64,000 nt of DNA, taken from positions 2,177,222 to 2,241,221 of the forward strand of contig NZ_KZ119600.1 in the NCBI RefSeq assembly GCF_002153425.1. Direction: 5' to 3'. The position numbers and the translations under genes are program-made. The notes under the pieces are model-generated. The model was not told the DNA's origin. It did not search any database and saw only the letters and a list, made by a program, of their open reading frames with translations. Positions 1-64,000 of this stretch are shown here, piece by piece. How positions within the stretch are numbered: position 1 is the first letter of the stretch; each line of letters opens with the position of its first letter. This stretch comes from Litchfieldia alkalitelluris (GTDB taxonomy: Bacteria > Bacillota > Bacilli > Bacillales > Salisediminibacteriaceae).

Positions 1-761
<761 letters not shown>

Positions 762-845
762 ATTTTTAAAACTTCTTTAAGTCTTATCAATCCAATATGT
801 TATCTAGTTTTGAGAGGACAATTTATTTTGTTTTATCTCAACAAG

Positions 846-961
846 TCCAGTGACGATAGCGGAGAGGTCACACCCGTTCCCATGCCGAACACGGTAGTTA
901 AGCTCTCCAGCGCCGATGATAGTTGGGGTTCACCCCTGTGAAAGTAGGACGTTGCTAGGCA
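846..961 (+). rRNA. 5S ribosomal RNA
   Basis: About 116 bases match the Bacillus 5S pattern, with the internal block ACACCCGTTCCCATGCCGAA followed by AACACGG and the GTAGGACG segment near the end. It follows 23S rRNA by about 85 bp in the usual 16S-23S-5S order. No tRNA gene follows. The exact ends are inferred from family alignment from memory. Confidence 0.97.
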
Positions 962-965
962 GATA

Positions 966-996
966 AAGACATTCTCAATAGAGGGTGTCTTTTTTT
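966..996 (+). terminator. rRNA operon terminator
   Basis: Arms AAGACATTCTC and GAGGGTGTCTT pair (with G-U pairs) immediately after 5S rRNA, followed by a T run. This is an intrinsic terminator closing the rRNA operon. Confidence 0.85.
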
Positions 997-1032
997 GTGT
1001 TTTATATGATGTGATGATTTTTTGTGTAAGTT

Positions 1033-1125
1033 ACTCGCTTTCACTTAAGGTATTAGTGCGACATCTACTCATTCATCGTAGTGTCTTCTTTGACGCGGGC
1101 GGCTGGTAAGCCTTTGATCCTGCAG
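1033..1125 (-). repeat. Decayed, interrupted copy of the 61.8-kb MITE family
   Basis: Read on the minus strand, this stretch shares blocks with the element at 61822-62006: TACTCGCTTTC at about 1033 and CGCGGGCGGCTGGTAAGCCT near 1095 (one mismatch to the complement of the 61.9-kb copy). About 50 bp of unrelated sequence separates the blocks. The rest of the 965-1261 interval holds no gene I can support. Confidence 0.55.
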
Positions 1126-1261
1126 GAACGAGTGCTACTTCGTCGACTATGCAGCGAGTTGCACTACAAGGTTTTACTCGTAGAGGAAGAGATAGGTTTA
1201 CCTTACGCAAAAATTACTGTTATAAGTAAAATTACAAATAGTCATTAATAGAGCTAAATAA

Positions 1262-1812
1262 ATGAAGACTGAAACCTATGATAAATCTAATTTGAGTCCT
1301 CATTTTCCAAGAATGGGGACTGAAACCCATGAGAACACAGATTTGAGTCTTCATTTTCCAAGAATGGGGACTGAACTCCATAAGAAACCAAATTTGAGTC
1401 TTCATTTTCCAAGAATTAAGACTGAAACTCATGAGAACTCAGATTTGAGTCTTCATTTTCCAAGAATGGAGACTGAAACCCATGAGAACACAGATTTGAG
1501 TCTTCATTTTCCAAGAATGGGGACTGAACTCCATAAGAAACCAAATTTGAGTCTTCATTTTCCAAGAATGAAGACTGAAACCCATGAGAACTCAAATTTG
1601 GGTCTTCATTTTCCAAGAAGGAAGACTGAAACCCATGAGAACTCATATTTGAGTCTTCATTTTTCCAGAATGAAGACTGAAACTTTTAAGAAACCAGATT
1701 TGAGTCTTCATTTTCCAAGAATGAAGACTGAAGCCCATGAGAACTCAGATTTGAGTCTTCATTTTCCGAGAATGGAGACTGAAACTCATGAGAACTCATA
1801 TTTGAGTCTTCA
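1262..1812. repeat. 51-bp tandem minisatellite, about 11 units
   Basis: Eleven head-to-tail copies of a 51-bp unit begin at 1262, 1313, 1364 and so on. Each holds ATGAAGACT near its start and AGTCTTCAT near its end. Those arms can pair within a unit (long loop) or across the unit junction (9-base loop TTTCCAAGA), so two alternative hairpin registers exist. Because 51 is divisible by 3, frames stay open on both strands, giving repetitive pseudo-proteins of 17-residue periods. I see no ribosome binding site in front of them. Units 2-3 resemble units 5-6, suggesting a three-unit duplication step. The lack of unique spacers excludes CRISPR. Confidence 0.95.
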
Positions 1813-1874
1813 ATTATTCCTATCAAAACAATAAAGGATATTGATTGACATAATATAAAAATATACAACTAATT

Positions 1875-1900
1875 GTGAACGGCAGAATGTCCCCATGAAC
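1875..1900 (-). repeat. REP-like element, degenerate single copy
   Basis: GTGAACGGCAGAATGTCCCC resembles the elements at 36438-36466, 37783-37842 and 39236-39265, which share GGGACGGTTCT or its complement. It lies between the minisatellite and the GntR operon promoter. Confidence 0.5.
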
Positions 1901-1926
1901 GGCCATGAACATCACTCATAAAAATA

Positions 1927-1960
1927 TTGACATCTTTTGTGTATTATGACCATAATACAC
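1927..1960 (+). promoter_or_regulatory. Promoter with overlapping GntR/YtrA-type operator
   Basis: A TTGACA -35 box (1927-1932) and a CATAAT -10 box (1951-1956) are 18 bp apart. Perfect 10-bp inverted arms GTGTATTATG (1939-1948) and CATAATACAC (1951-1960), separated by 2 bp, cover the spacer and -10. Such a palindrome on the promoter of a GntR-family gene indicates an autorepression operator for the gene that starts at 1988. Confidence 0.8.
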
Positions 1961-1987
1961 CTAAAGGGATCTGGAGGTGAGGCGCGT

Positions 1988-2356
1988 GTGCAAAGTTTTA
2001 ATGAGTTAAAGTTAAATAGTAAAGAACCTGTATATATTCAGATAGCTAGTTTTGTCAAAAAAGAGATATTATTAAAAAGGGCTATTCTTGGTGACAAACT
2101 TCCGTCAAGAAGGGAAATTGCTGCACAACTTAGCGTTAATCCCAACACTGTACAGAAGGCATTCAAGCTGATGGAAGAAGAAGGATATGTCCATACGAGT
2201 GGTAATCAGGGCAGTATCATTTATGTTAATGAAGTAATATATCGTTTGATAGAAGAGGAACTGACAGGAGAATTAGTAAGAGAATTTATTACATCGGCAA
2301 AGGATATTAACCTCTCTTTCAAAAAGGTTGTGGAGTTGATCACGGAGCATTGGTAA
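1988..2356 (+). CDS. GntR family repressor, YtrA-like
   Basis: This short GntR regulator (122 aa) has an N-terminal winged helix: PVYIQIASFVKKEI at the start and the recognition segment LSVNPNTVQKAFKLMEEEG. It lacks a large effector domain and has only a short C-terminal helical tail, as in the YtrA subfamily that controls ABC-transporter operons. The GTG at 1988 is chosen because GGAGGTG lies 8 bases upstream; a longer frame back to 1937 would run through the promoter and operator. It is first in an operon with a permease, a membrane-anchored protein and an ATPase. It probably binds the palindrome at 1939-1960 and represses its own operon. The inducer is unknown. Confidence 0.88.
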   Translation: MQSFNELKLNSKEPVYIQIASFVKKEILLKRAILGDKLPSRREIAAQLSVNPNTVQKAFKLMEEEGYVHTSGNQGSIIYVNEVIYRLIEEELTGELVREFITSAKDINLSFKKVVELITEHW

Positions 2357-2420
2357 CTTTATATTTCACGATAATCTTGTACTATAGTAGTAATACATAA
2401 TAGCGTAAGGTGGGATAAGG

Positions 2421-3179
2421 GTGGAAAGTTTTTATCGTTTACTCAATTACGAAATATCTAGCATGATCAAGGGAGTTCTTCTCATTTGTTTTTTAACTTT
2501 AATATTACCAGTAATTTTAATATATCGAACAGTGGGAAGTCACAATTTAAACGAACGTTTTGAAGAAATATATGCTTCATCAGGAACTATTGTAGTCTTT
2601 TATCTTTTAATCGTCATTTTATTAACTTATTATATTTTAAGAGTTTATAGTGGTTATTGGGGAAATAAGAGTATTTATACCTTTTTAACACTTCCAGTTA
2701 ATCGGAGGGTTATTTATTTAAGTAAGTTATCAGCATTCATGATTTGTTTTTTATTATTTTATGTAACTAAGATTCTAAGTGTACACATCGGGTATCATGT
2801 TTTCATATTAAGAGTAGACCGAATTGCTGGTAACGAATTCATTATGAATAATGGATTGTTTTTAGCTGTACTTCGTTCTAATTATCTGCAAATATTGTTT
2901 CCGTATAGTTTTCATGCAATTTTATCAAATATTGCAATCGTTATATGTTTGGTGACGAGTGTTTATTATGCTGCCTTATGTGAACGTAGTCAAAAATATT
3001 TGGGGTTTATATTCGTTATTTTATCAGTAGGACTTACTGTTTTTGTCTTGATTGATCGTATAAATCGTACTATTTATGATAATTCAGGTTGGTATATCAG
3101 CAGTGGTTTTTTATTAGTATTATCATTGTTCTTCATTTGGCACAGTATCAAACTATATAAGCGCGGGGCCATCGTGTGA
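2421..3179 (+). CDS. ABC-2 type transporter permease-like membrane protein
   Basis: The 252-aa protein has about six hydrophobic segments (residues roughly 15-35, 55-75, 105-125, 160-195, 195-212, 225-242), as expected for an ABC-2 permease half. It starts at GTG with AAGGTGGG upstream. It lies between the GntR regulator and an ABC ATPase, with a membrane-anchored protein between, so it is probably the membrane part of that transporter. The substrate cannot be read from the sequence. YtrA-type operons are linked in relatives to cell-wall antibiotic stress; applying this here is inference. Confidence 0.75.
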   Translation: MESFYRLLNYEISSMIKGVLLICFLTLILPVILIYRTVGSHNLNERFEEIYASSGTIVVFYLLIVILLTYYILRVYSGYWGNKSIYTFLTLPVNRRVIYLSKLSAFMICFLLFYVTKILSVHIGYHVFILRVDRIAGNEFIMNNGLFLAVLRSNYLQILFPYSFHAILSNIAIVICLVTSVYYAALCERSQKYLGFIFVILSVGLTVFVLIDRINRTIYDNSGWYISSGFLLVLSLFFIWHSIKLYKRGAIV

Positions 3180-3190
3180 GGGGGATTACA

Positions 3191-4402
3191 GTGAGGTTAC
3201 TTAAGAAGCATTTAGCTATATTTTTAATTTTACCAATAGTAATAGGAATAGGTTTTCTTAACATAAATATTTATGCTTCAAAGGATAATGGAACCATGTA
3301 TTTGAAAGATCATAAGGGGGATCGATCCGTTTTACAAGATATTACTATTGAAGGTGAACTGAGGGACGTTTTTCACAGTACAAGTTTTAAATTGGAAAAA
3401 AGCGAATTAAAGACGGATACATTGATTTATTCTTATCCTAATGATATGCCTTATGGTTTGTATTATATTCCAGGAAGACCCTTGACTATGAATGGAGTAG
3501 CTTATGAAGTGATGGGTAATAGAACATTTGATATTTATGAGCGTAATATTGAGAACTCTTTAGTAACAAATTCCCCTAGTCAAAGTACAGTAAGTACAAA
3601 TGTAATGAGCAGATTTTATACAAATCAGTTGGAATATGGTCTTACTGAAATTGATGGTACTCCATATTTTACGGTAGTATTGGACGAGAGTCATGCTGGA
3701 GAAAATGGGATATACACTAAATCAAGTCAGAGCTTTATTTGGGATATCGTTAAATACTATCGTTTTGAAGAAAATCAAGATCCTGATACGAGTAATATTG
3801 CCGTTCTAGGTTTAGAATCAGTTGGTGATACCCTTGTTCTTATACTAAAAAATGAAAATAATCTTTCCGTAAAAACCTATAGTACGGTTGGTTTTGAACT
3901 AGGTGAAACGACACTGCCGAATTTTTTTGAGGAACAAAATGATTCGAGTTTTAAAGAGTATCCTTACGAGGCATTCCCGAATGATGATGAGATGCTTCTT
4001 ACATTAAGCTTTCAAACCAATTCAGCACCTTTACAGAGAGATATCGTAACCATTGATTTTTCAGAAGGCGCGGAAGTGATTGATGTTGTTGAGTTACTGT
4101 TAGATGAAATCACATTAAATACCGTTACAGAACCAACGTCAAAAATGTTATACAAAAATAATAAATTATTTATAGCGAAAACAGTAAGGGATGATAGGCC
4201 TAGCATGCGTAATCTGAATCAAATTGCGAGACCTGTATACTTTGTAATTTATGTATATGAGGATGGTAAACTCATCTATCAAGGAGAATTGGTATCAGAT
4301 TTTAATGATGATATCCTCCTATACAAAACAGACTCCACTACACCGGGACCTAGTTCTAATGGTGTGCAATTACGAAATTTCGTAAATGTTACTATTGAGT
4401 AA
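3191..4402 (+). CDS. Membrane-anchored extracytoplasmic protein of the ABC operon
   Basis: I do not recognise this 403-aa protein. It begins with a short basic stretch (VRLLKKH), then one hydrophobic helix, then a long soluble part rich in Tyr, Asn, Asp and Ser, so it is probably anchored and faces outside. GTG 3191 has GAGGGGGA 5 bases upstream; an alternative GTG at 3176 overlaps the permease stop in a GTGA junction but lacks a good site. There is no lipobox. Its position between permease and ATPase suggests an accessory or sensor subunit of the transporter (inference). Confidence 0.7.
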   Translation: MRLLKKHLAIFLILPIVIGIGFLNINIYASKDNGTMYLKDHKGDRSVLQDITIEGELRDVFHSTSFKLEKSELKTDTLIYSYPNDMPYGLYYIPGRPLTMNGVAYEVMGNRTFDIYERNIENSLVTNSPSQSTVSTNVMSRFYTNQLEYGLTEIDGTPYFTVVLDESHAGENGIYTKSSQSFIWDIVKYYRFEENQDPDTSNIAVLGLESVGDTLVLILKNENNLSVKTYSTVGFELGETTLPNFFEEQNDSSFKEYPYEAFPNDDEMLLTLSFQTNSAPLQRDIVTIDFSEGAEVIDVVELLLDEITLNTVTEPTSKMLYKNNKLFIAKTVRDDRPSMRNLNQIARPVYFVIYVYEDGKLIYQGELVSDFNDDILLYKTDSTTPGPSSNGVQLRNFVNVTIE

Positions 4403-4439
4403 ATTAAGCTATTAAAAATGAAGCTAGGAGGTGGCTTGA

Positions 4440-5162
4440 TTGATACAATTAAGCTTTGTAACGAAACTATACAATTCAAATAACTTTGGTTTAGTAATTG
4501 AAGAATTGGAAATACCGACTGGTGAGATTGTTGGTGTTTTAGGTGCTAATGGTTCGGGTAAAACTACTTTTTTGAAGTCTGTCATGGGTTTAGGTGAACT
4601 AAAGAGGGGAGAAGTATTAATTGCAGGTAAGCCAGTAATGGAACAGTATCATAATATAGCATTCATAACGGAAGAAGGCTCATACTTATCTCATCTTACA
4701 CCACTTATGTATGGTGAGTTTTTGTCAGTGTTTTTCCCTAAATTTAATATGGAAAAATATATAAAGCTACTTAAGTATTTTGATATTAATACAAAGAATA
4801 AAATAAGAACTTTCTCTAAGGGACAGAAGTCAAAAGTAGAGATTTGTGCAGGTTTTTCTAAAGGAGCAAAATATATTTTGTTGGATGAACCATTTTTAGG
4901 TAAAGATATGTTCACAAGACAAGATTTTCTTAAAATGATGATTTCCATTCTTAGGACTGACGAAACAATATTAATATCTTCCCATTTTGTTAATGAAATA
5001 GAAAACATTATTGACAGGGCACTTATTTTTGAAAGAGGCCGAATCCAAGGGGATTATTATATAGATGATCTTCGAGAAGAAGGAAAAGAATTAAGTGAAG
5101 TAATGAAGACTATATCAGGTTATCAAGAAAACAAGTATCAAAATGCCATGAAGTTAATTTGA
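4440..5162 (+). CDS. ABC transporter ATP-binding protein
   Basis: This is a 240-aa nucleotide-binding subunit. Walker A is GANGSGKTT, the signature is a divergent FSKGQKSK instead of LSGGQ, Walker B is YILLDEPFLGKD, and the switch His lies in ISSHFVNEI. The start is TTG with AGGAGG 8 bases upstream. It is the last gene of the GntR operon and should power the permease at 2421. The divergent signature is common in YtrB/BcrA-like exporters of the ABC-2 type. No clear terminator follows before the next gene at 5239. Confidence 0.9.
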   Translation: MIQLSFVTKLYNSNNFGLVIEELEIPTGEIVGVLGANGSGKTTFLKSVMGLGELKRGEVLIAGKPVMEQYHNIAFITEEGSYLSHLTPLMYGEFLSVFFPKFNMEKYIKLLKYFDINTKNKIRTFSKGQKSKVEICAGFSKGAKYILLDEPFLGKDMFTRQDFLKMMISILRTDETILISSHFVNEIENIIDRALIFERGRIQGDYYIDDLREEGKELSEVMKTISGYQENKYQNAMKLI

Positions 5163-5238
5163 TAAACAGCATAGAAAACTCCAATATGAGTAAAATAAGC
5201 TATAGAATTTATAAATTTAGTATTGGAGGATATCTAAC

Positions 5239-5649
5239 ATGACTGAACAAAACCCACACTTTATGTTACCTCAGATTGCCCAATCAATAGAGGATGTACA
5301 AGCAGCTGTTCAAGAGGCACAGGGTAGTGAGGACCAGGAGCAGTACCAACAAGCACAGCAGACTATTCAACAAGCGCATCAGCAACTTCAAAATGTACAA
5401 ACAACCAATATTCAAGAACAGCAACAATTAGAAAAAGCACAACAAGCAGTTCAGGATGCATTTCAACAGCTGCAAATGGAGCAACAACAGTTGTTCCAAG
5501 CCCAACAGCAGGTACAAACGGAAAGTCATCAATTAAAGGAAGCACAACAAAAACTACGACAAGAGCAGCATGATGTGTTTCAAGCTCAGCAAAACCTTCA
5601 GCAAGCACAAGCAAAGGCTGAAGCTTACAAAAATAATCCCTTACAGTAA
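5239..5649 (+). CDS. Glutamine-rich coiled-coil protein
   Basis: I do not recognise this 136-aa protein as a named family. After a short head (MTEQNPHFMLPQIAQ) nearly the whole chain is Gln/Ala/Glu-rich heptads such as QQAQQTIQQAHQQL, which predicts one long soluble coiled coil. It has no signal peptide, membrane helix or Cys. A good GGAGG site precedes ATG. Its 77-bp distance from the ATPase gene leaves open whether it is co-transcribed. A structural or spore-related role is possible but not shown. Confidence 0.75.
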   Translation: MTEQNPHFMLPQIAQSIEDVQAAVQEAQGSEDQEQYQQAQQTIQQAHQQLQNVQTTNIQEQQQLEKAQQAVQDAFQQLQMEQQQLFQAQQQVQTESHQLKEAQQKLRQEQHDVFQAQQNLQQAQAKAEAYKNNPLQ

Positions 5650-5765
5650 ATGATAGGGGTACGATAAAAAAATAAAATTTTATTTATCTTAGTTTTCACT
5701 TGCTAAATAGAAGAAATTAATTTACAATACAATTTATCGAATTAAAATTTTATAGCGATAGACTT

Positions 5766-5929
5766 CTTATCCAGAGCGGTGGAGGGACAGGCCCTTTGAA
5801 GCCCGGCAACCATTAAATCAAATTTGAACTTGATTTGAACGGTGCCAATTCCTGCAAGGTGTAAACCTTGGGAGATGAGAGGATCGTATGTATATACGAG
5901 AGCCTCTCTAATGTTTAGAGAGGTTTTTT
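5766..5929 (+). promoter_or_regulatory. SAM (S-box) riboswitch with terminator, upstream of msrA
   Basis: The aptamer shows the S-box hallmarks in order: CTTATCCAGAGCGGTGGAGG, GGACAGGCCCTTTGAAGCCC, GGCAACC, the variable arm, GGTGCCAATTCCTGCA, and a closing GGGAGATGAGAG near 5870-5882. An expression-platform hairpin follows (CCTCTCT 5903-5909, AGAGAGG 5917-5923, then six T). Known S-box RNAs terminate transcription when S-adenosylmethionine is bound. The only gene it can control here is msrA at 5976. Confidence 0.95.
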
Positions 5930-5975
5930 CTTCTGGTGAAAAGAAGCTTTATCGCCCAAAAAAGGAGCGAGTAAA

Positions 5976-6440
5976 ATGGAAAAAGCAGTATTTGCAGCAG
6001 GTTGTTTTTGGGGTGTAGAGGCATTTTTTGAAAGCATTCGTGGTGTTGAACAAACAAGAGTAGGTTACACTGGTGGACACGTGGAGGCACCTTCCTATGA
6101 ACAAGTAAAAGCTGGAGGCACTGGTCATGCAGAAGCTATCGAAGTTCTCTATAACCCATGGAAAATCACTTATGAAGAGCTAGTAAATAAGTTCTTTGAA
6201 TGTCATGATCCAACTACAATTAACCGACAAGGAATCGATGTAGGAACACAATATCGTTCTGCGATTTTCTTCCAGGATATTGAACAAAAAGAGACAGCGT
6301 GTAAAATTAAATTAAAGCAAGCTAGCAACTTTGAAAAGGAAATTGTTACTGAAATAACTCCTGCTAAAATATTTTATGAAGCAGAAGAGTATCACCAAAA
6401 ATACTTTAAAAAGAATGGTTCATTTGCTTGTGGTATATAA
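5976..6440 (+). CDS. msrA: Peptide-methionine (S)-S-oxide reductase, GCFWG type
   Basis: MsrA reduces methionine-S-sulfoxide in proteins or free Met in the cytoplasm. The catalytic Cys is in AGCFWGVEAFF near residue 10. The family blocks YTGGHVEAPSYEQV, GTGHAEAIEV and EEYHQKYF are present. A Cys near the C-terminus (FACGI) may resolve the disulfide. At 154 aa it is slightly shorter than many MsrA. AAGGAG precedes ATG. It sits behind a SAM riboswitch, so it should be induced when SAM or methionine is low. A second MsrA of the GCFWC type is at 53127. Confidence 0.95.
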   Translation: MEKAVFAAGCFWGVEAFFESIRGVEQTRVGYTGGHVEAPSYEQVKAGGTGHAEAIEVLYNPWKITYEELVNKFFECHDPTTINRQGIDVGTQYRSAIFFQDIEQKETACKIKLKQASNFEKEIVTEITPAKIFYEAEEYHQKYFKKNGSFACGI

Positions 6441-6446
6441 AAGAGA

Positions 6447-6490
6447 CGGGAGTCCCAACATCGTAATTAGAATTGGGACTCCTTTTTTCT
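6447..6490 (+). terminator. Terminator after msrA
   Basis: Arms GGAGTCCCA and TGGGACTCC flank a loop of about 19 bases and are followed by six T. It ends the riboswitch-msrA unit. Confidence 0.85.
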
Positions 6491-6600
6491 TTTGTAAAAC
6501 TTCAACGAGTTCCAGTAGTTTTAAGTTTAGGCAATGAAATACTATTTTGATGTATAATATTTAAGTATTAGAAATTTGAACAAGGAGTGAACTCTTATCC

Positions 6601-6831
6601 ATGTATATTACAGTTAAAGAAACTGCTGAACTATTAGAGGTTTCTGAAGAATACGTTGATAAATTGATTATGGAGAGGAAAATACGGGCTCTTCATGATG
6701 GTAATCAATTTCTAGTCTACAAAGATCAATTTAATACACACATGGAACAAATGGAAAAGTATAAGAAACTGGTTGAAGAATATTATAATGAACCTATTCC
6801 TGAGGACCTTGATGTGAAGGATGAAGACTAA
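6601..6831 (+). CDS. Small excisionase-family helix-turn-helix protein
   Basis: The 76-aa protein begins with a MerR/excisionase-type winged helix: YITVKETAELLEVSEEYVDKLIMERKIRAL followed by the wing segment DGNQFLVYKDQF, then an acidic helical tail. AAGGAG is upstream, 9-14 bases before ATG. Such proteins bind DNA; this one has no phage genes nearby, so it is not evidence of an integrated element. It lies 45 bp upstream of the sodium channel gene and may be co-transcribed with it. Confidence 0.8.
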   Translation: MYITVKETAELLEVSEEYVDKLIMERKIRALHDGNQFLVYKDQFNTHMEQMEKYKKLVEEYYNEPIPEDLDVKDED

Positions 6832-6876
6832 TTATACCCATATTATTTTTTATAATGAAAGGTCAGGGGCGTAGTA

Positions 6877-7716
6877 ATGGAATCTCATAAGAATCAGAAT
6901 AATAATTCTACAAGTGTTAATACAATGAAAGAAAAAATAAAAAAATTAGTAGATCATAGATTATTTCAGCCTATAGTTATTAGTATAATCCTTTTTAATG
7001 GTTTCATTATCGTTACGGAAACATACTATACTGGCAATCAATTGTTATTATTAATAGATAACTTGATTGTTTGGGTGTTTGTACTCGAAATGGTATTAAA
7101 ACTAATTGGACTCGGTCCAAAACGTTACTTTAAAGATCGATGGAATTTCTTTGATTTTATTATAGTAGCTAGTAGCTTAATATTTTACTCTACACCATTT
7201 GTCAGTGTATTGAGGCTTATTAGGGTTCTACGTTTAATACGGATGATACCTGCAATTCCAGCATTAAGAAAAATCATCGATTCTTTATTGAAATCGGTGC
7301 CTGCACTAACTGGTATATTAGGATTGTCCCTTTTAATATTTGGTATTTATGCTATTATTGGAACAACTTTTTTTAGTGAAGTATTACCGTATGAATTTTT
7401 TGGGAGTTTCCATACTTCATTGTTCACATTAATGCAGGTAGTCACTTTTGAGTCATGGGCCAGTCAAGTTGCTCGTCCAATTATAAATGAAATCCCGTGG
7501 GCTTGGGCTTACTTTGTTTCTTTTATTATCATTGGTGCACTAGTTATATTAAATTTGGTTGTTGCAGTTATTTTAAGTTATCTAGGACAAGATGATGAAG
7601 CGAAACGTGAAGAACAGATGATACAAATGCAAAAAGAAAATAGGGAATTGAAAAAGGATATTAAAGAAATTAAAGAGTTATTGTATGATATAAAGGTTGA
7701 AAAGAAAGCTGAATAA
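6877..7716 (+). CDS. Voltage-gated sodium channel, NaChBac family
   Basis: The 279-aa protein has the six-helix plan of bacterial voltage-gated channels. The S4 sensor has Arg at every third position (VLRLIRVLRLIRMI, about residues 110-123), then S5, a pore with selectivity filter TFESWAS (NaChBac has TLESWAS), S6 (LVILNLVVAVILSYL), and a C-terminal coiled coil rich in Lys/Glu that would hold a tetramer. The filter Glu predicts Na+ selectivity. In alkaliphilic Bacillus such channels supply Na+ for flagellar motors and pH homeostasis. A tight site (AAAGGTCAGGGG) lies before ATG. Confidence 0.93.
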   Translation: MESHKNQNNNSTSVNTMKEKIKKLVDHRLFQPIVISIILFNGFIIVTETYYTGNQLLLLIDNLIVWVFVLEMVLKLIGLGPKRYFKDRWNFFDFIIVASSLIFYSTPFVSVLRLIRVLRLIRMIPAIPALRKIIDSLLKSVPALTGILGLSLLIFGIYAIIGTTFFSEVLPYEFFGSFHTSLFTLMQVVTFESWASQVARPIINEIPWAWAYFVSFIIIGALVILNLVVAVILSYLGQDDEAKREEQMIQMQKENRELKKDIKEIKELLYDIKVEKKAE

Positions 7717-7727
7717 TATGTTAATTA

Positions 7728-7770
7728 TAAAGACTGGGACAATAGTATTTATAATGTCCCAGTCTCTTAT
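7728..7770. terminator. Bidirectional terminator between channel and gdh genes
   Basis: Arms AGACTGGGACA and TGTCCCAGTCT form a strong hairpin between two convergent genes, with a short T run on the plus side. Confidence 0.8.
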
Positions 7771-7827
7771 TTAGGATATTTATACTAAAAGCTTTTCTTC
7801 AATAGGCCAAGAAAAAGTGTATAAATG

Positions 7828-9207
7828 TTAATAAAGTTTTCCTTGCTTATATAAGATAGTTGAGAGCTTCTTTACTGAATGTATATAGCAGTTTTGTCTT
7901 AATGGGAAAGGATCTCCAAAGAACTGTGGTAATATAGTATCCATCGTTTTTTTCATCTTGTCATACAAGGAAGTGAATACTGCTTCTTCACTGTAAAACT
8001 TTGTTTCCCGACCTTGAAGCCATTCGAGGTAAGAGACGATGACACCACCAGCATTAGCAAGAATATCTGGAAATACAATGGCGCCGTTATCAGAGAAAAA
8101 TTGATCTGCATCTGCAGTAATCGGTGCATTTGCCCCTTCTACAATTATGGGGGCTTTTATTTTTTCCATATTATCAACTCTAATTTGATCCTCTAGTGCT
8201 GCAAGCATGAGTACATCTACATCTAAAAAGAGCAGGTGGTCTCTATCTTCAATAGTAGCATTTACACCAATTTCCTTCAGTTGTGCTTGAGAAGTAGGTA
8301 AATCCCCTTGATTGGCAGTTGTGAACTTCATTAATTTCGGAATATCTAGCCCATCTTCATTTACAAGTGCGACATGTTGATCACTTACGCTAATTATTTT
8401 ATTTTCTAAATGGTCGCAAGAGTATGCTTCTAGTGCAGTTATGGATCCAACGTTCCCAAACCCCTGTACAGCAATACGGTATGATTGATTGTGATTATCA
8501 AGTGCTGTTTTAGCAAAAATTGAGTTGCATTCCTTAAGCCATGAAAAATGTGATTTCAAAAAGTCATGGAACATATAGCGAAAAACAAAGTAGACCCCTT
8601 TACCAGTTGCTTCCCTACGACCAAGTGATCCCCCATTATCAACACTTTTCCCTGTAAAACTTCCTAAATAAGCCTCACCAGGTTTAATGCTTTTATATTC
8701 TGCCATCATCCAATCCATTTCTCTTTCACTAGAACCAGCATCAGGTGCAGGAATATCTTTGTTAGGTCCAATGACATCAGCAAAGTATTGAACATATTTA
8801 CGTGATATATGATTCAGTTCCCGAGGAGAGTACTCCCTAGGATTAATAACAATGCCACCTTTTCCTCCACCGAATGGAATATTGTGTAGTGCATTCTTTA
8901 ACGTCATAAGAAAGGCTAAATTAATTACCTCTTCTTCATTTACTGTTTCATGAAAACGAATGCCACCTTTATATGGTCCTAATGCATCGTTATGCTGCAC
9001 ACGTAGGGCAGGGACACGTATTACTTTTCCTTTTTCTAACGGTAGCCTTAAGTAGGATTTATGAACTTTGTTAGGTGTGGAAAGAATTGCGGCTAATGAA
9101 GTGAAAGCCCGCTCTCGCTCTTTTCCTTGTAGATCTGGAAGAAATGAACTTGTTTCTGATAAAGCATCTAGTGACCGTTGTACAATCGTATTTGTTTGAT
9201 GCTCCAA
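7828..9207 (-). CDS. Glutamate dehydrogenase family (Glu/Leu/Phe/Val dehydrogenase)
   Basis: This enzyme interconverts glutamate and 2-oxoglutarate plus ammonia with NAD(P). Substrate-side motifs are GPYKGGIRFH, PFGGGKGGI (catalytic Lys) and KDIPAPDAG. The nucleotide-binding glycines are in VQGFGNVGS. At about 459 aa it is some 35 residues longer than usual, with extra sequence around residues 215-245 (HFSWLKECNSIFAKTALDNH). The TTG at 9207 is preferred because AAAGGAG lies 8 bases upstream; the TTG at 9216 would sit 1 base from it. The gene is monocistronic. Substrate preference among Glu, Leu, Phe and Val is not certain. Confidence 0.85.
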   Translation of the reverse strand: MEHQTNTIVQRSLDALSETSSFLPDLQGKERERAFTSLAAILSTPNKVHKSYLRLPLEKGKVIRVPALRVQHNDALGPYKGGIRFHETVNEEEVINLAFLMTLKNALHNIPFGGGKGGIVINPREYSPRELNHISRKYVQYFADVIGPNKDIPAPDAGSSEREMDWMMAEYKSIKPGEAYLGSFTGKSVDNGGSLGRREATGKGVYFVFRYMFHDFLKSHFSWLKECNSIFAKTALDNHNQSYRIAVQGFGNVGSITALEAYSCDHLENKIISVSDQHVALVNEDGLDIPKLMKFTTANQGDLPTSQAQLKEIGVNATIEDRDHLLFLDVDVLMLAALEDQIRVDNMEKIKAPIIVEGANAPITADADQFFSDNGAIVFPDILANAGGVIVSYLEWLQGRETKFYSEEAVFTSLYDKMKKTMDTILPQFFGDPFPLRQNCYIHSVKKLSTILYKQGKLY

Positions 9208-9471
9208 ATAGATCAACTCCTTTTGGAGATAATTTGTTTACATATAATCAATTGTATGATTAATAGTAGTGGTTAGCACCGATATCATGATAGTTATGTT
9301 GGTTGAGCAAGGGTTGTGGCTATAGAAGCCTATCAAATGAGCCTCATCGTTCGACAAATGTTAAACTCTCTAAAAAAATATTGTTGTTTTAAAGTGTATT
9401 GTGAAGGAAATGAATATGATCCTGTCGAACTAATACTTATGACACATTTTTCTATCAAAGGAGTTGGCTCT

Positions 9472-9858
9472 GTGAATAATCAATTAAAGGTCTTAATTTG
9501 TGATGACTCATTGTTAGTACGTAAAAAGTTACGTGAAGCATTAGAAAAGTGTAAATGTGAAAGTGTACTTGAAGCGGAGAATGGAAATGTAGCAGTAGAA
9601 TTAGTAAAATTAGAAAATCCTGATTTAGTTTTCATGGATATCGTCATGCCAGATAAAGACGGTCTCGAGGCACTCGAAGAAATAAAAAAGATAAACAAAA
9701 ATATAAAGGTCGTCATGGCTTCTTCAGCAGGTACAAATGAGCACTTGAAAAAAGCTCTTAAATTAGGTGCCTACGATTTTATTCAAAAGCCAGTTACCCT
9801 TGATGCAGTTACTAACATCATAGGTAAGTTACTGAAGGAGGGCACTGCAAATGTTTAG
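9472..9858 (+). CDS. Single-domain response regulator, CheY-like
   Basis: The 128-aa protein is a stand-alone receiver domain: acidic pair in LICDDSLLVRKKL, phospho-acceptor Asp in VFMDIVMPDKDG, Thr/Ser switch in VVMASSAG and the conserved Lys in FIQKPV. There is no output domain. GTG 9472 follows AAAGGAG by 8 bases; an in-frame extension to 9316 has no start signal. Its end overlaps the next gene by 8 bp, so the two are translationally coupled. The partner carries a CheX-like phosphatase domain, which suggests a CheY and phosphatase pair. Confidence 0.9.
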   Translation: MNNQLKVLICDDSLLVRKKLREALEKCKCESVLEAENGNVAVELVKLENPDLVFMDIVMPDKDGLEALEEIKKINKNIKVVMASSAGTNEHLKKALKLGAYDFIQKPVTLDAVTNIIGKLLKEGTANV

Positions 9859-10771
9859 TCAATATTTTGGCCATTATTTATTAAATCGTGATTTGATTTC
9901 ACGTGAACAGCTTTCCGATGCACTAGAATATCAGAAGCAAGTTCATGTGAAGTTTGGTGTTCTTGCAGTTGACAAAGATTATATGACAGCAGCACAAGTA
10001 GAGGAAGTACATGAAAGACAAAAACAAGTAGATAAACGATTTGGTGAAATTGCAGTGGAGTTGGACTACTTAACAGGGATTCAGGTGGAGACACTCCTAT
10101 CATCACAAAAACAAAGCTATCTATATTTGGCACAGGCGCTTGTCGATAGAGGATATTTTACGATGGATGAATACAGTAAAACTTTAAATGAATACAAATC
10201 AGAATTTGGTTTGTCAGATGAACAATTTAATGCAATAAAAGGTGATAGTATATCAGCATTAGTAGAAAAAGTACTGAATTCTTCAGAAGCTAATAAAGCA
10301 ACTATAGAATATATTTCACTATTTGTTAAAAATATGGTGCGGTTCATTGATGATCAAATCAGGATTGATGCATCTTTAGTTAGTGCAACTGAACAGTTTC
10401 AATGGTTGGTCATGCAAGAATTGACAGGAGATGCTCCCTATTACACTGCATTAGGAGCAGAATCAGATATGTTTCTAGAAATCGCGTCCGCCTATGCTGA
10501 AGAAAATTTAACTGAAGTTGATGAACTAGCAAAGGCATCCGTTAGTGAATTCTTAAATTTGCATAATGGAATATACAGTGTAAATATGTCAAACGTTGGA
10601 ATTATCTTGAATATGAAACCGCAGGAAGTTTTGGAAGATGCAAATATATCAGGTGAGTTGTTGTGTATAACAGTTACTACTTCCAAAGGAAATTTTAAGC
10701 TATTAATTTCAGAAAGGGTAAATACTATTTCCATCAATTCGAAACTAGAAAAAGGTGCAATTAAATCATAG
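9851..10771 (+). CDS. CheX-like protein with repeated N-terminal helical domain
   Basis: The 306-aa protein has two parts. Residues 1-100 hold repeated segments of the type LISREQLSDALEYQKQ, MTAAQVEEVHERQKQ and LTGIQVETLLSSQKQ, each followed by a FG.(I/L)AV-like turn, resembling the helical repeats found before secretion-type ATPase (MshEN-like) domains. The C-terminal third has the CheC/CheX/FliY active-site pattern, Glu and Asn in SEFLN followed 21 residues later by Pro in NMKP. That family dephosphorylates CheY-P. It overlaps the CheY-like gene at 9472. Dephosphorylation of that regulator is inferred. Confidence 0.75.
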   Translation: MFSQYFGHYLLNRDLISREQLSDALEYQKQVHVKFGVLAVDKDYMTAAQVEEVHERQKQVDKRFGEIAVELDYLTGIQVETLLSSQKQSYLYLAQALVDRGYFTMDEYSKTLNEYKSEFGLSDEQFNAIKGDSISALVEKVLNSSEANKATIEYISLFVKNMVRFIDDQIRIDASLVSATEQFQWLVMQELTGDAPYYTALGAESDMFLEIASAYAEENLTEVDELAKASVSEFLNLHNGIYSVNMSNVGIILNMKPQEVLEDANISGELLCITVTTSKGNFKLLISERVNTISINSKLEKGAIKS

Positions 10772-10812
10772 GGTCAATTCTGTAAATTGAATGATGGAAT
10801 CAAATAAATATT

Positions 10813-10852
10813 AATGAACGGACCAAAATTTGTTTTTGGTCTGTTTTTTTAA
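10813..10852 (+). terminator. Terminator after the CheY/CheX-like pair
   Basis: GGACCAAAA and TTTTTGGTC form a hairpin followed by seven T. Confidence 0.85.
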
Positions 10853-10923
10853 TCTTAAAAGAAGCGGTGAACAGGTAAATGTTTTATACTTGAAGTTGTT
10901 AATACTAATATGGAGGAGGAAAT

Positions 10924-11616
10924 ATGATGATTATAGAAATCTGGAGCGACTATGCTTGACCATTTTGCTATATTGGCAAAAGGCATCTGGAGGATGCCAT
11001 AAACAAAGTAGAAGTTCAAGTAGAGGTAGTTTATCGTTGTTTTGAACTAGACCCTTCAGCCCCACGTGATGTCAGCTATAATATGTATGATAAGTTAGCT
11101 TCTAAATATGGAATGAGCATGTCACAAGCGAAACAAAGTGTTCAGAGAGTCGTGGACATGGGCAAAGAAACTGGGTTGGATTTTAACATGGATAGTCAGA
11201 TTTTAACCAATACTTTTGATGCACATCGATTAACTGTTTTCTCAAAAAAGCATGGTCTCATGCGCCCTATGGCGGAAAGGTTATTCAAAGCTCATTTCAC
11301 TGATGCTTTACATATAGGAGACCATAATACCTTGGTTAATCTTGCTGTCGAGGTAGGAATGGATCGTGAAAAGGTTCGAGAAGTGCTTAAAAGTGATGCT
11401 TTCAATGATGAAGTTCAATCAGACAAGTTAGTGGCATCTGAGTTATGTATACGAAGTGTCCCGTTTTTCCTTATTAATAAAAAGTATACTATAACTGGTG
11501 CACAGCCGTCTGAAGTATTTGTAGATGCTATTAACAATAGTGCAAAAGAAGAAGACATTAATCTTGGAACAATTAAAAAAAGTAAAACAAACTGTAGTCT
11601 AGATGATGGATGCTAA
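10924..11616 (+). CDS. FrnE/DsbA-family oxidoreductase, probable selenoprotein (TGA = Sec12)
   Basis: Reading through one TGA at 10957-10959 gives a 230-aa protein of normal FrnE length. It begins IEIWSDYA-U-PFCYIGKRHLE, where the family has CPFC, and continues in the same frame through FELDPSAPR, VVDMGKETGLDF, NTFDAHRL and a final Cys-containing tail (NCSLDDGC). The TGA is exactly at the first active-site Cys, giving UPFC (residues 12-15). GGAGGAGGA precedes the start ATG at 10924. A perfect 6-bp stem with a 5-base loop lies 28 bases after the TGA. There is no other stop or frameshift. FrnE proteins are cytoplasmic thioredoxin-fold oxidoreductases. Starting at the internal ATG 11083 would remove the catalytic motif. 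Sec insertion is inferred; a nonsense mutation is the alternative. Confidence 0.82.
10957..10998 (+). promoter_or_regulatory. Candidate bacterial SECIS of the frnE-like gene
   Basis: The TGA at 10957-10959 is followed by GGCATC (10982-10987), loop TGGAG and GATGCC (10993-10998). The apical loop starts 28 bases after the TGA and has G at its second position, within the spacing usually described for bacterial SECIS (about 16-37 bases, from memory). A nearer hairpin, TTTTGC (10963-10968) with GCAAAA (10976-10981), could stack below it. Confidence 0.6.
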
Positions 11617-11629
11617 TGAAAAAACTTAT

Positions 11630-11682
11630 TCAAAACTGTTAGAAGGTACCTACGTAAAGCAGCACCTTTTAACAGTTTTTTT
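11630..11682 (+). terminator. Terminator after the frnE-like gene
   Basis: AAACTGTTAGAAGGT pairs with ACCTTTTAACAGTTT (one G-U) and is followed by T residues. Confidence 0.8.
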
Positions 11683-11707
11683 ATGTCTTTAAATACTTAT
11701 ATTTAAC

Positions 11708-11772
11708 ATTCAAACAATCACTTGAATATATATGTGTAAATTGCTACGATATATTCAAAAGAACATTTGAAT
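11708..11772 (+). promoter_or_regulatory. cadCA promoter with two CadC-type operators
   Basis: Two 20-bp sites share the form ATTCAAn-N6-nTTGAAT. ATTCAAACAATCACTTGAAT (11708-11727) overlaps a TTGAAT -35 box (11722-11727), and ATTCAAAAGAACATTTGAAT (11753-11772) lies just after the TACGAT -10 box (11745-11750, 17-bp spacer). This matches the known cad operator type (TCAAAT...ATTTGA). The ArsR/CadC protein encoded at 11785 is the expected repressor, released by Cd, Pb or Zn. Confidence 0.85.
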
Positions 11773-11784
11773 GAGGTGTGTAGA

Positions 11785-12153
11785 GTGTCAAAAAAAGCTA
11801 CATGTGAAGTGTATTGCTACGATCAAGAAAAAGTAGATCGCATTCAAAGCGAACTGGAAATTGAAGAACTATCTCGAGTAGCACAGTTATTCAAGGCATT
11901 ATCTGATGAAAATAGGTATAAAATTACATATTCCTTATGCAGGGAACAGGAATTATGTGTATGTGATATTGCAAATATTATTGGGTCTTCCGTTGCAACG
12001 GCCTCCCATCATCTTAGAACTTTATATAAGAAAGGTATCGTGAAATATCGCAAAGAAGGTAAATTGGCATTTTATTCTCTTGATGATCACCGTATTAAGG
12101 ATCTAATAATGACAGGTCTCGAACAACAGAGAGAAGGTAAGGAAGTTGAGTAA
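11785..12153 (+). CDS. cadC: CadC-type ArsR/SmtB metal-responsive repressor
   Basis: This is a 122-aa repressor, the usual CadC length. It has the CadC N-terminal Cys pair (KATCEVYCYD), the metal-site segment ELCVCD in the recognition region, and the winged-helix core IIGSSVATASHHLRTLYKKG. In the family, N-terminal Cys and the CVC Cys bind Cd(II), Pb(II) or Bi(III) and release DNA. GTG 11785 is chosen, with GAGGTG 6 bases before it; a TTG at 11767 would lie inside the second operator. It overlaps the cadA start by a few bases. Confidence 0.92.
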   Translation: MSKKATCEVYCYDQEKVDRIQSELEIEELSRVAQLFKALSDENRYKITYSLCREQELCVCDIANIIGSSVATASHHLRTLYKKGIVKYRKEGKLAFYSLDDHRIKDLIMTGLEQQREGKEVE

Positions 12154-14302
12154 TAAAAATCAAGAATTTAATGAAATGGCTACTGAAACAAAAACATATC
12201 GTGTAGAAGGCTTCACCTGATTTGACTGTGCCAAAACATTCGAAGCGAATGTAAAACACCTGGATGGTGTTTATGATGCAAAAGTAAATTTCGGTGCTTC
12301 CAAAATAACCGTTAAAGGAAATGTTTCTTTGAAAGCACTGGAAAAGGCAGGAGCTTTTGAAGATCTGAAATTGCGTGACGAGAAGGAACAAGCAATAGTA
12401 AGAATTCCATTTTGGAAGCAAAAAGCTAATATAAAAGTTTATGTTTCTATTACTTTATTAATTGCTAGCCTTGTTTTAGCTGAAGTTATGGAGGCAGAAA
12501 GTGTTCTTCCTACTATAGGAATTTCATTTGCAATCATCATAGGTGGATATTCCTTGTTTATAAAAGGGATTCACAATCTAGTAAGGTTAATATTTGATAT
12601 GCATACTCTAATGACAGTAGCTATCATTGGGGCGTCCATAATTGGTGAGTGGACAGAAGGTGCGATTGTGGTTATCCTTTTTGCTATAAGTGAAGCATTA
12701 GAGAGATATTCCATTGATAAAGCACGTAAATCTATAGAATATTTAATGGAGATTGCTCCTAAAGAGGCATTAATTCGTAGAAACAACAAGGAACAGAAGA
12801 TTCATGTCGATAACATCGAAATTGGTGACATCATGATAGTAAAACCAGGGCAAAAATTAGCGATGGATGGAAAAATAATAAAGGGATTTTCTACAATAAA
12901 TCAAGCAGCTATTACAGGGGAAAGTATACCAGTTACAAAAACAGTAAACGATGAGGTGTTTGCTGGAACGTTTAACGAGGATGGTTTACTAGAAGTCAAA
13001 ATCACAAAACTTGTAGAAGATACAACCATAGCAAAAATTATATATTTAGTAGAAGAGGCCCAGGCTGAAAAGGCACCATCGCAGGCGTTTGTCGATAAGT
13101 TTGCCATGTACTATACACCAGCAATCATCATATTAGCATTCTTAATTATTATAATTCCACCTTTATTTTTCCAAGGAGATTGGAGTTATTGGATCTATTT
13201 AGGGCTTGCAACTCTGGTTGTCGGCTGCCCTTGCGCATTAGTAATCTCTACCCCAATTGCAGTCGTTACTGCTATTGGAAATGCGGCCAGAAATGGTGTT
13301 TTAATCAAAGGGGGAGTACATCTAGAAGAAGCAGGTGCAGTAGAGGCTATTGCTTTTGACAAAACTGGTACTTTAACAAAAGGAATTCCATCTGTGACTA
13401 ATATTATCCCATTTGGGGAAGGGGACACTGATGAATATTTGGCTATCACTTCAGCTATTGAAAGTGGTTCCCAACACCCACTTGCATCTGCCATTATTAA
13501 AATGGCTAATGATAATGAAATTGAGTTCCATCAACTGATTGTTGATGATTTCCAATCAATGAAGAGGGGCATCAAAGCAAAGGTAAAGGATAATGTATAT
13601 TATATTGGGAGTCCATCTCTTTTTAAAGAATTTCACCACTCATTGGAAAAGGAACTAGAAGATAAAATCGATAAGTTTCAGACTGAAGGAAAAACCGTCA
13701 TTATCTTAGGGACAATGAAGGAGATCTTATTAGTAATAGCTATAGCTGATGAGATAAGAGAAACATCTAAGGAAGTCATCAAGGAATTAAATGAATTATC
13801 TATTAGAACTATCATGCTAACTGGTGATAATAAAAGGACAGCAGCAGCGATAGGAAAAAAAGTTGGTGTAGAATTTATAAAAGCTGATTTACTTCCAGAA
13901 GATAAATTAAACGCCATCAGAGAACTCAGGGGACACCGTAAAAGTGTTGCGATGGTTGGAGATGGCGTAAACGACGCTCCTGCTTTGGCTGCATCAAATG
14001 TCGGGGTAGCAATGGGAGGAGCTGGAACAGATACTGCGTTGGAAACTGCAGATATTGCATTAATGTCAGATGATTTAAGTAAGTTGCCATACACGATTAA
14101 CCTCAGTCGTAAAGCATTAAATATCATTAAGCAAAACATTATATTTTCTTTAGTAATTAAAACTATTGCTTTATTATTGATTGTACCTGGATGGTTAACA
14201 CTTTGGATCGCAATATTTGCAGATATGGGAGCAACGTTACTTGTAACGTTTAACAGTTTAAGGTTAATGGGGTTTAGGGAAGGAAAATACAAGCTGAAGT
14301 AA
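12146..14302 (+). CDS. cadA: CadA-type heavy-metal P1B ATPase, probable selenoprotein (TGA = Sec25)
   Basis: With one in-frame TGA (12218-12220) read through, this is a 718-aa Cd/Zn/Pb-exporting ATPase of normal length. The N-terminal HMA domain reads [19 protein letters not shown], where CadA has GFTCxxCA, so the first metal-binding Cys becomes U (residues 25 and 28). The domain continues intact ([22 protein letters not shown]). Downstream are the CPC transport motif ([10 protein letters not shown], residues 361-363), DKTGTLTKG (phosphorylated Asp about 405), a Ser-Gln-His-Pro-Leu SEHPL-type site ([10 protein letters not shown]) and [17 protein letters not shown] 12146 overlaps the cadC stop; ATG 12176 is an alternative. 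A TTG at 12329 with AAAGGA upstream could start a version without the HMA domain. Sec at this site is inferred from position and the hairpin that follows. Confidence 0.85.
12218..12252 (+). promoter_or_regulatory. Candidate bacterial SECIS of cadA
   Basis: After the TGA (12218-12220), ACATTCG (12236-12242) and CGAATGT (12246-12252) form a perfect 7-bp stem with a 3-base loop, or a 6-bp stem with loop GAAGC (G first). The loop begins 21-22 bases after the TGA. GTG (about 12228) and CAC (about 12257) could extend the helix across an internal loop. Stem and loop sizes match the candidate at 10982. Confidence 0.6.
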
Positions 14303-14437
14303 CGCAGTTTCGAGAATGAACTAAAAAGGTAAACTAATAATAACCCCTATATAGAAAAGGGATAAATGTTAAAATATACTTGAATTCACATGAGGCTGGA
14401 ATGATTTGACACTGAATTTGAAAGGAGGGAATTTTTC

Positions 14438-16105
14438 TTGGGTAGAAGAATTAGAAACCTTCAACGTTATCGTGAGATTACTATTGCTTTTTCTAGGAAT
14501 GGTTTTAATTATCTTGTTCGTGACTTAGGTTTATATGAAATTGTATCCATCCCTAAACGTTTGTTTCTAAAGGAACCTAAAACGGAGAAGAAATCAACGG
14601 GCGAGAGATTACGTCACTTCTTAGAGGAGTTAGGACCAACGTTTGTAAAATTGGGTCAACTTGCTAGTACTCGGCCAGACCTATTACCACCAGACATCAT
14701 TAAAGAACTTGAGAAACTACAAGATGGGGTTAAGCCTTTCTCTTATGATGAGGTGAAAGAAATTATTGAGGAAGAACTGGATAAACCTGTTGAGGATGTA
14801 TTTAAGGAATTTCATAAGGAGCCACTAGGATCGGCTTCTATTGGACAAGTACATTATGCCGTTTTAACTACTGGAGAGAAAGTGGCTGTCAAAATTCAAC
14901 GACCTTCTGTTGAAAAGATTATTCAATCGGATTTGGAGATTCTTCATCAGTTGGCTGTTTTAGCAGAAAGTAGGGTAGATTGGGCTGCTAGATATCGTTT
15001 AAAAGATATCGTCAAGGAGTTTTCCAAAGCAATAATAGCTGAATTAGATTATACAGTTGAAGGACGTAATGCTGATAGGATTTCAAAACAATTTCAAGCA
15101 GATCCAACTGTCTATGTTCCCCATGTTTACTGGGAACATTCAACTAAAAAGATATTAACAATGGAATATTTAAAAGGAACTAAACTTAAGGATTATGATA
15201 GCTTTGATTATCTTGATAAAAAAGTATTAGCTGAAAGAATAGCAAATTCTTATTTTCATCAAGTGCTTCTTGAAGGCTTCTTTCATGGTGATCCACACCC
15301 AGGCAACATATCTGTGTTGCCTACCAATGTGATCGGGTTTATGGATTTTGGTATGGTGGGGCGTCTTAGTCCAGAAATGCAGGACCATTTTGCATCATTA
15401 GTTATTGCAGTCATGCGTAAAAATACAGAAGGAGTTATCCGAGCAATTGATCGAATGGGACTTATACCAGATGAAACAGATATGCAGCAACTTCATTTAG
15501 ATGTGGATGAAGTAAGGGAAAAGTATTACGATGTTCCATTAAGTCAAGTCAGTCTTGGCGATGCTATCAATGACCTATTTTCGATTGCTCACAAGCATCA
15601 AATATTAATACCAACGGACTTAACACTATTAGGAAAAACCTTGTTAACGGTGGAAAGTATTGTAGAGAAGTTGGATCCTGAGATGAGTATCATACATATT
15701 GCAGAACCTTATGGGAAACAGCTCTTAATGAATCGTCTTCATCCAAATAACATTGCTTCTAGAATAGCAGGTGAGATTGGTGATTATGGTGAAAGTCTCA
15801 TTACGCTACCGAAGCAACTAAAAGAGATTACAGAAATACTTAAAAAAGGTAAGCTTCCTGTTGAAATATCAGTTCCAAAAGTTGATTTATTTTTAACTAA
15901 GTTGGATCGCATTAGTAACCGCTTGTCTTTCAGTATTGTCTTACTCTCATTTAGTATTATAATGGTGGGCCTCATCATTGGATCTGCTTTAGGTGGACAA
16001 TCAAGTGTACTCTGGAATGTACCCGCTATTGAAATTGGTTTTATTGTAGCGCTACTGATGTTTTTAGGTCTGCTTTATTCAATCTTTAAATCAGGTAGAT
16101 TTTAG
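14438..16105 (+). CDS. UbiB/ABC1 (AarF)-family atypical kinase, membrane-bound
   Basis: The 555-aa protein shows the UbiB signature: the KxGQ motif in VKLGQLASTRPDLLP, Ala-rich loop GSASIGQVH, catalytic-type Lys in VAVKIQRP, and the metal-binding HGDPHPGN. Two C-terminal hydrophobic helices (about 490-512 and 525-548) anchor it in the membrane. Family members are ATPases/kinases that support isoprenoid-lipid or quinone synthesis; the bacterial Gram-positive role is unclear. TTG 14438 follows AAAGGAGGG. It is monocistronic. Confidence 0.9.
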   Translation: MGRRIRNLQRYREITIAFSRNGFNYLVRDLGLYEIVSIPKRLFLKEPKTEKKSTGERLRHFLEELGPTFVKLGQLASTRPDLLPPDIIKELEKLQDGVKPFSYDEVKEIIEEELDKPVEDVFKEFHKEPLGSASIGQVHYAVLTTGEKVAVKIQRPSVEKIIQSDLEILHQLAVLAESRVDWAARYRLKDIVKEFSKAIIAELDYTVEGRNADRISKQFQADPTVYVPHVYWEHSTKKILTMEYLKGTKLKDYDSFDYLDKKVLAERIANSYFHQVLLEGFFHGDPHPGNISVLPTNVIGFMDFGMVGRLSPEMQDHFASLVIAVMRKNTEGVIRAIDRMGLIPDETDMQQLHLDVDEVREKYYDVPLSQVSLGDAINDLFSIAHKHQILIPTDLTLLGKTLLTVESIVEKLDPEMSIIHIAEPYGKQLLMNRLHPNNIASRIAGEIGDYGESLITLPKQLKEITEILKKGKLPVEISVPKVDLFLTKLDRISNRLSFSIVLLSFSIIMVGLIIGSALGGQSSVLWNVPAIEIGFIVALLMFLGLLYSIFKSGRF

Positions 16106-16126
16106 TTAAAAGAATATGAGTAAAAA

Positions 16127-16161
16127 GGGAAGGGAAAGACGACGTTTCGTACACCCCTTCC
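16127..16161. terminator. Hairpin between convergent genes
   Basis: GGGAAGGG (16127-16134) and CCCTTCCC (16154-16161) form a GC-rich stem between the UbiB-type gene and the anti-sigma gene. T runs are weak on both sides. Confidence 0.55.
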
Positions 16162-16187
16162 CAAGCCTTAAATCTCATTTTTAACCA

Positions 16188-17603
16188 TTAATCGTGCGTT
16201 TCTATTGTTTCAATTAATTCTTCAAACATACGTAATCGTTGGCTGTATACTCCACCGTTATAATCTGATCTATCTGCATGTTTGTGAATGTAGTACCAGT
16301 CACCTGATAACTCGAAAAGATTAAACCAGCCATCAATAAAAGCTTCGTCCATACCGCTGTAGTATGAGTAGTGATAAGGTTGACCACCACCTAAATCTTC
16401 ATAATAGCCGAGATCTATGTTGAATGAAGAGAACATAATCTCTTTTGCATGATCAAGTTGGAAGCTATCTTTAAGTTTCCCAAATGCATAAAAACTATTT
16501 TCTGAAACATTGTCCTCAGTGAAACGAAACTCAGTAAAATACTCGTGTTCTATTCTTTCCACATTCGTACCAACTGGAAGGTAGCTCGATATCCCCAACT
16601 CTTCATTTATATATAGTTCAACAGGAACCTCTTCGTATCCAAAAGCCCCTATTGGGAGAATAACGCTCTGAGTAATGGGCCTATTATAAGTTGTCGGGTC
16701 ACTTTCACCTTCTGATCCATGAACTACATAAGGTGGTGAATCTTGAATGATCATGAAAGATAATACGATCCATGAGATTGCCCAACTTTCTTGTTGATTT
16801 AAAGGTATATCTACAGTGAACACCATTGGTTGACCGTATATCTCTCCAATATACAACTCCATAAAGCGCTCATTTTCTTCATCAATGAAGGCATAAATTT
16901 CAGCTTCTTCCATATTTATCGGAAGAATTTCATCGTGTGGAAATCCTATATCAAAGTTTATCCTAATCTCATTAGTTAGAAGAGTATTAGGAATCTTAGT
17001 TGATTTAACGTTGGATACGGCTATATTGGAAATGAAATCATCTATAATTTCTTCTTGATATGAAGAATCCATTTCATTAAACAAGTAGAGATTCATGTTT
17101 TCTGAATTAGTACCGTTTATTTTTGCTATATTTATTTTTTCATTATCCGTATTCTCCACGGACCATCCCGTAGGCAGTCTAATCGTTAAACTATCATTAC
17201 TAATATCATGGTATCCCAATGAATTAATATCTTCATAATCATAAGGGTATTTATTTAGTACCTTTTCTAATACATCGTTGTTTTCTCTAATGTCATTTAA
17301 TACAAAGGATCTATCACTCACGCTCTGTTGCACTTCTACATTGGGATCTAAAGATTCGTTTTGGAAAAAGTCATTGTAAACTAATAACATCGCTATGGAA
17401 GCAGCCAAAATAGAAGAAGTACTTATAATAAAACGATAACGAACTTTGTACCACTTTTTCTTTTTCTTTTGTATTCTTATAGAATGATTAATCCCATTTT
17501 TAAAAGCTTGTAAACTTTTTTGACGTATTTCATTTGAAGCTCTCATTGTATTTTGCTGTAGTATTTTCTGGAGCTCTTTTTCATGCACTTTGTTATTACT
17601 CAA
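16188..17603 (-). CDS. Probable transmembrane anti-sigma factor partner of the 17.6-kb ECF sigma
   Basis: The 471-aa protein starts with an about 60-residue basic cytoplasmic part (SLQAFKNGINHSIRIQKKKKKW), one membrane helix (about residues 58-80), then a long outer domain rich in Asp, Glu and Tyr. Its TTG start overlaps the end of the ECF sigma gene by 8 bp, with GGAGGTG 7 bases upstream. This order and topology match RsiX/RsiW-type anti-sigma factors. I cannot assign the extracytoplasmic domain to a family. Confidence 0.7.
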   Translation of the reverse strand: MSNNKVHEKELQKILQQNTMRASNEIRQKSLQAFKNGINHSIRIQKKKKKWYKVRYRFIISTSSILAASIAMLLVYNDFFQNESLDPNVEVQQSVSDRSFVLNDIRENNDVLEKVLNKYPYDYEDINSLGYHDISNDSLTIRLPTGWSVENTDNEKINIAKINGTNSENMNLYLFNEMDSSYQEEIIDDFISNIAVSNVKSTKIPNTLLTNEIRINFDIGFPHDEILPINMEEAEIYAFIDEENERFMELYIGEIYGQPMVFTVDIPLNQQESWAISWIVLSFMIIQDSPPYVVHGSEGESDPTTYNRPITQSVILPIGAFGYEEVPVELYINEELGISSYLPVGTNVERIEHEYFTEFRFTEDNVSENSFYAFGKLKDSFQLDHAKEIMFSSFNIDLGYYEDLGGGQPYHYSYYSGMDEAFIDGWFNLFELSGDWYYIHKHADRSDYNGGVYSQRLRMFEELIETIETHD

Positions 17604-18153
17604 CTCCCTGCACCTCCAATTTCACTTTTTCAATCAAAGTTTGTTTTGCCCTACGCTGCATGGCCTTTACCGAAAGAACTGATTTACCCATCACCTGGGC
17701 GGTTTCTTTTATTGAGAATCCTTCAAAGAAGCGTAAGTGCAATATAGATTTATAGTGACTTGGCAGTTGATCTATCATTTGAATGACTTTGTCTACTTCA
17801 ACTTTGCGAAGAACCGTATCTTCCGCAGCTTCACTATGACCAACGATTTCCTCTAGATTCTCTAGTTCCAATGGAACAGATAATTGTGCTTTTTTTTTCG
17901 TGCGATAATAATCAATGACAGTATTACGAGCAATTTTAAATAACCATGTTTTAAATGTGGATTTGCCTTCAAAACGATGAAGCTCTTTTGAGACTTTAAA
18001 AAACACGTCCTGTAATAGCTCTTCTGTGTCATGGTAACTATTTGTTTGTATGTATATATAATGAAATATTCGATCTACATATCGCTCATGCAACCGTTCC
18101 AGTGCGACTTGATCTCCATCAAGGCTGTCACGAATAAGTTCGTAATCATTCAT
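17596..18153 (-). CDS. ECF-type RNA polymerase sigma factor
   Basis: This 185-aa protein has region 2 (HYIYIQTNSYHDTEELLQDVF, and FKTWLFKIARNTVIDYYR) and region 4 with helix-turn-helix (LRFFEGFSIKETAQVMGKS). AAAGGAGG lies before ATG. It is co-transcribed and overlaps with a membrane anti-sigma gene. Upstream at 18181-18207 is a CGTCTATAAT box that also occurs before the divergent gene at 18344, so autoregulation is likely. Confidence 0.93.
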   Translation of the reverse strand: MNDYELIRDSLDGDQVALERLHERYVDRIFHYIYIQTNSYHDTEELLQDVFFKVSKELHRFEGKSTFKTWLFKIARNTVIDYYRTKKKAQLSVPLELENLEEIVGHSEAAEDTVLRKVEVDKVIQMIDQLPSHYKSILHLRFFEGFSIKETAQVMGKSVLSVKAMQRRAKQTLIEKVKLEVQGVE

Positions 18154-18180
18154 CTATGAAATCCTCCTTTTGCACTCATA

Positions 18181-18207
18181 ATTATAGACGAAACGATATG
18201 AAAAAGG
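18181..18207 (-). promoter_or_regulatory. Putative ECF promoter of the sigma/anti-sigma operon
   Basis: Read on the minus strand: CCTTTTT (18201-18207), 10 bases, then CGTCTATAAT (18181-18190). The same two blocks with the same gap occur on the plus strand at 18288-18314. CGTC is the classical -10 core of ECF promoters; the -35 is not the usual GAAAC. Confidence 0.55.
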
Positions 18208-18287
18208 ATGCTCACAAAATTTATAAAATCTTGATGGTTTGCCCTAATAAGATAGATTAGTAGCATGTGGATCAAATAATAACGACA

Positions 18288-18314
18288 CCTTTTTCTATTG
18301 TTTACGTCTATAAT
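18288..18314 (+). promoter_or_regulatory. Putative ECF promoter of the divergent DUF6241-like gene
   Basis: CCTTTTT (18288-18294) is followed after 10 bases by CGTCTATAAT (18305-18314), identical in spacing to the sigma operon promoter on the other strand. TATAAT could also serve sigma-A, but no good -35 is placed for it. Confidence 0.5.
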
Positions 18315-18343
18315 AAGAGATAGGTATAGGAGGTTATTACAAA

Positions 18344-18928
18344 ATGAGTAAAACGAAATGGTTTACTGTTACGTTATTATTTTTAATTATAGGTATAGGC
18401 AGTTACATATTACTAACAAGTGACAAAATCGAAGAAGATTCTATTGATACTGATAGTGAAGCTATTGAAAATGAAGTGGAAGATATAGAGATAGATCAGC
18501 TTAACTCAGAGCATCATGAAGGAAACAGTGAGGAAGTAATTGCGGGCAATGCACCAACAGTGGAGGAAGTGGAAGAAGACTTTCCTTTAAACTTGCCTGA
18601 ACATGCCGTGCAGAATTATATACACTGGATGTCACATCAGAAGATTCATGCAGATCAAAAATGGGGGAAGATGCTGATTACTGAAGAAAGAATAAATAGA
18701 TTGTTAGAAGTTGTAGAAGTAAATGAATATAGACATGAAGAAACATATAGGGATATATTGCTTCGATGGCAAAAAGGGGATTTTAGCAAAGCGGTAGAAG
18801 ATCACAATGCTATTTGGAGGTTGCAAAATGGAACAATTGGTGAAGCAGAACGCCTATTAACGGAAGAAGAAGAAATGGAATATATAAATAGACATTTCAA
18901 AACTGAAGAGGAAGAAGAGGATAGGTAA
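18344..18928 (+). CDS. Membrane-anchored DUF6241-like protein
   Basis: The 194-aa protein has one N-terminal helix (WFTVTLLFLIIGIGSYILL), an acidic linker (residues 30-80) and a conserved globular part with PEHAVQNYIHWMSHQKIHA, WGKMLITEERI and DHNAIWRLQNGTIGEA. I recall this pattern as a Bacillus family of unknown function (DUF6241); no reaction can be stated. AGGAGG precedes ATG. It is divergent from the ECF sigma gene and shares its promoter motif, so it may belong to that regulon. Confidence 0.75.
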   Translation: MSKTKWFTVTLLFLIIGIGSYILLTSDKIEEDSIDTDSEAIENEVEDIEIDQLNSEHHEGNSEEVIAGNAPTVEEVEEDFPLNLPEHAVQNYIHWMSHQKIHADQKWGKMLITEERINRLLEVVEVNEYRHEETYRDILLRWQKGDFSKAVEDHNAIWRLQNGTIGEAERLLTEEEEMEYINRHFKTEEEEEDR

Positions 18929-18937
18929 ATATAAATA

Positions 18938-18986
18938 AAAGAGACGTTTCTCTTCTTAGGTACTCTAAAAAGAAAAACGTCTCTTT
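18938..18986. terminator. Bidirectional terminator
   Basis: AAAGAGACGTTT and AAACGTCTCTTT flank the end of the 18344 gene and the convergent nitronate monooxygenase gene. Confidence 0.8.
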
Positions 18987-18988
18987 GT

Positions 18989-19933
18989 TTATGCTGTATA
19001 CTCTCTCACTATATTATTGATAATGGTTTGAACTGGTAGAATGTCATTAATTTCATGAGCCCGTGAACCACAAAAAACTAATCCTTCTTCAGCATCTCCA
19101 TGAAGTGAGGTTAATAATGAATCTAAAATACAAAAACGGTGGGAACAACTTTTTAAACATGTATAGCACTTATCAATTTTAACTTTTTTATCATTACTTA
19201 TTTTATCGGTAAAAGTATTCTTGATAGCTCGCCCTTCTAAGCCGACAACAGATTTGATGAGTGTTGTGTCTCCTTCTTTTGCATCTAAATACTTCTTTTT
19301 AAAAGAGAGGGGAGCATCACATTCTTCGCTTGCTACAAACCTACTACCCATTTGTACTCCTGATGCACCCATTTCAATAGCTTTTTTGACATCAGCTCCT
19401 GTTAAAATCCCCCCTGCAGCAATAACTGGGATGTCCACTGCATCAATAACTTCTGGTAAAATTTCAAATAAAGGTCGATCAGTTCCTAAATGACCACCTG
19501 CTTCAAATCCTTCTACAACAACAGCTGCAGCACCTAATCGCTGTGACATTTTAGCTAATTTTCCTGAAGATACAATAGAAATAACTGGAATATTGTATTC
19601 TCTTCCCCAAGAATACATATCTCTAGAAATACCAGCACCTGATATAACAAAATCTACTCCCTCTTCCATGGCAGCTTTCATTGTTTCAGCAAAATCTGTC
19701 ATGGCATAAAGAACATTGACACCAATATACCCAAACCCCTTTGTTAATTCCCTTGCTTTTCTAATATGTTCTCTCATTTCTTGTATTGGAATACCTGTAC
19801 CTGAAATGATTCCAATTCCACCAGCATTTGCAACAGCTGAAGAAAGACTACTTAAGGAAATACCAACACCCATTCCCCCTTGAATGATTGGTACATCAGG
19901 TTCCATATGTGCAATTTTTAATTTAGGTAACAT
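18989..19933 (-). CDS. Nitronate monooxygenase / FabK-like FMN enzyme
   Basis: The 314-aa TIM-barrel flavoprotein has VPIIQGGMGVGIS at the start, the FMN-binding AAGGILTGADVKKA and GSRFVAS, and GFEAGGHLG in the middle. This is the 2-nitropropane dioxygenase/NPD family; most oxidise alkyl nitronates. The C-terminal part has a Cys cluster (KCYTCLKSCSHRFC), which is not needed in the basic family and may bind metal. It is monocistronic. Substrate is not known. Confidence 0.88.
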   Translation of the reverse strand: MLPKLKIAHMEPDVPIIQGGMGVGISLSSLSSAVANAGGIGIISGTGIPIQEMREHIRKARELTKGFGYIGVNVLYAMTDFAETMKAAMEEGVDFVISGAGISRDMYSWGREYNIPVISIVSSGKLAKMSQRLGAAAVVVEGFEAGGHLGTDRPLFEILPEVIDAVDIPVIAAGGILTGADVKKAIEMGASGVQMGSRFVASEECDAPLSFKKKYLDAKEGDTTLIKSVVGLEGRAIKNTFTDKISNDKKVKIDKCYTCLKSCSHRFCILDSLLTSLHGDAEEGLVFCGSRAHEINDILPVQTIINNIVREYTA

Positions 19934-20093
19934 TAACTCGCCCTCATTTCATCAGTAGATAATCTTATGTTAACAATGAGATTCGTGTCGTACAATTGAC
20001 ATTTGTCATATGTTGTTAGGAGTAGGTCATAAGTATTCTTATAATTAAGGATCGGCCTTCGCAAAGACATCATTATTCTTTAAATATTTCTAC

Positions 20094-20130
20094 AAAAAAA
20101 GAGCAAGAGGTAGATACCTCTTGCTCTTTC
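20094..20130 (-). terminator. Terminator after the minus-strand SASP gene
   Basis: GAGCAAGAGGTA (20101-20112) and TACCTCTTGCTC (20115-20126) make a long perfect stem, with a T run on the minus strand at 20094-20100. Confidence 0.85.
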
Positions 20131-20171
20131 AGCCATGTTATACAATTTTTGTTGAGGTGTGAAAAACTAAT

Positions 20172-20366
20172 TTATCGTTGAGTACCGCCAAATTGTTGCT
20201 CAGCTTGTTGTACTAAACGCTTCGTAATTTCTCCACCTACAGATCCGTTTGCACGAGATGTTGCATCTGCTCCCAATTGAACTCCGAATTCCTCTGCAAT
20301 CTCATACTTCATTTGATCTAGAGCTTGCTGTACTCCAGGTACTAAAAGTTGATTATTGTTTGACAT
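20172..20366 (-). CDS. Alpha/beta-type small acid-soluble spore protein
   Basis: The 64-aa SASP coats and protects spore DNA. The two family signatures are present: [22 protein letters not shown] (GPR protease site in EIAEEFGV) and [24 protein letters not shown] precedes ATG. It is a near twin of the gene at 22191 in opposite orientation, including about 45 bp of upstream sequence, so the pair arose by duplication. Confidence 0.98.
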
Positions 20367-20394
20367 TGGAAATTCCTCCTTTCAATTGTGTAGG

Positions 20395-20426
20395 CATATT
20401 GTGTGAGGATAGCAAAATTATATGCA
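20395..20426 (-). promoter_or_regulatory. Probable sigma-G promoter of the minus-strand SASP gene
   Basis: On the minus strand TGCATA (20421-20426) and ACAATATG (20395-20402) are 18 bases apart. The same arrangement precedes the SASP gene at 22191. It fits the sigma-G pattern expected for ssp genes. Confidence 0.6.
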
Positions 20427-20534
20427 GTAAAATTAATGTAAATATAAACCAATATAATAGTGTTGAATTATTTTTAGATTATCAATAAGCAGTAAGCACT
20501 TATTTAATCAAGTGTTTTGGTAGATATTTTCGTT

Positions 20535-21065
20535 CTAAGGATTTTTGCACACCAAACCATGTCCCCAATTTAAATGGCCACCAAGTAACACTGTTTGAAC
20601 AATTTTAGGCATAGTAGTAATATTGGTGTCTTGCATTTTTAATATTAGGGCAGTGTGTACAAGGCTTTTAGGGGTGCCATCTTTATTAATTTTGTTATCA
20701 TCGATTAATCCATAGGCAATGCGCATGGATTCTTCAAAATATTGTCCAGGCGTTAACGTCACATAAAAGGATACGGGTTTATCTGATAAATTACGGAACC
20801 TGTGATTAACTTTTGTGGGTACATGTAAACTATCACCTTTATTATATCCTTTTTCTTCCTCTTCAATAGTGATAGTTAGTTCCCCCTCCAAAACCTCAAA
20901 AAATTCTTCAAAAGCTGTATGAAAATGGAGTGGTGGTCCTTCAGCTTTGGGAGGTAAGTCAACCTTGATTTTTAGATATTCTCCATTAGTCTCATGAAAA
21001 GACTCAAGGAAGGTAATTTTTTCACCAGTTATTCCATTAATGATAAATCGCTCTTCGTTCCCCAT
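20535..21065 (-). CDS. Cupin-domain protein
   Basis: The 176-aa protein has a cupin core with metal-ligand motif PPLHFHTAFEEFFEVLEGEL and the second motif GDSLHVPTKVNHRFRNLSDKP. Cupins of this type bind a metal and act as small-molecule dioxygenases or sensors; the substrate is unknown. AAGGGGGATCC lies before ATG. It stands alone. Confidence 0.85.
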   Translation of the reverse strand: MGNEERFIINGITGEKITFLESFHETNGEYLKIKVDLPPKAEGPPLHFHTAFEEFFEVLEGELTITIEEEEKGYNKGDSLHVPTKVNHRFRNLSDKPVSFYVTLTPGQYFEESMRIAYGLIDDNKINKDGTPKSLVHTALILKMQDTNITTMPKIVQTVLLGGHLNWGHGLVCKNP

Positions 21066-21270
21066 TCTTATGGATCCCCCTTACAATTTTTAGAAAATAA
21101 TAATTAAAAAGACGTAGATAATAAGTATTACGCAATATAAATTTATTATATATTTTGAAAACATATACGGGTAGGTCATTTTCGTCATAAAAGAGTCATA
21201 TTAAGGTCATACAATGAATGCTTTGGAATTTTAATAAGTAACATTAAAAATGAAAGTTGGGTGTGTTTTT

Positions 21271-21702
21271 ATGAAAAGAAACTCAATAGTAGTCGAAGAG
21301 TTAAACACTTTGTTGAGAGGGACTTATATGGGGATACGTTCGCTCGAACATTATATCCAGCATACTGAGAGTGATGATCTGAAAACCATGTTTCAAGAAT
21401 TACAGATGGAAACAAAGGAAAACGCGCAGAAACTTGCGAAGCGGATTCAGGATCTAGGTGGAATACCAGCAGATAGTGAAGGCTTTAGTGGCAGGTTCCA
21501 CAGTATGATACACAATGCAATGTTATCAAATGATTCCAACAAAATGCTAGTAGACGCTGTGAAAGGTATAGAGGATTATGGAGTGCAGTATTCAGAAGAG
21601 GTAGTAAAAGGTGATTTAGACGCAACGAGTTTACAACTAGTTGAAGAGGTCATTGATACTAATAGAAAACAGGGGGAGATGCTCAAAAATTATCTCCATT
21701 AA
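21271..21702 (+). CDS. DUF2383 ferritin-like helical-bundle protein
   Basis: The 143-aa protein is a four-helix bundle of the PA2169/DUF2383 type: ELNTLLRGTYMGIRSLEHYI, LKTMFQELQMETKENAQKLAKRIQ, the GG(I)PADSEGF turn, and a last helix EEVIDTNRKQGEMLK. ATG 21271 fits the family start; the in-frame ATG at 21250 adds seven poorly conserved residues. Function in the family is unknown, often linked to stress and spores. A hairpin (CCCTTCACTT with AAGGTGAAGGG, 21711-21735) follows without a T run. Confidence 0.8.
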   Translation: MKRNSIVVEELNTLLRGTYMGIRSLEHYIQHTESDDLKTMFQELQMETKENAQKLAKRIQDLGGIPADSEGFSGRFHSMIHNAMLSNDSNKMLVDAVKGIEDYGVQYSEEVVKGDLDATSLQLVEEVIDTNRKQGEMLKNYLH

Positions 21703-21841
21703 TGCCTACAGCCCTTCACTTAAAAGGTGAAGGGAAATTATAGATAACTTTCTAATTTGTTATCTTTATCACATTCAACAATCAATCCCTATGCTATCCT
21801 AATATATGATAAATAAATGAAAAATTTGGAGGTATAAGTGT

Positions 21842-22081
21842 ATGGGCAGTGGTTGTGGATCAATGAGATCAGGGCAGGAAGTAGTAGACCATGTGAAAAG
21901 TAAGGGGAAGGAAAATTTTCCTCCAAGAGTTGCACATGTCATTGAATGTGAATGTGGACATTCATTTACTATGGAAACAGTAATTATGAATTGTCCAAGT
22001 TGTGAGATGACATTCGCAGTTACTCCGTGTTCATCAGGAGATATTAATAATATAAAAGTAGCAGGCATTAAATACGCTTAA
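21842..22081 (+). CDS. Small zinc-ribbon protein
   Basis: The 79-aa protein has Cys pairs CECGHSF and NCPSCEMTF, separated by about 15 residues, a typical zinc-ribbon; further Cys lie at positions 5 (GSGCGS) and near the end (TPCSS). GGAGG precedes the start. I do not recognise a specific function. It sits between the DUF2383 gene and a SASP gene. Confidence 0.75.
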   Translation: MGSGCGSMRSGQEVVDHVKSKGKENFPPRVAHVIECECGHSFTMETVIMNCPSCEMTFAVTPCSSGDINNIKVAGIKYA

Positions 22082-22129
22082 TTAACAGATGTGTATTAAT
22101 CGATTGGAAAAAAATGATATTAATTAATT

Positions 22130-22162
22130 TGCATATATTTTTTCTAATCCCCACACAATATG
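22130..22162 (+). promoter_or_regulatory. Probable sigma-G promoter of the plus-strand SASP gene
   Basis: TGCATA (22130-22135) and ACAATATG (22155-22162) match the arrangement before the inverted twin gene at 20366. Confidence 0.6.
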
Positions 22163-22190
22163 CTTACACAATTGAAAGGAGGAATTTCCA

Positions 22191-22385
22191 ATGGCAAACA
22201 ACAACAAACTTTTAGTACCTGGAGCACAGCAAGCTCTAGATCAAATGAAGTATGAGATTGCGCAGGAATTCGGAGTTCAATTGGGTGCAGATGCAACAGC
22301 TCGTGCAAACGGGTCAGTAGGTGGAGAAATTACGAAGCGTTTAGTACAACAAGCTGAGCAACAATTTGGCGGTACTCAACGATAA
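22191..22385 (+). CDS. Alpha/beta-type small acid-soluble spore protein
   Basis: The 64-aa SASP differs from the copy at 20172 at only a few positions ([16 protein letters not shown] versus [16 protein letters not shown]). It has the same protease site region ([20 protein letters not shown]) and DNA-binding [24 protein letters not shown] precedes ATG. It should be made in the forespore. Confidence 0.98.
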
Positions 22386-22423
22386 ATTAGATTTCACACC
22401 TCAAAAAAATGTACATGACAAGA

Positions 22424-22457
22424 AGAGCGTGAGAAATTACTTCTCACGCTCTTTAAA
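22424..22457. terminator. Terminator after the plus-strand SASP gene
   Basis: AGAGCGTGAGAA and TTCTCACGCTCT flank a 5-base loop, followed by TTTAAA. It lies between convergent genes. Confidence 0.8.
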
Positions 22458-22473
22458 ATGAAAGATAAGAAAC

Positions 22474-22986
22474 CTATATATCCCAACCATAGGCGTTTTC
22501 CTTCAACTCTTTTCCACCAATAGTTGTTTTTTTATCGTATATTTTCTTTCCTCCAAGGTGTTGAAAAAAATCCTCTGAACTATGACTATCAAATGTCCAT
22601 ACAGCTAGTGAGGGGAATTCCAGTGAAGTGAAATAATGTGAAATTGAAGTAAATAGTTTTTTTCCTATCCCTTGCTTTTGGTATTTTGGGTGAACATAGA
22701 GGCCATATATTTCTCCTAAGTAACCTATGCGCAACCTTGGGTCTCTCATAGTCCCGCCTAATGTGAATCCGATAATTTCTCCAGTCTGATCTTGTGCAAC
22801 ATACGTCATTGTTCCTTTTTTTATAGTATTTGGAAGATCTTTTTTCCACCGTTTTTCACGACTAACGTATGTAAAATTATCTAAAATCTCAGAAGGGAAA
22901 ATTTCTTTGTATGCGGATTGAATACAATCTACATGAACTCTTGAAATGCCCGACCAATCATCTATAGTTGCTTTTCTAATAATCAT
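22474..22986 (-). CDS. GNAT-family N-acetyltransferase
   Basis: The 170-aa protein shows the GNAT fold: start MIIRKATIDDWSGISRVHVDC, acetyl-CoA binding motif A in YVHPKYQKQGIGKKLF (Q/RxxGxG/A), and the C-terminal region with FDSHSSEDFFQHLGGKKIY. The substrate is not known. It stands alone. Confidence 0.88.
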   Translation of the reverse strand: MIIRKATIDDWSGISRVHVDCIQSAYKEIFPSEILDNFTYVSREKRWKKDLPNTIKKGTMTYVAQDQTGEIIGFTLGGTMRDPRLRIGYLGEIYGLYVHPKYQKQGIGKKLFTSISHYFTSLEFPSLAVWTFDSHSSEDFFQHLGGKKIYDKKTTIGGKELKENAYGWDI

Positions 22987-23115
22987 GACAGCTACGTTCC
23001 TTTCTTAATTAAGTAATCCCTATATAAGAGTATCAGATAACAAGGAATATTTCACTAGACAGAACCTCTAACAGATCCTCCGATAAAGAATTTGGTATAG
23101 GGAGATTGGAAGTTC

Positions 23116-23265
23116 ATGCATTTATTAGCAGAAACTCCCACAGTATATTCAAATGGTTTGATAATTATACTATTGTTTGTTTGTAGTTTAAGGATAGTAA
23201 ATGGAGGGTTTGGGATGGGTGATAGATTATTCATCTTTTTCGACCATCTAAATATGAGGATATAA
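23116..23265 (+). CDS. Possible 49-aa small membrane protein
   Basis: A short frame starts at ATG 23116 after a GGAGATTGGAAG stretch and encodes a peptide with one hydrophobic segment (GLIIILLFVCSLRIV). Its last 35 bp overlap the convergent ykyB-like gene. No family is recognised and it could be chance. Confidence 0.25.
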   Translation: MHLLAETPTVYSNGLIIILLFVCSLRIVNGGFGMGDRLFIFFDHLNMRI

Positions 23266-23704
23266 ATATATGGTCTAGTTTTTTTTCCTTTTGTAACTTC
23301 TTTCGTGTCTCACCTAAGTATCTATAAATAATGTTTTTTGCTGATTCGAGATTCATATGAACGCGGGGATTTCTGAGGCTATCGTCCCTTTGGCCACTGT
23401 GCTTTAACTTGTCAAAATCGCCTTTTTCAACAGCTGTGTGAAAGTAAAATTGATACTTACTATTTTCAGTACCAACTCTAACCAAAACGACAGAACTTTG
23501 AAGTCCTTTACCAGGGTTTAAACTAAACTCAATACTTACTTTTTTTGCAAGGTGCTCTTGTAACAACTTTTTTATAGCTTTCTTTTTTAAATAGTAAAGC
23601 TCAGAAGAGTTTAAGGCAGTTTTAGCATGTTTATTTATCGTATACAAGGCTATTTGAATAGAGGTTAAATCAGCTGAATTCTTTTTAGGGTTTAACATCT
23701 CCAA
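23231..23704 (-). CDS. YkyB-like protein
   Basis: The 157-aa protein matches the Bacillus YkyB family as I recall it: IALYTINKHAKTA near the start, YYLKKKAIKKLL, and the C-terminal RNPRVHMNLESAKNIIYRYLGE. It is soluble, basic, without Cys. The function in the family is unknown. GAAAGGAGG precedes ATG. The extra C-terminal tail (about 20 residues) is longer than in B. subtilis YkyB. Confidence 0.7.
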   Translation of the reverse strand: MEMLNPKKNSADLTSIQIALYTINKHAKTALNSSELYYLKKKAIKKLLQEHLAKKVSIEFSLNPGKGLQSSVVLVRVGTENSKYQFYFHTAVEKGDFDKLKHSGQRDDSLRNPRVHMNLESAKNIIYRYLGETRKKLQKEKKLDHIFISSYLDGRKR

Positions 23705-23772
23705 TTCCTCCTTTCTTAAAGTATATTTATATTATAACCTTTTTTAATCATTTTCATAGTTTGCTTTTTTCT

Positions 23773-23892
23773 TTAAAACAGCCATTTATAGAAGTTAACA
23801 ATCATTCTTGGTAAGAAGAGAACGATATCAAATAGAAAATCAAGCCATAGCCAACTCTTAATGTCTTTATTTTTATTTTTTTTTTTACCCAT
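23773..23892 (-). CDS. Small 39-aa amphipathic membrane protein
   Basis: Minus-strand frame starting at 23892 encodes MGKKKNKNKDIKSWLWLDFL, a hydrophobic run (FDIVLFLPRMIVNFYKWLF) and stops at 23773. GGTGGGAG precedes ATG at good spacing. A basic head plus an aromatic-rich helix suggests membrane association. No family recognised. Confidence 0.55.
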   Translation of the reverse strand: MGKKKNKNKDIKSWLWLDFLFDIVLFLPRMIVNFYKWLF

Positions 23893-23988
23893 TATGCTCC
23901 CACCTTATGAATTTTAATATCTTTTTTACTATACGAATAGGGAAGGAGAGGGTTTCATCACTTTCCCTCCCTAGTAAGATAGTTAAAG

Positions 23989-25110
23989 TTAGAAAGTAAA
24001 TCTTTCAGGTTGGAAGGCCTGTTGAGATGATGGGTCTAGTGGTTCTCCAGAAATGATATTGGTGACTACTTCAGCAGTTCTAGCACTTAACAATATCCCA
24101 TTTCGATAATGACCTGTTGCGAAAATAATATGAGGCGCATTATGTAATGGGCCTAGTAATGGGAATCCATCTTGAGTTGCTGGTCGTAATCCAGCCCATG
24201 TATGAAAAGGATCCATCCTTTCTAAAAATGGAAGAATTCGTTTGTTCCAATTTACGAGTCTATCAATTCCTTTTTCCGTAACTTCTGTTGAAAATCCTGC
24301 AATATCCTCTGAGGCACCATTAACTAAAGTCCCATTTGATTTTGGTACAAGGTACCCTTGGCTTGATGTAATGATATGATTTACTCTTTCTTGTTCAAGC
24401 TCATATGCACAGATTTGTCCACGAATTGGAAATACTGGAATTTTGATATTGAATGTATCTTCAAGTTCTTTTGTCCAAGCTCCTGAACAAATAACCAATT
24501 TATCACCAGTAAATATAGTACCGTCCGCAGCTTTTATAACAGGTGCCGTTTCCCAACTATCGACTGATGCTGCTCCCAGATTTTCATAAATGTTAACACC
24601 ACCGTTTTCACAGGCAATCTTTAAAGCTTTCACATAATCAGGCGCAAACACATGACTTTCCTCGGGAGAGTAAATAGCAGCAACTACATCTTCTGATAGA
24701 TTTGGCTCTAGTTTTTTTAGTTGATTTTGATTCGTTATTATTTCAGCCTTTGAACCAAACTCCCTTTGCCATGCAATTCTAGTTTCGAGAGCTAAGATGT
24801 CAGATTCGTGATAAACTACGTGGATACTTCCACTTTCAGTAAATTCAAAATCCATACCAGAGGCGTCCTTAACGTTATGCTGCCATTCTTTAAACATTTT
24901 TAAGCTGTCTAAACAAAGCTTGAAAAAGGGATCTGGGTCCTCACCAATTTCTGTGTAGGGAGCCAACATACCAGCAGCCGCTCCAGATGCCTGTCCACCA
25001 CAATTGTTTTTTTCTAGGATGGTGACTTTGTAACCTTTCCTGTTCAATGAGAAGGCAGTGGCGAGGCCGATAACGCCACCACCTAAAACGAGTATATGTT
25101 CTTTCATCAT
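23989..25110 (-). CDS. thiO: Glycine oxidase ThiO
   Basis: ThiO (373 aa) is an FAD enzyme that makes iminoglycine for the thiazole of thiamine. The N-terminal dinucleotide fold is HILVLGGGVIGLATAFSL, followed by GQASGAAAGMLAPY; the C-terminal FAD segment is WAGLRPATQDGFPLLG and FATGHYRNGILL. It lies 119 bp after thiG in the same direction, behind the TPP riboswitch at 26.1 kb. thiS and thiF are not next to it. Confidence 0.93.
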   Translation of the reverse strand: MMKEHILVLGGGVIGLATAFSLNRKGYKVTILEKNNCGGQASGAAAGMLAPYTEIGEDPDPFFKLCLDSLKMFKEWQHNVKDASGMDFEFTESGSIHVVYHESDILALETRIAWQREFGSKAEIITNQNQLKKLEPNLSEDVVAAIYSPEESHVFAPDYVKALKIACENGGVNIYENLGAASVDSWETAPVIKAADGTIFTGDKLVICSGAWTKELEDTFNIKIPVFPIRGQICAYELEQERVNHIITSSQGYLVPKSNGTLVNGASEDIAGFSTEVTEKGIDRLVNWNKRILPFLERMDPFHTWAGLRPATQDGFPLLGPLHNAPHIIFATGHYRNGILLSARTAEVVTNIISGEPLDPSSQQAFQPERFTF

Positions 25111-25229
25111 TGGGACCGTCCTTCCTAAATCTCATACCACACTTCTTTTTTTACTGATAATTAGTTAAATAAGGGGACTGCGAGTTTAAGTATAATTTGG
25201 CTACTGTGAAAATAGTTTTTTGGAACAAA

Positions 25230-26009
25230 TTATAATTTAAAAGTTGTTAAACCACTTGATGCAGTTGCGTACTTTTTCTTAGGAATTCGACCGGCTTCAT
25301 AAGACAATCTCCCAGATTCAATAGCGAGCTTCATTGCTAGAGCCATTTTCACAGGGTCTTTAGCTTTTGCAACTGGTGTATTCATTAGAACACCATCGGC
25401 ACCAAGCTCCATGACTTGGGCTACATCCATTGCTGATCCTAAACCTGCGTCTACGATAATAGGCACTTCAGCTTCCTCAATAATTAACGATAGATTATAA
25501 GGGTTGAGAACCCCAAGTCCGGTACCAATTGGAGCCCCCCCAGGCATAACAGCAGAAGCCCCTGCTTCTTCTAGACGTTTACAAAGTATAGGGTCATCAG
25601 AAGTATATGGAAGAACAGTGAAGCCTTCTTTTACCAAAATTTCCGTTGCTTTCAATGTTTCAATTGGATCAGGTAGCAACGTCTTCTCATTTGCACTAAT
25701 TTCAACTTTTATCCAATCACTAAGTCCTGAAGCTTTTGCTAAGCGTGCAATTCTAACAGCTTCTTCAGCATTTGTTGCACCTGATGTGTTAGGTAAATAA
25801 ACAAAAGAGTGATCTTCTTCTAAGTGTTGAAGTATGGCATCCTCATCTGGAGACTCTAGGTTTGCTCTTCGAATAGCAAATGTAAGTACGCTAGTACCCG
25901 AAGCACGAATGGCTTCATTTTGTATATAAGGGTTTGGGTAACGACCTGTTCCTAAGAAAAAACGTGAGGAGAGTTCCTTACCACCGATTACTAGCTTTTT
26001 TGATTTCAT
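25230..26009 (-). CDS. thiG: Thiazole synthase ThiG
   Basis: ThiG (259 aa) forms the thiazole phosphate ring from DXP, iminoglycine and ThiS-thiocarboxylate. Family motifs are [27 protein letters not shown] (catalytic Lys), [19 protein letters not shown] and [30 protein letters not shown] 26009 is preferred: GGAGGAAAAATATC leads into it, and the longer frame would run into the riboswitch terminator. It is the first gene behind the TPP riboswitch. The usual thiS partner is absent nearby. Confidence 0.95.
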
Positions 26010-26053
26010 GATATTTTTCCTCCTGCAACTAAACTTATAGTTCATTTTTTTAG

Positions 26054-26203
26054 AAAAAAATGCCGTATCCATAGTGAAAGGGATTACGGCACAATAATTA
26101 AAGGTTATTGTAACGACTTCCCTACGCTGGCACTAACCAGATCAGGTGTTAAGGGTAAAAGGAAAACCTTTTTCTCAGTTTATTTAAATAAACACCCCTA
26201 GTC
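26054..26203 (-). promoter_or_regulatory. TPP (thi-box) riboswitch with terminator
   Basis: On the minus strand the aptamer runs from about 26203 (TAGGGGTG) through CTGAGA, ACCCTTAACACCTGATCTGG, TTAGTGCCAGCGTAGGGAA (about 26118). A terminator follows: TGCCGTA (26085-26091 side) pairs with TACGGCA (26061-26067 side), then seven T. TPP binding should stop transcription before thiG. Confidence 0.95.
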
Positions 26204-26430
26204 ATGTATAAATACTACTTACATTGTAAATTAAAAAAGGAAAAATAGAAAGGGACGGACACTTTATATTAGATCTAGATTATTAGTTTTTTAATAACAC
26301 CACTCTTAATACGAAATATTTCAAGTAACAAAAACATTATGCTACTATCAATAACTAGGAACGGATTTATTAAATTTTATATAATCGTGACACAATTATA
26401 GGTTTGCTTAGATGATGGAGGGATGGATTA

Positions 26431-26670
26431 ATGTCTAAAAAGGTTATCGTATATTCTACTGATGGGTGCGTAGAATGTAATTACGTTAAAAAAATGTTAG
26501 AAGACAAGGGTGTACCATTCGAAGTTCGAGATGTAATGGCAAAAAGAGAGTATCAATTAGAAGTGGAAAAGTTTGGATTTATGGGAGTACCTGTCACTGT
26601 AGTAGGTGATAGGGCTGTAAAAGGATTTAAGCCAGAGTTAAATGATTTAATAAAGGACATTGTTGAATAA
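26431..26670 (+). CDS. Glutaredoxin-like protein (CxxC)
   Basis: The 79-aa thioredoxin-fold protein has the redox motif GCVECNYV near residues 12-15, the cis-Pro segment GVPVTVVGD and the GFKPELN tail. It resembles NrdH/YtnI-type small glutaredoxins. It keeps Cys at both motif positions, unlike the two TGA-containing genes. A terminator (GTGAGGGTGTC with GACACCCTCAC, 26676-26717) follows. Confidence 0.9.
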   Translation: MSKKVIVYSTDGCVECNYVKKMLEDKGVPFEVRDVMAKREYQLEVEKFGFMGVPVTVVGDRAVKGFKPELNDLIKDIVE

Positions 26671-26674
26671 AATG

Positions 26675-26718
26675 AAGAGTGAGGGTGTCACAAATTAATT
26701 TTTGGGACACCCTCACTG
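26675..26718 (+). terminator. Terminator after the glutaredoxin-like gene
   Basis: AGTGAGGGTGTC and GACACCCTCACT form a 12-bp stem with a loop of about 18 bases. Confidence 0.75.
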
Positions 26719-26778
26719 ATTATATAACAACGATAAAGACATCTACTAGTTTACAAATGTTTAAAAAAAGCAGTATAT

Positions 26779-27159
26779 TTAATCATTCCAGTGATGATAT
26801 AGTTCTTCCCAATTGACCTTTTTTTTAGGAGGGGGGACTTCTTCCCGGTAATATTTTAAGTGAAGATTTTGAGTACTAATAAGATCCCCTTTAATATTCC
26901 TTTTTACTGTAGGAAAAACAAAGCTTACATAATCGTCAAGATGTCTAGTACTCCTTCTTTCTTCCATGAAGACTTGTAATTTGGCCACGACTCGAACACT
27001 AAACCCCATTTTGCTTTTAAATGGAGAACCTATACTAATTATATTTTCTTTTTTTAAGGGACGATGGACACTATTTAAGTAATCTACAATTTCAGCTTCA
27101 TAATCTTGAAGACTATCAATATCATAATAAAAATGTACGATCGTTTCTGCTTGAATCAT
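26779..27159 (-). CDS. Conserved-looking hypothetical protein, 126 aa
   Basis: No family is recognised. The protein is soluble, starts MIQAETIVHFYYDIDSLQDY and ends with a Pro/Lys-rich stretch (EEVPPPKKKVNWEELYHHWND). The ATG at 27159 has GGAG 8 bases upstream; a GTG at 27168 lies too close. It stands alone. Confidence 0.6.
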   Translation of the reverse strand: MIQAETIVHFYYDIDSLQDYEAEIVDYLNSVHRPLKKENIISIGSPFKSKMGFSVRVVAKLQVFMEERRSTRHLDDYVSFVFPTVKRNIKGDLISTQNLHLKYYREEVPPPKKKVNWEELYHHWND

Positions 27160-27367
27160 ACCTACCACTCCAATAAATAATATGCATCAATAATAACACA
27201 TTTTGTACAGTTCAATCATGCTTCGTTAGCAGTATTAGCCTAAAATCGGACTAGACAATAAAATATTTTATGTTTATTAGCTCATTTGTATAAAAAAGTT
27301 TTATTAGGAAATCTTATAATTGTTCATTGAGTCAAAAAAAACGAAAAAATTATAGGAGGAAAAACAA

Positions 27368-27892
27368 ATGACTAAGAGAAAGTACATAGGCTTATGCTTT
27401 AGTTTTGTACTATTATTGGTGAGTTTTTTAACTGTTGAAACGAATACTGGGTATGCTGAAGAAATAAGCCCTGAGAATGAAGAGACCCCAGTTGAAGAGC
27501 CGGTAGAAGAGCCTGTGGGAGATAAGGAAGAAGAAAAAGAACCTGAAGAACCACAGGAACCAGATGTTACAGATATGAGCCATTCTATCATTGATTTTGA
27601 ATTAGAAGTCGAACTTACAGATGGTTCGGAGCAAGAATGGGAATATTCAAAGAAAAGAAACAAAATTAAGGCTGAGATTGAACATGGAGACGATGAAATA
27701 ACTGGTGAAGAAGCGGTAAAAGCAATGGAAGATCTACTTGTTAAGGTAAAGATAAATGAAAATATGACTGAGGAAGCGATCATCGCCCATTTACTTGAAG
27801 TTTTTCAGGTTAATCAGCAAGATGTAAAGAAATTTGAATTTAAAATGAAATGTGAAAATGGGGATAAGATTAAGATCAAGAAAAAAATGTAA
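27368..27892 (+). CDS. Secreted YusW-like protein
   Basis: The 174-aa protein has a signal peptide (KRKYIGLCFSFVLLLVSFL, cleavage probably near GYAEE), an acidic Glu/Pro-rich spacer (residues 32-66), and a C-terminal domain starting IIDFELEVELTDGSEQEWEY with GEEAVKAMEDLLVKV, which matches my recollection of the YusW family. Function unknown. ATAGGAGGAAAAAC precedes ATG. The spacer shows Glu-Pro repeat drift. Confidence 0.7.
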   Translation: MTKRKYIGLCFSFVLLLVSFLTVETNTGYAEEISPENEETPVEEPVEEPVGDKEEEKEPEEPQEPDVTDMSHSIIDFELEVELTDGSEQEWEYSKKRNKIKAEIEHGDDEITGEEAVKAMEDLLVKVKINENMTEEAIIAHLLEVFQVNQQDVKKFEFKMKCENGDKIKIKKKM

Positions 27893-27958
27893 TTAGTGAC
27901 GGGTTCTAGCTTCTAATTTAATATTCAATAAAATAAACCGAAGATAGAAAAAATATAA

Positions 27959-27999
27959 TCAAAAAGCTATTGGAGATTTTATACCAATAGCTTTTTCTT
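27959..27999. terminator. Terminator after the YusW-like gene
   Basis: AAAAAGCTATTGG and CCAATAGCTTTTT make a symmetrical hairpin usable in both directions. Confidence 0.8.
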
Positions 28000-28115
28000 G
28001 GTTTATTAATTCTACTTGGGAGCAAGGTTCTGATGTGAGCTCTTGGATGAATAATGGGAGAAAGGATGGAGGAGGGACTGTATTAGAAGTGGTGACATTT
28101 GAAAAAAACGAAACT

Positions 28116-28586
28116 TTAATTGGAAAAGACAACTGATATCTTCTCGAATACATCTGCTATATGGTCCTCAGCCTCCTTCACAGTTATTTTAGCACTAGTA
28201 ATTTCAACAGTTAATTGATTTTCTTCATCAACAAAGGTCAGGATTATTTTCATACTTTCATCGGATGTTCGTTCTATTAATTTTAAATTAACTACAGAAT
28301 CAATTTTAATAGAAATCGTAAATGAGTTAGTAATTTTAATGAGTATGGTATCACCTTCTAGTATTACATCACACAGTCCCATTGCCGCTCTTAAATATTC
28401 GTCATCACCTGCTTCAGTAACTTTTACAAATAGTTCCTCTAAAACAATATTTTTTCGATACTCCCTATCTAATAATCGAAGTGAATTATTTTCCTGGGAA
28501 TGCATATAAATATCTTGGTTCGGCTTGGATTTTATACGACTTTTAAAAAAATCAAAGAAGTTTATTAAGATTGCTAATAAAGGCAT
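28116..28586 (-). CDS. Hypothetical protein, 156 aa
   Basis: I do not recognise this protein. After MPLLAILINFFDFFKSRIKS, a short hydrophobic or amphipathic helix, it is a mixed alpha/beta soluble chain rich in Ile, Glu and Lys. ATG 28586 has AAGGAGG upstream. A longer frame to 28664 would overlap the LLM gene's end. Its location immediately after that gene suggests possible co-transcription. Confidence 0.55.
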   Translation of the reverse strand: MPLLAILINFFDFFKSRIKSKPNQDIYMHSQENNSLRLLDREYRKNIVLEELFVKVTEAGDDEYLRAAMGLCDVILEGDTILIKITNSFTISIKIDSVVNLKLIERTSDESMKIILTFVDEENQLTVEITSAKITVKEAEDHIADVFEKISVVFSN

Positions 28587-28650
28587 ACATTTCCTCCTTG
28601 AGTAGAGAGGCTGGGAGATAATGAACAAAATGTACCAGCCACAAAAATGA

Positions 28651-29652
28651 TTATATATTATCAATTACTTCCTTAAATATTTCATACGAACGCTTTTGTT
28701 TTTCTGGGTCAAATATATAACTAACTGCCATTATTTCATCTACATTATATTTGTCCTGAAAATTAATTAATTGGTCTTTAATGGTCTGTTTATCACCAAG
28801 TAGGGTCACACTTGACATGGAGAGAGCAGCTTCTTTTTCATAAGGATTCCAAATCACATCCATGTTTTTCACAGGTGGGCTTAATGGTGATTGAGTCCCA
28901 CGAACGACGTTCAAGAAGAATTGTTGCATAGTAGTAAGTTCAATGGAAGCTTCATGGTTAGTCTCAGCTGCAATGACATTTAAGCACACCATCATATATG
29001 GCTTACTTAAGTATTCAGACGGCTGAAAACGGTCCCGATAAATAGAAATTGCTTCTTCCATATACCTAGGTGCAAAATGAGAAGCAAAGACATAAGGTAA
29101 TCCTAATTTAGCTGCTAAATAAGCAGAGTCAGTAGAAGAACCTAATATATAAATCGGAACATTTGTCCCAACACCAGGGAATGCCTTCACTTTTCCTTGC
29201 CGTTCTTCAGGACCAAAGAAGGTAAGTAATGATTGTACATCATTAGGAAAGGCAAAAACAGAATCATTTTTTGACCTTCTTAGTGCATTTGCTGTTTGCA
29301 TATCCGTTCCTGGTGCCCGTCCCAGCCCTAAATCGAGCCGATCAGGATAAATGGTGGCCATCGTACCAAACTGCTCTGCCACAACTAAAGGTGAATGATT
29401 AGGTAGCATGATTCCACCTGAACCTACTCGAATGTGATCTGTATGGTCTAATGTGTGTTTTATTAATATTGAAGTAGCTGAACTAACTAGTGTGGAAGTA
29501 TTATGGTGTTCTGCAATCCAGTAACGTGAATATCCCATTTTTTCTGTTGCTTGGGCTAAATCTACCATAGCGTCAATAGCCTCTTGTGAACCTTGACCCT
29601 GTCGTATAGGGACTAAGTTTAAAACAGATACTGGTATATTTATGTTTGTCAT
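28651..29652 (-). CDS. LLM-class flavin-dependent oxidoreductase
   Basis: The 333-aa protein is of the bacterial-luciferase-like superfamily: start INIPVSVLNLVPIRQGQ, ARWIAEHH-type motif YWIAEHHNTSTLVS, VGSGGIMLPNHSPL and DLGLGRAPGTD. Such enzymes use reduced flavin for oxidation of small molecules. The precise substrate is unknown. AAAGGATTTTAAC lies before ATG. Confidence 0.9.
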   Translation of the reverse strand: MTNINIPVSVLNLVPIRQGQGSQEAIDAMVDLAQATEKMGYSRYWIAEHHNTSTLVSSATSILIKHTLDHTDHIRVGSGGIMLPNHSPLVVAEQFGTMATIYPDRLDLGLGRAPGTDMQTANALRRSKNDSVFAFPNDVQSLLTFFGPEERQGKVKAFPGVGTNVPIYILGSSTDSAYLAAKLGLPYVFASHFAPRYMEEAISIYRDRFQPSEYLSKPYMMVCLNVIAAETNHEASIELTTMQQFFLNVVRGTQSPLSPPVKNMDVIWNPYEKEAALSMSSVTLLGDKQTIKDQLINFQDKYNVDEIMAVSYIFDPEKQKRSYEIFKEVIDNI

Positions 29653-29805
29653 TGTTAAAATCCTTTCTATATTTACTTACATTAATATAGTAACAATTAG
29701 TGTCTCTAAATGAAAATGAAATGATTCTGGAAGGAAAAAATAAAAGGTTGGTAAATAAAAAAAACCTGCCTCGGTGAGATGCTTTCCAGAGGACAGGTCT
29801 TCTTA

Positions 29806-30123
29806 TTATATGTAAGAGTATTTAATTTTAGGCTTGGATTGTATAATTATTCTGCCATCATATTCAACCACTTCTGCTGTAAATATATTGGGGTTTCCTA
29901 AGACTGTAATATCTACTGTAGGCGTGGGGGAGGAGAGGGGAGAGTTATCTGCCTTTCCTTTACGTAATTTATATTTTACATATTGATGTTTTCCTTTGTA
30001 GAAACGGCGGAGCTTTTTATGATCTTTGTCTTCACAAAACAAGGCTTCATGTAAACTGTTATCTGTCAGTTCCTCTCCTACCAAAGTATTCAATCTTTCT
30101 AGAATTTCAGCCTTTTTAATCAT
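29806..30123 (-). CDS. Hypothetical protein, 105 aa
   Basis: Soluble, basic protein beginning MIKKAEILERLNTLVGEELT, with Ser/Pro-rich middle (DNSPLSSPTPTVD) and a beta-rich end. GAAAGGATA precedes ATG. No family recognised. A weak hairpin (29765-29800) lies beyond its end. Confidence 0.55.
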   Translation of the reverse strand: MIKKAEILERLNTLVGEELTDNSLHEALFCEDKDHKKLRRFYKGKHQYVKYKLRKGKADNSPLSSPTPTVDITVLGNPNIFTAEVVEYDGRIIIQSKPKIKYSYI

Positions 30124-30199
30124 TCGTATCTATCCTTTCAGACAATCTACATTCCATTATAGCCAATTGGTTTAGAATTAGTAAAATAAAATAAATTTG

Positions 30200-30243
30200 G
30201 CCTTACTCTATTAGGCACTTACGTCCAGCATAGAGTAAGGCAT
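30200..30243 (-). terminator. Terminator after hflC
   Basis: GCCTTACTCTAT and ATAGAGTAAGGC form a 12-bp stem just past the hflC stop on the minus strand. Confidence 0.75.
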
Positions 30244-30248
30244 TTTAA

Positions 30249-31268
30249 TTAATCTTGAACTCTAAACATGTCATTACCAAATAGGAATTGTGCAAAATAA
30301 CTATCAGCTGGAATAACAATTGTTGTATCCTCATCTAAAGTAGCTCTATAGGCTTGTAATGAACGGAAGAACTCATAAAACTCAGGATCTTGGTTATAAA
30401 CCTCAGCATATATCTTTGTTGCTTCCGCATCACCTTGTCCTCGAAGGATCTCAGCTGTTTCATAGGCTTCAGCCTCAATTATTCGTGCTTGTCGATCTGC
30501 GTCAGAACGTATTTTCTGTGCTTCTTCTTCCCCTTCAGATAAATAGCGGTTAGCTATTCTTTCCCTTTCTGTTCTCATTCTATTAAATATATTTTCAAGA
30601 TTTTGCTCTGGTAGATCTGTCTGTCGAATTCGTATATCAACAACTTCCATTCCATATTCTTCTAAACCATTATTCGTTCGCTCTTTCACATTTACGAGCA
30701 TTTGTTCTACATGATCAATATCTGATATAAGTTGGGTCATAGATGTGCGACCAATTTCACTATTTAAATTCGAGTAAATCATATCATCTAAACGGGTGTT
30801 GGCATTTACTTCTGTGTGCATGGTTACTCTGAAAAGGGCTGGATTTGTAATGCGCCATTGGGCGTAATTATCCAATTCAACTCTCTTTTTATCTAAGGTA
30901 GTGACTTGTCGTGGTCGAGTGTCATAGGTTAGTAGTCTGTCCGAATAAGTTTCTACTGTATCAATAAAAGGAATTTTAAATTGTAAACCTTTCCCTTCAA
31001 CGATTTTTACGCCACTAAGTCTACTATGCTGTTCAATTTGTTCTACTACTTCTGTTGTTTTTTCAGAAATAACTATTTTCTGTACTTCACCAAAGCGCAC
31101 CACTACCGCTTGGTCGATTTCATTAACATTAAAGGTAAATAAGAACCAACTTACTACTACAACGAGAAGTGTTCCTATAATAACTCCTACCTTCTTTATA
31201 GTAGGGAGTGCTTTTCGTTTTACATTATTTAATTTTTCCATATCTATCACATCATGCATATCGCTCAT
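30249..31268 (-). CDS. hflC: HflC-like SPFH/band-7 protease modulator
   Basis: The 339-aa protein has one N-terminal membrane helix (VGVIIGTLLVVVVSWFLF) and an SPFH domain (VVRFGEVQKIV, GLQFKIPFIDTVETYSDRLL), then a coiled coil rich in Ala/Glu/Arg (residues 220-270). With HflK it forms a membrane complex that modulates the FtsH protease in known systems. It follows hflK at 38 bp. Its N-terminus has about 20 extra residues before the helix. Confidence 0.92.
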   Translation of the reverse strand: MSDMHDVIDMEKLNNVKRKALPTIKKVGVIIGTLLVVVVSWFLFTFNVNEIDQAVVVRFGEVQKIVISEKTTEVVEQIEQHSRLSGVKIVEGKGLQFKIPFIDTVETYSDRLLTYDTRPRQVTTLDKKRVELDNYAQWRITNPALFRVTMHTEVNANTRLDDMIYSNLNSEIGRTSMTQLISDIDHVEQMLVNVKERTNNGLEEYGMEVVDIRIRQTDLPEQNLENIFNRMRTERERIANRYLSEGEEEAQKIRSDADRQARIIEAEAYETAEILRGQGDAEATKIYAEVYNQDPEFYEFFRSLQAYRATLDEDTTIVIPADSYFAQFLFGNDMFRVQD

Positions 31269-31306
31269 CTATAAACATCCTTTCACTGTCTTATTAAAAT
31301 ACTGTG

Positions 31307-32242
31307 TTACTGATCTACAGCATTTTTTGAATTGCTTAATGGTAAAAATTGAAGTGTGCTTCCATCATTGTTTTCTATGATATATTTCTCTACATGAGGT
31401 AGGACTTCTTCCATCATTTCGTAATACATACGAGTTTTTGTTACATCTTCACCTAAGCGATATGCTTGAAGCAATTCGTTGAATAGGGCTGTATCCCCAC
31501 TAGCTTCTGCCACTCTTGCTGCTTTATGTCCTTCAGCTTTTGCAATCATTTCTGCTGCATTCCCTCGAGCCTGTGGAATGATTTGGTTAGCATAACTTTC
31601 CGCTTGGTTAATAACGGCGTTCATTTCTTCACGGGCACCTACAACTTTATGAAAGGAATCTTGCACTTCAACAGGTGGATTTACATCCTGTAGTTGTACT
31701 GTAGTCACTTGAATGCCAATCTCATAACTATCTAAAATTGCTTGGAGGTGTTCATGAATCTCCGCTTCAACGCCTCCTCTGTTTTCTGTTACAACACCAT
31801 CAAAGTCATTACTAGCTACTACACGACGAATGGCTGCTGCGCCAGCATGTGCGATCGTATCGTATTGATTATGTACGTTAAAAAAGAATTGTTCTACATT
31901 AAAAATACGAAATTGAATAACTGTCTCTAGGGAGACTAAGTTTTCATCACCAGTTATCATTAATGCTTCACGGTCAACTTCCACATACTCTGATATATTT
32001 GAAGAATCACCCTCAGACGTTGTGCGGAACCCATATTCCATTCGTTTTACTTCCTGCGTATTTTCAGTCCAAACTGTCTGGATAAATGGGACATGCCATT
32101 TCATGCCTGATTCTACTATTGTGTCATGGTGCTTCCCGAATTGAAGGACCACAGCTTCTTCTCCGTCATCTACGATATAGATACCAAGTAAACCAATTAA
32201 AACAAATAAACATAAAAACAAAAGACCAATTATTTTTTTCAA
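31307..32242 (-). CDS. hflK: HflK-like SPFH/band-7 protease modulator
   Basis: The 311-aa protein has an N-terminal helix (KKIIGLLFLCLFVLIGLLGIY), SPFH domain (EAVVLQFGKHHD, GMKWHVPFIQTV), RRVVAS segment, and the coiled coil (ESYANQIIPQARGNAAEMIA). AAGGAGAGG precedes ATG. It is the first gene of an hflK-hflC operon; no ftsH is nearby. Confidence 0.92.
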   Translation of the reverse strand: MKKIIGLLFLCLFVLIGLLGIYIVDDGEEAVVLQFGKHHDTIVESGMKWHVPFIQTVWTENTQEVKRMEYGFRTTSEGDSSNISEYVEVDREALMITGDENLVSLETVIQFRIFNVEQFFFNVHNQYDTIAHAGAAAIRRVVASNDFDGVVTENRGGVEAEIHEHLQAILDSYEIGIQVTTVQLQDVNPPVEVQDSFHKVVGAREEMNAVINQAESYANQIIPQARGNAAEMIAKAEGHKAARVAEASGDTALFNELLQAYRLGEDVTKTRMYYEMMEEVLPHVEKYIIENNDGSTLQFLPLSNSKNAVDQ

Positions 32243-32474
32243 TTATTTCCTCTCCTTAAATAGAAAAATGGGTGAATCTATAAATATTTTGTAGCTAATT
32301 GTGGAATGAAAAAGAAGGGGATCATTTCATCTCCATTATTTATTACGAAATAGTTACAAAAAAGTTTCAAAGAAGGTAATGTACTTTTCTTTCAGATTAT
32401 GTCTTGCCTTTATGGCGTGAATTCTATAGACTAAAGAGCGTAGTTGTCCGTACAAATTATATGAGGTGATAATA

Positions 32475-34022
32475 ATGAAAACGTTTAATAATCCCATTTT
32501 ACCTGGATTTTATCCAGACCCATCTGTTTGTAGAGTAGGTGAAGACTACTATCTAGTAACTTCATCATTCATATATTTCCCTGGAGTGCCAATTTTCCAT
32601 AGTAAGGACTTAGTCAATTGGAAACAAATTGGTCACGTTTTAGACAGGCCATCACAATTACCGTTAGATGGTCAAAAGCAATCGCGAGGTATATTTGCTC
32701 CAACCATTAGATATAACGATGGTGTTTTTTATATGATTACTACAAATGTAGAAGAGGGAGGAAACTTCCTTGTCACGGCTACAGACCCTGCAGGTCCATG
32801 GTCTGATCCGTACTATTTAGATGCACCAGGAATTGACCCATCCTTATTCTTTGATGATGATGGGAAAGTCTATTATCATGGTACACGACCAGCGCCAGAA
32901 GGAGAAAAATACAGTGGTAACTGGGAAGTATGGCTTCAAGAGCTAGACATCAATTCAATGAAATTAGTCGGAGAATCTGTAGGATTGTGGCGTGGGGCCC
33001 TAAGGGATGTTGTTTGGCCAGAAGGACCTCACATTTATAAAGTTAATGGGTATTATTATTTAATGATTTCTGAAGCAGGAACAGCTCACCATCACGCTGT
33101 TTCCGTTGCTCGAAGCGAGTCTTTGAAAGGACCATATGTTGGGAATCGTGGGAATCCAATTTTAACACACAGACATTTAGGAATTAATTATCCAATCGCT
33201 AATGTGGGGCACTTTGATCTTGTTGAAACACAAAATGGTGAGTGGTGGGGGATTGGTCTCGCTTCACGAATTTATGGTGGATACTATCGTAACTTAGGAA
33301 GGGAAACATTCATGCTACCAGTAACATGGGAAGATGGGTGGCCTGTCATGAGCGCTGGTACTGGCAAGCTTGAAATGTCTTATCAAAAACCTAATTTGCC
33401 AGAATCAAAACCTGTTCTATTACCTGCATGTGATCATTTTAATAATAAAGAGCTAAACTTCAGTTGGAATGTTCTAAGAACACCACGGGAAGAGTTCTAT
33501 AGTTTAACGGAACGACCTGGTTATTTAAGTCTAAAACTAAGACCAGAAAGAATCACAGACTTAAAAACACCAAGCTGTGTTGCAAGAAGGCAGCAACATA
33601 TAGACTTTGCAGCTTCTGCATTAATGGAATTTACACCAAAAGCAGAAAATGAATGCGCTGGTATGGTATTAATGCAAAGTGAAGATTACAATTTTACGTT
33701 TGTTCATACTAAAAACGGAGAAAACACTGTTTTACAATTGATAAAATGTGCCGATGGGAAAGAAGAAGTTTTAAAAGAAGTTCAAATCAGTGCATCTATG
33801 TTGTATTTAAAAGTAGAGGCGTACGGACAAGATTATAGTTTTTATTACGGAGAAAGTGAAAATAGCTATAAGCCATTGATAGAAGATGTGGACGGGCGTA
33901 TCTTAAGTACAGATATTGCTGGTGGCTTTGTCGGAGCAGAACTAGGTCTATATGCAAGCTCTAATGGTGAAAGTAGTGAAAATAATGCTTACTTTGATTG
34001 GTTTGAGTATGTAGGACTATAA
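32475..34022 (+). CDS. GH43 family beta-xylosidase/arabinofuranosidase
   Basis: The 515-aa intracellular glycosidase has the GH43 five-blade propeller: catalytic-base Asp in GFYPDPSVCRVGED, pKa-modulating Asp in PGIDPSLFFDDDG, and catalytic-acid Glu in VWPEGPHIYKVNG. The last 200 residues form the C-terminal beta-sandwich of XynB-type enzymes. It cleaves beta-xylosyl or alpha-arabinosyl oligosaccharides. ATG 32475 follows GAGGTG. No signal peptide and no other xylan genes are nearby. Confidence 0.93.
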   Translation: MKTFNNPILPGFYPDPSVCRVGEDYYLVTSSFIYFPGVPIFHSKDLVNWKQIGHVLDRPSQLPLDGQKQSRGIFAPTIRYNDGVFYMITTNVEEGGNFLVTATDPAGPWSDPYYLDAPGIDPSLFFDDDGKVYYHGTRPAPEGEKYSGNWEVWLQELDINSMKLVGESVGLWRGALRDVVWPEGPHIYKVNGYYYLMISEAGTAHHHAVSVARSESLKGPYVGNRGNPILTHRHLGINYPIANVGHFDLVETQNGEWWGIGLASRIYGGYYRNLGRETFMLPVTWEDGWPVMSAGTGKLEMSYQKPNLPESKPVLLPACDHFNNKELNFSWNVLRTPREEFYSLTERPGYLSLKLRPERITDLKTPSCVARRQQHIDFAASALMEFTPKAENECAGMVLMQSEDYNFTFVHTKNGENTVLQLIKCADGKEEVLKEVQISASMLYLKVEAYGQDYSFYYGESENSYKPLIEDVDGRILSTDIAGGFVGAELGLYASSNGESSENNAYFDWFEYVGL

Positions 34023-34037
34023 GAATAAGTTTTAAAA

Positions 34038-34112
34038 AAAAGGAGCCATCTTGTAAATCGAATTTCCTAACTGACTTTGAGTAAATTCGAATTAAGGTGG
34101 CTCCTCTTTTAT
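34038..34112. terminator. Long bidirectional hairpin
   Basis: AGGAGCCATCTT...AAATCGAATTT pairs with AAATTCGAATTAAGGTGGCTCCT in a long imperfect stem between convergent genes, with T/A runs on each side. Confidence 0.8.
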
Positions 34113-34118
34113 GTTTTA

Positions 34119-35300
34119 TTAATTCTCGCTACCATCAAATGCTTCAGGAATCATCGTGAAACCGTCAATCACTGTATCTTCTTCTACTTCAATCATTAAA
34201 TACCGTTTTCCTTCAAAATTAATTTGTCTTACATATCTTAAGTCTTGAGGACTGATAGAAACATTAGCGACTTTTGTTTCAATCTTTATAGATTTAGAAG
34301 TATATTTTGGTACGATGTTACGGGCTTTAATCTCATATTTTTCATCATCGATGACTCTTTGGAAGGCATCTTCTACCATATCTGTGTTTACACCTTCTAC
34401 ACCACTATGTTTAAGAACACGTTCCACATCTCTATAGTCTAATTTCGGTTCTTCTTCCTCTTCATTTTCTTCTATGACACGGTGTATTTCTTCATACACA
34501 TTAGATAGAGTACCTGTATTCAATTGATCTCCAGTAACGTTTTTTACGATCTCTTCAAAAACAATTTTATCTTCTTGGGCAGTCATTGTTTCTTCACCGT
34601 TTAAAACGTCCTCAATAAATTGATAATCAGGCTCATTTGCTTTTCCAGCTGAGTATAAAATGTGATTCACATTTGCAGCGTGATCATTAAAACAGGGGAA
34701 AAGAAAACCAGAGATTGGAGCATTTAAATTAATAATGGGATCTACGACAATATTGTATTTAAATTCTTTTTCGACATAGTCGAAGAGAAGTTCTTTTTTT
34801 GGATCCTGTGTTTTGTTGATACTACATAAAATGAACTGATGGGAATAAACCGTATCTCTGTCGCTAGCCTCGTCATCATTAGTTTGCCTTTTCATAGGTT
34901 TGTAATATTCACCACGTATAAAGCTGACAACGATATCCATATCAAATTGACGACTACTCAGCATTTTATCAACAAGACGCAACATTTGCTGCTTCCATCC
35001 TTCTACATCATCATTACTAAGTAAACCTTGATGTAGAATAAGTAGACTGTTATCTTCCGTACCCTGTTGAAATTTTAATTCAAATAATTTTTCATCTAAT
35101 TGGCCAGTTAATGTCTTTTTAAAGTTATTTAAGAAAAGTTCTTGCTGATCTTGATCAAGCAATGCAAAAGGTTGACTCTGATGATGATATATTTCACTGG
35201 AATCCTTCATTATATAAACATTAAAAATGTCATGAATTTTTAGTAAATCATTATCGGGTTTAAATTGTTTACGAATATGTGCAATATCTTTCTTGTTCAT
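34119..35300 (-). CDS. DUF4317 protein
   Basis: The 393-aa soluble protein matches the DUF4317 family as I recall it: MNKKDIAHIRKQFKPDNDLL at the start, SSRQFDMDIVVSFIRGEYYKP, FLFPCFNDHAANVNHILYS. Function unknown. It carries an acidic stretch (EENEEEEEPKLD). GGAGTGGAG precedes ATG. Confidence 0.8.
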   Translation of the reverse strand: MNKKDIAHIRKQFKPDNDLLKIHDIFNVYIMKDSSEIYHHQSQPFALLDQDQQELFLNNFKKTLTGQLDEKLFELKFQQGTEDNSLLILHQGLLSNDDVEGWKQQMLRLVDKMLSSRQFDMDIVVSFIRGEYYKPMKRQTNDDEASDRDTVYSHQFILCSINKTQDPKKELLFDYVEKEFKYNIVVDPIINLNAPISGFLFPCFNDHAANVNHILYSAGKANEPDYQFIEDVLNGEETMTAQEDKIVFEEIVKNVTGDQLNTGTLSNVYEEIHRVIEENEEEEEPKLDYRDVERVLKHSGVEGVNTDMVEDAFQRVIDDEKYEIKARNIVPKYTSKSIKIETKVANVSISPQDLRYVRQINFEGKRYLMIEVEEDTVIDGFTMIPEAFDGSEN

Positions 35301-35462
35301 TAAATCTCCACTCCTACAGTGTTTAGTTTGTAAATAGTACTCGAGGTTAAAGTGTGGTATTTAAAAATAATACTTCCAAGCATCCTTCTATTTTAGCATA
35401 ATAAAGGTTCTATAAATATATGAATTATTATTTAGAGATAACTAAAATGATATAACGTGTAT

Positions 35463-35687
35463 CTATCTGTTTTCTACATCTTTATCTTCTACATATTCTA
35501 TAATGTCACCTGGTTGGCAGTCTAGTGTTTTACAAATTGCTTCTAAGGTTGAAAACCGAATAGCTTTGACTTTTCCTGTTTTTAAATTTGAAAGATTTAC
35601 ATTAGATATTCCAATTATGCTTGCCAGTTGATTTAACTTCATTTTTTTCTCTGCTAAAACGCGATCTAATCTTATAATAATAGCCAT
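35463..35687 (-). CDS. XRE-type helix-turn-helix regulator, YozG-like
   Basis: The 74-aa protein is a single Cro/CI-type domain: VLAEKKMKLNQLASIIGISNVNLSNLKTGKVKAI, LEAICKTLDCQPGDI. It lies 14 bp after the DUF2975 membrane gene. Such pairs occur as yoaS-yozG in B. subtilis. Probably controls the pair; target not shown. Confidence 0.88.
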   Translation of the reverse strand: MAIIIRLDRVLAEKKMKLNQLASIIGISNVNLSNLKTGKVKAIRFSTLEAICKTLDCQPGDIIEYVEDKDVENR

Positions 35688-35701
35688 TTATTTCACTTCC
35701 T

Positions 35702-36322
35702 TTAAATCGTCTCATCATGTTCTTGTTGTAGGAATGAACCATATCGGAATATGTGGGCAATAAGTAACATAACAGCCCCAATTACAAAACCATTAAAGCT
35801 AACATTTGAGATATTAAGTAGGAATATATTTGTAACAAACACGTACATAAAGAAATTTATTAGTAGATCACTAAACAGTGAGTAGCCAATAAGTAAGTAG
35901 GCAATTTTCTTAATTCGCTGTGCATTAATGTTATTAAACGGCGATTCTTCTTTAATTGTGGAAATAACAATTTCTTGTACAATTAATAGACCATAAATAA
36001 ATAATGGGAAATAGATAAATCCTAGTGAGATATAGAAGGTCAAAAATGCAGTTTTGGCACTGAATATTGTTTCACTGATAGGTTGGAGTATTGAAAATGG
36101 TACTAGTGCAGAAAAAGAAGCACTGTTTGAAAAATCAAAACTCAATGACCAATGCCCAATTCCTTTTTCTACACTAAATGATTGTTCGGGCATGAAACTT
36201 GCCCAGGTGATGATGGCTATAAATCCAATAAATAAAAAAATGTTTACTCCGATGACAAAGTTAAGTAATTTATTGATCTTCATGGCACTGCTGAACATTT
36301 TATCCTTATTCAAATGAATCAC
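35702..36322 (-). CDS. DUF2975 membrane protein, YoaS-like
   Basis: The 206-aa protein has four membrane helices (about residues 18-40, 80-110, 140-160, 165-190). The GTG at 36322 (AAAGGA close upstream) or ATG 36298 (AAGGA 4 bases upstream) may be the start. It is paired with the XRE regulator at 35463. Function unknown. Confidence 0.78.
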   Translation of the reverse strand: MIHLNKDKMFSSAMKINKLLNFVIGVNIFLFIGFIAIITWASFMPEQSFSVEKGIGHWSLSFDFSNSASFSALVPFSILQPISETIFSAKTAFLTFYISLGFIYFPLFIYGLLIVQEIVISTIKEESPFNNINAQRIKKIAYLLIGYSLFSDLLINFFMYVFVTNIFLLNISNVSFNGFVIGAVMLLIAHIFRYGSFLQQEHDETI

Positions 36323-36437
36323 CGATCCTTTTAATTGTAGTTACTAATAATGATAAGTCAATATATAATGCTTTACAATAAATAATTAATGATAAACATT
36401 AATTTAATGTATAAAGATGAAGAGTAAATATTCATTT

Positions 36438-36466
36438 GTAAACGGAAGAACCGTCCCCATGTTCAC
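36438..36466 (-). repeat. REP-like element
   Basis: AACGGAAGAACCGTCCCCAT contains the complement of GGGGACGGTTCT. Same family as 37783-37842 and 39236-39265. The 36323-36549 interval holds otherwise nothing I can assign. Confidence 0.65.
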
Positions 36467-36549
36467 AAATTTGCTTTGAAATGGTACATTGTGAATATAT
36501 TAACAAAGTATTTTGGTGAAGCAATGACTAGAACAGGGGAGGATTCAAT

Positions 36550-36639
36550 TTGGTTTATAGTAAACTATTTAAATTAGGAAAAATTGGGAGTATAATTATT
36601 AAAAACAAAATTGTCATGCCTGCAATGAGTACTAATTGA
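36550..36639 (+). pseudogene. N-terminal stump of an old yellow enzyme/2,4-dienoyl-CoA reductase gene
   Basis: GGGGAGG, a TTG start and 29 codons encode SKLFKLGKIGSIIIKNKIVM followed by PAMSTN, the conserved N-terminus of NADH:flavin oxidoreductases (LFxPxxIGxxxxKNRIVMPAM). It stops at TGA 36637 and the following sequence is unrelated, so the gene was cut off, perhaps by deletion, just upstream of the DUF2974 gene. The ribosome site is intact and may still yield a 29-aa leader peptide. Confidence 0.75.
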
Positions 36640-36662
36640 ATTCTTGTGAAGGGGGAGATAAG

Positions 36663-37769
36663 ATGGCAAACATTATGGATTACTTAGATTGGCGTGGAGA
36701 TTTACTGTTAAGCCAAGTGCCATTTAATGAGGTAGATAACCTTATTCTTTCTCAAATGTCTTATGTAGATTTTGAAAAGATTGTACCTTCCCTAAACAGT
36801 GTAGAGACAATCACAATTAAGGAAGCATCAGAAATATATTTTTCAATGTACACAAAAGAGGAAATAGATGCCCTACTTACCTTAACTAAGATGTCAGCAT
36901 ACCTCCTTAAAAAAATGGCGCAATGTGACCGATTTGCAAATCTGAAATTATCAAACTATATCAATATTATTGATTCTCAAACACAGAAACAATTTTCTGC
37001 TATAACCGTCTACCTTGATGAAGATACAGATTTTATTGCATATCGGGGAACAGATAATACCATTGTTGGATGGAAGGAAAATTTTAATATGACCTTCATG
37101 TCCCCAGTACCCGCTCAAATTGAAGCTGTTTCTTACTTAAATGCGATCGGCCAAAAAACGCAGAAAAAGCTAATAATAGGAGGACACTCCAAAGGGGGGA
37201 ATTTAGCAGTATATGCGGCAGTCAAATGTTGTAGTAACATTAAGGATAGAATTTTAGAAGTTTTTAATAATGATGGTCCTGGGTTCCATCATGATGTCAT
37301 CTCTTGCGCAGAATACAAGGATATGATTAAGAGAGTGAAGACTATTATTCCTCAATCCTCTATCGTGGGGATGATGCTTGAGCATGAAGAAGAATATGTC
37401 ATTGTAAAAAGCAGTAAAAGTGTATTGTTACAGCATGATCCTATGTCATGGGAAGTATTAGGTAATCAGTTTGTTTATGAAAGATTTGTTACGAAAGAAA
37501 GCAGAATCCTCGATGGCACATTAAAAGCATTGTTGGATAAGATGGATGAATCTCAGAGGGGTCAGTTTGTTGATGCTATGTTTATGATCTTCGATGCGAC
37601 CAACGTGGAAACTATCGCAGATTTAACTCAAGATAGATGGCGGAAGATAACAGAAATAATAAAAGTAATTAGTAGTATGGATCAAGAAAATAAGAAGATA
37701 TTAAAGGAAACTATAAAGCTGTTTTTTAATGAAGGAAATCGAATATATAAGGAATCAAAGCTAAAATAA
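36663..37769 (+). CDS. DUF2974 lipase-like alpha/beta hydrolase
   Basis: The 368-aa soluble protein has a lipase-type nucleophile elbow GGHSKGGN, an oxyanion-side strand IAYRGTDNTIVGWKENF, and the family C-terminus. It belongs to the DUF2974/Mbeg1-like group; substrate unknown. ATG 36663 follows AAGGGGGAG. It directly follows the old-yellow-enzyme stump and is bracketed by REP-like elements. Confidence 0.85.
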   Translation: MANIMDYLDWRGDLLLSQVPFNEVDNLILSQMSYVDFEKIVPSLNSVETITIKEASEIYFSMYTKEEIDALLTLTKMSAYLLKKMAQCDRFANLKLSNYINIIDSQTQKQFSAITVYLDEDTDFIAYRGTDNTIVGWKENFNMTFMSPVPAQIEAVSYLNAIGQKTQKKLIIGGHSKGGNLAVYAAVKCCSNIKDRILEVFNNDGPGFHHDVISCAEYKDMIKRVKTIIPQSSIVGMMLEHEEEYVIVKSSKSVLLQHDPMSWEVLGNQFVYERFVTKESRILDGTLKALLDKMDESQRGQFVDAMFMIFDATNVETIADLTQDRWRKITEIIKVISSMDQENKKILKETIKLFFNEGNRIYKESKLK

Positions 37770-37782
37770 TGTACGAGGTATA

Positions 37783-37842
37783 CGTAGGGACGGTTCTGTT
37801 GTTTACACCAATAAGGAGTAGGTACACGGAACCGTCCCTACG
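37783..37842. repeat. REPIN-like inverted pair
   Basis: Perfect 14-bp arms CGTAGGGACGGTTC (37783-37796) and GAACCGTCCCTACG (37829-37842) flank a 32-base loop. It lies between two genes and falls inside a spurious upstream extension of the next reading frame. Confidence 0.9.
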
Positions 37843-37876
37843 TTTACCTACATTTATATGGAGAGCGGGGATTAAA

Positions 37877-39238
37877 ATGAGGAAATATGTAGTAATAGTT
37901 TTCATGTTAATGTTTTTCCTTCACCCGATAACAAGTGTCATTCTTGCTAATTCTGGTCCGGTTTATTGGGAGGGGGAACCAGGACATAGTATTCTAAGTG
38001 TTGAAAAAAATTCTCCTATTATTGTACAAAAAGAAGAACTCACCTTTGATCTCGCAGATGATAATGCAATCGATGGTAAGGTTACGGCATTATATGAGAT
38101 GTATAACCCCACATCTGAACTATTAGAAGTAGCAATGGTATTCCCTTATATTGGTAATCTCCTTTACCTTACACAAGATAATATAACTATAATAGCAAAT
38201 GGCAAAATGATAGATTACCAGATGTTTATTGGGGATCGTTTAGACTCAGGAGATAAAGAAGAATTGTTTCACTTTGATAATATCGTCCATAGTATCTCAG
38301 GTGAGGTATATGAAGGAGAACACTTTACTAACAATCAAGTAGGTAACCTATATACAATTAAACCTATAGGACCGACAGACAACACAATCACTGTTGATGT
38401 GAATTTTGATCTAGAAAGTGATAGTGAAGAAACATATTTTATTTCAAATGGATTTTATAGTTATGGCTGGTACAATAACTCAATAGAATTGTCTACTAGG
38501 TACACAGGGGAAGATATTGAACTCTTTGTTATAGGGGAAGAAGATATTAACTTAAATATTCACGCTTATATTGATAATAAAGAGGATATAGTAGATTATG
38601 AAGTTTTTACACAGCAAAAGGAAATACGTGATATTCTCCAAAATCTTATCGATAAACGTACGCAAGACTTCGACGATATGATATCACAAGAACAGCTTTA
38701 CAATCTCTACGCCAGTGCTCTTGATAACGACCTTTTCATTTACGGACATAGTTCAGAACAGGATCTATTTGAGGAAGCTTATCTTCAACGATTAATCCTT
38801 TTAAAGTATATAGTTGAATTCCCACCTAATCAGCTGCAGGAGGTGTCTGTTACCTATGAAATAACAGGAGAAATGGATCGTACTGAAACTGTGGATCCTC
38901 TGTATACGTATGAATATATTTTTAACCCTGCAAATAACTGGCATGATTTTCATCAATTATCAATATTTATAACTACTCCTGATCATTCACCATTTATTGT
39001 GAATAGCAGCATTGATCTTGTGAAACTAGAAGATAACATATATACGACTAGCGTAGAAGGGTTACCAGCTGAAGATCTTTTCTTTACTTTATATTCAAAG
39101 GAAGAAGTTATAAAAAACGAAGGTCCTAGTAGAAGTATGATTGCCCCATTATTGAACTATTCTGTTCCTATCCTAGGAATCTTTAGTATTTTAGTAATTG
39201 GAGCCATAATCACTCGAAGATTGAAACGTCACCAATAA
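37877..39238 (+). CDS. Surface protein with signal peptide and C-terminal membrane anchor
   Basis: The 453-aa protein has a signal peptide (MRKYVVIVFMLMFFLHPITS), a large outer part with beta-rich segments (GPVYWEGEPGHSI, DLADDNAIDGKVTALYEMYN), and a C-terminal helix (LLNYSVPILGIFSILVIGAI) followed by RRLKRHQ. The true start is ATG 37877 with GAGAGCGGGG upstream; sequence before it is REP-like. I do not recognise the family. Confidence 0.75.
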   Translation: MRKYVVIVFMLMFFLHPITSVILANSGPVYWEGEPGHSILSVEKNSPIIVQKEELTFDLADDNAIDGKVTALYEMYNPTSELLEVAMVFPYIGNLLYLTQDNITIIANGKMIDYQMFIGDRLDSGDKEELFHFDNIVHSISGEVYEGEHFTNNQVGNLYTIKPIGPTDNTITVDVNFDLESDSEETYFISNGFYSYGWYNNSIELSTRYTGEDIELFVIGEEDINLNIHAYIDNKEDIVDYEVFTQQKEIRDILQNLIDKRTQDFDDMISQEQLYNLYASALDNDLFIYGHSSEQDLFEEAYLQRLILLKYIVEFPPNQLQEVSVTYEITGEMDRTETVDPLYTYEYIFNPANNWHDFHQLSIFITTPDHSPFIVNSSIDLVKLEDNIYTTSVEGLPAEDLFFTLYSKEEVIKNEGPSRSMIAPLLNYSVPILGIFSILVIGAIITRRLKRHQ

Positions 39239-39265
39239 ACGGAGGGACGGTTCTCTCGTTTACAA
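39236..39265 (+). repeat. REP-like element
   Basis: AAACGGAGGGACGGTTCTCT followed by CGTTTAC. Contains GGGACGGTTCT (39244-39254) as in 37787-37797. Confidence 0.65.
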
Positions 39266-39276
39266 CACTAAAAAAA

Positions 39277-39319
39277 TATAGCCACCTCTATCAATAGTAT
39301 TATAAGAGGCGGCTTTTTG
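39277..39319 (+). terminator. Terminator after the 37.9-kb gene
   Basis: AGCCACCTCT and AGAGGCGGCT (one G-U) flank about 15 bases, followed by TTTTTG. Confidence 0.75.
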
Positions 39320-39332
39320 TCTGTACTTCGAG

Positions 39333-39818
39333 TTATTGTACTGAAGTATTTTTCTTTAACATAATTTTCTCATACAAATACTGAAAACCATATAACAAAT
39401 AGGCCTTATAATTTATGTAGAAGAAAAATTGGAGATTATTTAATCGGTTTAAACGAATAATTTTTATCTTTTTCAATAATTCAATAAGAAAAAAAGCAAA
39501 AATAGCATCCGCAACAGCATTTAGTAAAAAGAACTTTTTAAAATTACCATAAGAATTTTTTAATAACCACATAGAGAGGGGCATGTATGGACCTATACTA
39601 AATGGTAGTTCGTCCCTTAAGAAGGATTTTGAATTATCATAAAACTTCCAAAATTTCCGTTTATTACCGTAAATATGGTTGAATATTTCGAAAATAATAA
39701 TCATTATTCCTGCAGGGGAAAATCTTTTAAAATCTTTTTTTCCAATAAACAATAACGATAACCAAGGTATTGCTATTAGAACTACATTAAATATAAAATG
39801 TCTTTTTGTTATTTTCAT
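39333..39818 (-). CDS. Polytopic membrane protein, 161 aa
   Basis: Predicted to have about three hydrophobic stretches (FIFNVVLIAIPWLSLLF, AGIMIIIFEIF, FFLLNAVADAIFAFFLIELL). No family recognised. Base composition is very AT-rich. It stands alone on the minus strand with AGGTGATTTAATT upstream of ATG. Confidence 0.6.
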   Translation of the reverse strand: MKITKRHFIFNVVLIAIPWLSLLFIGKKDFKRFSPAGIMIIIFEIFNHIYGNKRKFWKFYDNSKSFLRDELPFSIGPYMPLSMWLLKNSYGNFKKFFLLNAVADAIFAFFLIELLKKIKIIRLNRLNNLQFFFYINYKAYLLYGFQYLYEKIMLKKNTSVQ

Positions 39819-39995
39819 AATTAAATCACCTCAACAATATTAATCATTCTCCATTAAATTATCCAAAATTAAAAATTCAATCCTCAATTTATTAATTTGT
39901 ACCGAAAAATTGCGATGTCTTGGTTCATCTCTAACAGCTGATATATGCTAAGATTATGAATAGAATAAACAACTAGGCTAGGGAGTGAATGTAGT

Positions 39996-41432
39996 TTGAG
40001 TAATTATACTAATATCAAAAAGAGATTTTTTATTGCAGGAGAATGGCTTGATGGTAGCAAATATCACGAATTGAAATCGCCTTATTCAAAAGAAACTATT
40101 GCCAAGGTACCTCTTGCTTCTGAAGAAGATGTAGATAAAGCTATCCAAGCTGCATTTGAGGCAAAGAGAGAAATGAAAAATCTACCTGCTCACCAACGTG
40201 CAGACATCCTAGAAAATGTGTCAAAATTAATTGAAGAAAATAGAGAACAGTGTGCTAGAACGATTTCCATTGAAGCTGGAAAGCCTATAAAAACAGCTCG
40301 CGGGGAAGTTACACGCACCATTATGACCTATAAATTTGCTAGTGAAGAGGCGCGTAGAATTCCAAACGAAATGATAAATATGGACGCGGCACCAGGAGGG
40401 GAAGGAAGAGTGGCATACAGTATTCGGGAACCTGCAGGTGTGGTAGCGGCAATCACTCCTTTTAACTTTCCGATGAACCTTGTTGCCCATAAATTAGGTC
40501 CGGCAATTGCAGCAGGTAATCCAGTAGTTTTAAAGCCCGCTTCACAAACACCACTTTCGGCATATCTTATAGCAGAATTTTTCCATCGTGCAGGTTTACC
40601 AAAGGGTGGACTTAATGTTATTACAGGAAAAGGTTCTATTATTGGAAATTCCCTCGTAACAAATCCAAAAACAAGTGTCATTACTTTCACAGGTAGTCCT
40701 GAAGTCGGTCTTGCCCTAAAAGGTAAAGCAGGATTAAAGAGAGTTACTTTGGAATTAGGGTCTAATTCCGCTGCTATCATAGACAAAGATATTTCCGTTG
40801 AAAAGATAGCAGACCGCCTAATCACTGGGGCTTTCACGTATCAGGGACAAGTATGTATCTCTCTCCAAAGAGTCTTTGTTCATGAATCTTTGAAACATGA
40901 GCTTATTGATAAAATGAAAGAACGTGCTCTGAATTTAATCTTAGGAAATCCATTGGATGAAGCCACGGATGTCTCAGCACTAATTTCAGAAGCAGATACA
41001 GATCGAGTCATTGCATGGATTAATGAAGCTATAGGTAGGGGAGCTAAATTAGTTTCTGGTGGGAAAAAATGGGACAATATTGTGGAGCCTACTATTCTAG
41101 TTGATGTCGACCCAGACACAAATGTATCCTGTAAGGAAGTCTTCGGCCCAGTTGTAACTATAAATAGTTTTTCTAAATGGCAGGATGCGATTGATGCAGT
41201 AAATAATTCAAATTATGGGCTACAAGCCGGAGTTTTCACAAAGGATATTTCGAAAGCCTTTCAAGCTTCAGAAGAGTTAGAGGTTGGAGGTGTGATGATT
41301 AATGATATTCCAACCTTTAGGGTGGATCATATGCCATATGGTGGTGTGAAACAAAGTGGATTTGGACGTGAGGGAATTAAGTATGCCATTGAAGAAATGA
41401 CAGAAATGAAGCTTGTAACGTTTAAAAAATAG
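39996..41432 (+). CDS. NAD(P)-dependent aldehyde dehydrogenase
   Basis: The 478-aa ALDH has the catalytic Cys in YQGQVCISLQRV, general-base Glu in TLELGSNSAAII, NAD-binding GSPEVGLALK and KPASQTPLSA. TTG 39996 follows GGGAGTGAATG. It is followed 18 bp later by the ablB-type acetyltransferase, so both may act on lysine-derived compounds. The exact aldehyde is unknown. Confidence 0.92.
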   Translation: MSNYTNIKKRFFIAGEWLDGSKYHELKSPYSKETIAKVPLASEEDVDKAIQAAFEAKREMKNLPAHQRADILENVSKLIEENREQCARTISIEAGKPIKTARGEVTRTIMTYKFASEEARRIPNEMINMDAAPGGEGRVAYSIREPAGVVAAITPFNFPMNLVAHKLGPAIAAGNPVVLKPASQTPLSAYLIAEFFHRAGLPKGGLNVITGKGSIIGNSLVTNPKTSVITFTGSPEVGLALKGKAGLKRVTLELGSNSAAIIDKDISVEKIADRLITGAFTYQGQVCISLQRVFVHESLKHELIDKMKERALNLILGNPLDEATDVSALISEADTDRVIAWINEAIGRGAKLVSGGKKWDNIVEPTILVDVDPDTNVSCKEVFGPVVTINSFSKWQDAIDAVNNSNYGLQAGVFTKDISKAFQASEELEVGGVMINDIPTFRVDHMPYGGVKQSGFGREGIKYAIEEMTEMKLVTFKK

Positions 41433-41450
41433 TAGTTGGTAGGTGCTGAG

Positions 41451-42260
41451 ATGAAAAATCAATGGGACATCGATATGAAAAATGATCGTATTGTTGCATA
41501 TTTGCCTAATCTATTTCAGGAAGAGGTTGATAAGTTAGTAGAAATGATCAAAAAAGATTCTCCTGGAAAGGTAATCATTTATACGACAGATAAAGATTCT
41601 CCAAAGTTGAAGGATTGTGGATTAAGTCTTGAAGCACAGATGTCAGGTTTTTTTGCTGGAAACAATGCATATATATATACGTGTTACTTGAATGAGGAAA
41701 GATCTTTATCCAAATCTTCTTTGGAAAATATTGAAGTATTAACAGCCGTTCGTCAAGATAAAAAAGATCTGGCAATCTGTTCTCATGACTATCCAATTTC
41801 CCTTATAAAGGATAATGAGTTTGAAGATCTAGCGAATCTCTATCGAAAGGTTTTTCCTGTTTATCCAACTAACGTGTACGACCCTACGTATTTAAGAGAA
41901 TCAAAGGATACGAACTATATTTTCATCGTAGCGAAAGATAAAGGGAAGATTATCGGTGCTGCATCTGCCATGGATACTGGTTATCAAAGCGCAGAAATAA
42001 CCGATTGTGCTGTAGATCCAAATTACCGTGGAAAAAACATATTGCATTTTATTATAATGGAATTGGAAAACGCCCTTCTTAAACGAGGTATTAATAATGC
42101 TTTTTCTATTACTCGTGCAAAATCAGTAGGGATGAATATGACGGTAAAACGTCTTGGTTACCATTTTGAAGGAACCTTAACAAATAACTGTATCATATCT
42201 AGCGGCTACGAAGACATGAATATATGGACGAAAAACTTAGTCAAAAATGATGGGTGCTAA
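41451..42260 (+). CDS. ablB: Beta-lysine N-acetyltransferase
   Basis: The 269-aa protein has a C-terminal GNAT domain (FIVAKDKGKIIGAASAMD, CAVDPNYRGKNILHFI with the acetyl-CoA loop, and the end NCIISSGYEDMNIW characteristic of AblB/YodP). It acetylates beta-lysine made by lysine 2,3-aminomutase, which lies convergently at 42742. The product N-epsilon-acetyl-beta-lysine is an osmolyte in other organisms. ATG 41451 is chosen; upstream TTG 41436 lacks a site. Confidence 0.85.
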   Translation: MKNQWDIDMKNDRIVAYLPNLFQEEVDKLVEMIKKDSPGKVIIYTTDKDSPKLKDCGLSLEAQMSGFFAGNNAYIYTCYLNEERSLSKSSLENIEVLTAVRQDKKDLAICSHDYPISLIKDNEFEDLANLYRKVFPVYPTNVYDPTYLRESKDTNYIFIVAKDKGKIIGAASAMDTGYQSAEITDCAVDPNYRGKNILHFIIMELENALLKRGINNAFSITRAKSVGMNMTVKRLGYHFEGTLTNNCIISSGYEDMNIWTKNLVKNDGC

Positions 42261-42318
42261 AATGAAATGGAACACCAAAACCCAAAAAAGCACGTTTAGG
42301 GTTAAAAAATCAAAAAAG

Positions 42319-42354
42319 AGGGCTGGACCATCTTGGGATGGTTCAGCCTTTCTA
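42319..42354 (+). terminator. Terminator after ablB
   Basis: GGCTGGACCATC and GATGGTTCAGCC (one G-U) with a short loop, then TTTCT. The following 42360-42415 stretch (AGCCGTCCGAGGAAAGGGAA) looks like a degraded piece of the 61.8-kb MITE. Confidence 0.75.
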
Positions 42355-42441
42355 AATATTGCGCTCGATCTCACCAGCCGTCCGAGGAAAGGGAATGGAC
42401 TCTAGTGAACACCAACAAAAGTTTTGTATTTTCAGGATAAA

Positions 42442-42714
42442 CTAAAATTTAAAGTAGTTTTTCTTCAATAGCTTTGGCTGATCCAACAGCTGCTGATAGC
42501 TGAAAACATCAGGGAGATTCTTTGTATCAATTAACATCAAATGATCTTCAATTTCATCAATGATATCATCTTCAATGTAAACCATTTCGCAGTCTGGACA
42601 GCTAATGGACGGGACATGGGTCATTTTAATGGCACGACTCCCATCTGGCAGTTCCCAATAAGCTTTCTCCATCGACTCGGAGGCATGCTTAGAGTGACAC
42701 CATTTACAAATCAT
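42442..42714 (-). CDS. yokU: YokU-like zinc-ribbon protein
   Basis: The 90-aa protein starts MICKWCHSKHASESMEKAYW and has a second pair in SISCPDCEMVYI, i.e. a four-Cys zinc ribbon. YokU-type genes accompany lysine aminomutase genes in Bacillus. It is 27 bp after ablA on the same strand. AGGAGGTGTTTCC precedes ATG. Confidence 0.85.
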   Translation of the reverse strand: MICKWCHSKHASESMEKAYWELPDGSRAIKMTHVPSISCPDCEMVYIEDDIIDEIEDHLMLIDTKNLPDVFSYQQLLDQPKLLKKNYFKF

Positions 42715-42741
42715 GGAAACACCTCCTAATCAAAACATGAA

Positions 42742-44154
42742 TTAAGCTTGATTTCGTTTATTTTCCTGTTTCTCATTAATACGTTCTAATTCTTTCTTCC
42801 ACTTCCGTTCCTTCATCTTATCCCTTTTTCCACGCATATCCTTTAAAGATTGATGATTTAAATCTTCCTGATAGTTTTTTCTCCGTTCTAAACGATTTAA
42901 ATTTTCTGGAACTAAATTAAACTTCTCGTCATTCATGAGAGCTGAGACACCTGCTCGTTTTTCACTCTCCTTTTCATAATAGGAGTAAAAATAGTCTTCC
43001 GCAGTGCCAGGCGTGTAATCCTTTGGTTCAGGATAAGATGTAATGACTCCTTCAAAGTTCCGCAACACAACTTTGTCGTGACTTTGTGAAATAAGGTAAT
43101 TAGGCTGTAATGTTATTTTTCCACCACCACCAGGAGCGTCTACGACAAATGCTGGTACAGCATATCCACTCGTATGGCCACGTAACCCTTCAATAATTTC
43201 TAAGCCTTTTGAAACGGGTGCTCGGAAATGTCCGATTCCTTCGGAGAGATCACATTGATAAATGTAATATGGTCGTACACGAATTTTCACTAAATCATGC
43301 ATGAGTTTCTTCATGATTTCAACACTATCATTAATACCTGCAAGAATTACTGCTTGATTACCTAGTGGAACCCCAGCGTTTGCTAGCATTTCACATGCCC
43401 TTTTCGATTCTTCAGTAATTTCAAGGGAAGTATTAAAGTGCGTATTAAGCCATACTGGATGATATTTTTTTAATATATTACATAAGTTTTCTGTGATTCT
43501 TTGAGGGAAAACAACTGGAGCTCTTGTTCCTATTCTAATAATTTCAACATGATCAATAGCACGTAAATTTTTTAATACATATTCTAAAATTTGATCATTT
43601 ATGAGTAGCCCATCACCACCAGATATAAGGACATCACGGATTTCAGGGTGTTCAGCAATATAATTAATTGCTCCATCTAGCTGTTTTTTCGGTACTCCCA
43701 TCCCAATCTGTCCTGAGAAACGTCTTCTTGTACAGTAACGGCAGTACATGGAGCATTGGTTTGTGACTAGGAATAACACGCGATCAGGATAACGGTGTGT
43801 TAAACCAGGAACAGGGGAATCGTCATCCTCAGATAATGGGTCCTCCAAATCATACTTTGTTTTTTGAATCTCTGCAGAAATTGGTACTGACTGCATCCTA
43901 ATTGGACAGCGTGGATCATCAGGGTGCATTAAAGATGCGTAGTATGGAGTAATGTTTAATGGGATTGTTTTTGTTGAAATTCGCACACCTTCTTCTTCAT
44001 CAGGTGTAAGGTTGATCACCTTTTTCAAATCATCTAAAGAGCGGATTGTATTCGTTAGCTGCCACATCCAGTCATTCCATTTTTCTTCAGGAACATCCTT
44101 CCAAAGGGAAATATCCTTCCAATGCCGTTCAGGTTTGTATAAATCCATTTTCAT
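42742..44154 (-). CDS. ablA: Lysine 2,3-aminomutase
   Basis: This radical-SAM, PLP enzyme (470 aa) converts L-lysine to L-beta-lysine. The [4Fe-4S] Cys motif is CSMYCRYCTRRRF; SGGDGLLIND follows, and the PLP-Lys region is in GGGKITLQPNY. The C-terminal 60 residues are highly charged (RMINEKQENK-like). AAGGAGG precedes ATG. A sigma-54 promoter lies at 44198-44215 and a KamR-like activator gene just upstream. Confidence 0.95.
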   Translation of the reverse strand: MKMDLYKPERHWKDISLWKDVPEEKWNDWMWQLTNTIRSLDDLKKVINLTPDEEEGVRISTKTIPLNITPYYASLMHPDDPRCPIRMQSVPISAEIQKTKYDLEDPLSEDDDSPVPGLTHRYPDRVLFLVTNQCSMYCRYCTRRRFSGQIGMGVPKKQLDGAINYIAEHPEIRDVLISGGDGLLINDQILEYVLKNLRAIDHVEIIRIGTRAPVVFPQRITENLCNILKKYHPVWLNTHFNTSLEITEESKRACEMLANAGVPLGNQAVILAGINDSVEIMKKLMHDLVKIRVRPYYIYQCDLSEGIGHFRAPVSKGLEIIEGLRGHTSGYAVPAFVVDAPGGGGKITLQPNYLISQSHDKVVLRNFEGVITSYPEPKDYTPGTAEDYFYSYYEKESEKRAGVSALMNDEKFNLVPENLNRLERRKNYQEDLNHQSLKDMRGKRDKMKERKWKKELERINEKQENKRNQA

Positions 44155-44197
44155 AATGGTATCCTCCTTAAATTTTTACTACCTCACCTCTAATTTA

Positions 44198-44215
44198 ATG
44201 CAAGATCCATGCCAA
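44198..44215 (-). promoter_or_regulatory. Sigma-54 (-24/-12) promoter of ablA
   Basis: On the minus strand the sequence is TTGGCATGGATCTTGCAT, matching TGGCAC-N5-TTGCA with one mismatch. It lies about 45 bp from the ablA start, and the upstream gene encodes a sigma-54 activator. Confidence 0.85.
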
Positions 44216-44268
44216 GTGTTGAAGCTAAAGGCTACTTAGGAAAAATAAGGTTTTGCATCGAATATATA

Positions 44269-44302
44269 ATGAAAACAGCGCCGGTTTTTCGGCGCTGTTT
44301 TC
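44269..44302 (-). terminator. Terminator after the sigma-54 activator gene
   Basis: AAAACAGCGCCG and CGGCGCTGTTTT form a perfect 12-bp stem ending in a T stretch on the minus strand. Confidence 0.85.
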
Positions 44303-44309
44303 AACCTAG

Positions 44310-45764
44310 CTATTTGAGTTCGTACTTTTGAACTTTGTATTGTAAAGTTTGTCGAGGTATTTTTAAATGCTTCGCTGCTTGCTGTATATTCCCTTCCACT
44401 TTATGGAGGATTTCCTCAATGAGACGCTTTTCGATTAATTCAATCATCTCCTTCAAACTGTGACTTTTATCTATGTCATCTTGATTGAAGAATGAAGAAT
44501 TTTTATTTTCGAGGTTGTTATGATTTCTTTCTTTAGTATGTTCCAAAATAACTTTCGGTAGGTATCGTTTATGTATCATTGTAGGACCTTCCACTACATT
44601 CATTGCAGCTTCAATGGTGTGCTGTAATTCACGTATATTCCCGGGCCAATCATAATTTTTTAAAATAGAAAGTGCTTCTGGCGAGATTCCTTTTACTGAT
44701 TTATTAAAAGAATGGTTATAGTTTAAAATAAAGTGATGAACTAAATCCTCAATATCCCCTAATCTTTTTCTCAACGGTGGTAGGGTAAGTTGAACAACAT
44801 TTAAGCGATAGTACAAATCTTTTCTGAGCGTTCCCTTATCTAGTAATTGAATAGGGTCTTCGTTTGTTGCAACAATAACACGCACATCAGTTTTTACACT
44901 ATTAGTAGCACCAACTCTACGAATGACCCCATCTTCTAGCACTCGGAGCAGTTTAGCTTGTAGGTCATAAGGTAAAGTATGTATCTCATCTAAGAAAAGT
45001 GTTCCGCCATGTGCTAATTCGAAGAGTCCCTCACGATTATCAGAACCAGTAAAACTCCCTTTTGACGTACCAAAAATCATACTTTCTAGTAGGGTGGGAG
45101 GGATTGCAGCGCAATTTTGGGATATAAATGGACCTTGTGTCCTTGGTGAAGCCTGATGAATTCCTTGTACGAGAAGCTCTTTACCAGTCCCAGTTTCCCC
45201 ATATACAAAAACAGGAGAGGAGGTTTCAGCAATTTTCTTGGCCTTATTAATGAGTTCATACATCGCAGTATCATTCGTTAAAATATCTTCGAATCGATAG
45301 GTTGCTTGTTTATCATCAATTGTTAAGGCTTTTTCTTTGCGGTGATCTATTTTAGTTTGGAGGTCAAGAAGCTTATGTGACAGTTCTTTAATCCTCGAGT
45401 AATCCTTTGCAATTTCCACAGCACCAATGATCTTTTCTTGTACAATGATAGGAATGGTAGTGTTTACAGTATCAATAAGTTTTCCGCGTAAGTTTCGATA
45501 TGTCTGCTGCTGGTTAAAAATAGGTTTGCCCGTTTCAATCACTTTTATCATCGTACTTGTCTGTTGAGAAAGGGAAGGGAAGACGTCTAACAAAGGTCTA
45601 CCAACAACTTCATCAACTGTTAGGCCATCATTATCAGCAGCGATGTCATTATAGTAAATTGTTTTTCCTTTGTTATCGATCACATGTATCCCTTCGTCTA
45701 TACTGCTCAAGATCGCTTTTAGCATTACCTTTGTATCCATATCTGTTGCAAACAATGAGATCAT
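44310..45764 (-). CDS. Sigma-54-dependent activator, KamR-like
   Basis: The 484-aa protein has an N-terminal PAS domain (AILSSIDEGIHVIDNKGKTIY), an AAA+ core with Walker A GETGTGKELL, sigma-54 contact loop GSFTGS (GAFTGA variant), Walker B GTLFLDEIH, and a C-terminal Fis-type HTH (AAKHLKIPRQTLQYKVQKY). It adjoins ablA with a sigma-54 promoter, which fits KamR of Bacillus thuringiensis. The signal sensed by PAS is unknown. Confidence 0.9.
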   Translation of the reverse strand: MISLFATDMDTKVMLKAILSSIDEGIHVIDNKGKTIYYNDIAADNDGLTVDEVVGRPLLDVFPSLSQQTSTMIKVIETGKPIFNQQQTYRNLRGKLIDTVNTTIPIIVQEKIIGAVEIAKDYSRIKELSHKLLDLQTKIDHRKEKALTIDDKQATYRFEDILTNDTAMYELINKAKKIAETSSPVFVYGETGTGKELLVQGIHQASPRTQGPFISQNCAAIPPTLLESMIFGTSKGSFTGSDNREGLFELAHGGTLFLDEIHTLPYDLQAKLLRVLEDGVIRRVGATNSVKTDVRVIVATNEDPIQLLDKGTLRKDLYYRLNVVQLTLPPLRKRLGDIEDLVHHFILNYNHSFNKSVKGISPEALSILKNYDWPGNIRELQHTIEAAMNVVEGPTMIHKRYLPKVILEHTKERNHNNLENKNSSFFNQDDIDKSHSLKEMIELIEKRLIEEILHKVEGNIQQAAKHLKIPRQTLQYKVQKYELK

Positions 45765-45875
45765 CTCTCCTTGTGCCGAAAAATCATCTTATGGTGCTGA
45801 ATATTCGGCAATTGTTACAATCATTTTATCATAGATATGAACTATGAAATTGATGTTATTTGTCGAATGGATATT

Positions 45876-45926
45876 AAAAATGCGACAGGTTTTGGATCAC
45901 TCTTACATGGTCCAAAACCTGTCGCG
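45876..45926 (-). terminator. Terminator after acsA
   Basis: Perfect 15-bp arms GCGACAGGTTTTGGA (45882-45896) and TCCAAAACCTGTCGC (45911-45925), followed by ATTTTT on the minus strand. Confidence 0.9.
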
Positions 45927-45948
45927 CTAAATTCATTAAATCAGTGGT

Positions 45949-47661
45949 TTAATCTTCCATTGTTGAAAGGTCTCCAGCAGGTTCATTTAACTCCCAAGCT
46001 TTTAGTACTCGACGCATGATTTTTCCACTACGAGTTTTCGGAAGCTTATCTTTAAACTCAATTTCACGAGGTACGGCGTGAGCGGATAACTCCGTTTTTA
46101 TAAACTGCTGAATCTCCTTTTCTAACTCCTCTGTGTATTCGAAGCCTGTTCGCAACGAAATGAAAGCCTTTATAATATGACCACGTACTTCATCAGGTTT
46201 TCCAATTACGCCAGCTTCAGCAACAGCTGGATGTTCCACGAGCTTACTTTCAATTTCAAAAGGTCCAACTCTTTCACCTGCAGTCATAATGACATCATCA
46301 TTTCGACCTTGAAACCAAAAATATCCTTCTTCATCGCGATATGCTGTGTCACCTGATACATACCAACCGGGAATGGCAAAGTACTCATTGTACTTTTTAT
46401 CATTATTCCATATTTTTCTCATCATGGAAGGCCAGCCTTTCTTAATAGCTAAATGACCCATTTCATATGGAGGAAGCTCATTTCCATGATCATCAATAAT
46501 CGCAGCATCTACCCCAGGAATGGGTTTCCCCATAGAACCTGGTTTGATTGGCTCAGATGGATAGTTACAAATGAGCATAGCTCCAGTTTCTGTCATCCAC
46601 CACGTATCGTGAATACGATGATTGAGAACATCGTTCCCCCATCGAACTACCTCTGGATTTAGTGGTTCTCCGACACTTAAGACATGACGTACAGAGGACA
46701 AATCATATTTTTTAAGAATACTAGGATCGGCTGCCATCAGCATTCGAAATGCAGTTGGGGCACTGTACCAAACGGTTACATTATTTTTCTCTAATGTTCC
46801 ATACCAATCATCTGGCGAAAAGCGACCACCACGAACAACGTTAGTTACTCCATTTAACCATGGACCGAAAATACCATAAGATGTTCCAGTAACCCATCCC
46901 GGGTCGGCAGTACACCAGTAAATGTCATCTTCCCTTAAATCCAATACCCATTTTGCCGTTTGATATTGCTGGATCATGGCGTGATGTACGTGGTAAACCC
47001 CTTTTGGCTTTCCTGTAGAACCGGATGTGTAATGGAGTATCATACCATCTTCTAAATCTACCCATACTTTGGCAGAGTCATCTGATGAAGCCGTTTTCAT
47101 TTCTGAATCAAAAGATACAAATTTCTCACCCTCAGGTAGATCTCCTCCAACAATAACAACCTTCTCTAGTTTTGGTAATTCGTCAAGTGGTACACGGGCA
47201 ATTAAGTCCCTTGTTGTTACAAGAACCTTTGCTTCACTGTCTTCTAATCGAGCTTTCACTGCCTCCTTCATAAAAGCTTCAAAAAGTGGGCCCACAACTG
47301 CCCCAACCTTAATGGCTCCTAATAAAGCTACATATAGCTCAGGGCTTCTCGGCATAAAAATGAACACTCTGTCTCCTTTTTCAACGGAGAGATTTCTAAA
47401 CATATGTGCCGATTGATTTGTTAACTTTTTCAATTCTTCAAAGCTGAAGGACTCCTCACGGTTTGCATCAGAGTAGAGTAAGGCTGTTTTTTTGCCACGG
47501 CCTTCCTCTACATGCCTGTCAATGACTTCATGCGCCATGTTCACCTTGCCAGTAGTAGACCATGAGAAAACCTTTTTAACGTCGTTCCAATTAAAACTCT
47601 CTTTTGTTTTTTCATAATTTTGTAATTGATAATTACCTGCAGTTGGTGATAGTACTCGCAA
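45949..47661 (-). CDS. acsA: Acetyl-CoA synthetase
   Basis: AcsA (570 aa) makes acetyl-CoA from acetate, ATP and CoA. It has the AMP-binding motif HYTSGSTGKPKGVYHVH, GGRFSPDDWYGT, TWWMTETGAMLI, YVSGDTAYRDEEGYFWFQGR and the acetylatable Lys in PKTRSGKIMRRVL. TTG 47661 with GGGGGTG upstream gives a length close to B. subtilis AcsA (572 aa). A longer frame up to 47745 is not supported. Confidence 0.95.
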   Translation of the reverse strand: MRVLSPTAGNYQLQNYEKTKESFNWNDVKKVFSWSTTGKVNMAHEVIDRHVEEGRGKKTALLYSDANREESFSFEELKKLTNQSAHMFRNLSVEKGDRVFIFMPRSPELYVALLGAIKVGAVVGPLFEAFMKEAVKARLEDSEAKVLVTTRDLIARVPLDELPKLEKVVIVGGDLPEGEKFVSFDSEMKTASSDDSAKVWVDLEDGMILHYTSGSTGKPKGVYHVHHAMIQQYQTAKWVLDLREDDIYWCTADPGWVTGTSYGIFGPWLNGVTNVVRGGRFSPDDWYGTLEKNNVTVWYSAPTAFRMLMAADPSILKKYDLSSVRHVLSVGEPLNPEVVRWGNDVLNHRIHDTWWMTETGAMLICNYPSEPIKPGSMGKPIPGVDAAIIDDHGNELPPYEMGHLAIKKGWPSMMRKIWNNDKKYNEYFAIPGWYVSGDTAYRDEEGYFWFQGRNDDVIMTAGERVGPFEIESKLVEHPAVAEAGVIGKPDEVRGHIIKAFISLRTGFEYTEELEKEIQQFIKTELSAHAVPREIEFKDKLPKTRSGKIMRRVLKAWELNEPAGDLSTMED

Positions 47662-48014
47662 AAAAACACCCCCGAAAAGATTTAAGTAAGATAAACTTAT
47701 GATATAACTAATATTCAGAAAATTCAATCCGGAAGTTAATTTCATGTCTTTGTTAGTATGTTATTCATTTCTTGTATGTATATATGATTAAAATAGTAGA
47801 ACAAGCATATTTTTAAATAGATGAGTAATAAGTATAAAAAAATATGAAAATATAATATTCAAGCTTGAAAAAATACTAAAAGTAATGATATCAGTAAAAA
47901 TTAATAGTAAACTCAAATAGGAGAAGTTTTTTTCTTCTTGTTGAAAAGTTTATTTGAGGGTGGCTATTTCAATCAGGTGTTTTGTTATACATAAAAACGA
48001 AAGGAGTTAATAAT
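47662..48014. other. Intergenic region between divergent acsA and the 48-kb small gene
   Basis: This 353-bp AT-rich region has a hairpin with arms CTCAAATA (about 47912) and TATTTGAG (about 47949) around an inner GAAG/CTTC stem, near the plus-strand start. No catabolite-response element or clear promoter could be assigned by eye. Confidence 0.5.
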
Positions 48015-48179
48015 ATGGAATATTTATTTGTAATTGCAGCAATTATTATTGGACTTATACTTTTGCGTATCGTAGGGAAAATTTTAAAATTTGTTATAGG
48101 AGTTGCTATTGTTGTTTTAATTGGTTATGTTGTGATGAACCAACTTGACAATGCATTATCCATACCTGTTTTAATATAG
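48015..48179 (+). CDS. Small membrane protein, 54 aa
   Basis: Hydrophobic protein with two adjacent helices (MEYLFVIAAIIIGLILLRIV and KILKFVIGVAIVVLIGYVVM). AAAGGAG lies 8 bases upstream of ATG 48015. No family recognised. It precedes fumC by 43 bp and may be co-transcribed. Confidence 0.65.
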   Translation: MEYLFVIAAIIIGLILLRIVGKILKFVIGVAIVVLIGYVVMNQLDNALSIPVLI

Positions 48180-48222
48180 GTATTAAAACTTAAATAGTGG
48201 TCATAAGAAGAGGGGGATTTTA

Positions 48223-49611
48223 ATGAAGACTCGAATTGAAAGTGATACGCTTGGTGAAATAAAGGTACCTGCTGATAAATTTTGGGGTGCACAAACACAA
48301 AGAAGCCTTCAAAACTTTAAAATCGGGACAGAAAAAATGCCACCTAAAGTAGTAGAAGCTTTTACAATTTTAAAAGAAGCCACAGCAAAGGCGAATGATG
48401 TATTAGGAAATCTAGACGAGGATGTAGCTAAAACGATCCAGGAGGCTTGTCAAGAACTTCGTGTTGAAGGGAAATATGAACATTTTCCACTCGTTGTATG
48501 GCAAACAGGTAGTGGAACACAATCTAATATGAATATGAATGAAGTCGTTGCCTATCTTGGAAATCAGAAGCTAAAAGATAAGGGGATAAAAAAACTTATC
48601 CACCCAAACGATGACGTGAACCGATCACAAAGCTCCAATGATACTTTTCCAACTGCAATGCATATTGCCGCATTTAAAGAGGTACATGAAAGACTGTTAC
48701 CTGCTTTAAACCGCTTGAAGAATACAGTCAGTGAAAAACGAGAGGCATTTAGTGATGTTATTAAAATTGGTCGAACCCACCTACAAGATGCTACCCCGTT
48801 AACATTGGGTCAAGAAATAAGTGGTTGGGAGTATATGTTGGAAAAATGCGAGGATATGATTGAGTCGTCGGCTGAGCATTTTCGTAACCTAGCAATAGGT
48901 GGAACAGCAGTTGGAACAGGTATTAATGCTCACCCAGATTTTGGGGAATTGACTGCAAAAGAGATAACAAAAATTACAGGACATACATTCTATTCTTCCA
49001 AAAACAAGTTTCATGCCTTAACAAGTCATGATGAGATTACTTATGTACATGGTGCTTTAAAGGCATTGGCTGCTGACTTAATGAAGATTGCAAATGATGT
49101 CCGTTGGCTTGGAAGCGGTCCACGTTCAGGTATTGGAGAAATCTCAATACCAGCTAACGAACCTGGTAGTTCTATTATGCCTGGGAAAGTTAATCCGACT
49201 CAGAGTGAGGCCTTGACAATGGTAGCAACCCAAGTTTTTGGTAATGATGCTACCATAGGTTTTGCAGCAAGCCAAGGAAATTTTGAACTTAATGTTTTCA
49301 AGCCAGTGATCATCTACAATTTCCTTCAATCAGTACGTCTGCTGAGTGATGCTATGGATTCATTCAATGAGAAATGTCTCGTTGGTCTGGAAGCGAATCG
49401 AGATGTAATTGAAGGGCATGTAAAGAATTCTTTAATGCTGGTTACTGCATTAAATCCACATATTGGGTATGAAAAGGCCGCTGAAATTGCTAAAAAAGCA
49501 TTTGCAGATAATACTACACTGAAAGAAGCAACGTTAGCCCTTGGGTACTTAACAGAACAAGAATTTGACGATATTGTTGTTCCAGAAAAAATGGTGGGTC
49601 AAAAGAATTAG
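48223..49611 (+). CDS. fumC: Fumarate hydratase class II
   Basis: FumC (462 aa) is the oxygen-stable, iron-independent TCA-cycle fumarase. Motifs include [24 protein letters not shown], the H-box [17 protein letters not shown] and the signature [21 protein letters not shown] precedes ATG. A terminator (AGGCTGGGA with TCCCAGCCT, 49631-49663) follows. Confidence 0.97.
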
Positions 49612-49630
49612 TTCTTCAATTAAAATATAG

Positions 49631-49672
49631 AGGCTGGGACAAAAGTGTTTGATATTCCCAGCCTCTTTTTCT
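49631..49672 (+). terminator. Terminator after fumC
   Basis: AGAGGCTGGGA and TCCCAGCCTCT then TTTTTCT. It lies within a spurious upstream extension of the next gene. Confidence 0.85.
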
Positions 49673-49690
49673 AAAGTTTGGGGGTTGAAC

Positions 49691-50233
49691 ATGCAGCGAA
49701 GGTCAATGGGTAATATATACATATTAGGAAGTTGTATTTTACTTGTTAGTATACTAGTTTTTTATAAGTATCCAATAGAACTAAACAAATCATACAAAGG
49801 TATTCAATTCAAACTAGGAACTGAAAATGCTGGTATGGAAGAAAGGGTAACGGTTGAATTAAGTGGAGAAGTGAGGAGGACTGTATTTGGTAAGAATATC
49901 TTTAATGGAAAGATAGAGTTACATGGCGATGCTATGGATCAAGTAGGATTGAAGGAACAAGTAGAATTTTCTTTAGGAAATGGTTACGGTAATGGTGGTT
50001 CCATTAGCTATATTGATGATGTAACTGATAAGGTTCTCTATTTTGGTACGATGTATATTAGTGATGACTATATCTCAATTGCGATAGAAAGAAACGAACA
50101 AATTGAAGCGGGAAGTTCAGTTTGGACCAGTGAGAATGGGATTGTTATTTCAGCACCAGCAAGTAACAGGGAGGAAGGTTTGGAAATTGCTAATGAACTA
50201 ATGAAACATGAATCCATTGAACCATTTCAGTAA
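49691..50233 (+). CDS. Membrane-anchored protein, 180 aa
   Basis: One N-terminal helix (NIYILGSCILLVSILVFY) and an outer beta-rich part containing VELSGEVRRTVFGKNIFNGK, GNGYGNGGSISYIDDVT. No family recognised. ATG 49691 follows TTTGGGGGTTG. A start at 49649 would run through the fumC terminator and is not accepted. A hairpin (GAGCCCTG with CAGGGCTC, 50264-50307) follows the gene. Confidence 0.65.
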   Translation: MQRRSMGNIYILGSCILLVSILVFYKYPIELNKSYKGIQFKLGTENAGMEERVTVELSGEVRRTVFGKNIFNGKIELHGDAMDQVGLKEQVEFSLGNGYGNGGSISYIDDVTDKVLYFGTMYISDDYISIAIERNEQIEAGSSVWTSENGIVISAPASNREEGLEIANELMKHESIEPFQ

Positions 50234-50261
50234 AACACTGTTCACATATATTAAGTTTTTG

Positions 50262-50310
50262 ACGAGCCCTGTGCAATCTCGTTTTCACGAAGGCTTTCGC
50301 AGGGCTCATC
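50262..50310. terminator. Hairpin between convergent genes
   Basis: GAGCCCTG (50264-50271) and CAGGGCTC (50300-50307) enclose a further small stem (CGAAGG/CTTTCG). No strong T run follows. Confidence 0.5.
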
Positions 50311-50352
50311 AACTTTTCCGACCGTGACCAAGACTCACGTGAAACAGTGAGT

Positions 50353-51348
50353 TTAATCCTCCGTATCTAATAAACTTCCATTTAATCCAACTACATCAAT
50401 TTCATAGGTAGCTACATCTGGCATCGTTTCAAGGTCTATCTTTGATAGTACATCCCTAACTAAATCTTTAACTTCCAACCCTAAACCATCTAAGTCATCA
50501 GAAGTGCTTTCAATAAGAATTTGTATTTTGATTGGTCCTTTAAAGTCAACTTGAATATCACCAAAGAGATCCGATTCATATTCTTCAAATAGTCTGTTTT
50601 GAATCGTTTCCACTATTATTCGTAATTCCGAAGAAATCATGTTTAAATCTTCATCACTAAAATCATCTACTAGAGTGGATACTTCTACAGAAAAAAAATA
50701 ACTCGCGCTAGAACTAGTAAATCCACTTTCTTCATCTAACCAAGAAGCTTCGAAATGATAGTAGTAAGTTCCATCTTCCTCTGGTAAAGTAAACTTCAAC
50801 TTTTCTATATGCTCGTAAGTTCTGTCAGTGTTGTTTTCTGTGTATTTGAAAATACTGAATGTGTCTGGTTCAGGTTGATAATTGAGTTTAAAACTAATCT
50901 CTTCACCTGGAGAGACTAATATAGGCTCAAATCCATTTTCTTCTAATTTTTCATAAATAGATTTTCCCTGCGTTGTTGATGTAGCCTGATTGTTATAAAC
51001 CCAAGAATAACCTCCTAGTACCATTTCATACTCCAACCCTTGAATTTCTACGAATGCAGATGGCGGTAATTCAGTTGGCATATTAACACTTTCGTTATTT
51101 TCTCCTCTTCCACTATCATCCATATATAAATAATCTAGAAACATGTATCCACCTAAAACCAATGCAATAGTGGCTAGTATAGTTGAAATAATCGGATTAT
51201 AAAGCCCCATAGTTTTTTTCTTTTTATTAGTCCTGTCAATACCGCTCATGATGTTTGTCAGCATTTCCTTCTCTTCTGATTCAGTAACGTCAAGAGTTTC
51301 GTAGTTTTTAAAAATACTGTCTATCTTCTGATCATCGGACTGTTTCAT
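50353..51348 (-). CDS. Probable anti-sigma factor of the 51.3-kb ECF sigma
   Basis: The 331-aa protein has a cytoplasmic N-terminus (about 50 residues), one membrane helix (YNPIISTILATIALVLGGYM) and an extracellular part with Ser/Asp/Glu. Its start overlaps the ECF sigma gene end. ATG 51348 has AAGGAGGG 8 bases upstream, better than ATG 51354. Context and topology, not a recognised domain, support the call. Confidence 0.68.
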   Translation of the reverse strand: MKQSDDQKIDSIFKNYETLDVTESEEKEMLTNIMSGIDRTNKKKKTMGLYNPIISTILATIALVLGGYMFLDYLYMDDSGRGENNESVNMPTELPPSAFVEIQGLEYEMVLGGYSWVYNNQATSTTQGKSIYEKLEENGFEPILVSPGEEISFKLNYQPEPDTFSIFKYTENNTDRTYEHIEKLKFTLPEEDGTYYYHFEASWLDEESGFTSSSASYFFSVEVSTLVDDFSDEDLNMISSELRIIVETIQNRLFEEYESDLFGDIQVDFKGPIKIQILIESTSDDLDGLGLEVKDLVRDVLSKIDLETMPDVATYEIDVVGLNGSLLDTED

Positions 51349-51871
51349 GTTCATATCCCTCCTTGATCATTTCCTTCTTTAAGGCGGCCAAACCACGGAA
51401 TAATGTATTCTTCACTTTTGTTTCATTCCAATCAAGAATCTCTGCAGTTTCCTGAATGGAGAGTTCCTTAATTTTTCTAAGTATAATGACTTCTTGGTAA
51501 GTTCTTTTGAGTTTCCTCATTGATCGATAAAGTAGTTCTTCTGATTCCCCAAGGGTAGTGATTTTTTCTGGGCAATCACCATTAGAAGCGAAGGCCGCAA
51601 AGGACTCAATGAAATAGCGGATAGGCTTCTTTCGCCGGATAAAATCAATGGTAATATTGCGAGCAATACGATATAACCAATTCTTATCACTTGTTACACC
51701 TTGAAATGTTTCCATGGTTTCGTAGGCTTTAATAAAAGTATCCTGGGTCAAATCTTTCGCCTGTTCATGATCGCCTATCATTAACAGGATGAAACGATAA
51801 ATGTCTTTATAATATAATTGGTACCATTCTTGAATCTTTCCTTTTTCATAACTATCAACCAATATATTCAC
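51332..51871 (-). CDS. ECF-type RNA polymerase sigma factor
   Basis: The 179-aa sigma factor has region 2 (HEQAKDLTQDTFIKAYETME, NWLYRIARNITIDFIRR) and region 4 (LRKIKELSIQETAEILDWNETKVKNTLFRG). It is cotranscribed with the overlapping anti-sigma gene. A textbook ECF promoter lies upstream (51910-51935). Confidence 0.93.
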   Translation of the reverse strand: MNILVDSYEKGKIQEWYQLYYKDIYRFILLMIGDHEQAKDLTQDTFIKAYETMETFQGVTSDKNWLYRIARNITIDFIRRKKPIRYFIESFAAFASNGDCPEKITTLGESEELLYRSMRKLKRTYQEVIILRKIKELSIQETAEILDWNETKVKNTLFRGLAALKKEMIKEGYEHETVR

Positions 51872-51909
51872 CCCAGTTCTCTCCTTGTGCTCTCTTTTCT
51901 GCCTGTAAT

Positions 51910-51935
51910 GACGTATATCTTATTAATAAGTTTCA
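51910..51935 (-). promoter_or_regulatory. ECF promoter of the 51.3-kb sigma operon
   Basis: On the minus strand TGAAAC (51930-51935), a 16-base spacer and CGTC (51910-51913) match the Bacillus ECF promoter consensus. It lies about 40 bp before the sigma gene, so autoactivation is expected. Confidence 0.8.
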
Positions 51936-52048
51936 CATAAAATCGAAATATTTTGTACAGCTTGGTTGAAATAGACATTATTTAAGGAACTATGGTAATG
52001 TAAACCATATTACAAGTTGCAGAATTCGATTTAAAGGGGGAAGGATAA

Positions 52049-52987
52049 GTGCAGGTTTTTGATTTACATTGTGATGCATTGCTTAAGCTTTGGGAGGATA
52101 AATCAAGGTCTTATACAAACCACCCAAGCGTTGAAACAAATTTTGAACGATTACAACAAGGAAAAGTCCGACTACAACTTTTTGCAATATTTATAGAGCC
52201 ATATTTTCCGAGTGATATAAAATTTCAGATTGCCTTAGAACAGATAGACTTGTTTCATAAAAAAGTGATAGAACAACATCCTAACATGAAAAAAATCGTT
52301 AACTGGAACGATATTCATAAGCTAAAAGATGGGGAAATTGGTGCACTTCTGACTTTAGAAGGGGCAGATGCATTCGGAAATGATCTTACAAAGCTCCGAA
52401 CATTGTATCAGCTTGGAGTAAAATCAATTGGCCTTACGTGGAATAATGCTAATCTTACTGCTGACGGGGTTGGTGAGCCACGTGGAGGTGGTCTCACTGA
52501 ACTGGGATTTGAAGTAGTTCACCTAAATAATGAGCAGATGGTTTGGACTGATGTATCCCATTTAGCTGAAGCAGGTTTTTGGAACGTTATGAATTCTGCC
52601 CAATATCCTATAGCGAGCCATTCCAATTCTAAGACAATATGTAATCACCGAAGAAACCTGACAGATGAGCAAGCGCAAGCTTTATTTCAGAAGAATGGTT
52701 TTATAGGGCTAGTATTTAATCCGCCTTTTATCAATGGGGAAGAACAGGCAACTATTGATGATTTGTTAAAACATGTAGAGCACTTTTGTGCACTTGGTGG
52801 GAAAAATCATGTTTCTTTTGGATCTGACTTTGATGGAATATCGTACCATGTAAAAAACTTAGAGCACGCAGGGAAATATCCAAATTTTATCAACGAATTG
52901 CTTAAACGTTACTCTGAAGCAGATGTTCGGGGATTTGCTTATGAAAACGTATTAAAGAGTATTCCTCTAGATAATAGAAAACGTTAA
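52049..52987 (+). CDS. Membrane dipeptidase family M19
   Basis: The 312-aa zinc dipeptidase has the M19 metal-binding start VFDLHCDALLKLWE (HxD), Glu in LTLEGADAFG, His residues in ASHSNSKTICNHRRNLTDEQ and GSDFDGI. It hydrolyses dipeptides in the renal-dipeptidase fold. GTG 52049 follows AAAGGGGGAAGG. It stands alone. Confidence 0.92.
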   Translation: MQVFDLHCDALLKLWEDKSRSYTNHPSVETNFERLQQGKVRLQLFAIFIEPYFPSDIKFQIALEQIDLFHKKVIEQHPNMKKIVNWNDIHKLKDGEIGALLTLEGADAFGNDLTKLRTLYQLGVKSIGLTWNNANLTADGVGEPRGGGLTELGFEVVHLNNEQMVWTDVSHLAEAGFWNVMNSAQYPIASHSNSKTICNHRRNLTDEQAQALFQKNGFIGLVFNPPFINGEEQATIDDLLKHVEHFCALGGKNHVSFGSDFDGISYHVKNLEHAGKYPNFINELLKRYSEADVRGFAYENVLKSIPLDNRKR

Positions 52988-53002
52988 TCCAATGGACCGT
53001 TG

Positions 53003-53111
53003 TCTTGCAAGATTTGCACCATCTTAATTAAAACTACTATAGAAAAGTGCATGAGATTTTACGTTTTGCACACTCAACATGTTATAATCAGTGCAAATGT
53101 TTGAATTGCAC
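53003..53111 (+). promoter_or_regulatory. Cluster of TTGCAC/GTGCAA boxes around the msrAB promoter
   Basis: TTGCAC occurs at 53014, 53066 and 53106, GTGCAA at 53091, and TCTTGCAAGA palindrome at 53003. GTGCAA (53091-53096) and TTGCAC (53106-53111) form an inverted repeat. A TATAAT box lies at 53083-53088 between TTGCAC 53066 and GTGCAA 53091. They look like operator half-sites for an unidentified regulator. Confidence 0.45.
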
Positions 53112-53126
53112 AAAGGAGGCATCCAT

Positions 53127-53663
53127 ATGGATAATCAACATAATCAACTCAAGAAAGCCACATTTGCAGGGGGCTGCTTTTGGTGTATGGTAAAGCCTTT
53201 TGATGAACAACCAGGGATTCATAAAGTAGTTTCAGGTTATACTGGTGGTCATAAAGAAAACCCTACATATGAAGAGGTGTGCAGCGAGACTACTGGACAT
53301 CTAGAAGCTGTAGAAATAACGTATGATCCCACCATTTATCCGTATGAAAAACTATTGAATATCTATTGGTCACAAATTGATCCAACAGATCCAGGGGGAC
53401 AATTTCATGATCGTGGTGAATCATATACAACAGCTATTTTTTATCATGATGAACAACAGAAAGTAGAGGCAGAAAAGTCGAAAGAAGAGCTTGAACGTAG
53501 TGGGAAGTTTTCCAAACCTATCGCAACTAAAATTATAAAAGCAACCACATTTTATCCAGCTGAGGATTATCACCAGGATTACTATAGGAAAAATCCTCTC
53601 CATTATAAAATGTACCGAAAAGGAAGCGGTAGGGAAGACTTCATTAAGCAAAACTGGGAGTGA
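53127..53663 (+). CDS. msrA: Peptide-methionine (S)-S-oxide reductase, GCFWC type
   Basis: The 178-aa enzyme has its catalytic Cys in [12 protein letters not shown] with a second Cys three residues on, unlike the GCFWG copy at 5976. Other blocks: [24 protein letters not shown] and [20 protein letters not shown] precedes ATG 53127. It is 7 bp from msrB, so both stereoisomers of Met sulfoxide are repaired by one operon. Confidence 0.95.
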
Positions 53664-53670
53664 GCAAATA

Positions 53671-54096
53671 GTGAATAAGGACAATGCGAAGAAAAAATTA
53701 ACGCCAATTCAATTTGAAGTTACTCAAAACAACGGTACGGAACAACCTTTCAATAATGAATATTGGGATTTCTTTGATGATGGCATATATGTGGACGTCG
53801 TTTCAGGTGAAGTTTTATTTAGTTCAAAGGATAAATTTGATTCTAGCTGTGGATGGCCAAGTTTTACAAAGCCAGTTCACGAAGAAGTTATTGTAGAAAA
53901 AGAAGATTTTACTCATTTCATGGTACGCACGGAAGTGAGAAGTAAGGAAGGTGATTCCCATCTGGGGCATGTTTTTAATGATGGCCCAGCCCCGACTGGA
54001 TTAAGATACTGTATTAATTCTGCAGCGTTACGGTTTATTCCAAAGGATGCATTGGAAAGTGAAGGGTACGGAGAATACAAGAAGTTGTTTGATTGA
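53671..54096 (+). CDS. msrB: Peptide-methionine (R)-S-oxide reductase
   Basis: MsrB (141 aa) has the [20 protein letters not shown] segment and the active Cys in the conserved [15 protein letters not shown]. The early CxxC zinc-binding pairs seen in many MsrB are missing, as in the non-zinc B. subtilis form. GTG 53671 overlaps closely with the msrA end. Confidence 0.95.
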
Positions 54097-54101
54097 TTGA
54101 A

Positions 54102-54146
54102 AGGGATTGTCCTAAAGGTATATTTTTAGGGCAAATCTCTTTTTTA
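54102..54146 (+). terminator. Terminator after msrAB
   Basis: GGGATTGTCCTAAA and TTTAGGGCAAATCTC pair imperfectly, followed by TTTTTT. Confidence 0.7.
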
Positions 54147-54155
54147 AATTGGAAG

Positions 54156-54452
54156 TTATTTGCTTCTTTTTTTTAGACCCAAAGCCAATGCACCTGAAAA
54201 GAGAGAAAAAGCTAAACTGTATGTGTTTATTGATGTTGTAAGGGGTTCTACTATATCAAAACGTCCATAGCTCGCCCATATATACAAAATATGTATTAAT
54301 ATATAAACTGAAATGGTGATTATAGGAGCAATCCACCATTTTTTTGATTTATAGAAAACAATGATTCCTGCTGAAATAGCAATAAAAGGGAACAAGAGCC
54401 AAAACAATATAAAACTCAAAATTAACACCACCTTCTTTAAAAGAAAAACCAT
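54156..54452 (-). CDS. Small membrane protein, 98 aa
   Basis: Three hydrophobic segments (KKVVLILSFILFWLLFPFI, IITISVYILIHILYIW, TYSLAFSLFSGALALGL) with basic ends. TTGGTGTTAATTT-type weak upstream site. Family not recognised. The 54453-54727 gap holds no gene I can support. Confidence 0.6.
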   Translation of the reverse strand: MVFLLKKVVLILSFILFWLLFPFIAISAGIIVFYKSKKWWIAPIITISVYILIHILYIWASYGRFDIVEPLTTSINTYSLAFSLFSGALALGLKKRSK

Positions 54453-54727
54453 TTTTTAAAAATTAAGCTTAGTGTAAAGATTAAAGTTGATATTTAGTAC
54501 TACTAGGTTAGCTTTAATATAACATAATAAAAAAAGAGATGTTTTTATTCACATAAAATACTACAATTTTTTAGAAAATTAACTCTAACCGTTAAAGGGG
54601 AAATGGACGTTACTACAGTACTGAAACATGCCTTACATAATGAATTCACTAATATTTTTTGTTGTAATAAAGCTCTTATTTCGCTACCATTATATTAATT
54701 AAATGGATAATAAAGGTGGAATTAAAT

Positions 54728-55765
54728 GTGACTAAACCAAAAGGATTGAAAAAGGGGTCAAAAATAGCAATCATCTCACCATCCTCTGGGCTGCCGTATT
54801 TATTTCCAGAAATTTATGAACTTGGTTTGAAAAAGATAAAAGAACATTTAGGGTTTGAAATTATTGAAATGCCAACTGCAAGAATGTCTAATGATGATTT
54901 GTATCATAACCCTCAATTAAGGGCAGAGGACATAAATAAATGCTTTGAGGATGATAGTATTGATGGAATAATTACGTCTATCGGTGGATATGAATCAATA
55001 AGAATATTGCCTTATTTAAATATTGAATTAATAAAGAACAATCCTAAATTCATCATGGGATTTTCAGATGCTACAACTTTTTTAGCCTATTTTAACCAAA
55101 TAGGAATGGTTACTTTTTATGGTCCTTCAGTCATGGCTGGATTAGCACAGATTGATAGTTTACCCAGTACCTATGTTGACCACTTAAAGTCATTCATTTT
55201 AGAGAGACGATTTCCTTATCCTTTTAAGCCATTTTCTCGATGGACGAACGGATATCAAGATTGGAGCATATTGGAATCATTAGGAGAGTGTCAGGAATTT
55301 CAAGAAAACAAAACAGGGTGGCTATTTCTTCAAGGGGAGCAATCTGTTCGAGGTACTTTATGGGGAGGCTGTATAGAAGTTTTAGAATTTATGAAGGGAA
55401 CTAAATATTGGCCAGAACCATCTTTCTGGGAGGGGAAAATATTATTCTTTGAAACTTCTGAAGAAAAGCCATCTCCGATGGAAGTAGGATATATGCTCAG
55501 AAACTATGGAATGCAAGGCGTGTTTTCAAAAGTAAATGGTTTAATATTTGGAAGGCCCAAAGATTATTCTGATGAAGAGAAGAAAGAACTTCATCAAATT
55601 ATTTTAGATGTTGTGAAAGAAGAATTTGGGGCAAATGAGATACCAATTGTAGTTGAATTTGATTTTGGGCACACAGATCCAAAATTTATCCTTCCACTTG
55701 GAGTGGAAATTGAACTTGATCCTATTGCTAAGGGTATTCAATTAACGGAGAACCCTTTTTCATGA
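54728..55765 (+). CDS. S66 family LD-carboxypeptidase (MccF-like)
   Basis: The 345-aa peptidase has the N-terminal IAIISPSSGLPY and nucleophile Ser in FIMGFSDATTFLAY, with the catalytic Glu in WGGCIEVLEF and His in FDFGHTDPKFILPLG. Family members trim L,D bonds in murein or cleave microcin C-type aminoacyl-nucleotides. GTG 54728 follows AAAGGTGG; GTG 54716 overlaps that site. Confidence 0.9.
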   Translation: MTKPKGLKKGSKIAIISPSSGLPYLFPEIYELGLKKIKEHLGFEIIEMPTARMSNDDLYHNPQLRAEDINKCFEDDSIDGIITSIGGYESIRILPYLNIELIKNNPKFIMGFSDATTFLAYFNQIGMVTFYGPSVMAGLAQIDSLPSTYVDHLKSFILERRFPYPFKPFSRWTNGYQDWSILESLGECQEFQENKTGWLFLQGEQSVRGTLWGGCIEVLEFMKGTKYWPEPSFWEGKILFFETSEEKPSPMEVGYMLRNYGMQGVFSKVNGLIFGRPKDYSDEEKKELHQIILDVVKEEFGANEIPIVVEFDFGHTDPKFILPLGVEIELDPIAKGIQLTENPFS

Positions 55766-55917
55766 TCAGTGGACAAGTGAAGTATCAAAGCAGTGGGGAA
55801 TGAATTGAATAAAATTCACTCATAGTCTATAAATAAATGATATTATATACTTAGGGAATCTAAATGAATTTATAAGTTAATTTTAACTTTTAGTTGTTTA
55901 TGTATGGGGGATATTTA

Positions 55918-56526
55918 ATGAATGTTGTTTTTAAGTTCTTTAGTGAGATTTTTAGTTGGATCAAAGCTCTCATAGTGGCATTTGTCATTGCAGTGCTCAT
56001 TAGTGTATTTATTATTCAACCTTACACAGTTGATGGGAGCTCAATGGAGCCATCACTTAATGGAGGAGAAACGAGTAGTGATCGAGTAATCGCCTTCAAA
56101 GCACCGTTCCTATTAGGGAATTTGCCTGATTATGGTGAAATAGTAATCGTTGATAGTCGGGTAGATAAGGAAAGGACTATGAAAGATGTCTTTCTTGAAA
56201 GCCAAGCATTTGCACTCCTTAGTAGCAGAGGGGAAAATGACACACATACTTGGATCAAAAGGGTCATTGGACTACCAGGTGATAAACTTGAGAGTAAAAA
56301 TGGCTTATTATATCGTAATGGCGAATTGATTAAAGAAGAATATACATTGGAAGAGATGTATATTGACTTCTCTCCTATAGTTGTACCTGAAGGGAATGTT
56401 TTTGTTATGGGGGATAACCGTAATGCCAGTAGGGACAGTAGGAACGTAGGACCAATTCCAGTAGAGAATGTTATTGGTAAGGTAGTATTGAGATATTATC
56501 CATTTAATAAAATTGAGAGTTTTTAA
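55918..56526 (+). CDS. Signal peptidase I
   Basis: The 202-aa type I signal peptidase has one N-terminal membrane helix (IKALIVAFVIAVLISVFII), nucleophile Ser42 in VDGSSMEPSL, catalytic Lys in WIKRVIGLPGD and the C-terminal MGDNRNASRDSRNVGPIP. An insert of about 30 residues (DSRVDKERTMKDVFLESQAF) separates the Ser and Lys motifs, longer than usual. ATG 55918 follows GGGGG; terminator at 56531-56574. Confidence 0.93.
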   Translation: MNVVFKFFSEIFSWIKALIVAFVIAVLISVFIIQPYTVDGSSMEPSLNGGETSSDRVIAFKAPFLLGNLPDYGEIVIVDSRVDKERTMKDVFLESQAFALLSSRGENDTHTWIKRVIGLPGDKLESKNGLLYRNGELIKEEYTLEEMYIDFSPIVVPEGNVFVMGDNRNASRDSRNVGPIPVENVIGKVVLRYYPFNKIESF

Positions 56527-56530
56527 TGTT

Positions 56531-56574
56531 TAGGAGGCAGGGACACAACAGTTTTGTACCTGCCTTTTTCTATA
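56531..56574 (+). terminator. Terminator after the signal peptidase gene
   Basis: AGGCAGG and CCTGCCT around about 16 bases, then TTTTTC. It lies between convergent genes. Confidence 0.7.
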
Positions 56575-56589
56575 GACGTTATAACATAT

Positions 56590-58275
56590 TTAATACCTTA
56601 TTCGATTAAGAGCTGCAGCCACTTCATTTTTTCTAGGTAAAGCTAGGTCGCCCGGATGCTGACCTTTATATGGAGAAAGGATATCTAGTCCATTTTCTTG
56701 AATTTGTTTATATAGATGGTCTATAGCTTCTTTCATTACTTTTGGACCATTTTTTTCTTTTGCTAAAAATTTTATTATGTTCGCAATAGCACGTGTCTGA
56801 CTTTGATCAATAAGTTGCTCTAAGCCTTGTAATTGCAATTGTTCGCGCCCAATTAAAATAGTACTGAGGCTTTTACTATCTATTTTTTCTTTTTGACCTA
56901 GCTTCTTATTGATGATATAACGCTCAAGCTTACGATTATGAACATCACTAAAGGTTCCAACTGATTCCTTAAAACGTAACTTTGTTATTTCGTCTGATAT
57001 TTCTTTTGCTTCTGATGTACGATCATAAGGTGCATATTCATCCATCATGATTACGTGGTCTGCTACCTCGAAATAATCTCCAGACCCTCCAATAACTAGA
57101 ATAGATGAAACACCTTTTTCTGAATAGAGTTGTTCAACGCGATCGATAAAGGGAGTAATCGGTTCTTTTTCTTTTTTCACCAATTTTTGCATACGTCCAT
57201 CACGAATCATGAAGTTCGTTGCGCTAGTATCTTCGTCAATCAATAAGAGCCTTGTTTCCATTTCAATTGCTTCCATGATATTCGTAGCTTGTGATGTACT
57301 ACCACTTGCATCCTCTGTGGAAAAAATATTGGTAGGTTTTCCGAACGGAAGGTCCGAGATAAATGGAGATATATCTACTTGATGGACACTTCTACCATCT
57401 TCTGATCGAATTTTCATGGCCGTATTATCTGTTATAACGTATTCCCGACCATCTCCCAACTTATGATTGTACACACCACGTTCAATACCTTGTAATAACG
57501 TACTTTTGCCGTGAAAGCCACCACCAACAATGATTGTTATACCAGCTGGTATTCCCATTCCTGTCACAGTCCGTCCATAAGGTAAAGGAATGGTTACTTC
57601 ATATTCTTTAGGAGATTGAAATGTAATAACTTCCTCACCTTTCATTGGCCGTTGACTGACACCACTTTCCCTCGGTAAGATGGCGCCACTTCCTACAAAA
57701 GAAACAATATTATTTTCTCTAATATATTCACGAATTGTCTCTTGATCATCTGCTAATGTAATATACTTTTGCAATAAATCCCTACTGTATGATGTAAAGC
57801 TTTTTTCTATAATTGATGGCACGTAATCACATAAGAGTTTTTCAGCTTGTTTTCCAAGGATAGATCTCCCTCGTGCTGGTAAACCAATGGATAATCGGAT
57901 TTCAATCACGTCTTTCATCATTTTCACTGCAGTACGTTCGATGATTGCTTGACCCGGTGCATCAATGTATACTAATCCACTTTTCCCAGTACCTTTTACA
58001 GGACTTGGCGTTTGACGAATTTGATTAGCAATTTCCATAGCTAAAAAGTTCTCCGCTGCAATTTTTCGATAATGTGATGAATATTGCCCGGCATCTATAT
58101 CCGTTTTCTCCAACGGAATGATAACACGAATTCGGGAAGGACTGGCAAATGGATCACCTTGAATGTAATCAATGTGGAGTGAAATAAGATCATCTTTATA
58201 GTGGCCTTGTATTGATTTCAGTGCCTTATAACCTTTCCCGTCTAATTGAATCAATTTCTTGCGTAATGTATTCAT
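56590..58275 (-). CDS. Predicted ABC-class ATPase (COG3044-type)
   Basis: The 561-aa soluble protein has a P-loop (GGGFHGKSTLLQGIERGVYN), a Walker B-like segment LLLIDEDTSATNFMIRD, and the long N-terminal domain typical of this uncharacterised family. No membrane or DNA-binding part is seen. Function unknown. It stands alone with AAGGAGTTTTTAAAG before ATG. Confidence 0.85.
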   Translation of the reverse strand: MNTLRKKLIQLDGKGYKALKSIQGHYKDDLISLHIDYIQGDPFASPSRIRVIIPLEKTDIDAGQYSSHYRKIAAENFLAMEIANQIRQTPSPVKGTGKSGLVYIDAPGQAIIERTAVKMMKDVIEIRLSIGLPARGRSILGKQAEKLLCDYVPSIIEKSFTSYSRDLLQKYITLADDQETIREYIRENNIVSFVGSGAILPRESGVSQRPMKGEEVITFQSPKEYEVTIPLPYGRTVTGMGIPAGITIIVGGGFHGKSTLLQGIERGVYNHKLGDGREYVITDNTAMKIRSEDGRSVHQVDISPFISDLPFGKPTNIFSTEDASGSTSQATNIMEAIEMETRLLLIDEDTSATNFMIRDGRMQKLVKKEKEPITPFIDRVEQLYSEKGVSSILVIGGSGDYFEVADHVIMMDEYAPYDRTSEAKEISDEITKLRFKESVGTFSDVHNRKLERYIINKKLGQKEKIDSKSLSTILIGREQLQLQGLEQLIDQSQTRAIANIIKFLAKEKNGPKVMKEAIDHLYKQIQENGLDILSPYKGQHPGDLALPRKNEVAAALNRIRY

Positions 58276-58353
58276 CTTTAAAAACTCCTTGTATAAATAA
58301 TGGGATCATGGAAAGGATAACCATGATAAAAGACTAGATAAGGAGTGTACCAT

Positions 58354-59037
58354 ATGAAAAAATTATCAGTCTCCATCATTAGTATACTAATTCTGTTTTC
58401 AGTTTTCATCCCATGCGGTGTATTTGCACATAATAGTGTAGGAGTTAATTTTAGGTTTCTTCATGCATCAATTGGGTTAAATAGAGAAGTAGATGTATAT
58501 ATAAATCAAGACCTTGTATTTGATGGAGTCCGATTTAAAGAGCTAACTGAATATACGATCGTTAAATCGGGAGAACTTCGTGTTCAAATTTTCTCAGCAG
58601 GAGCAGACCCTAAGGAAGGGGAAGAAATATATACTGATACACTGAAAACGGCAAACGGAGATACATATACCATTAGTATTTTTGATGATAAAAATCACAA
58701 ACGGATATTATCCTGGAAAGATGATCTAGTAGTAGACAAAGACAAGGCAAAGTTAAGACTTGTTCATCTCCATTCAGAAATACCAACAGTCAGTGTATTA
58801 ATAGAAGATAAGAATTTTATTACTGATATAGCGTTTACAGATTCAAGTGAGTATAAGTCAATGGAGCCTCAGACGATAAATATGGATATCAAGGACTCAA
58901 AACAGGGGCATACTTTTTACAAAATACCGAATCTAAAATTGAGTTCCGGGGAAAATTACACTGTCATCATTATGAATACAGAAGGTAATCTTACCTTGGA
59001 TGTTATTATATCCTTAGATAAACTACTATCATCATAA
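58354..59037 (+). CDS. Secreted DUF4397 protein
   Basis: The 227-aa protein has a signal peptide (KKLSVSIISILILFSVFIPC, cleavage near VFAHN) and two DUF4397-type repeats starting VNFRFLHASIGLNREVDVYI and AKLRLVHLHSEIPTVSVLIE. Such proteins are cell-surface and of unknown role. ATG 58354 is the start (AAGGAG upstream), not 58345. Confidence 0.82.
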   Translation: MKKLSVSIISILILFSVFIPCGVFAHNSVGVNFRFLHASIGLNREVDVYINQDLVFDGVRFKELTEYTIVKSGELRVQIFSAGADPKEGEEIYTDTLKTANGDTYTISIFDDKNHKRILSWKDDLVVDKDKAKLRLVHLHSEIPTVSVLIEDKNFITDIAFTDSSEYKSMEPQTINMDIKDSKQGHTFYKIPNLKLSSGENYTVIIMNTEGNLTLDVIISLDKLLSS

Positions 59038-59196
59038 TTTTTCCTATGATAAAAAAGAGATACTTAATTATGTATCTTCATTTATAATGGTTTTGTAATA
59101 TAATTGTTACATTAATAATCTTGTTTGATCTTAAGAAAAATGATTTCATTAAAATATACATAAAGAACTAAAAAAATGAAATCTGTAGGTGAGAAG

Positions 59197-60327
59197 ATGG
59201 GGAAAAGTTTTATGAAAATAAGATTAATCATGCTATCCATTTTAATCTTATTTACAATGTATCATGAGCCCATATCAGCAAATGAATTACCTCCAGCGCC
59301 TAATCTTGTAAGTGAAGCTGCTATCTTAATTGATAGTAATACTGGAAAGGTTTTATACCAAAAAAATGCACATCAGGAAATGTATCCTGCCAGTATTACT
59401 AAAATTATTACGGCAATAATTGCGATTGAAACGCAGAACTTAGATGATATGGTAATTGCTAGTTGGGACGCAGTTAGGGCCATTGGAACAAGGGTTTATT
59501 TATTGGAGGATGAAGAAGTACAACTTCGCCAATTATTACATGGGTTAATGGTTAGTTCAGGGAATGATGCAGCAATTGCAATTGCCGAACACATTGATGG
59601 GTCTGTGGAAGCTTTTGCTGAAAGAATGAATGATTTTGTACAAAATAAAGTAGGGGTTACTGCATCAAACTTCTCTAATCCCCATGGTTTATTTGAAGAA
59701 GAGCATGTAACAACAGCATCTGACATGGCAAAAATTAGCGCTTATGCTATGAAGAATGAAACTTTCAGGGAATTAGTGAGTACGGAGTATTATGACTGGG
59801 TTGGTGAAGGTTGGGAGACTAGGTTATATAATCATCATCCACTAACACGAGGAAATGACGAGATAATTGGAATTAAAAATGGGTTTGTTTCCATGTCAGG
59901 GACCACATTGGTAACTGCTGCGAAAATCGATGATACTGAATTGATTTCTGTCACTTTAAAAGCCCCCTCTAGAAATGCTGCTGCAACGGATACAATGAAT
60001 TTAATGGATTATGGATTTGCGAATTATGAAACAGAGTGGATTAGTTTCGAAGGTGAAGTGGAGTTAACTCATTATGTATATCCTGATGTCATTCCTGTTA
60101 CAAAACGAGCTGGCGAGCGGCTAAACTATACGATTACAGAAAGTGGCATTGTATTTATACACGGTGAAGAAAGGTTATTAGACGAAGTATTATTACCGAA
60201 AAGGCCGCTTGTTAGTACAAACTTCTTGATTAACAATTCACAAATGCATATGAAAGTGAACGAAGATAAACGTTTATGGTCTAATTGGTTAATAAAAACA
60301 GGACTACATTTTTATAGACGAAGATAA
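59197..60327 (+). CDS. D-alanyl-D-alanine carboxypeptidase, S11 family
   Basis: The 376-aa secreted enzyme trims murein stem peptides. It has a signal peptide (MKIRLIMLSILILFTMYH), SxxK in PASITKIITA, SxN in VSSGNDAAIAIA and the third motif as KNG (GIKNGFVSMSG) where KTG is standard. The C-terminal domain is about 100 residues. It resembles DacF-type sporulation enzymes. ATG 59197 is chosen by a GTAGGTGAG site. A terminator (CCTGCAG pairs, 60345-60378) follows. Confidence 0.88.
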   Translation: MGKSFMKIRLIMLSILILFTMYHEPISANELPPAPNLVSEAAILIDSNTGKVLYQKNAHQEMYPASITKIITAIIAIETQNLDDMVIASWDAVRAIGTRVYLLEDEEVQLRQLLHGLMVSSGNDAAIAIAEHIDGSVEAFAERMNDFVQNKVGVTASNFSNPHGLFEEEHVTTASDMAKISAYAMKNETFRELVSTEYYDWVGEGWETRLYNHHPLTRGNDEIIGIKNGFVSMSGTTLVTAAKIDDTELISVTLKAPSRNAAATDTMNLMDYGFANYETEWISFEGEVELTHYVYPDVIPVTKRAGERLNYTITESGIVFIHGEERLLDEVLLPKRPLVSTNFLINNSQMHMKVNEDKRLWSNWLIKTGLHFYRRR

Positions 60328-60344
60328 CATTGAATGGAATAAGT

Positions 60345-60378
60345 TACCCTGCAGAAGTCCTTATCTGCAGGGTTTTTG
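60345..60378 (+). terminator. Terminator after the DD-carboxypeptidase gene
   Basis: CCCTGCAGA and TCTGCAGGG around eight bases, then TTTTTG. Confidence 0.85.
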
Positions 60379-60605
60379 AGTTAAGTTTTATTAACTACAG
60401 TATCCGAATTAACCTATATTTGATTATAGAAGTTTGAGTAAATGAATAATAGGAAAACCATATAGATAAGAACTAATACATTTATATATTATTTTATAAT
60501 GGTAAAAATGTATGGGAGAACAGTCAAAAAGGCGTCGCAATATAAGGGAACCAACTTATATATTTCAGATTATAATATAGTAATAGTGACCGAAAGGGGG
60601 ATATT

Positions 60606-61796
60606 ATGAGGCGAAATCGCATCAAGGGAGTTGTAAAGAAATTGTTTCTCATTGGAACATCATTAGTTGGAATTATGTTTATTTTAATAGCTGTTTCTAT
60701 TTATTTATGGCAAAATACCGATGAAGGTCGCCTCCCTGCAAAAACAGCAGTGGTACTTCATGCCATTAACAATAATTTGGTTCCCCTTGACCTTGATATT
60801 AGTGTACCGAAAATTGTATCTGGAGGGAGTAGTGGTGGGGGAAATCCATTGCTAAGAGAAGATCTTTATATCCCTGTCCAAGATGCTAATGTTCAAATTC
60901 CTATCAGAATATATCGCCCACAGGGGGAAGGACCATTTCCTATCGTGATGTATTATCATGGCGGTGCTTTTTTAGAAGGATTCGGAGACATCAACACGCA
61001 TGATAACATCACTAGACAATTAGCAGCTAGAACAAATAGTGTCGTTATTGCTGTAGGCTATCGATTAGCCCCAGAACATATTTTTCCAGCAGCGATAGAA
61101 GATAGCTATGCTGCCATCCTTTGGGCAGAGGAGAATGCTGATACGTTTAATGGAGATATAGAGCGGATAAGCGTTGCAGGAGACAGTGCTGGTGGAAATA
61201 TAGCTACAGTCATGACCATCCTTTCGAGAGACCGAGAAGGTCCTGAGATAACAGCACAAGTATTGATGTATCCTTTAACTACTTTTCAAGATATTCCTTT
61301 AGAATCAAGGGATATTTATGATAGTGGATACTATCTTTTATCAAGGTCAGTGATGTACAGAGCTAGAGATCAATATACGCCTGAGGAAATCATGTGGCTT
61401 AGTCCTTACACTTCACCTTTACAGGCAGATGATCTCAGTGGATTGCCACCAGCTTTAGTTATTACTGCGGAGTTTGATCCGTTACGGGACGAAGGAGAAG
61501 CTTACGCAAAACGATTGGCTGAGTTTGATGTACAGGTACAGGCAACGAGATATCGAGGGGTAATGCATGGGTTCATATCTCTATATGAAGTTATGCAGAC
61601 AGGCCAGTATGGATTGCAAGAAGTATCAGCTTTTATCAGGCAGGCTAATCAGGACTCCCTTCATATTACAACACCGTATCAGCTTCAAGTGAGGCAACCG
61701 CCCCAAGGTTTTGATCGTGTTCGTGAACAAACAGAATCATTCGCAATTGCTGCATATTTACTAGGTAGAACAGGAGTCAACTTATTTACAAGATAG
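60606..61796 (+). CDS. Membrane-anchored HSL-type esterase
   Basis: The 396-aa alpha/beta hydrolase has an N-terminal helix (LFLIGTSLVGIMFILIAVSI), oxyanion motif MYYHGGAFLEGFG, nucleophile GDSAGGN, catalytic Asp in AEFDPLRDEGE and His in VMHGF. It belongs to the hormone-sensitive-lipase family (carboxylesterases). An about 50-residue tail follows the His region. GGGGGATATT precedes ATG. Confidence 0.9.
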   Translation: MRRNRIKGVVKKLFLIGTSLVGIMFILIAVSIYLWQNTDEGRLPAKTAVVLHAINNNLVPLDLDISVPKIVSGGSSGGGNPLLREDLYIPVQDANVQIPIRIYRPQGEGPFPIVMYYHGGAFLEGFGDINTHDNITRQLAARTNSVVIAVGYRLAPEHIFPAAIEDSYAAILWAEENADTFNGDIERISVAGDSAGGNIATVMTILSRDREGPEITAQVLMYPLTTFQDIPLESRDIYDSGYYLLSRSVMYRARDQYTPEEIMWLSPYTSPLQADDLSGLPPALVITAEFDPLRDEGEAYAKRLAEFDVQVQATRYRGVMHGFISLYEVMQTGQYGLQEVSAFIRQANQDSLHITTPYQLQVRQPPQGFDRVREQTESFAIAAYLLGRTGVNLFTR

Positions 61797-61821
61797 TTTT
61801 TTTAGGCTAGCTTATAGAAAA

Positions 61822-62006
61822 GGCTCTGTTAAAGGATAATGTTGATATATAACGTTGTTGATTTTTTGAGGAAGGTAGGAGACTCCAGCGGGATTGAAGG
61901 CAGGGATAAGACCCCGCAGATGCTAAAAGCATCGAGGAGGCTTATCAGCCGCCCGCGGAAAGCGAGTACCTGTATCAAAAAATCAACATCAAGGTTTAAC
62001 ATAGCC
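61822..62006. mobile_element. 185-bp MITE with 8-bp target duplication
   Basis: Terminal inverted repeats GGCTCTGTTAAA (left) and TTTAACATAGCC (right) extend as imperfect repeats for about 27 bp, and an inner pair GTTGATTTTTTGA (61857) and TCAAAAAATCAAC (61975) is perfect. ATAGAAAA occurs immediately outside both ends (61814-61821 and 62007-62014). The core has a GC-rich Bacillus repeat (GACCCCGCAG, CGCCCGCGGAAAGCGAGT). No coding capacity. TIR type and 8-bp duplication suggest mobilisation by an ISL3-like transposase (inference). Confidence 0.9.
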
Positions 62007-62026
62007 ATAGAAAAAGGAGTGAGCTT

Positions 62027-62527
62027 ATGGATATGGAAAGAAGAATCCCACTTCCAATTTTTATTATAGTGATAATCCAATGTATTGTTTTATTGGGCCA
62101 TGCTTTTTACTTTGGGTTCATCGGTTGGAACTGGGGCTTCAATGAAAGATTTATTAATTATATTGTTAATGATAGCTTCTTTCTTATCTTAATAATGGTT
62201 GCACTCGTTGGCTTACTCCTTCATAAAACTTGGTCATGGTGGATGAGTACTATAATATTTGCTATGCTTTTTTTATCCAATTTCATTTCATTAATCGGGC
62301 TGTTTATTGCACAACTAGATATGACGGGGTATTCCTTTTCAATAGCTAGTATGTTTTACGACATATTAATACTTTTTTCATTTTTTATCGGACTTGTACT
62401 TCTTTTTTTACCCTACATTCGAAAAAAATACAGCGTGTCCATATCAACTGGACAAACGATATTTTTTGTTGGGGTAGGTGCGATCATTTTATATATGTTA
62501 TATTTTATTTTAATGATTATTATATAA
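62027..62527 (+). CDS. Four-helix membrane protein, 166 aa
   Basis: Hydrophobic segments near residues 8-30, 44-68, 72-95 and 105-130, plus one at the C-terminus. AAAGGAG precedes ATG and abuts the MITE's right target duplication, so the insertion replaced the upstream region. No family recognised. Confidence 0.68.
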   Translation: MDMERRIPLPIFIIVIIQCIVLLGHAFYFGFIGWNWGFNERFINYIVNDSFFLILIMVALVGLLLHKTWSWWMSTIIFAMLFLSNFISLIGLFIAQLDMTGYSFSIASMFYDILILFSFFIGLVLLFLPYIRKKYSVSISTGQTIFFVGVGAIILYMLYFILMIII

Positions 62528-62570
62528 TCTTGTTAGAAAACAAACTGGCTTTGAAGGTAGGTAAATACAA

Positions 62571-63728
62571 ATGGAAAATTTAATAAACTCAAATGTTAAA
62601 AATATCGAGATATCAGGAATAAGACAGTTCTTTAATAGAGTTGCTCAATTTCCTGATGCTGTACAATTGACACTTGGTCAGCCAGATTTTTTTACTCCAA
62701 ATCATATAAAAGAGGCTGCAAAAACAGCAATTGATAACAACAAGACTACATACACTAAAAATGCAGGAACACCTGAGTTACTAGAGGCAGCAAGTGAGTT
62801 TTTGCAACAAAAATATGGGTTGCGATACAAACCTGAAACTGAAATTATCACGACAGTAGGTGCGTCACAAGCTATTGATGTTACGATGAGGACCATCCTT
62901 GAACCACAAACGGAAGTTATTCTACCAGGACCCGTTTATCCAGCATACGCCCCCATTATAACGCTTTGCGGTGCTAAGCCTGTATACATCGACACGAGGG
63001 AAACGGATTTTGTCATAACTGTAGATCAATTAAGAGAGGCGATGACAGAAAGGACCAGGGCAGTAATACTACCTTATCCGTCGAATCCTACTGGCGCGGT
63101 CTTAACGGTTGCTCGTGGTCAGGAATTGGCTGAATATCTTAAAGAACAAGACGTATTTATTATTTCAGATGAAATATATTCAGAATTAAATTACGATAAC
63201 GAACATGTTTCCATTGCCCAATTTGATGGAATGAAGGAAAAGACAATCGTCATTAATGGCTTATCTAAATCTCATTCAATGACTGGTTGGCGTGTAGGCT
63301 TTGCCTTTGGACCAGAATATATAATGAAACATATGATAAAGGTTCATCAATATAATGTAAGTTGCACTTCCTCTGTATCCCAAGAGGCAGCACTAGCAGC
63401 TTTAACTAATGGATTAGGGGATCCTGATGAAATGAAGGACGAATATATGCTGAGACGTGATTATATGTTGGAACGGTTAGAGAAAATGGGGATTCCAACG
63501 CGAAGACCTTCTGGTGCATTTTACGTTTTCCCAGATATTTCAGCAACCGGATTATCCTCTTTTGACTTTGCTATTCGCCTTCTTGAAGAAGAAAAGCTTG
63601 CGGTTGTTCCTGGCGATGCGTTTTCCTATTTAGGTGAGGGATATATTCGCTTATCATACGCGTATGATATGAATGCATTGAAGGAGGCTCTAGATCGTTT
63701 AGAACGGTTTTGGAAAAAAATTGCTTAA
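62571..63728 (+). CDS. Class I/II PLP-dependent aminotransferase, PatA-like
   Basis: The 385-aa fold-type I enzyme has TLGQPDFFTPNHIK, PSNPTGAVL (substrate/PLP Asn region), IISDEIYSEL (Asp), and the PLP Lys in INGLSKSHSMTGWRVGF, plus Arg in YIRLSYA. PatA uses aromatic and other L-amino acids with 2-oxoglutarate. AAGGTAGG site lies before ATG 62571. Immediate neighbour of the SRAP gene. Confidence 0.92.
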   Translation: MENLINSNVKNIEISGIRQFFNRVAQFPDAVQLTLGQPDFFTPNHIKEAAKTAIDNNKTTYTKNAGTPELLEAASEFLQQKYGLRYKPETEIITTVGASQAIDVTMRTILEPQTEVILPGPVYPAYAPIITLCGAKPVYIDTRETDFVITVDQLREAMTERTRAVILPYPSNPTGAVLTVARGQELAEYLKEQDVFIISDEIYSELNYDNEHVSIAQFDGMKEKTIVINGLSKSHSMTGWRVGFAFGPEYIMKHMIKVHQYNVSCTSSVSQEAALAALTNGLGDPDEMKDEYMLRRDYMLERLEKMGIPTRRPSGAFYVFPDISATGLSSFDFAIRLLEEEKLAVVPGDAFSYLGEGYIRLSYAYDMNALKEALDRLERFWKKIA

Positions 63729-63752
63729 CTATTAGAGAAGGGGGGTTCTAAA

Positions 63753-64000
63753 ATGTGTGGGAGATTTACACTTTATGCAGATCCTGACTTTTTAGAAGGC
63801 TATTTTGACCTTGAAAATGGTGAAGACCTATACTGGGAGCCACGCTATAACATTGCTCCAGGTCAGAATATTTTTACTGTTGTCCAAGGGAAAGACAGGC
63901 TTCGCGGTGGTTTAATGAAATGGGGATTAATCCCTCCCTGGGCAAAGGATACCTCTATTGGCTATAGGATGATTAATGCTCGTTCCGAAACTGCTCATGA
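63753..64000 (+). CDS. SRAP (YedK/HMCES-like) protein, 5' part
   Basis: The sequence begins MCGRFTLYADPDFLEGYF, with the catalytic Cys2, and continues PRYNIAPGQNIFTVVQG, MKWGLIPPWAKD, INARSET. SRAP proteins crosslink to abasic sites in single-stranded DNA. AAGGGGGG precedes ATG. The 3' end is cut by the window edge. Confidence 0.95.
   Translation, partial: MCGRFTLYADPDFLEGYFDLENGEDLYWEPRYNIAPGQNIFTVVQGKDRLRGGLMKWGLIPPWAKDTSIGYRMINARSETAH

Follow-up and report, generated by a model that had tools for sequence, protein, structure and literature searches.

Selenoproteins among the cation-transporting ATPases (E1-E2) are listed as a family in the available portions of PMC2398784, PMC9312934, PMC13188914 and PMC5029168, and the part of a 2016 survey that was available gives 32 such proteins from 25 organisms, and 45 DsbA-like selenoproteins (PF01323, UxxC) from 41 organisms. 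The word FrnE was absent from the same four selenoproteome papers, as far as their available text extends. In the accessible text on FrnE, its C-terminal Cys pair is named CXXXXC, and FrnE proteins without the pair are also noted (PMC8945050). FrnE and CadA of the locus described here each belong to one of these already listed selenoprotein families.

In the window (the whole 64-kb stretch of DNA analyzed), FrnE-like, CadC-type and CadA-type genes are consecutive, with the CadC-like gene between the other two (Table 1). The initial annotation had described this order and an in-frame TGA in each of the outer genes, and both codons were present as claimed, 1261 bases apart. Each TGA takes the position of the first Cys of a CxxC motif (in CadA, that of the heavy-metal (HMA) domain), giving UxxC at both sites, and each is followed by a hairpin with a 6-bp stem and a 5-base loop, also as described. 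The FrnE-like frame starts with ATG, closely preceded by GGAGG, and the CadA frame with TTG 12146 or ATG 12176. Frames called with table 11 begin only at 11083 (FrnE) and 12329 (CadA), past the TGA codons, and the plain reading therefore drops the key residues.

The FrnE-like protein shares the Pfam family (PF01323, E = 2.7e-38) and the UxxC position with the DsbA-like selenoproteins described in the available sources, but is of the FrnE subfamily and falls in one group over several genera of bacilli. A profile built from 13 orthologues matched the D. radiodurans-type FrnE structure 5cnw at 3.6e-73, the active site is of the CP(F/W)C type, and a C-terminal Cys pair was found in the window protein (CX5C) and in several relatives (CX4C); the difference from 5cnw is Sec at the first active-site Cys. 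CadA matched PF00403, PF00122 and PF00702 and scored over the cut-offs for TIGR01525 (608.9 bits) and TIGR01512 (519.2 bits). It shares the TIGR01525 model and the UxxC change, here within HMA, with the listed ATPase selenoproteins, but is a Cd/Zn-type enzyme of bacilli with a CadC partner; neither the existence of two designs of hairpin nor the recurrent exchange of Sec and Cys is mentioned in the available portions of the four papers.

The CadC-type protein matched 1u2w (cadmium efflux system accessory protein) at E = 3.2e-46; Cys7, Cys58 and Cys60 align with that structure and Cys11 is present. We take Cys7, 11, 58 and 60 to be the metal ligands of CadC. With these residues and an adjoining cadA, the pair has the makeup of a cadCA operon, and CadC-CadA was conserved in 27/28 loci. 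It is like the pI258-type operon in its CadC metal-site cysteines, gene order and TTCAA/TTGAA palindromes, the operator presumably resembling that of pI258, and differs in having Sec in the HMA domain of CadA. Across 27 relatives' loci, two palindromes were found 5' of cadC in 20, one in 5 and none in 2, the pattern being loose (13 further matches elsewhere in the window).

Table 1. Features of the frnE-cadC-cadA region, in window positions
Feature	Position	Strand	Details
FrnE/DsbA-type thiol oxidoreductase, selenoprotein	10924..11616	+	230 aa, Sec12 in UPFC
Sec codon of FrnE-like gene (TGA)	10957..10959	+	context WSDYA-U-PFC
bSECIS-type hairpin of FrnE-like gene	10982..10998	+	GGCATC-TGGAG-GATGCC; TGA-to-loop 28 nt
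Terminator-like inverted repeat and T run, between frnE and cadC	11632..11682	+	arms 16 nt, 94% complementary, spacing 16 nt; arms span 11632-11679, T run after
Two CadC-type palindromes TTCAA(n8)TTGAA, 5' of cadC	11707..11773	+	
CadC-type ArsR/SmtB metal-sensing repressor	11785..12153	+	122 aa, start GTG 11785
CadA/ZntA-type P1B ATPase, selenoprotein	12146..14302	+	718 aa from TTG; Sec25, UxxC, HMA domain
Sec codon of cadA (TGA)	12218..12220	+	context GFT-U-FDC
bSECIS-type hairpin of cadA (type I)	12236..12252	+	ACATTC-GAAGC-GAATGT; TGA-to-loop 21 nt
Second conserved hairpin of type-I cadA	12256..12270	+	ACACC-TGGAT-GGTGT

Conservation of the TGA codons and their hairpins

The genome encodes selA, selB, tRNA-Sec (UCA) and selD, the general equipment of a bacterial selenoprotein producer, and its selD is itself of the Sec type, with Sec in GUGCK. 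Both in-frame TGA codons align with Cys of homologues, and homologues with TGA occurred in other organisms. Recording of Cys or TGA at each site in relatives, as the initial annotation had proposed, gave TGA in 23/36 CadA copies read (35 genomes of the family, the window's copy included) and, for FrnE, in 8/13 family orthologues and 12/80 named loci. The occurrence of TGA tracks selB and the Sec machinery: selB was found in 20/21 genomes with CadA-TGA vs. 6/11 with Cys only (Fisher P = 0.011), and in 10/12 named genomes with FrnE-TGA vs. 5/38 (P = 1.5e-5). TGA in relatives without Sec genes had been named in the initial annotation as a finding that would refute its proposal; no TGA at these sites was found among the five near-complete selB-negative genomes of the family, and the TGA bearers in which selB was not found were one genome of 76% completeness (G017) and two records titled MAG. 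An apparent counterexample, G010 (CadA with TGA, selB absent), was discarded, as its site is Cys and its TGA codons lie upstream of the HMA domain. Six selB-positive genomes of the family have Cys in CadA; the machinery therefore does not force Sec.

Hairpins were compared with the published bSECIS model (stem of 4-16 bp; loop of 3-9 nt with G in its first two positions; distance from UGA 16-37 nt; available portion of PMC13188914), and both window genes fit it with the model's energy limit left out. With a stem of at least 6 pairs, the model was passed by 18/19 TGA vs. 7/71 Cys sequences of FrnE and by 22/23 TGA vs. 1/14 Cys sequences of CadA, against a background of 826/12767 codon windows of the window's ORFs. 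A stem of 5 pairs was far less selective (18/71 FrnE Cys, 2/14 CadA Cys and 2419/12767 codon windows passing). The one CadA copy with TGA that failed (G016, contig 3) has one mismatch in the type-I hairpin. The frnE helix was complete in 18/19 TGA vs. 0/71 Cys sequences, with exchange of A-T and G-C pairs.

Against synonymous shuffles, mean z was lower for TGA than for Cys sequences (FrnE, -3.91 vs. -1.56; CadA, -2.27 vs. -0.50), although FrnE Cys sequences too folded better than shuffles (27/71 at 5%) and only 14/23 CadA TGA rows reached 5%. The 48-nt fold of the window CadA is unremarkable alone (51/500 shuffles as low); the support lies in the set of relatives. Each of the 12 type-I TGA sequences, and also one Cys copy (L118), had 5/5 pairs in the second cadA hairpin, whose loop lies 40 nt from the TGA, beyond the published 16-37 nt range. 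A UGGA loop is common to this hairpin and that of frnE, and might mark a SelB site of the same kind in both genes.

Within the window, 21 frames with one or two TGA read as sense survived the overlap filter. Besides frnE and cadA, nine had TGA only within ~20 residues of an end; a Pfam scan of the other 10 gave no match for six, and four matched with no TGA inside the matched stretch. The frnE/cadA pair thus exceeds what chance produces in the other TGA-extended frames. Cys near a TGA does occur by chance, frame 26779-27219 reading CxxU near its start.

Weighing of alternatives

Decay of both genes through two nonsense mutations is exceedingly improbable: other frames of the window also terminate at TGA, as this reading would have it, but the codon recurs at the same place in many species in frames that are otherwise intact, the hairpins are conserved with compensating changes, and selB tracks TGA. 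Decoding of TGA as another amino acid, through a suppressor or a code change, would equally open both frames, but TGA serves as the terminator of other frames in the window, selA, selB, tRNA-Sec and selD are present, the sites align with relatives' Cys, and only TGA sequences have the full frnE helix; the probability of such decoding is likewise close to nil.

The initial annotation went further and proposed a coordinated selenium-dependent metal-resistance module, in which FrnE-Sec and CadA-Sec evolved and act jointly under metal stress. Sec at both sites is strongly supported; coordination is not, and the joint module is very unlikely. The genes are adjacent, on one strand, and both have UxxC, and in the available text D. 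radiodurans FrnE is reported as cadmium-inducible, its mutant cadmium-sensitive (PMC8945050). However, frnE lay beside cadC or cadA in 0/12 family loci and 0/80 named loci, the terminator-like repeat parts it from cadC, and CadC-type palindromes occur at cadC with none within 10370-11708, i.e., 5' of or inside frnE. The Sec/Cys histories differ, one Sec-FrnE group standing against at least five changes in CadA; G027 pairs Sec-FrnE with Cys-CadA, and none of the 13 close FrnE orthologues occurs in 14/21 Sec-CadA genomes. All three of these alternatives were rejected.

From sequence comparison, frnE and cadA very probably encode two genuine, separately evolved selenoproteins that stand side by side by accident in this genome, synteny, the terminator-like repeat and the trees arguing for the independence of frnE and cadCA. 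SelB with Sec-tRNA would read each TGA as Sec, aided by the hairpin just downstream, as conservation and the machinery suggest. By analogy with its family, FrnE-Sec may be a cytoplasmic DsbA-family disulfide reductase/isomerase with a selenolate as attacking residue (UPFC), which would be re-reduced via its C-terminal Cys pair. CadA-Sec is a predicted Cd/Zn/Pb export ATPase, which CadC would repress until metal arrives; its N-terminal HMA domain may hold metal by a Sec-Cys pair replacing Cys-Cys, with Sec as a putative ligand.

Sec/Cys exchange in CadA

In the trees, Sec-FrnE forms one group spanning several genera of bacilli, and CadA shows at least five changes between Sec and Cys, counted as changes of state and not as gains or losses. 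A 4.36-kb cadC-cadA segment is 99.66% identical in two genomes of the window's genus, and 8/9 of its mismatches and the sole indel fall within 114 bases around TGA/TGT. The ease of Sec/Cys swapping in CadA is the less expected part of these findings. Tentatively, the HMA site could be a Sec/Cys switch under live selection. Sec would then tune redox sensitivity or the affinity for metal, and recombination over short tracts would exchange the allele between mobile segments that carry metal resistance.

A 2026 review, in its available portion, treats bacterial Sec-to-Cys substitution as a rare event known chiefly from FdhA and SelD (PMC13188914); the repeated changes in CadA, a direction-neutral count, bear on this view. 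Probable Sec thus recurs in a group of bacilli, both in an FrnE-type oxidoreductase and in an ATPase of metal export, and the natural, near-identical Sec and Cys alleles of CadA would make the benefit of selenium to a metal pump directly testable.

Probable selenocysteine codons and the Sec machinery

According to the initial annotation, an in-frame TGA turns CxxC into UxxC in both the FrnE and the CadA genes, and this was borne out for each (see table). The 4.88-Mb genome carries selB (389 bits, above the family cut-off), a tRNA-Sec with anticodon UCA located 0.8 kb from selB, selA (PF03841, 2.3e-133) and selD (TIGR00476, 419.5 bits), the last with a Sec of its own in the motif AGUGCK. As selB was present in 137 of 299 genomes sampled across the order, the Sec machinery is common among these bacilli.

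Several further features were recorded. The recombinase-like ORF directly adjoining tRNA-Sec suggests selC as an integration site at this locus. Since the TGA codons of the glutaredoxin-domain and SelR frames lie outside the matched domains, no Sec is indicated in either.

Coordinates of features (window positions unless prefixed by L, an extracted locus)
Feature	Position	Strand	Remark
FrnE/DsbA-type gene	10924-11616	+	One in-frame TGA at first Cys of CxxC
CadC-type repressor	11785-12153	+	Between FrnE and CadA genes
CadA-type ATPase	12146-14302	+	One in-frame TGA at first Cys of CxxC
Glutaredoxin-domain frame	26404-26670	+	TGA at residue 4
SelR (MsrB-type) frame	53671-54129	+	TGA at residue 142
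tRNA-Sec	~L017:13331		
Recombinase-like ORF	L017:13546-14829		Judged by eye
Repeated peptide units, selA-selD region	L223:217-1409	-	Three frames open with TGA as sense

Codon state and selB among relatives

Cys or TGA was recorded at each site in relatives, as the initial annotation had proposed. For CadA, 35 family genomes yielded 38 matches at ≥50% identity, the window's own counted; one further short piece, from genome G015, belonged to a tandem protein as its second HMA copy (L142, Cys in both copies). The HMA codon was read in 36 matches and was TGA in 23 and TGT/TGC in 13 (tandem protein counted once); the two unread matches, one in G012 and one in G015, contained no stop within the match. 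By genome, 21 had a TGA copy, 11 had Cys copies only and 3 had no copy at ≥50%. selB was found in 20/21 TGA genomes vs. 6/11 Cys-only genomes (Fisher P = 0.011). The sole TGA-CadA genome in which selB was not found, G017, is 76% complete; the five such Cys-only genomes (G009, G010, G023, G029 and G030) are 99-100% complete, and these six are all of the selB-negative genomes among the 35.

Thirteen FrnE orthologues were compared in the family (40-100% identity), 8 with TGA and 5 with Cys; selB accompanied 7/8 (exception G017) and 3/5, respectively. Among the matches listed, the best 80 named FrnE loci comprised 12 TGA, 67 Cys and 1 unread, the TGA records being named Cytobacillus, Neobacillus, Evansella, Bacillus, Paenibacillus, Alkalihalobacillus or Bacillales. 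selB was present in 10/12 of these TGA genomes (both misses were MAGs) vs. 5/38 Cys genomes examined out of the 67 (Fisher P = 1.5e-5). The initial annotation had held that TGA in relatives with the same cluster and no Sec genes would refute its reading; the TGA-bearing genomes in which selB was not found were G017 and the two MAGs.

A second, distant DsbA-type family (L031-L035, L037-L045; 27-35% identity to the window FrnE) gave 15 matches, one of them partial (L036); the 14 that were read all carried TGA at UPFC, with GCGG-AGG(C/T)T-CCGC-like hairpins in 12/14 and selB in 14/14 genomes.

Hairpins downstream of TGA

The FrnE helix was complete in 18/19 distinct TGA sequences vs. 0/71 distinct Cys sequences, and its stem pairs switch between A-T and G-C. 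Shifting the partners by 1 to 3 bases left no TGA sequence with a complete helix. CadA TGA sequences fell into two designs. In type I (n = 12, including the window), a first hairpin lies 16-32 nt after TGA (5/5 inner pairs in 10/12) and a second at 36-50 nt (12/12); type II (n = 11) has a CUGCUC-GGUUC-GAGCGG-like hairpin at 11-27 nt (11/11). Sequences were scored with the bacterial SECIS (bSECIS) model, as published in PMC13188914, using stems of ≥6 pairs and of 5 pairs, and native folding was compared with shuffles preserving the protein.

bSECIS matches and mean folding z-scores
Set	Stem ≥6 pairs	5 pairs	Mean z
FrnE, TGA	18/19	19/19	-3.91
FrnE, Cys	7/71	18/71	-1.56
CadA, TGA	22/23 (one in shifted register)	22/23	-2.27
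CadA, Cys	1/14	2/14	-0.50
Second DsbA group, TGA	14/14	14/14	-2.50
Window Cys codons	3/74	14/74	
Codon windows (36 window ORFs)	826/12767	2419/12767	

Against a SECIS reading count the shuffle test of the window's CadA by itself, which gave no significance, the fact that only 14/23 CadA TGA rows reached 5%, and the 27/71 Cys FrnE sequences that also folded better than shuffles.

Gene neighbourhood and the lability of the CadA codon

The coordinated selenium-dependent module of frnE, cadC and cadA proposed by the initial annotation did not hold in relatives. cadC stood ahead of cadA in 27/28 relatives' loci, and frnE was absent from all 28; neither cadC nor cadA occurred in the 12 family frnE loci, which span 5.7 to 12 kb apiece. 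In the best 80 named frnE loci (≤8 kb per side) cadC had no match, and the CadA query matched just twice, weakly, at 25% and 33% identity. The frnE-cadC gap holds an inverted repeat with 16-nt arms and then a T run; the terminator scan missed this repeat because its loop of 16 exceeded the limit of 8. Two TTCAA(n8)TTGAA palindromes precede the window cadC; among 27 relatives there were two in 20, one in 5 and none in 2. The trees also differed: the 19 FrnE Sec rows, all of them, made up one side of a single branch (support 100/99; one change), and the CadA Sec/Cys label required 6 changes, at least 5 forced by well-supported branches. All 13 close FrnE orthologues were lacking from 14/21 Sec-CadA genomes, and one genome (G027) combined Sec-FrnE with Cys-CadA. 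The frnE-cadCA adjacency is therefore no system.

A natural Sec/Cys pair was found in two genomes listed under the window's genus, both with selB: a 4358-base segment (L118 and L119:94-4451), 99.66% identical, is common to G015 (TGT) and G016 contig 3 (TGA) and carries cadC, cadA and further genes resembling metal/metalloid resistance (by eye). Of the 9 mismatches, 8 cluster together with the sole indel in a 114-base stretch surrounding the Sec/Cys codon, and short-tract recombination is the likeliest cause.

A 2006 count gave three selenoproteins for Bacillales (PMC1794560), and D. radiodurans FrnE is described as cadmium-inducible (PMC8945050). Among the listed titles and abstract openings of selenoprotein literature on FrnE, CadA/P-type ATPases and Bacillales (mostly outside subscription journals), none concerned this pair. 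The window FrnE and CadA are further members of already known selenoprotein kinds, and it is the labile Sec/Cys state of CadA that deserves follow-up.
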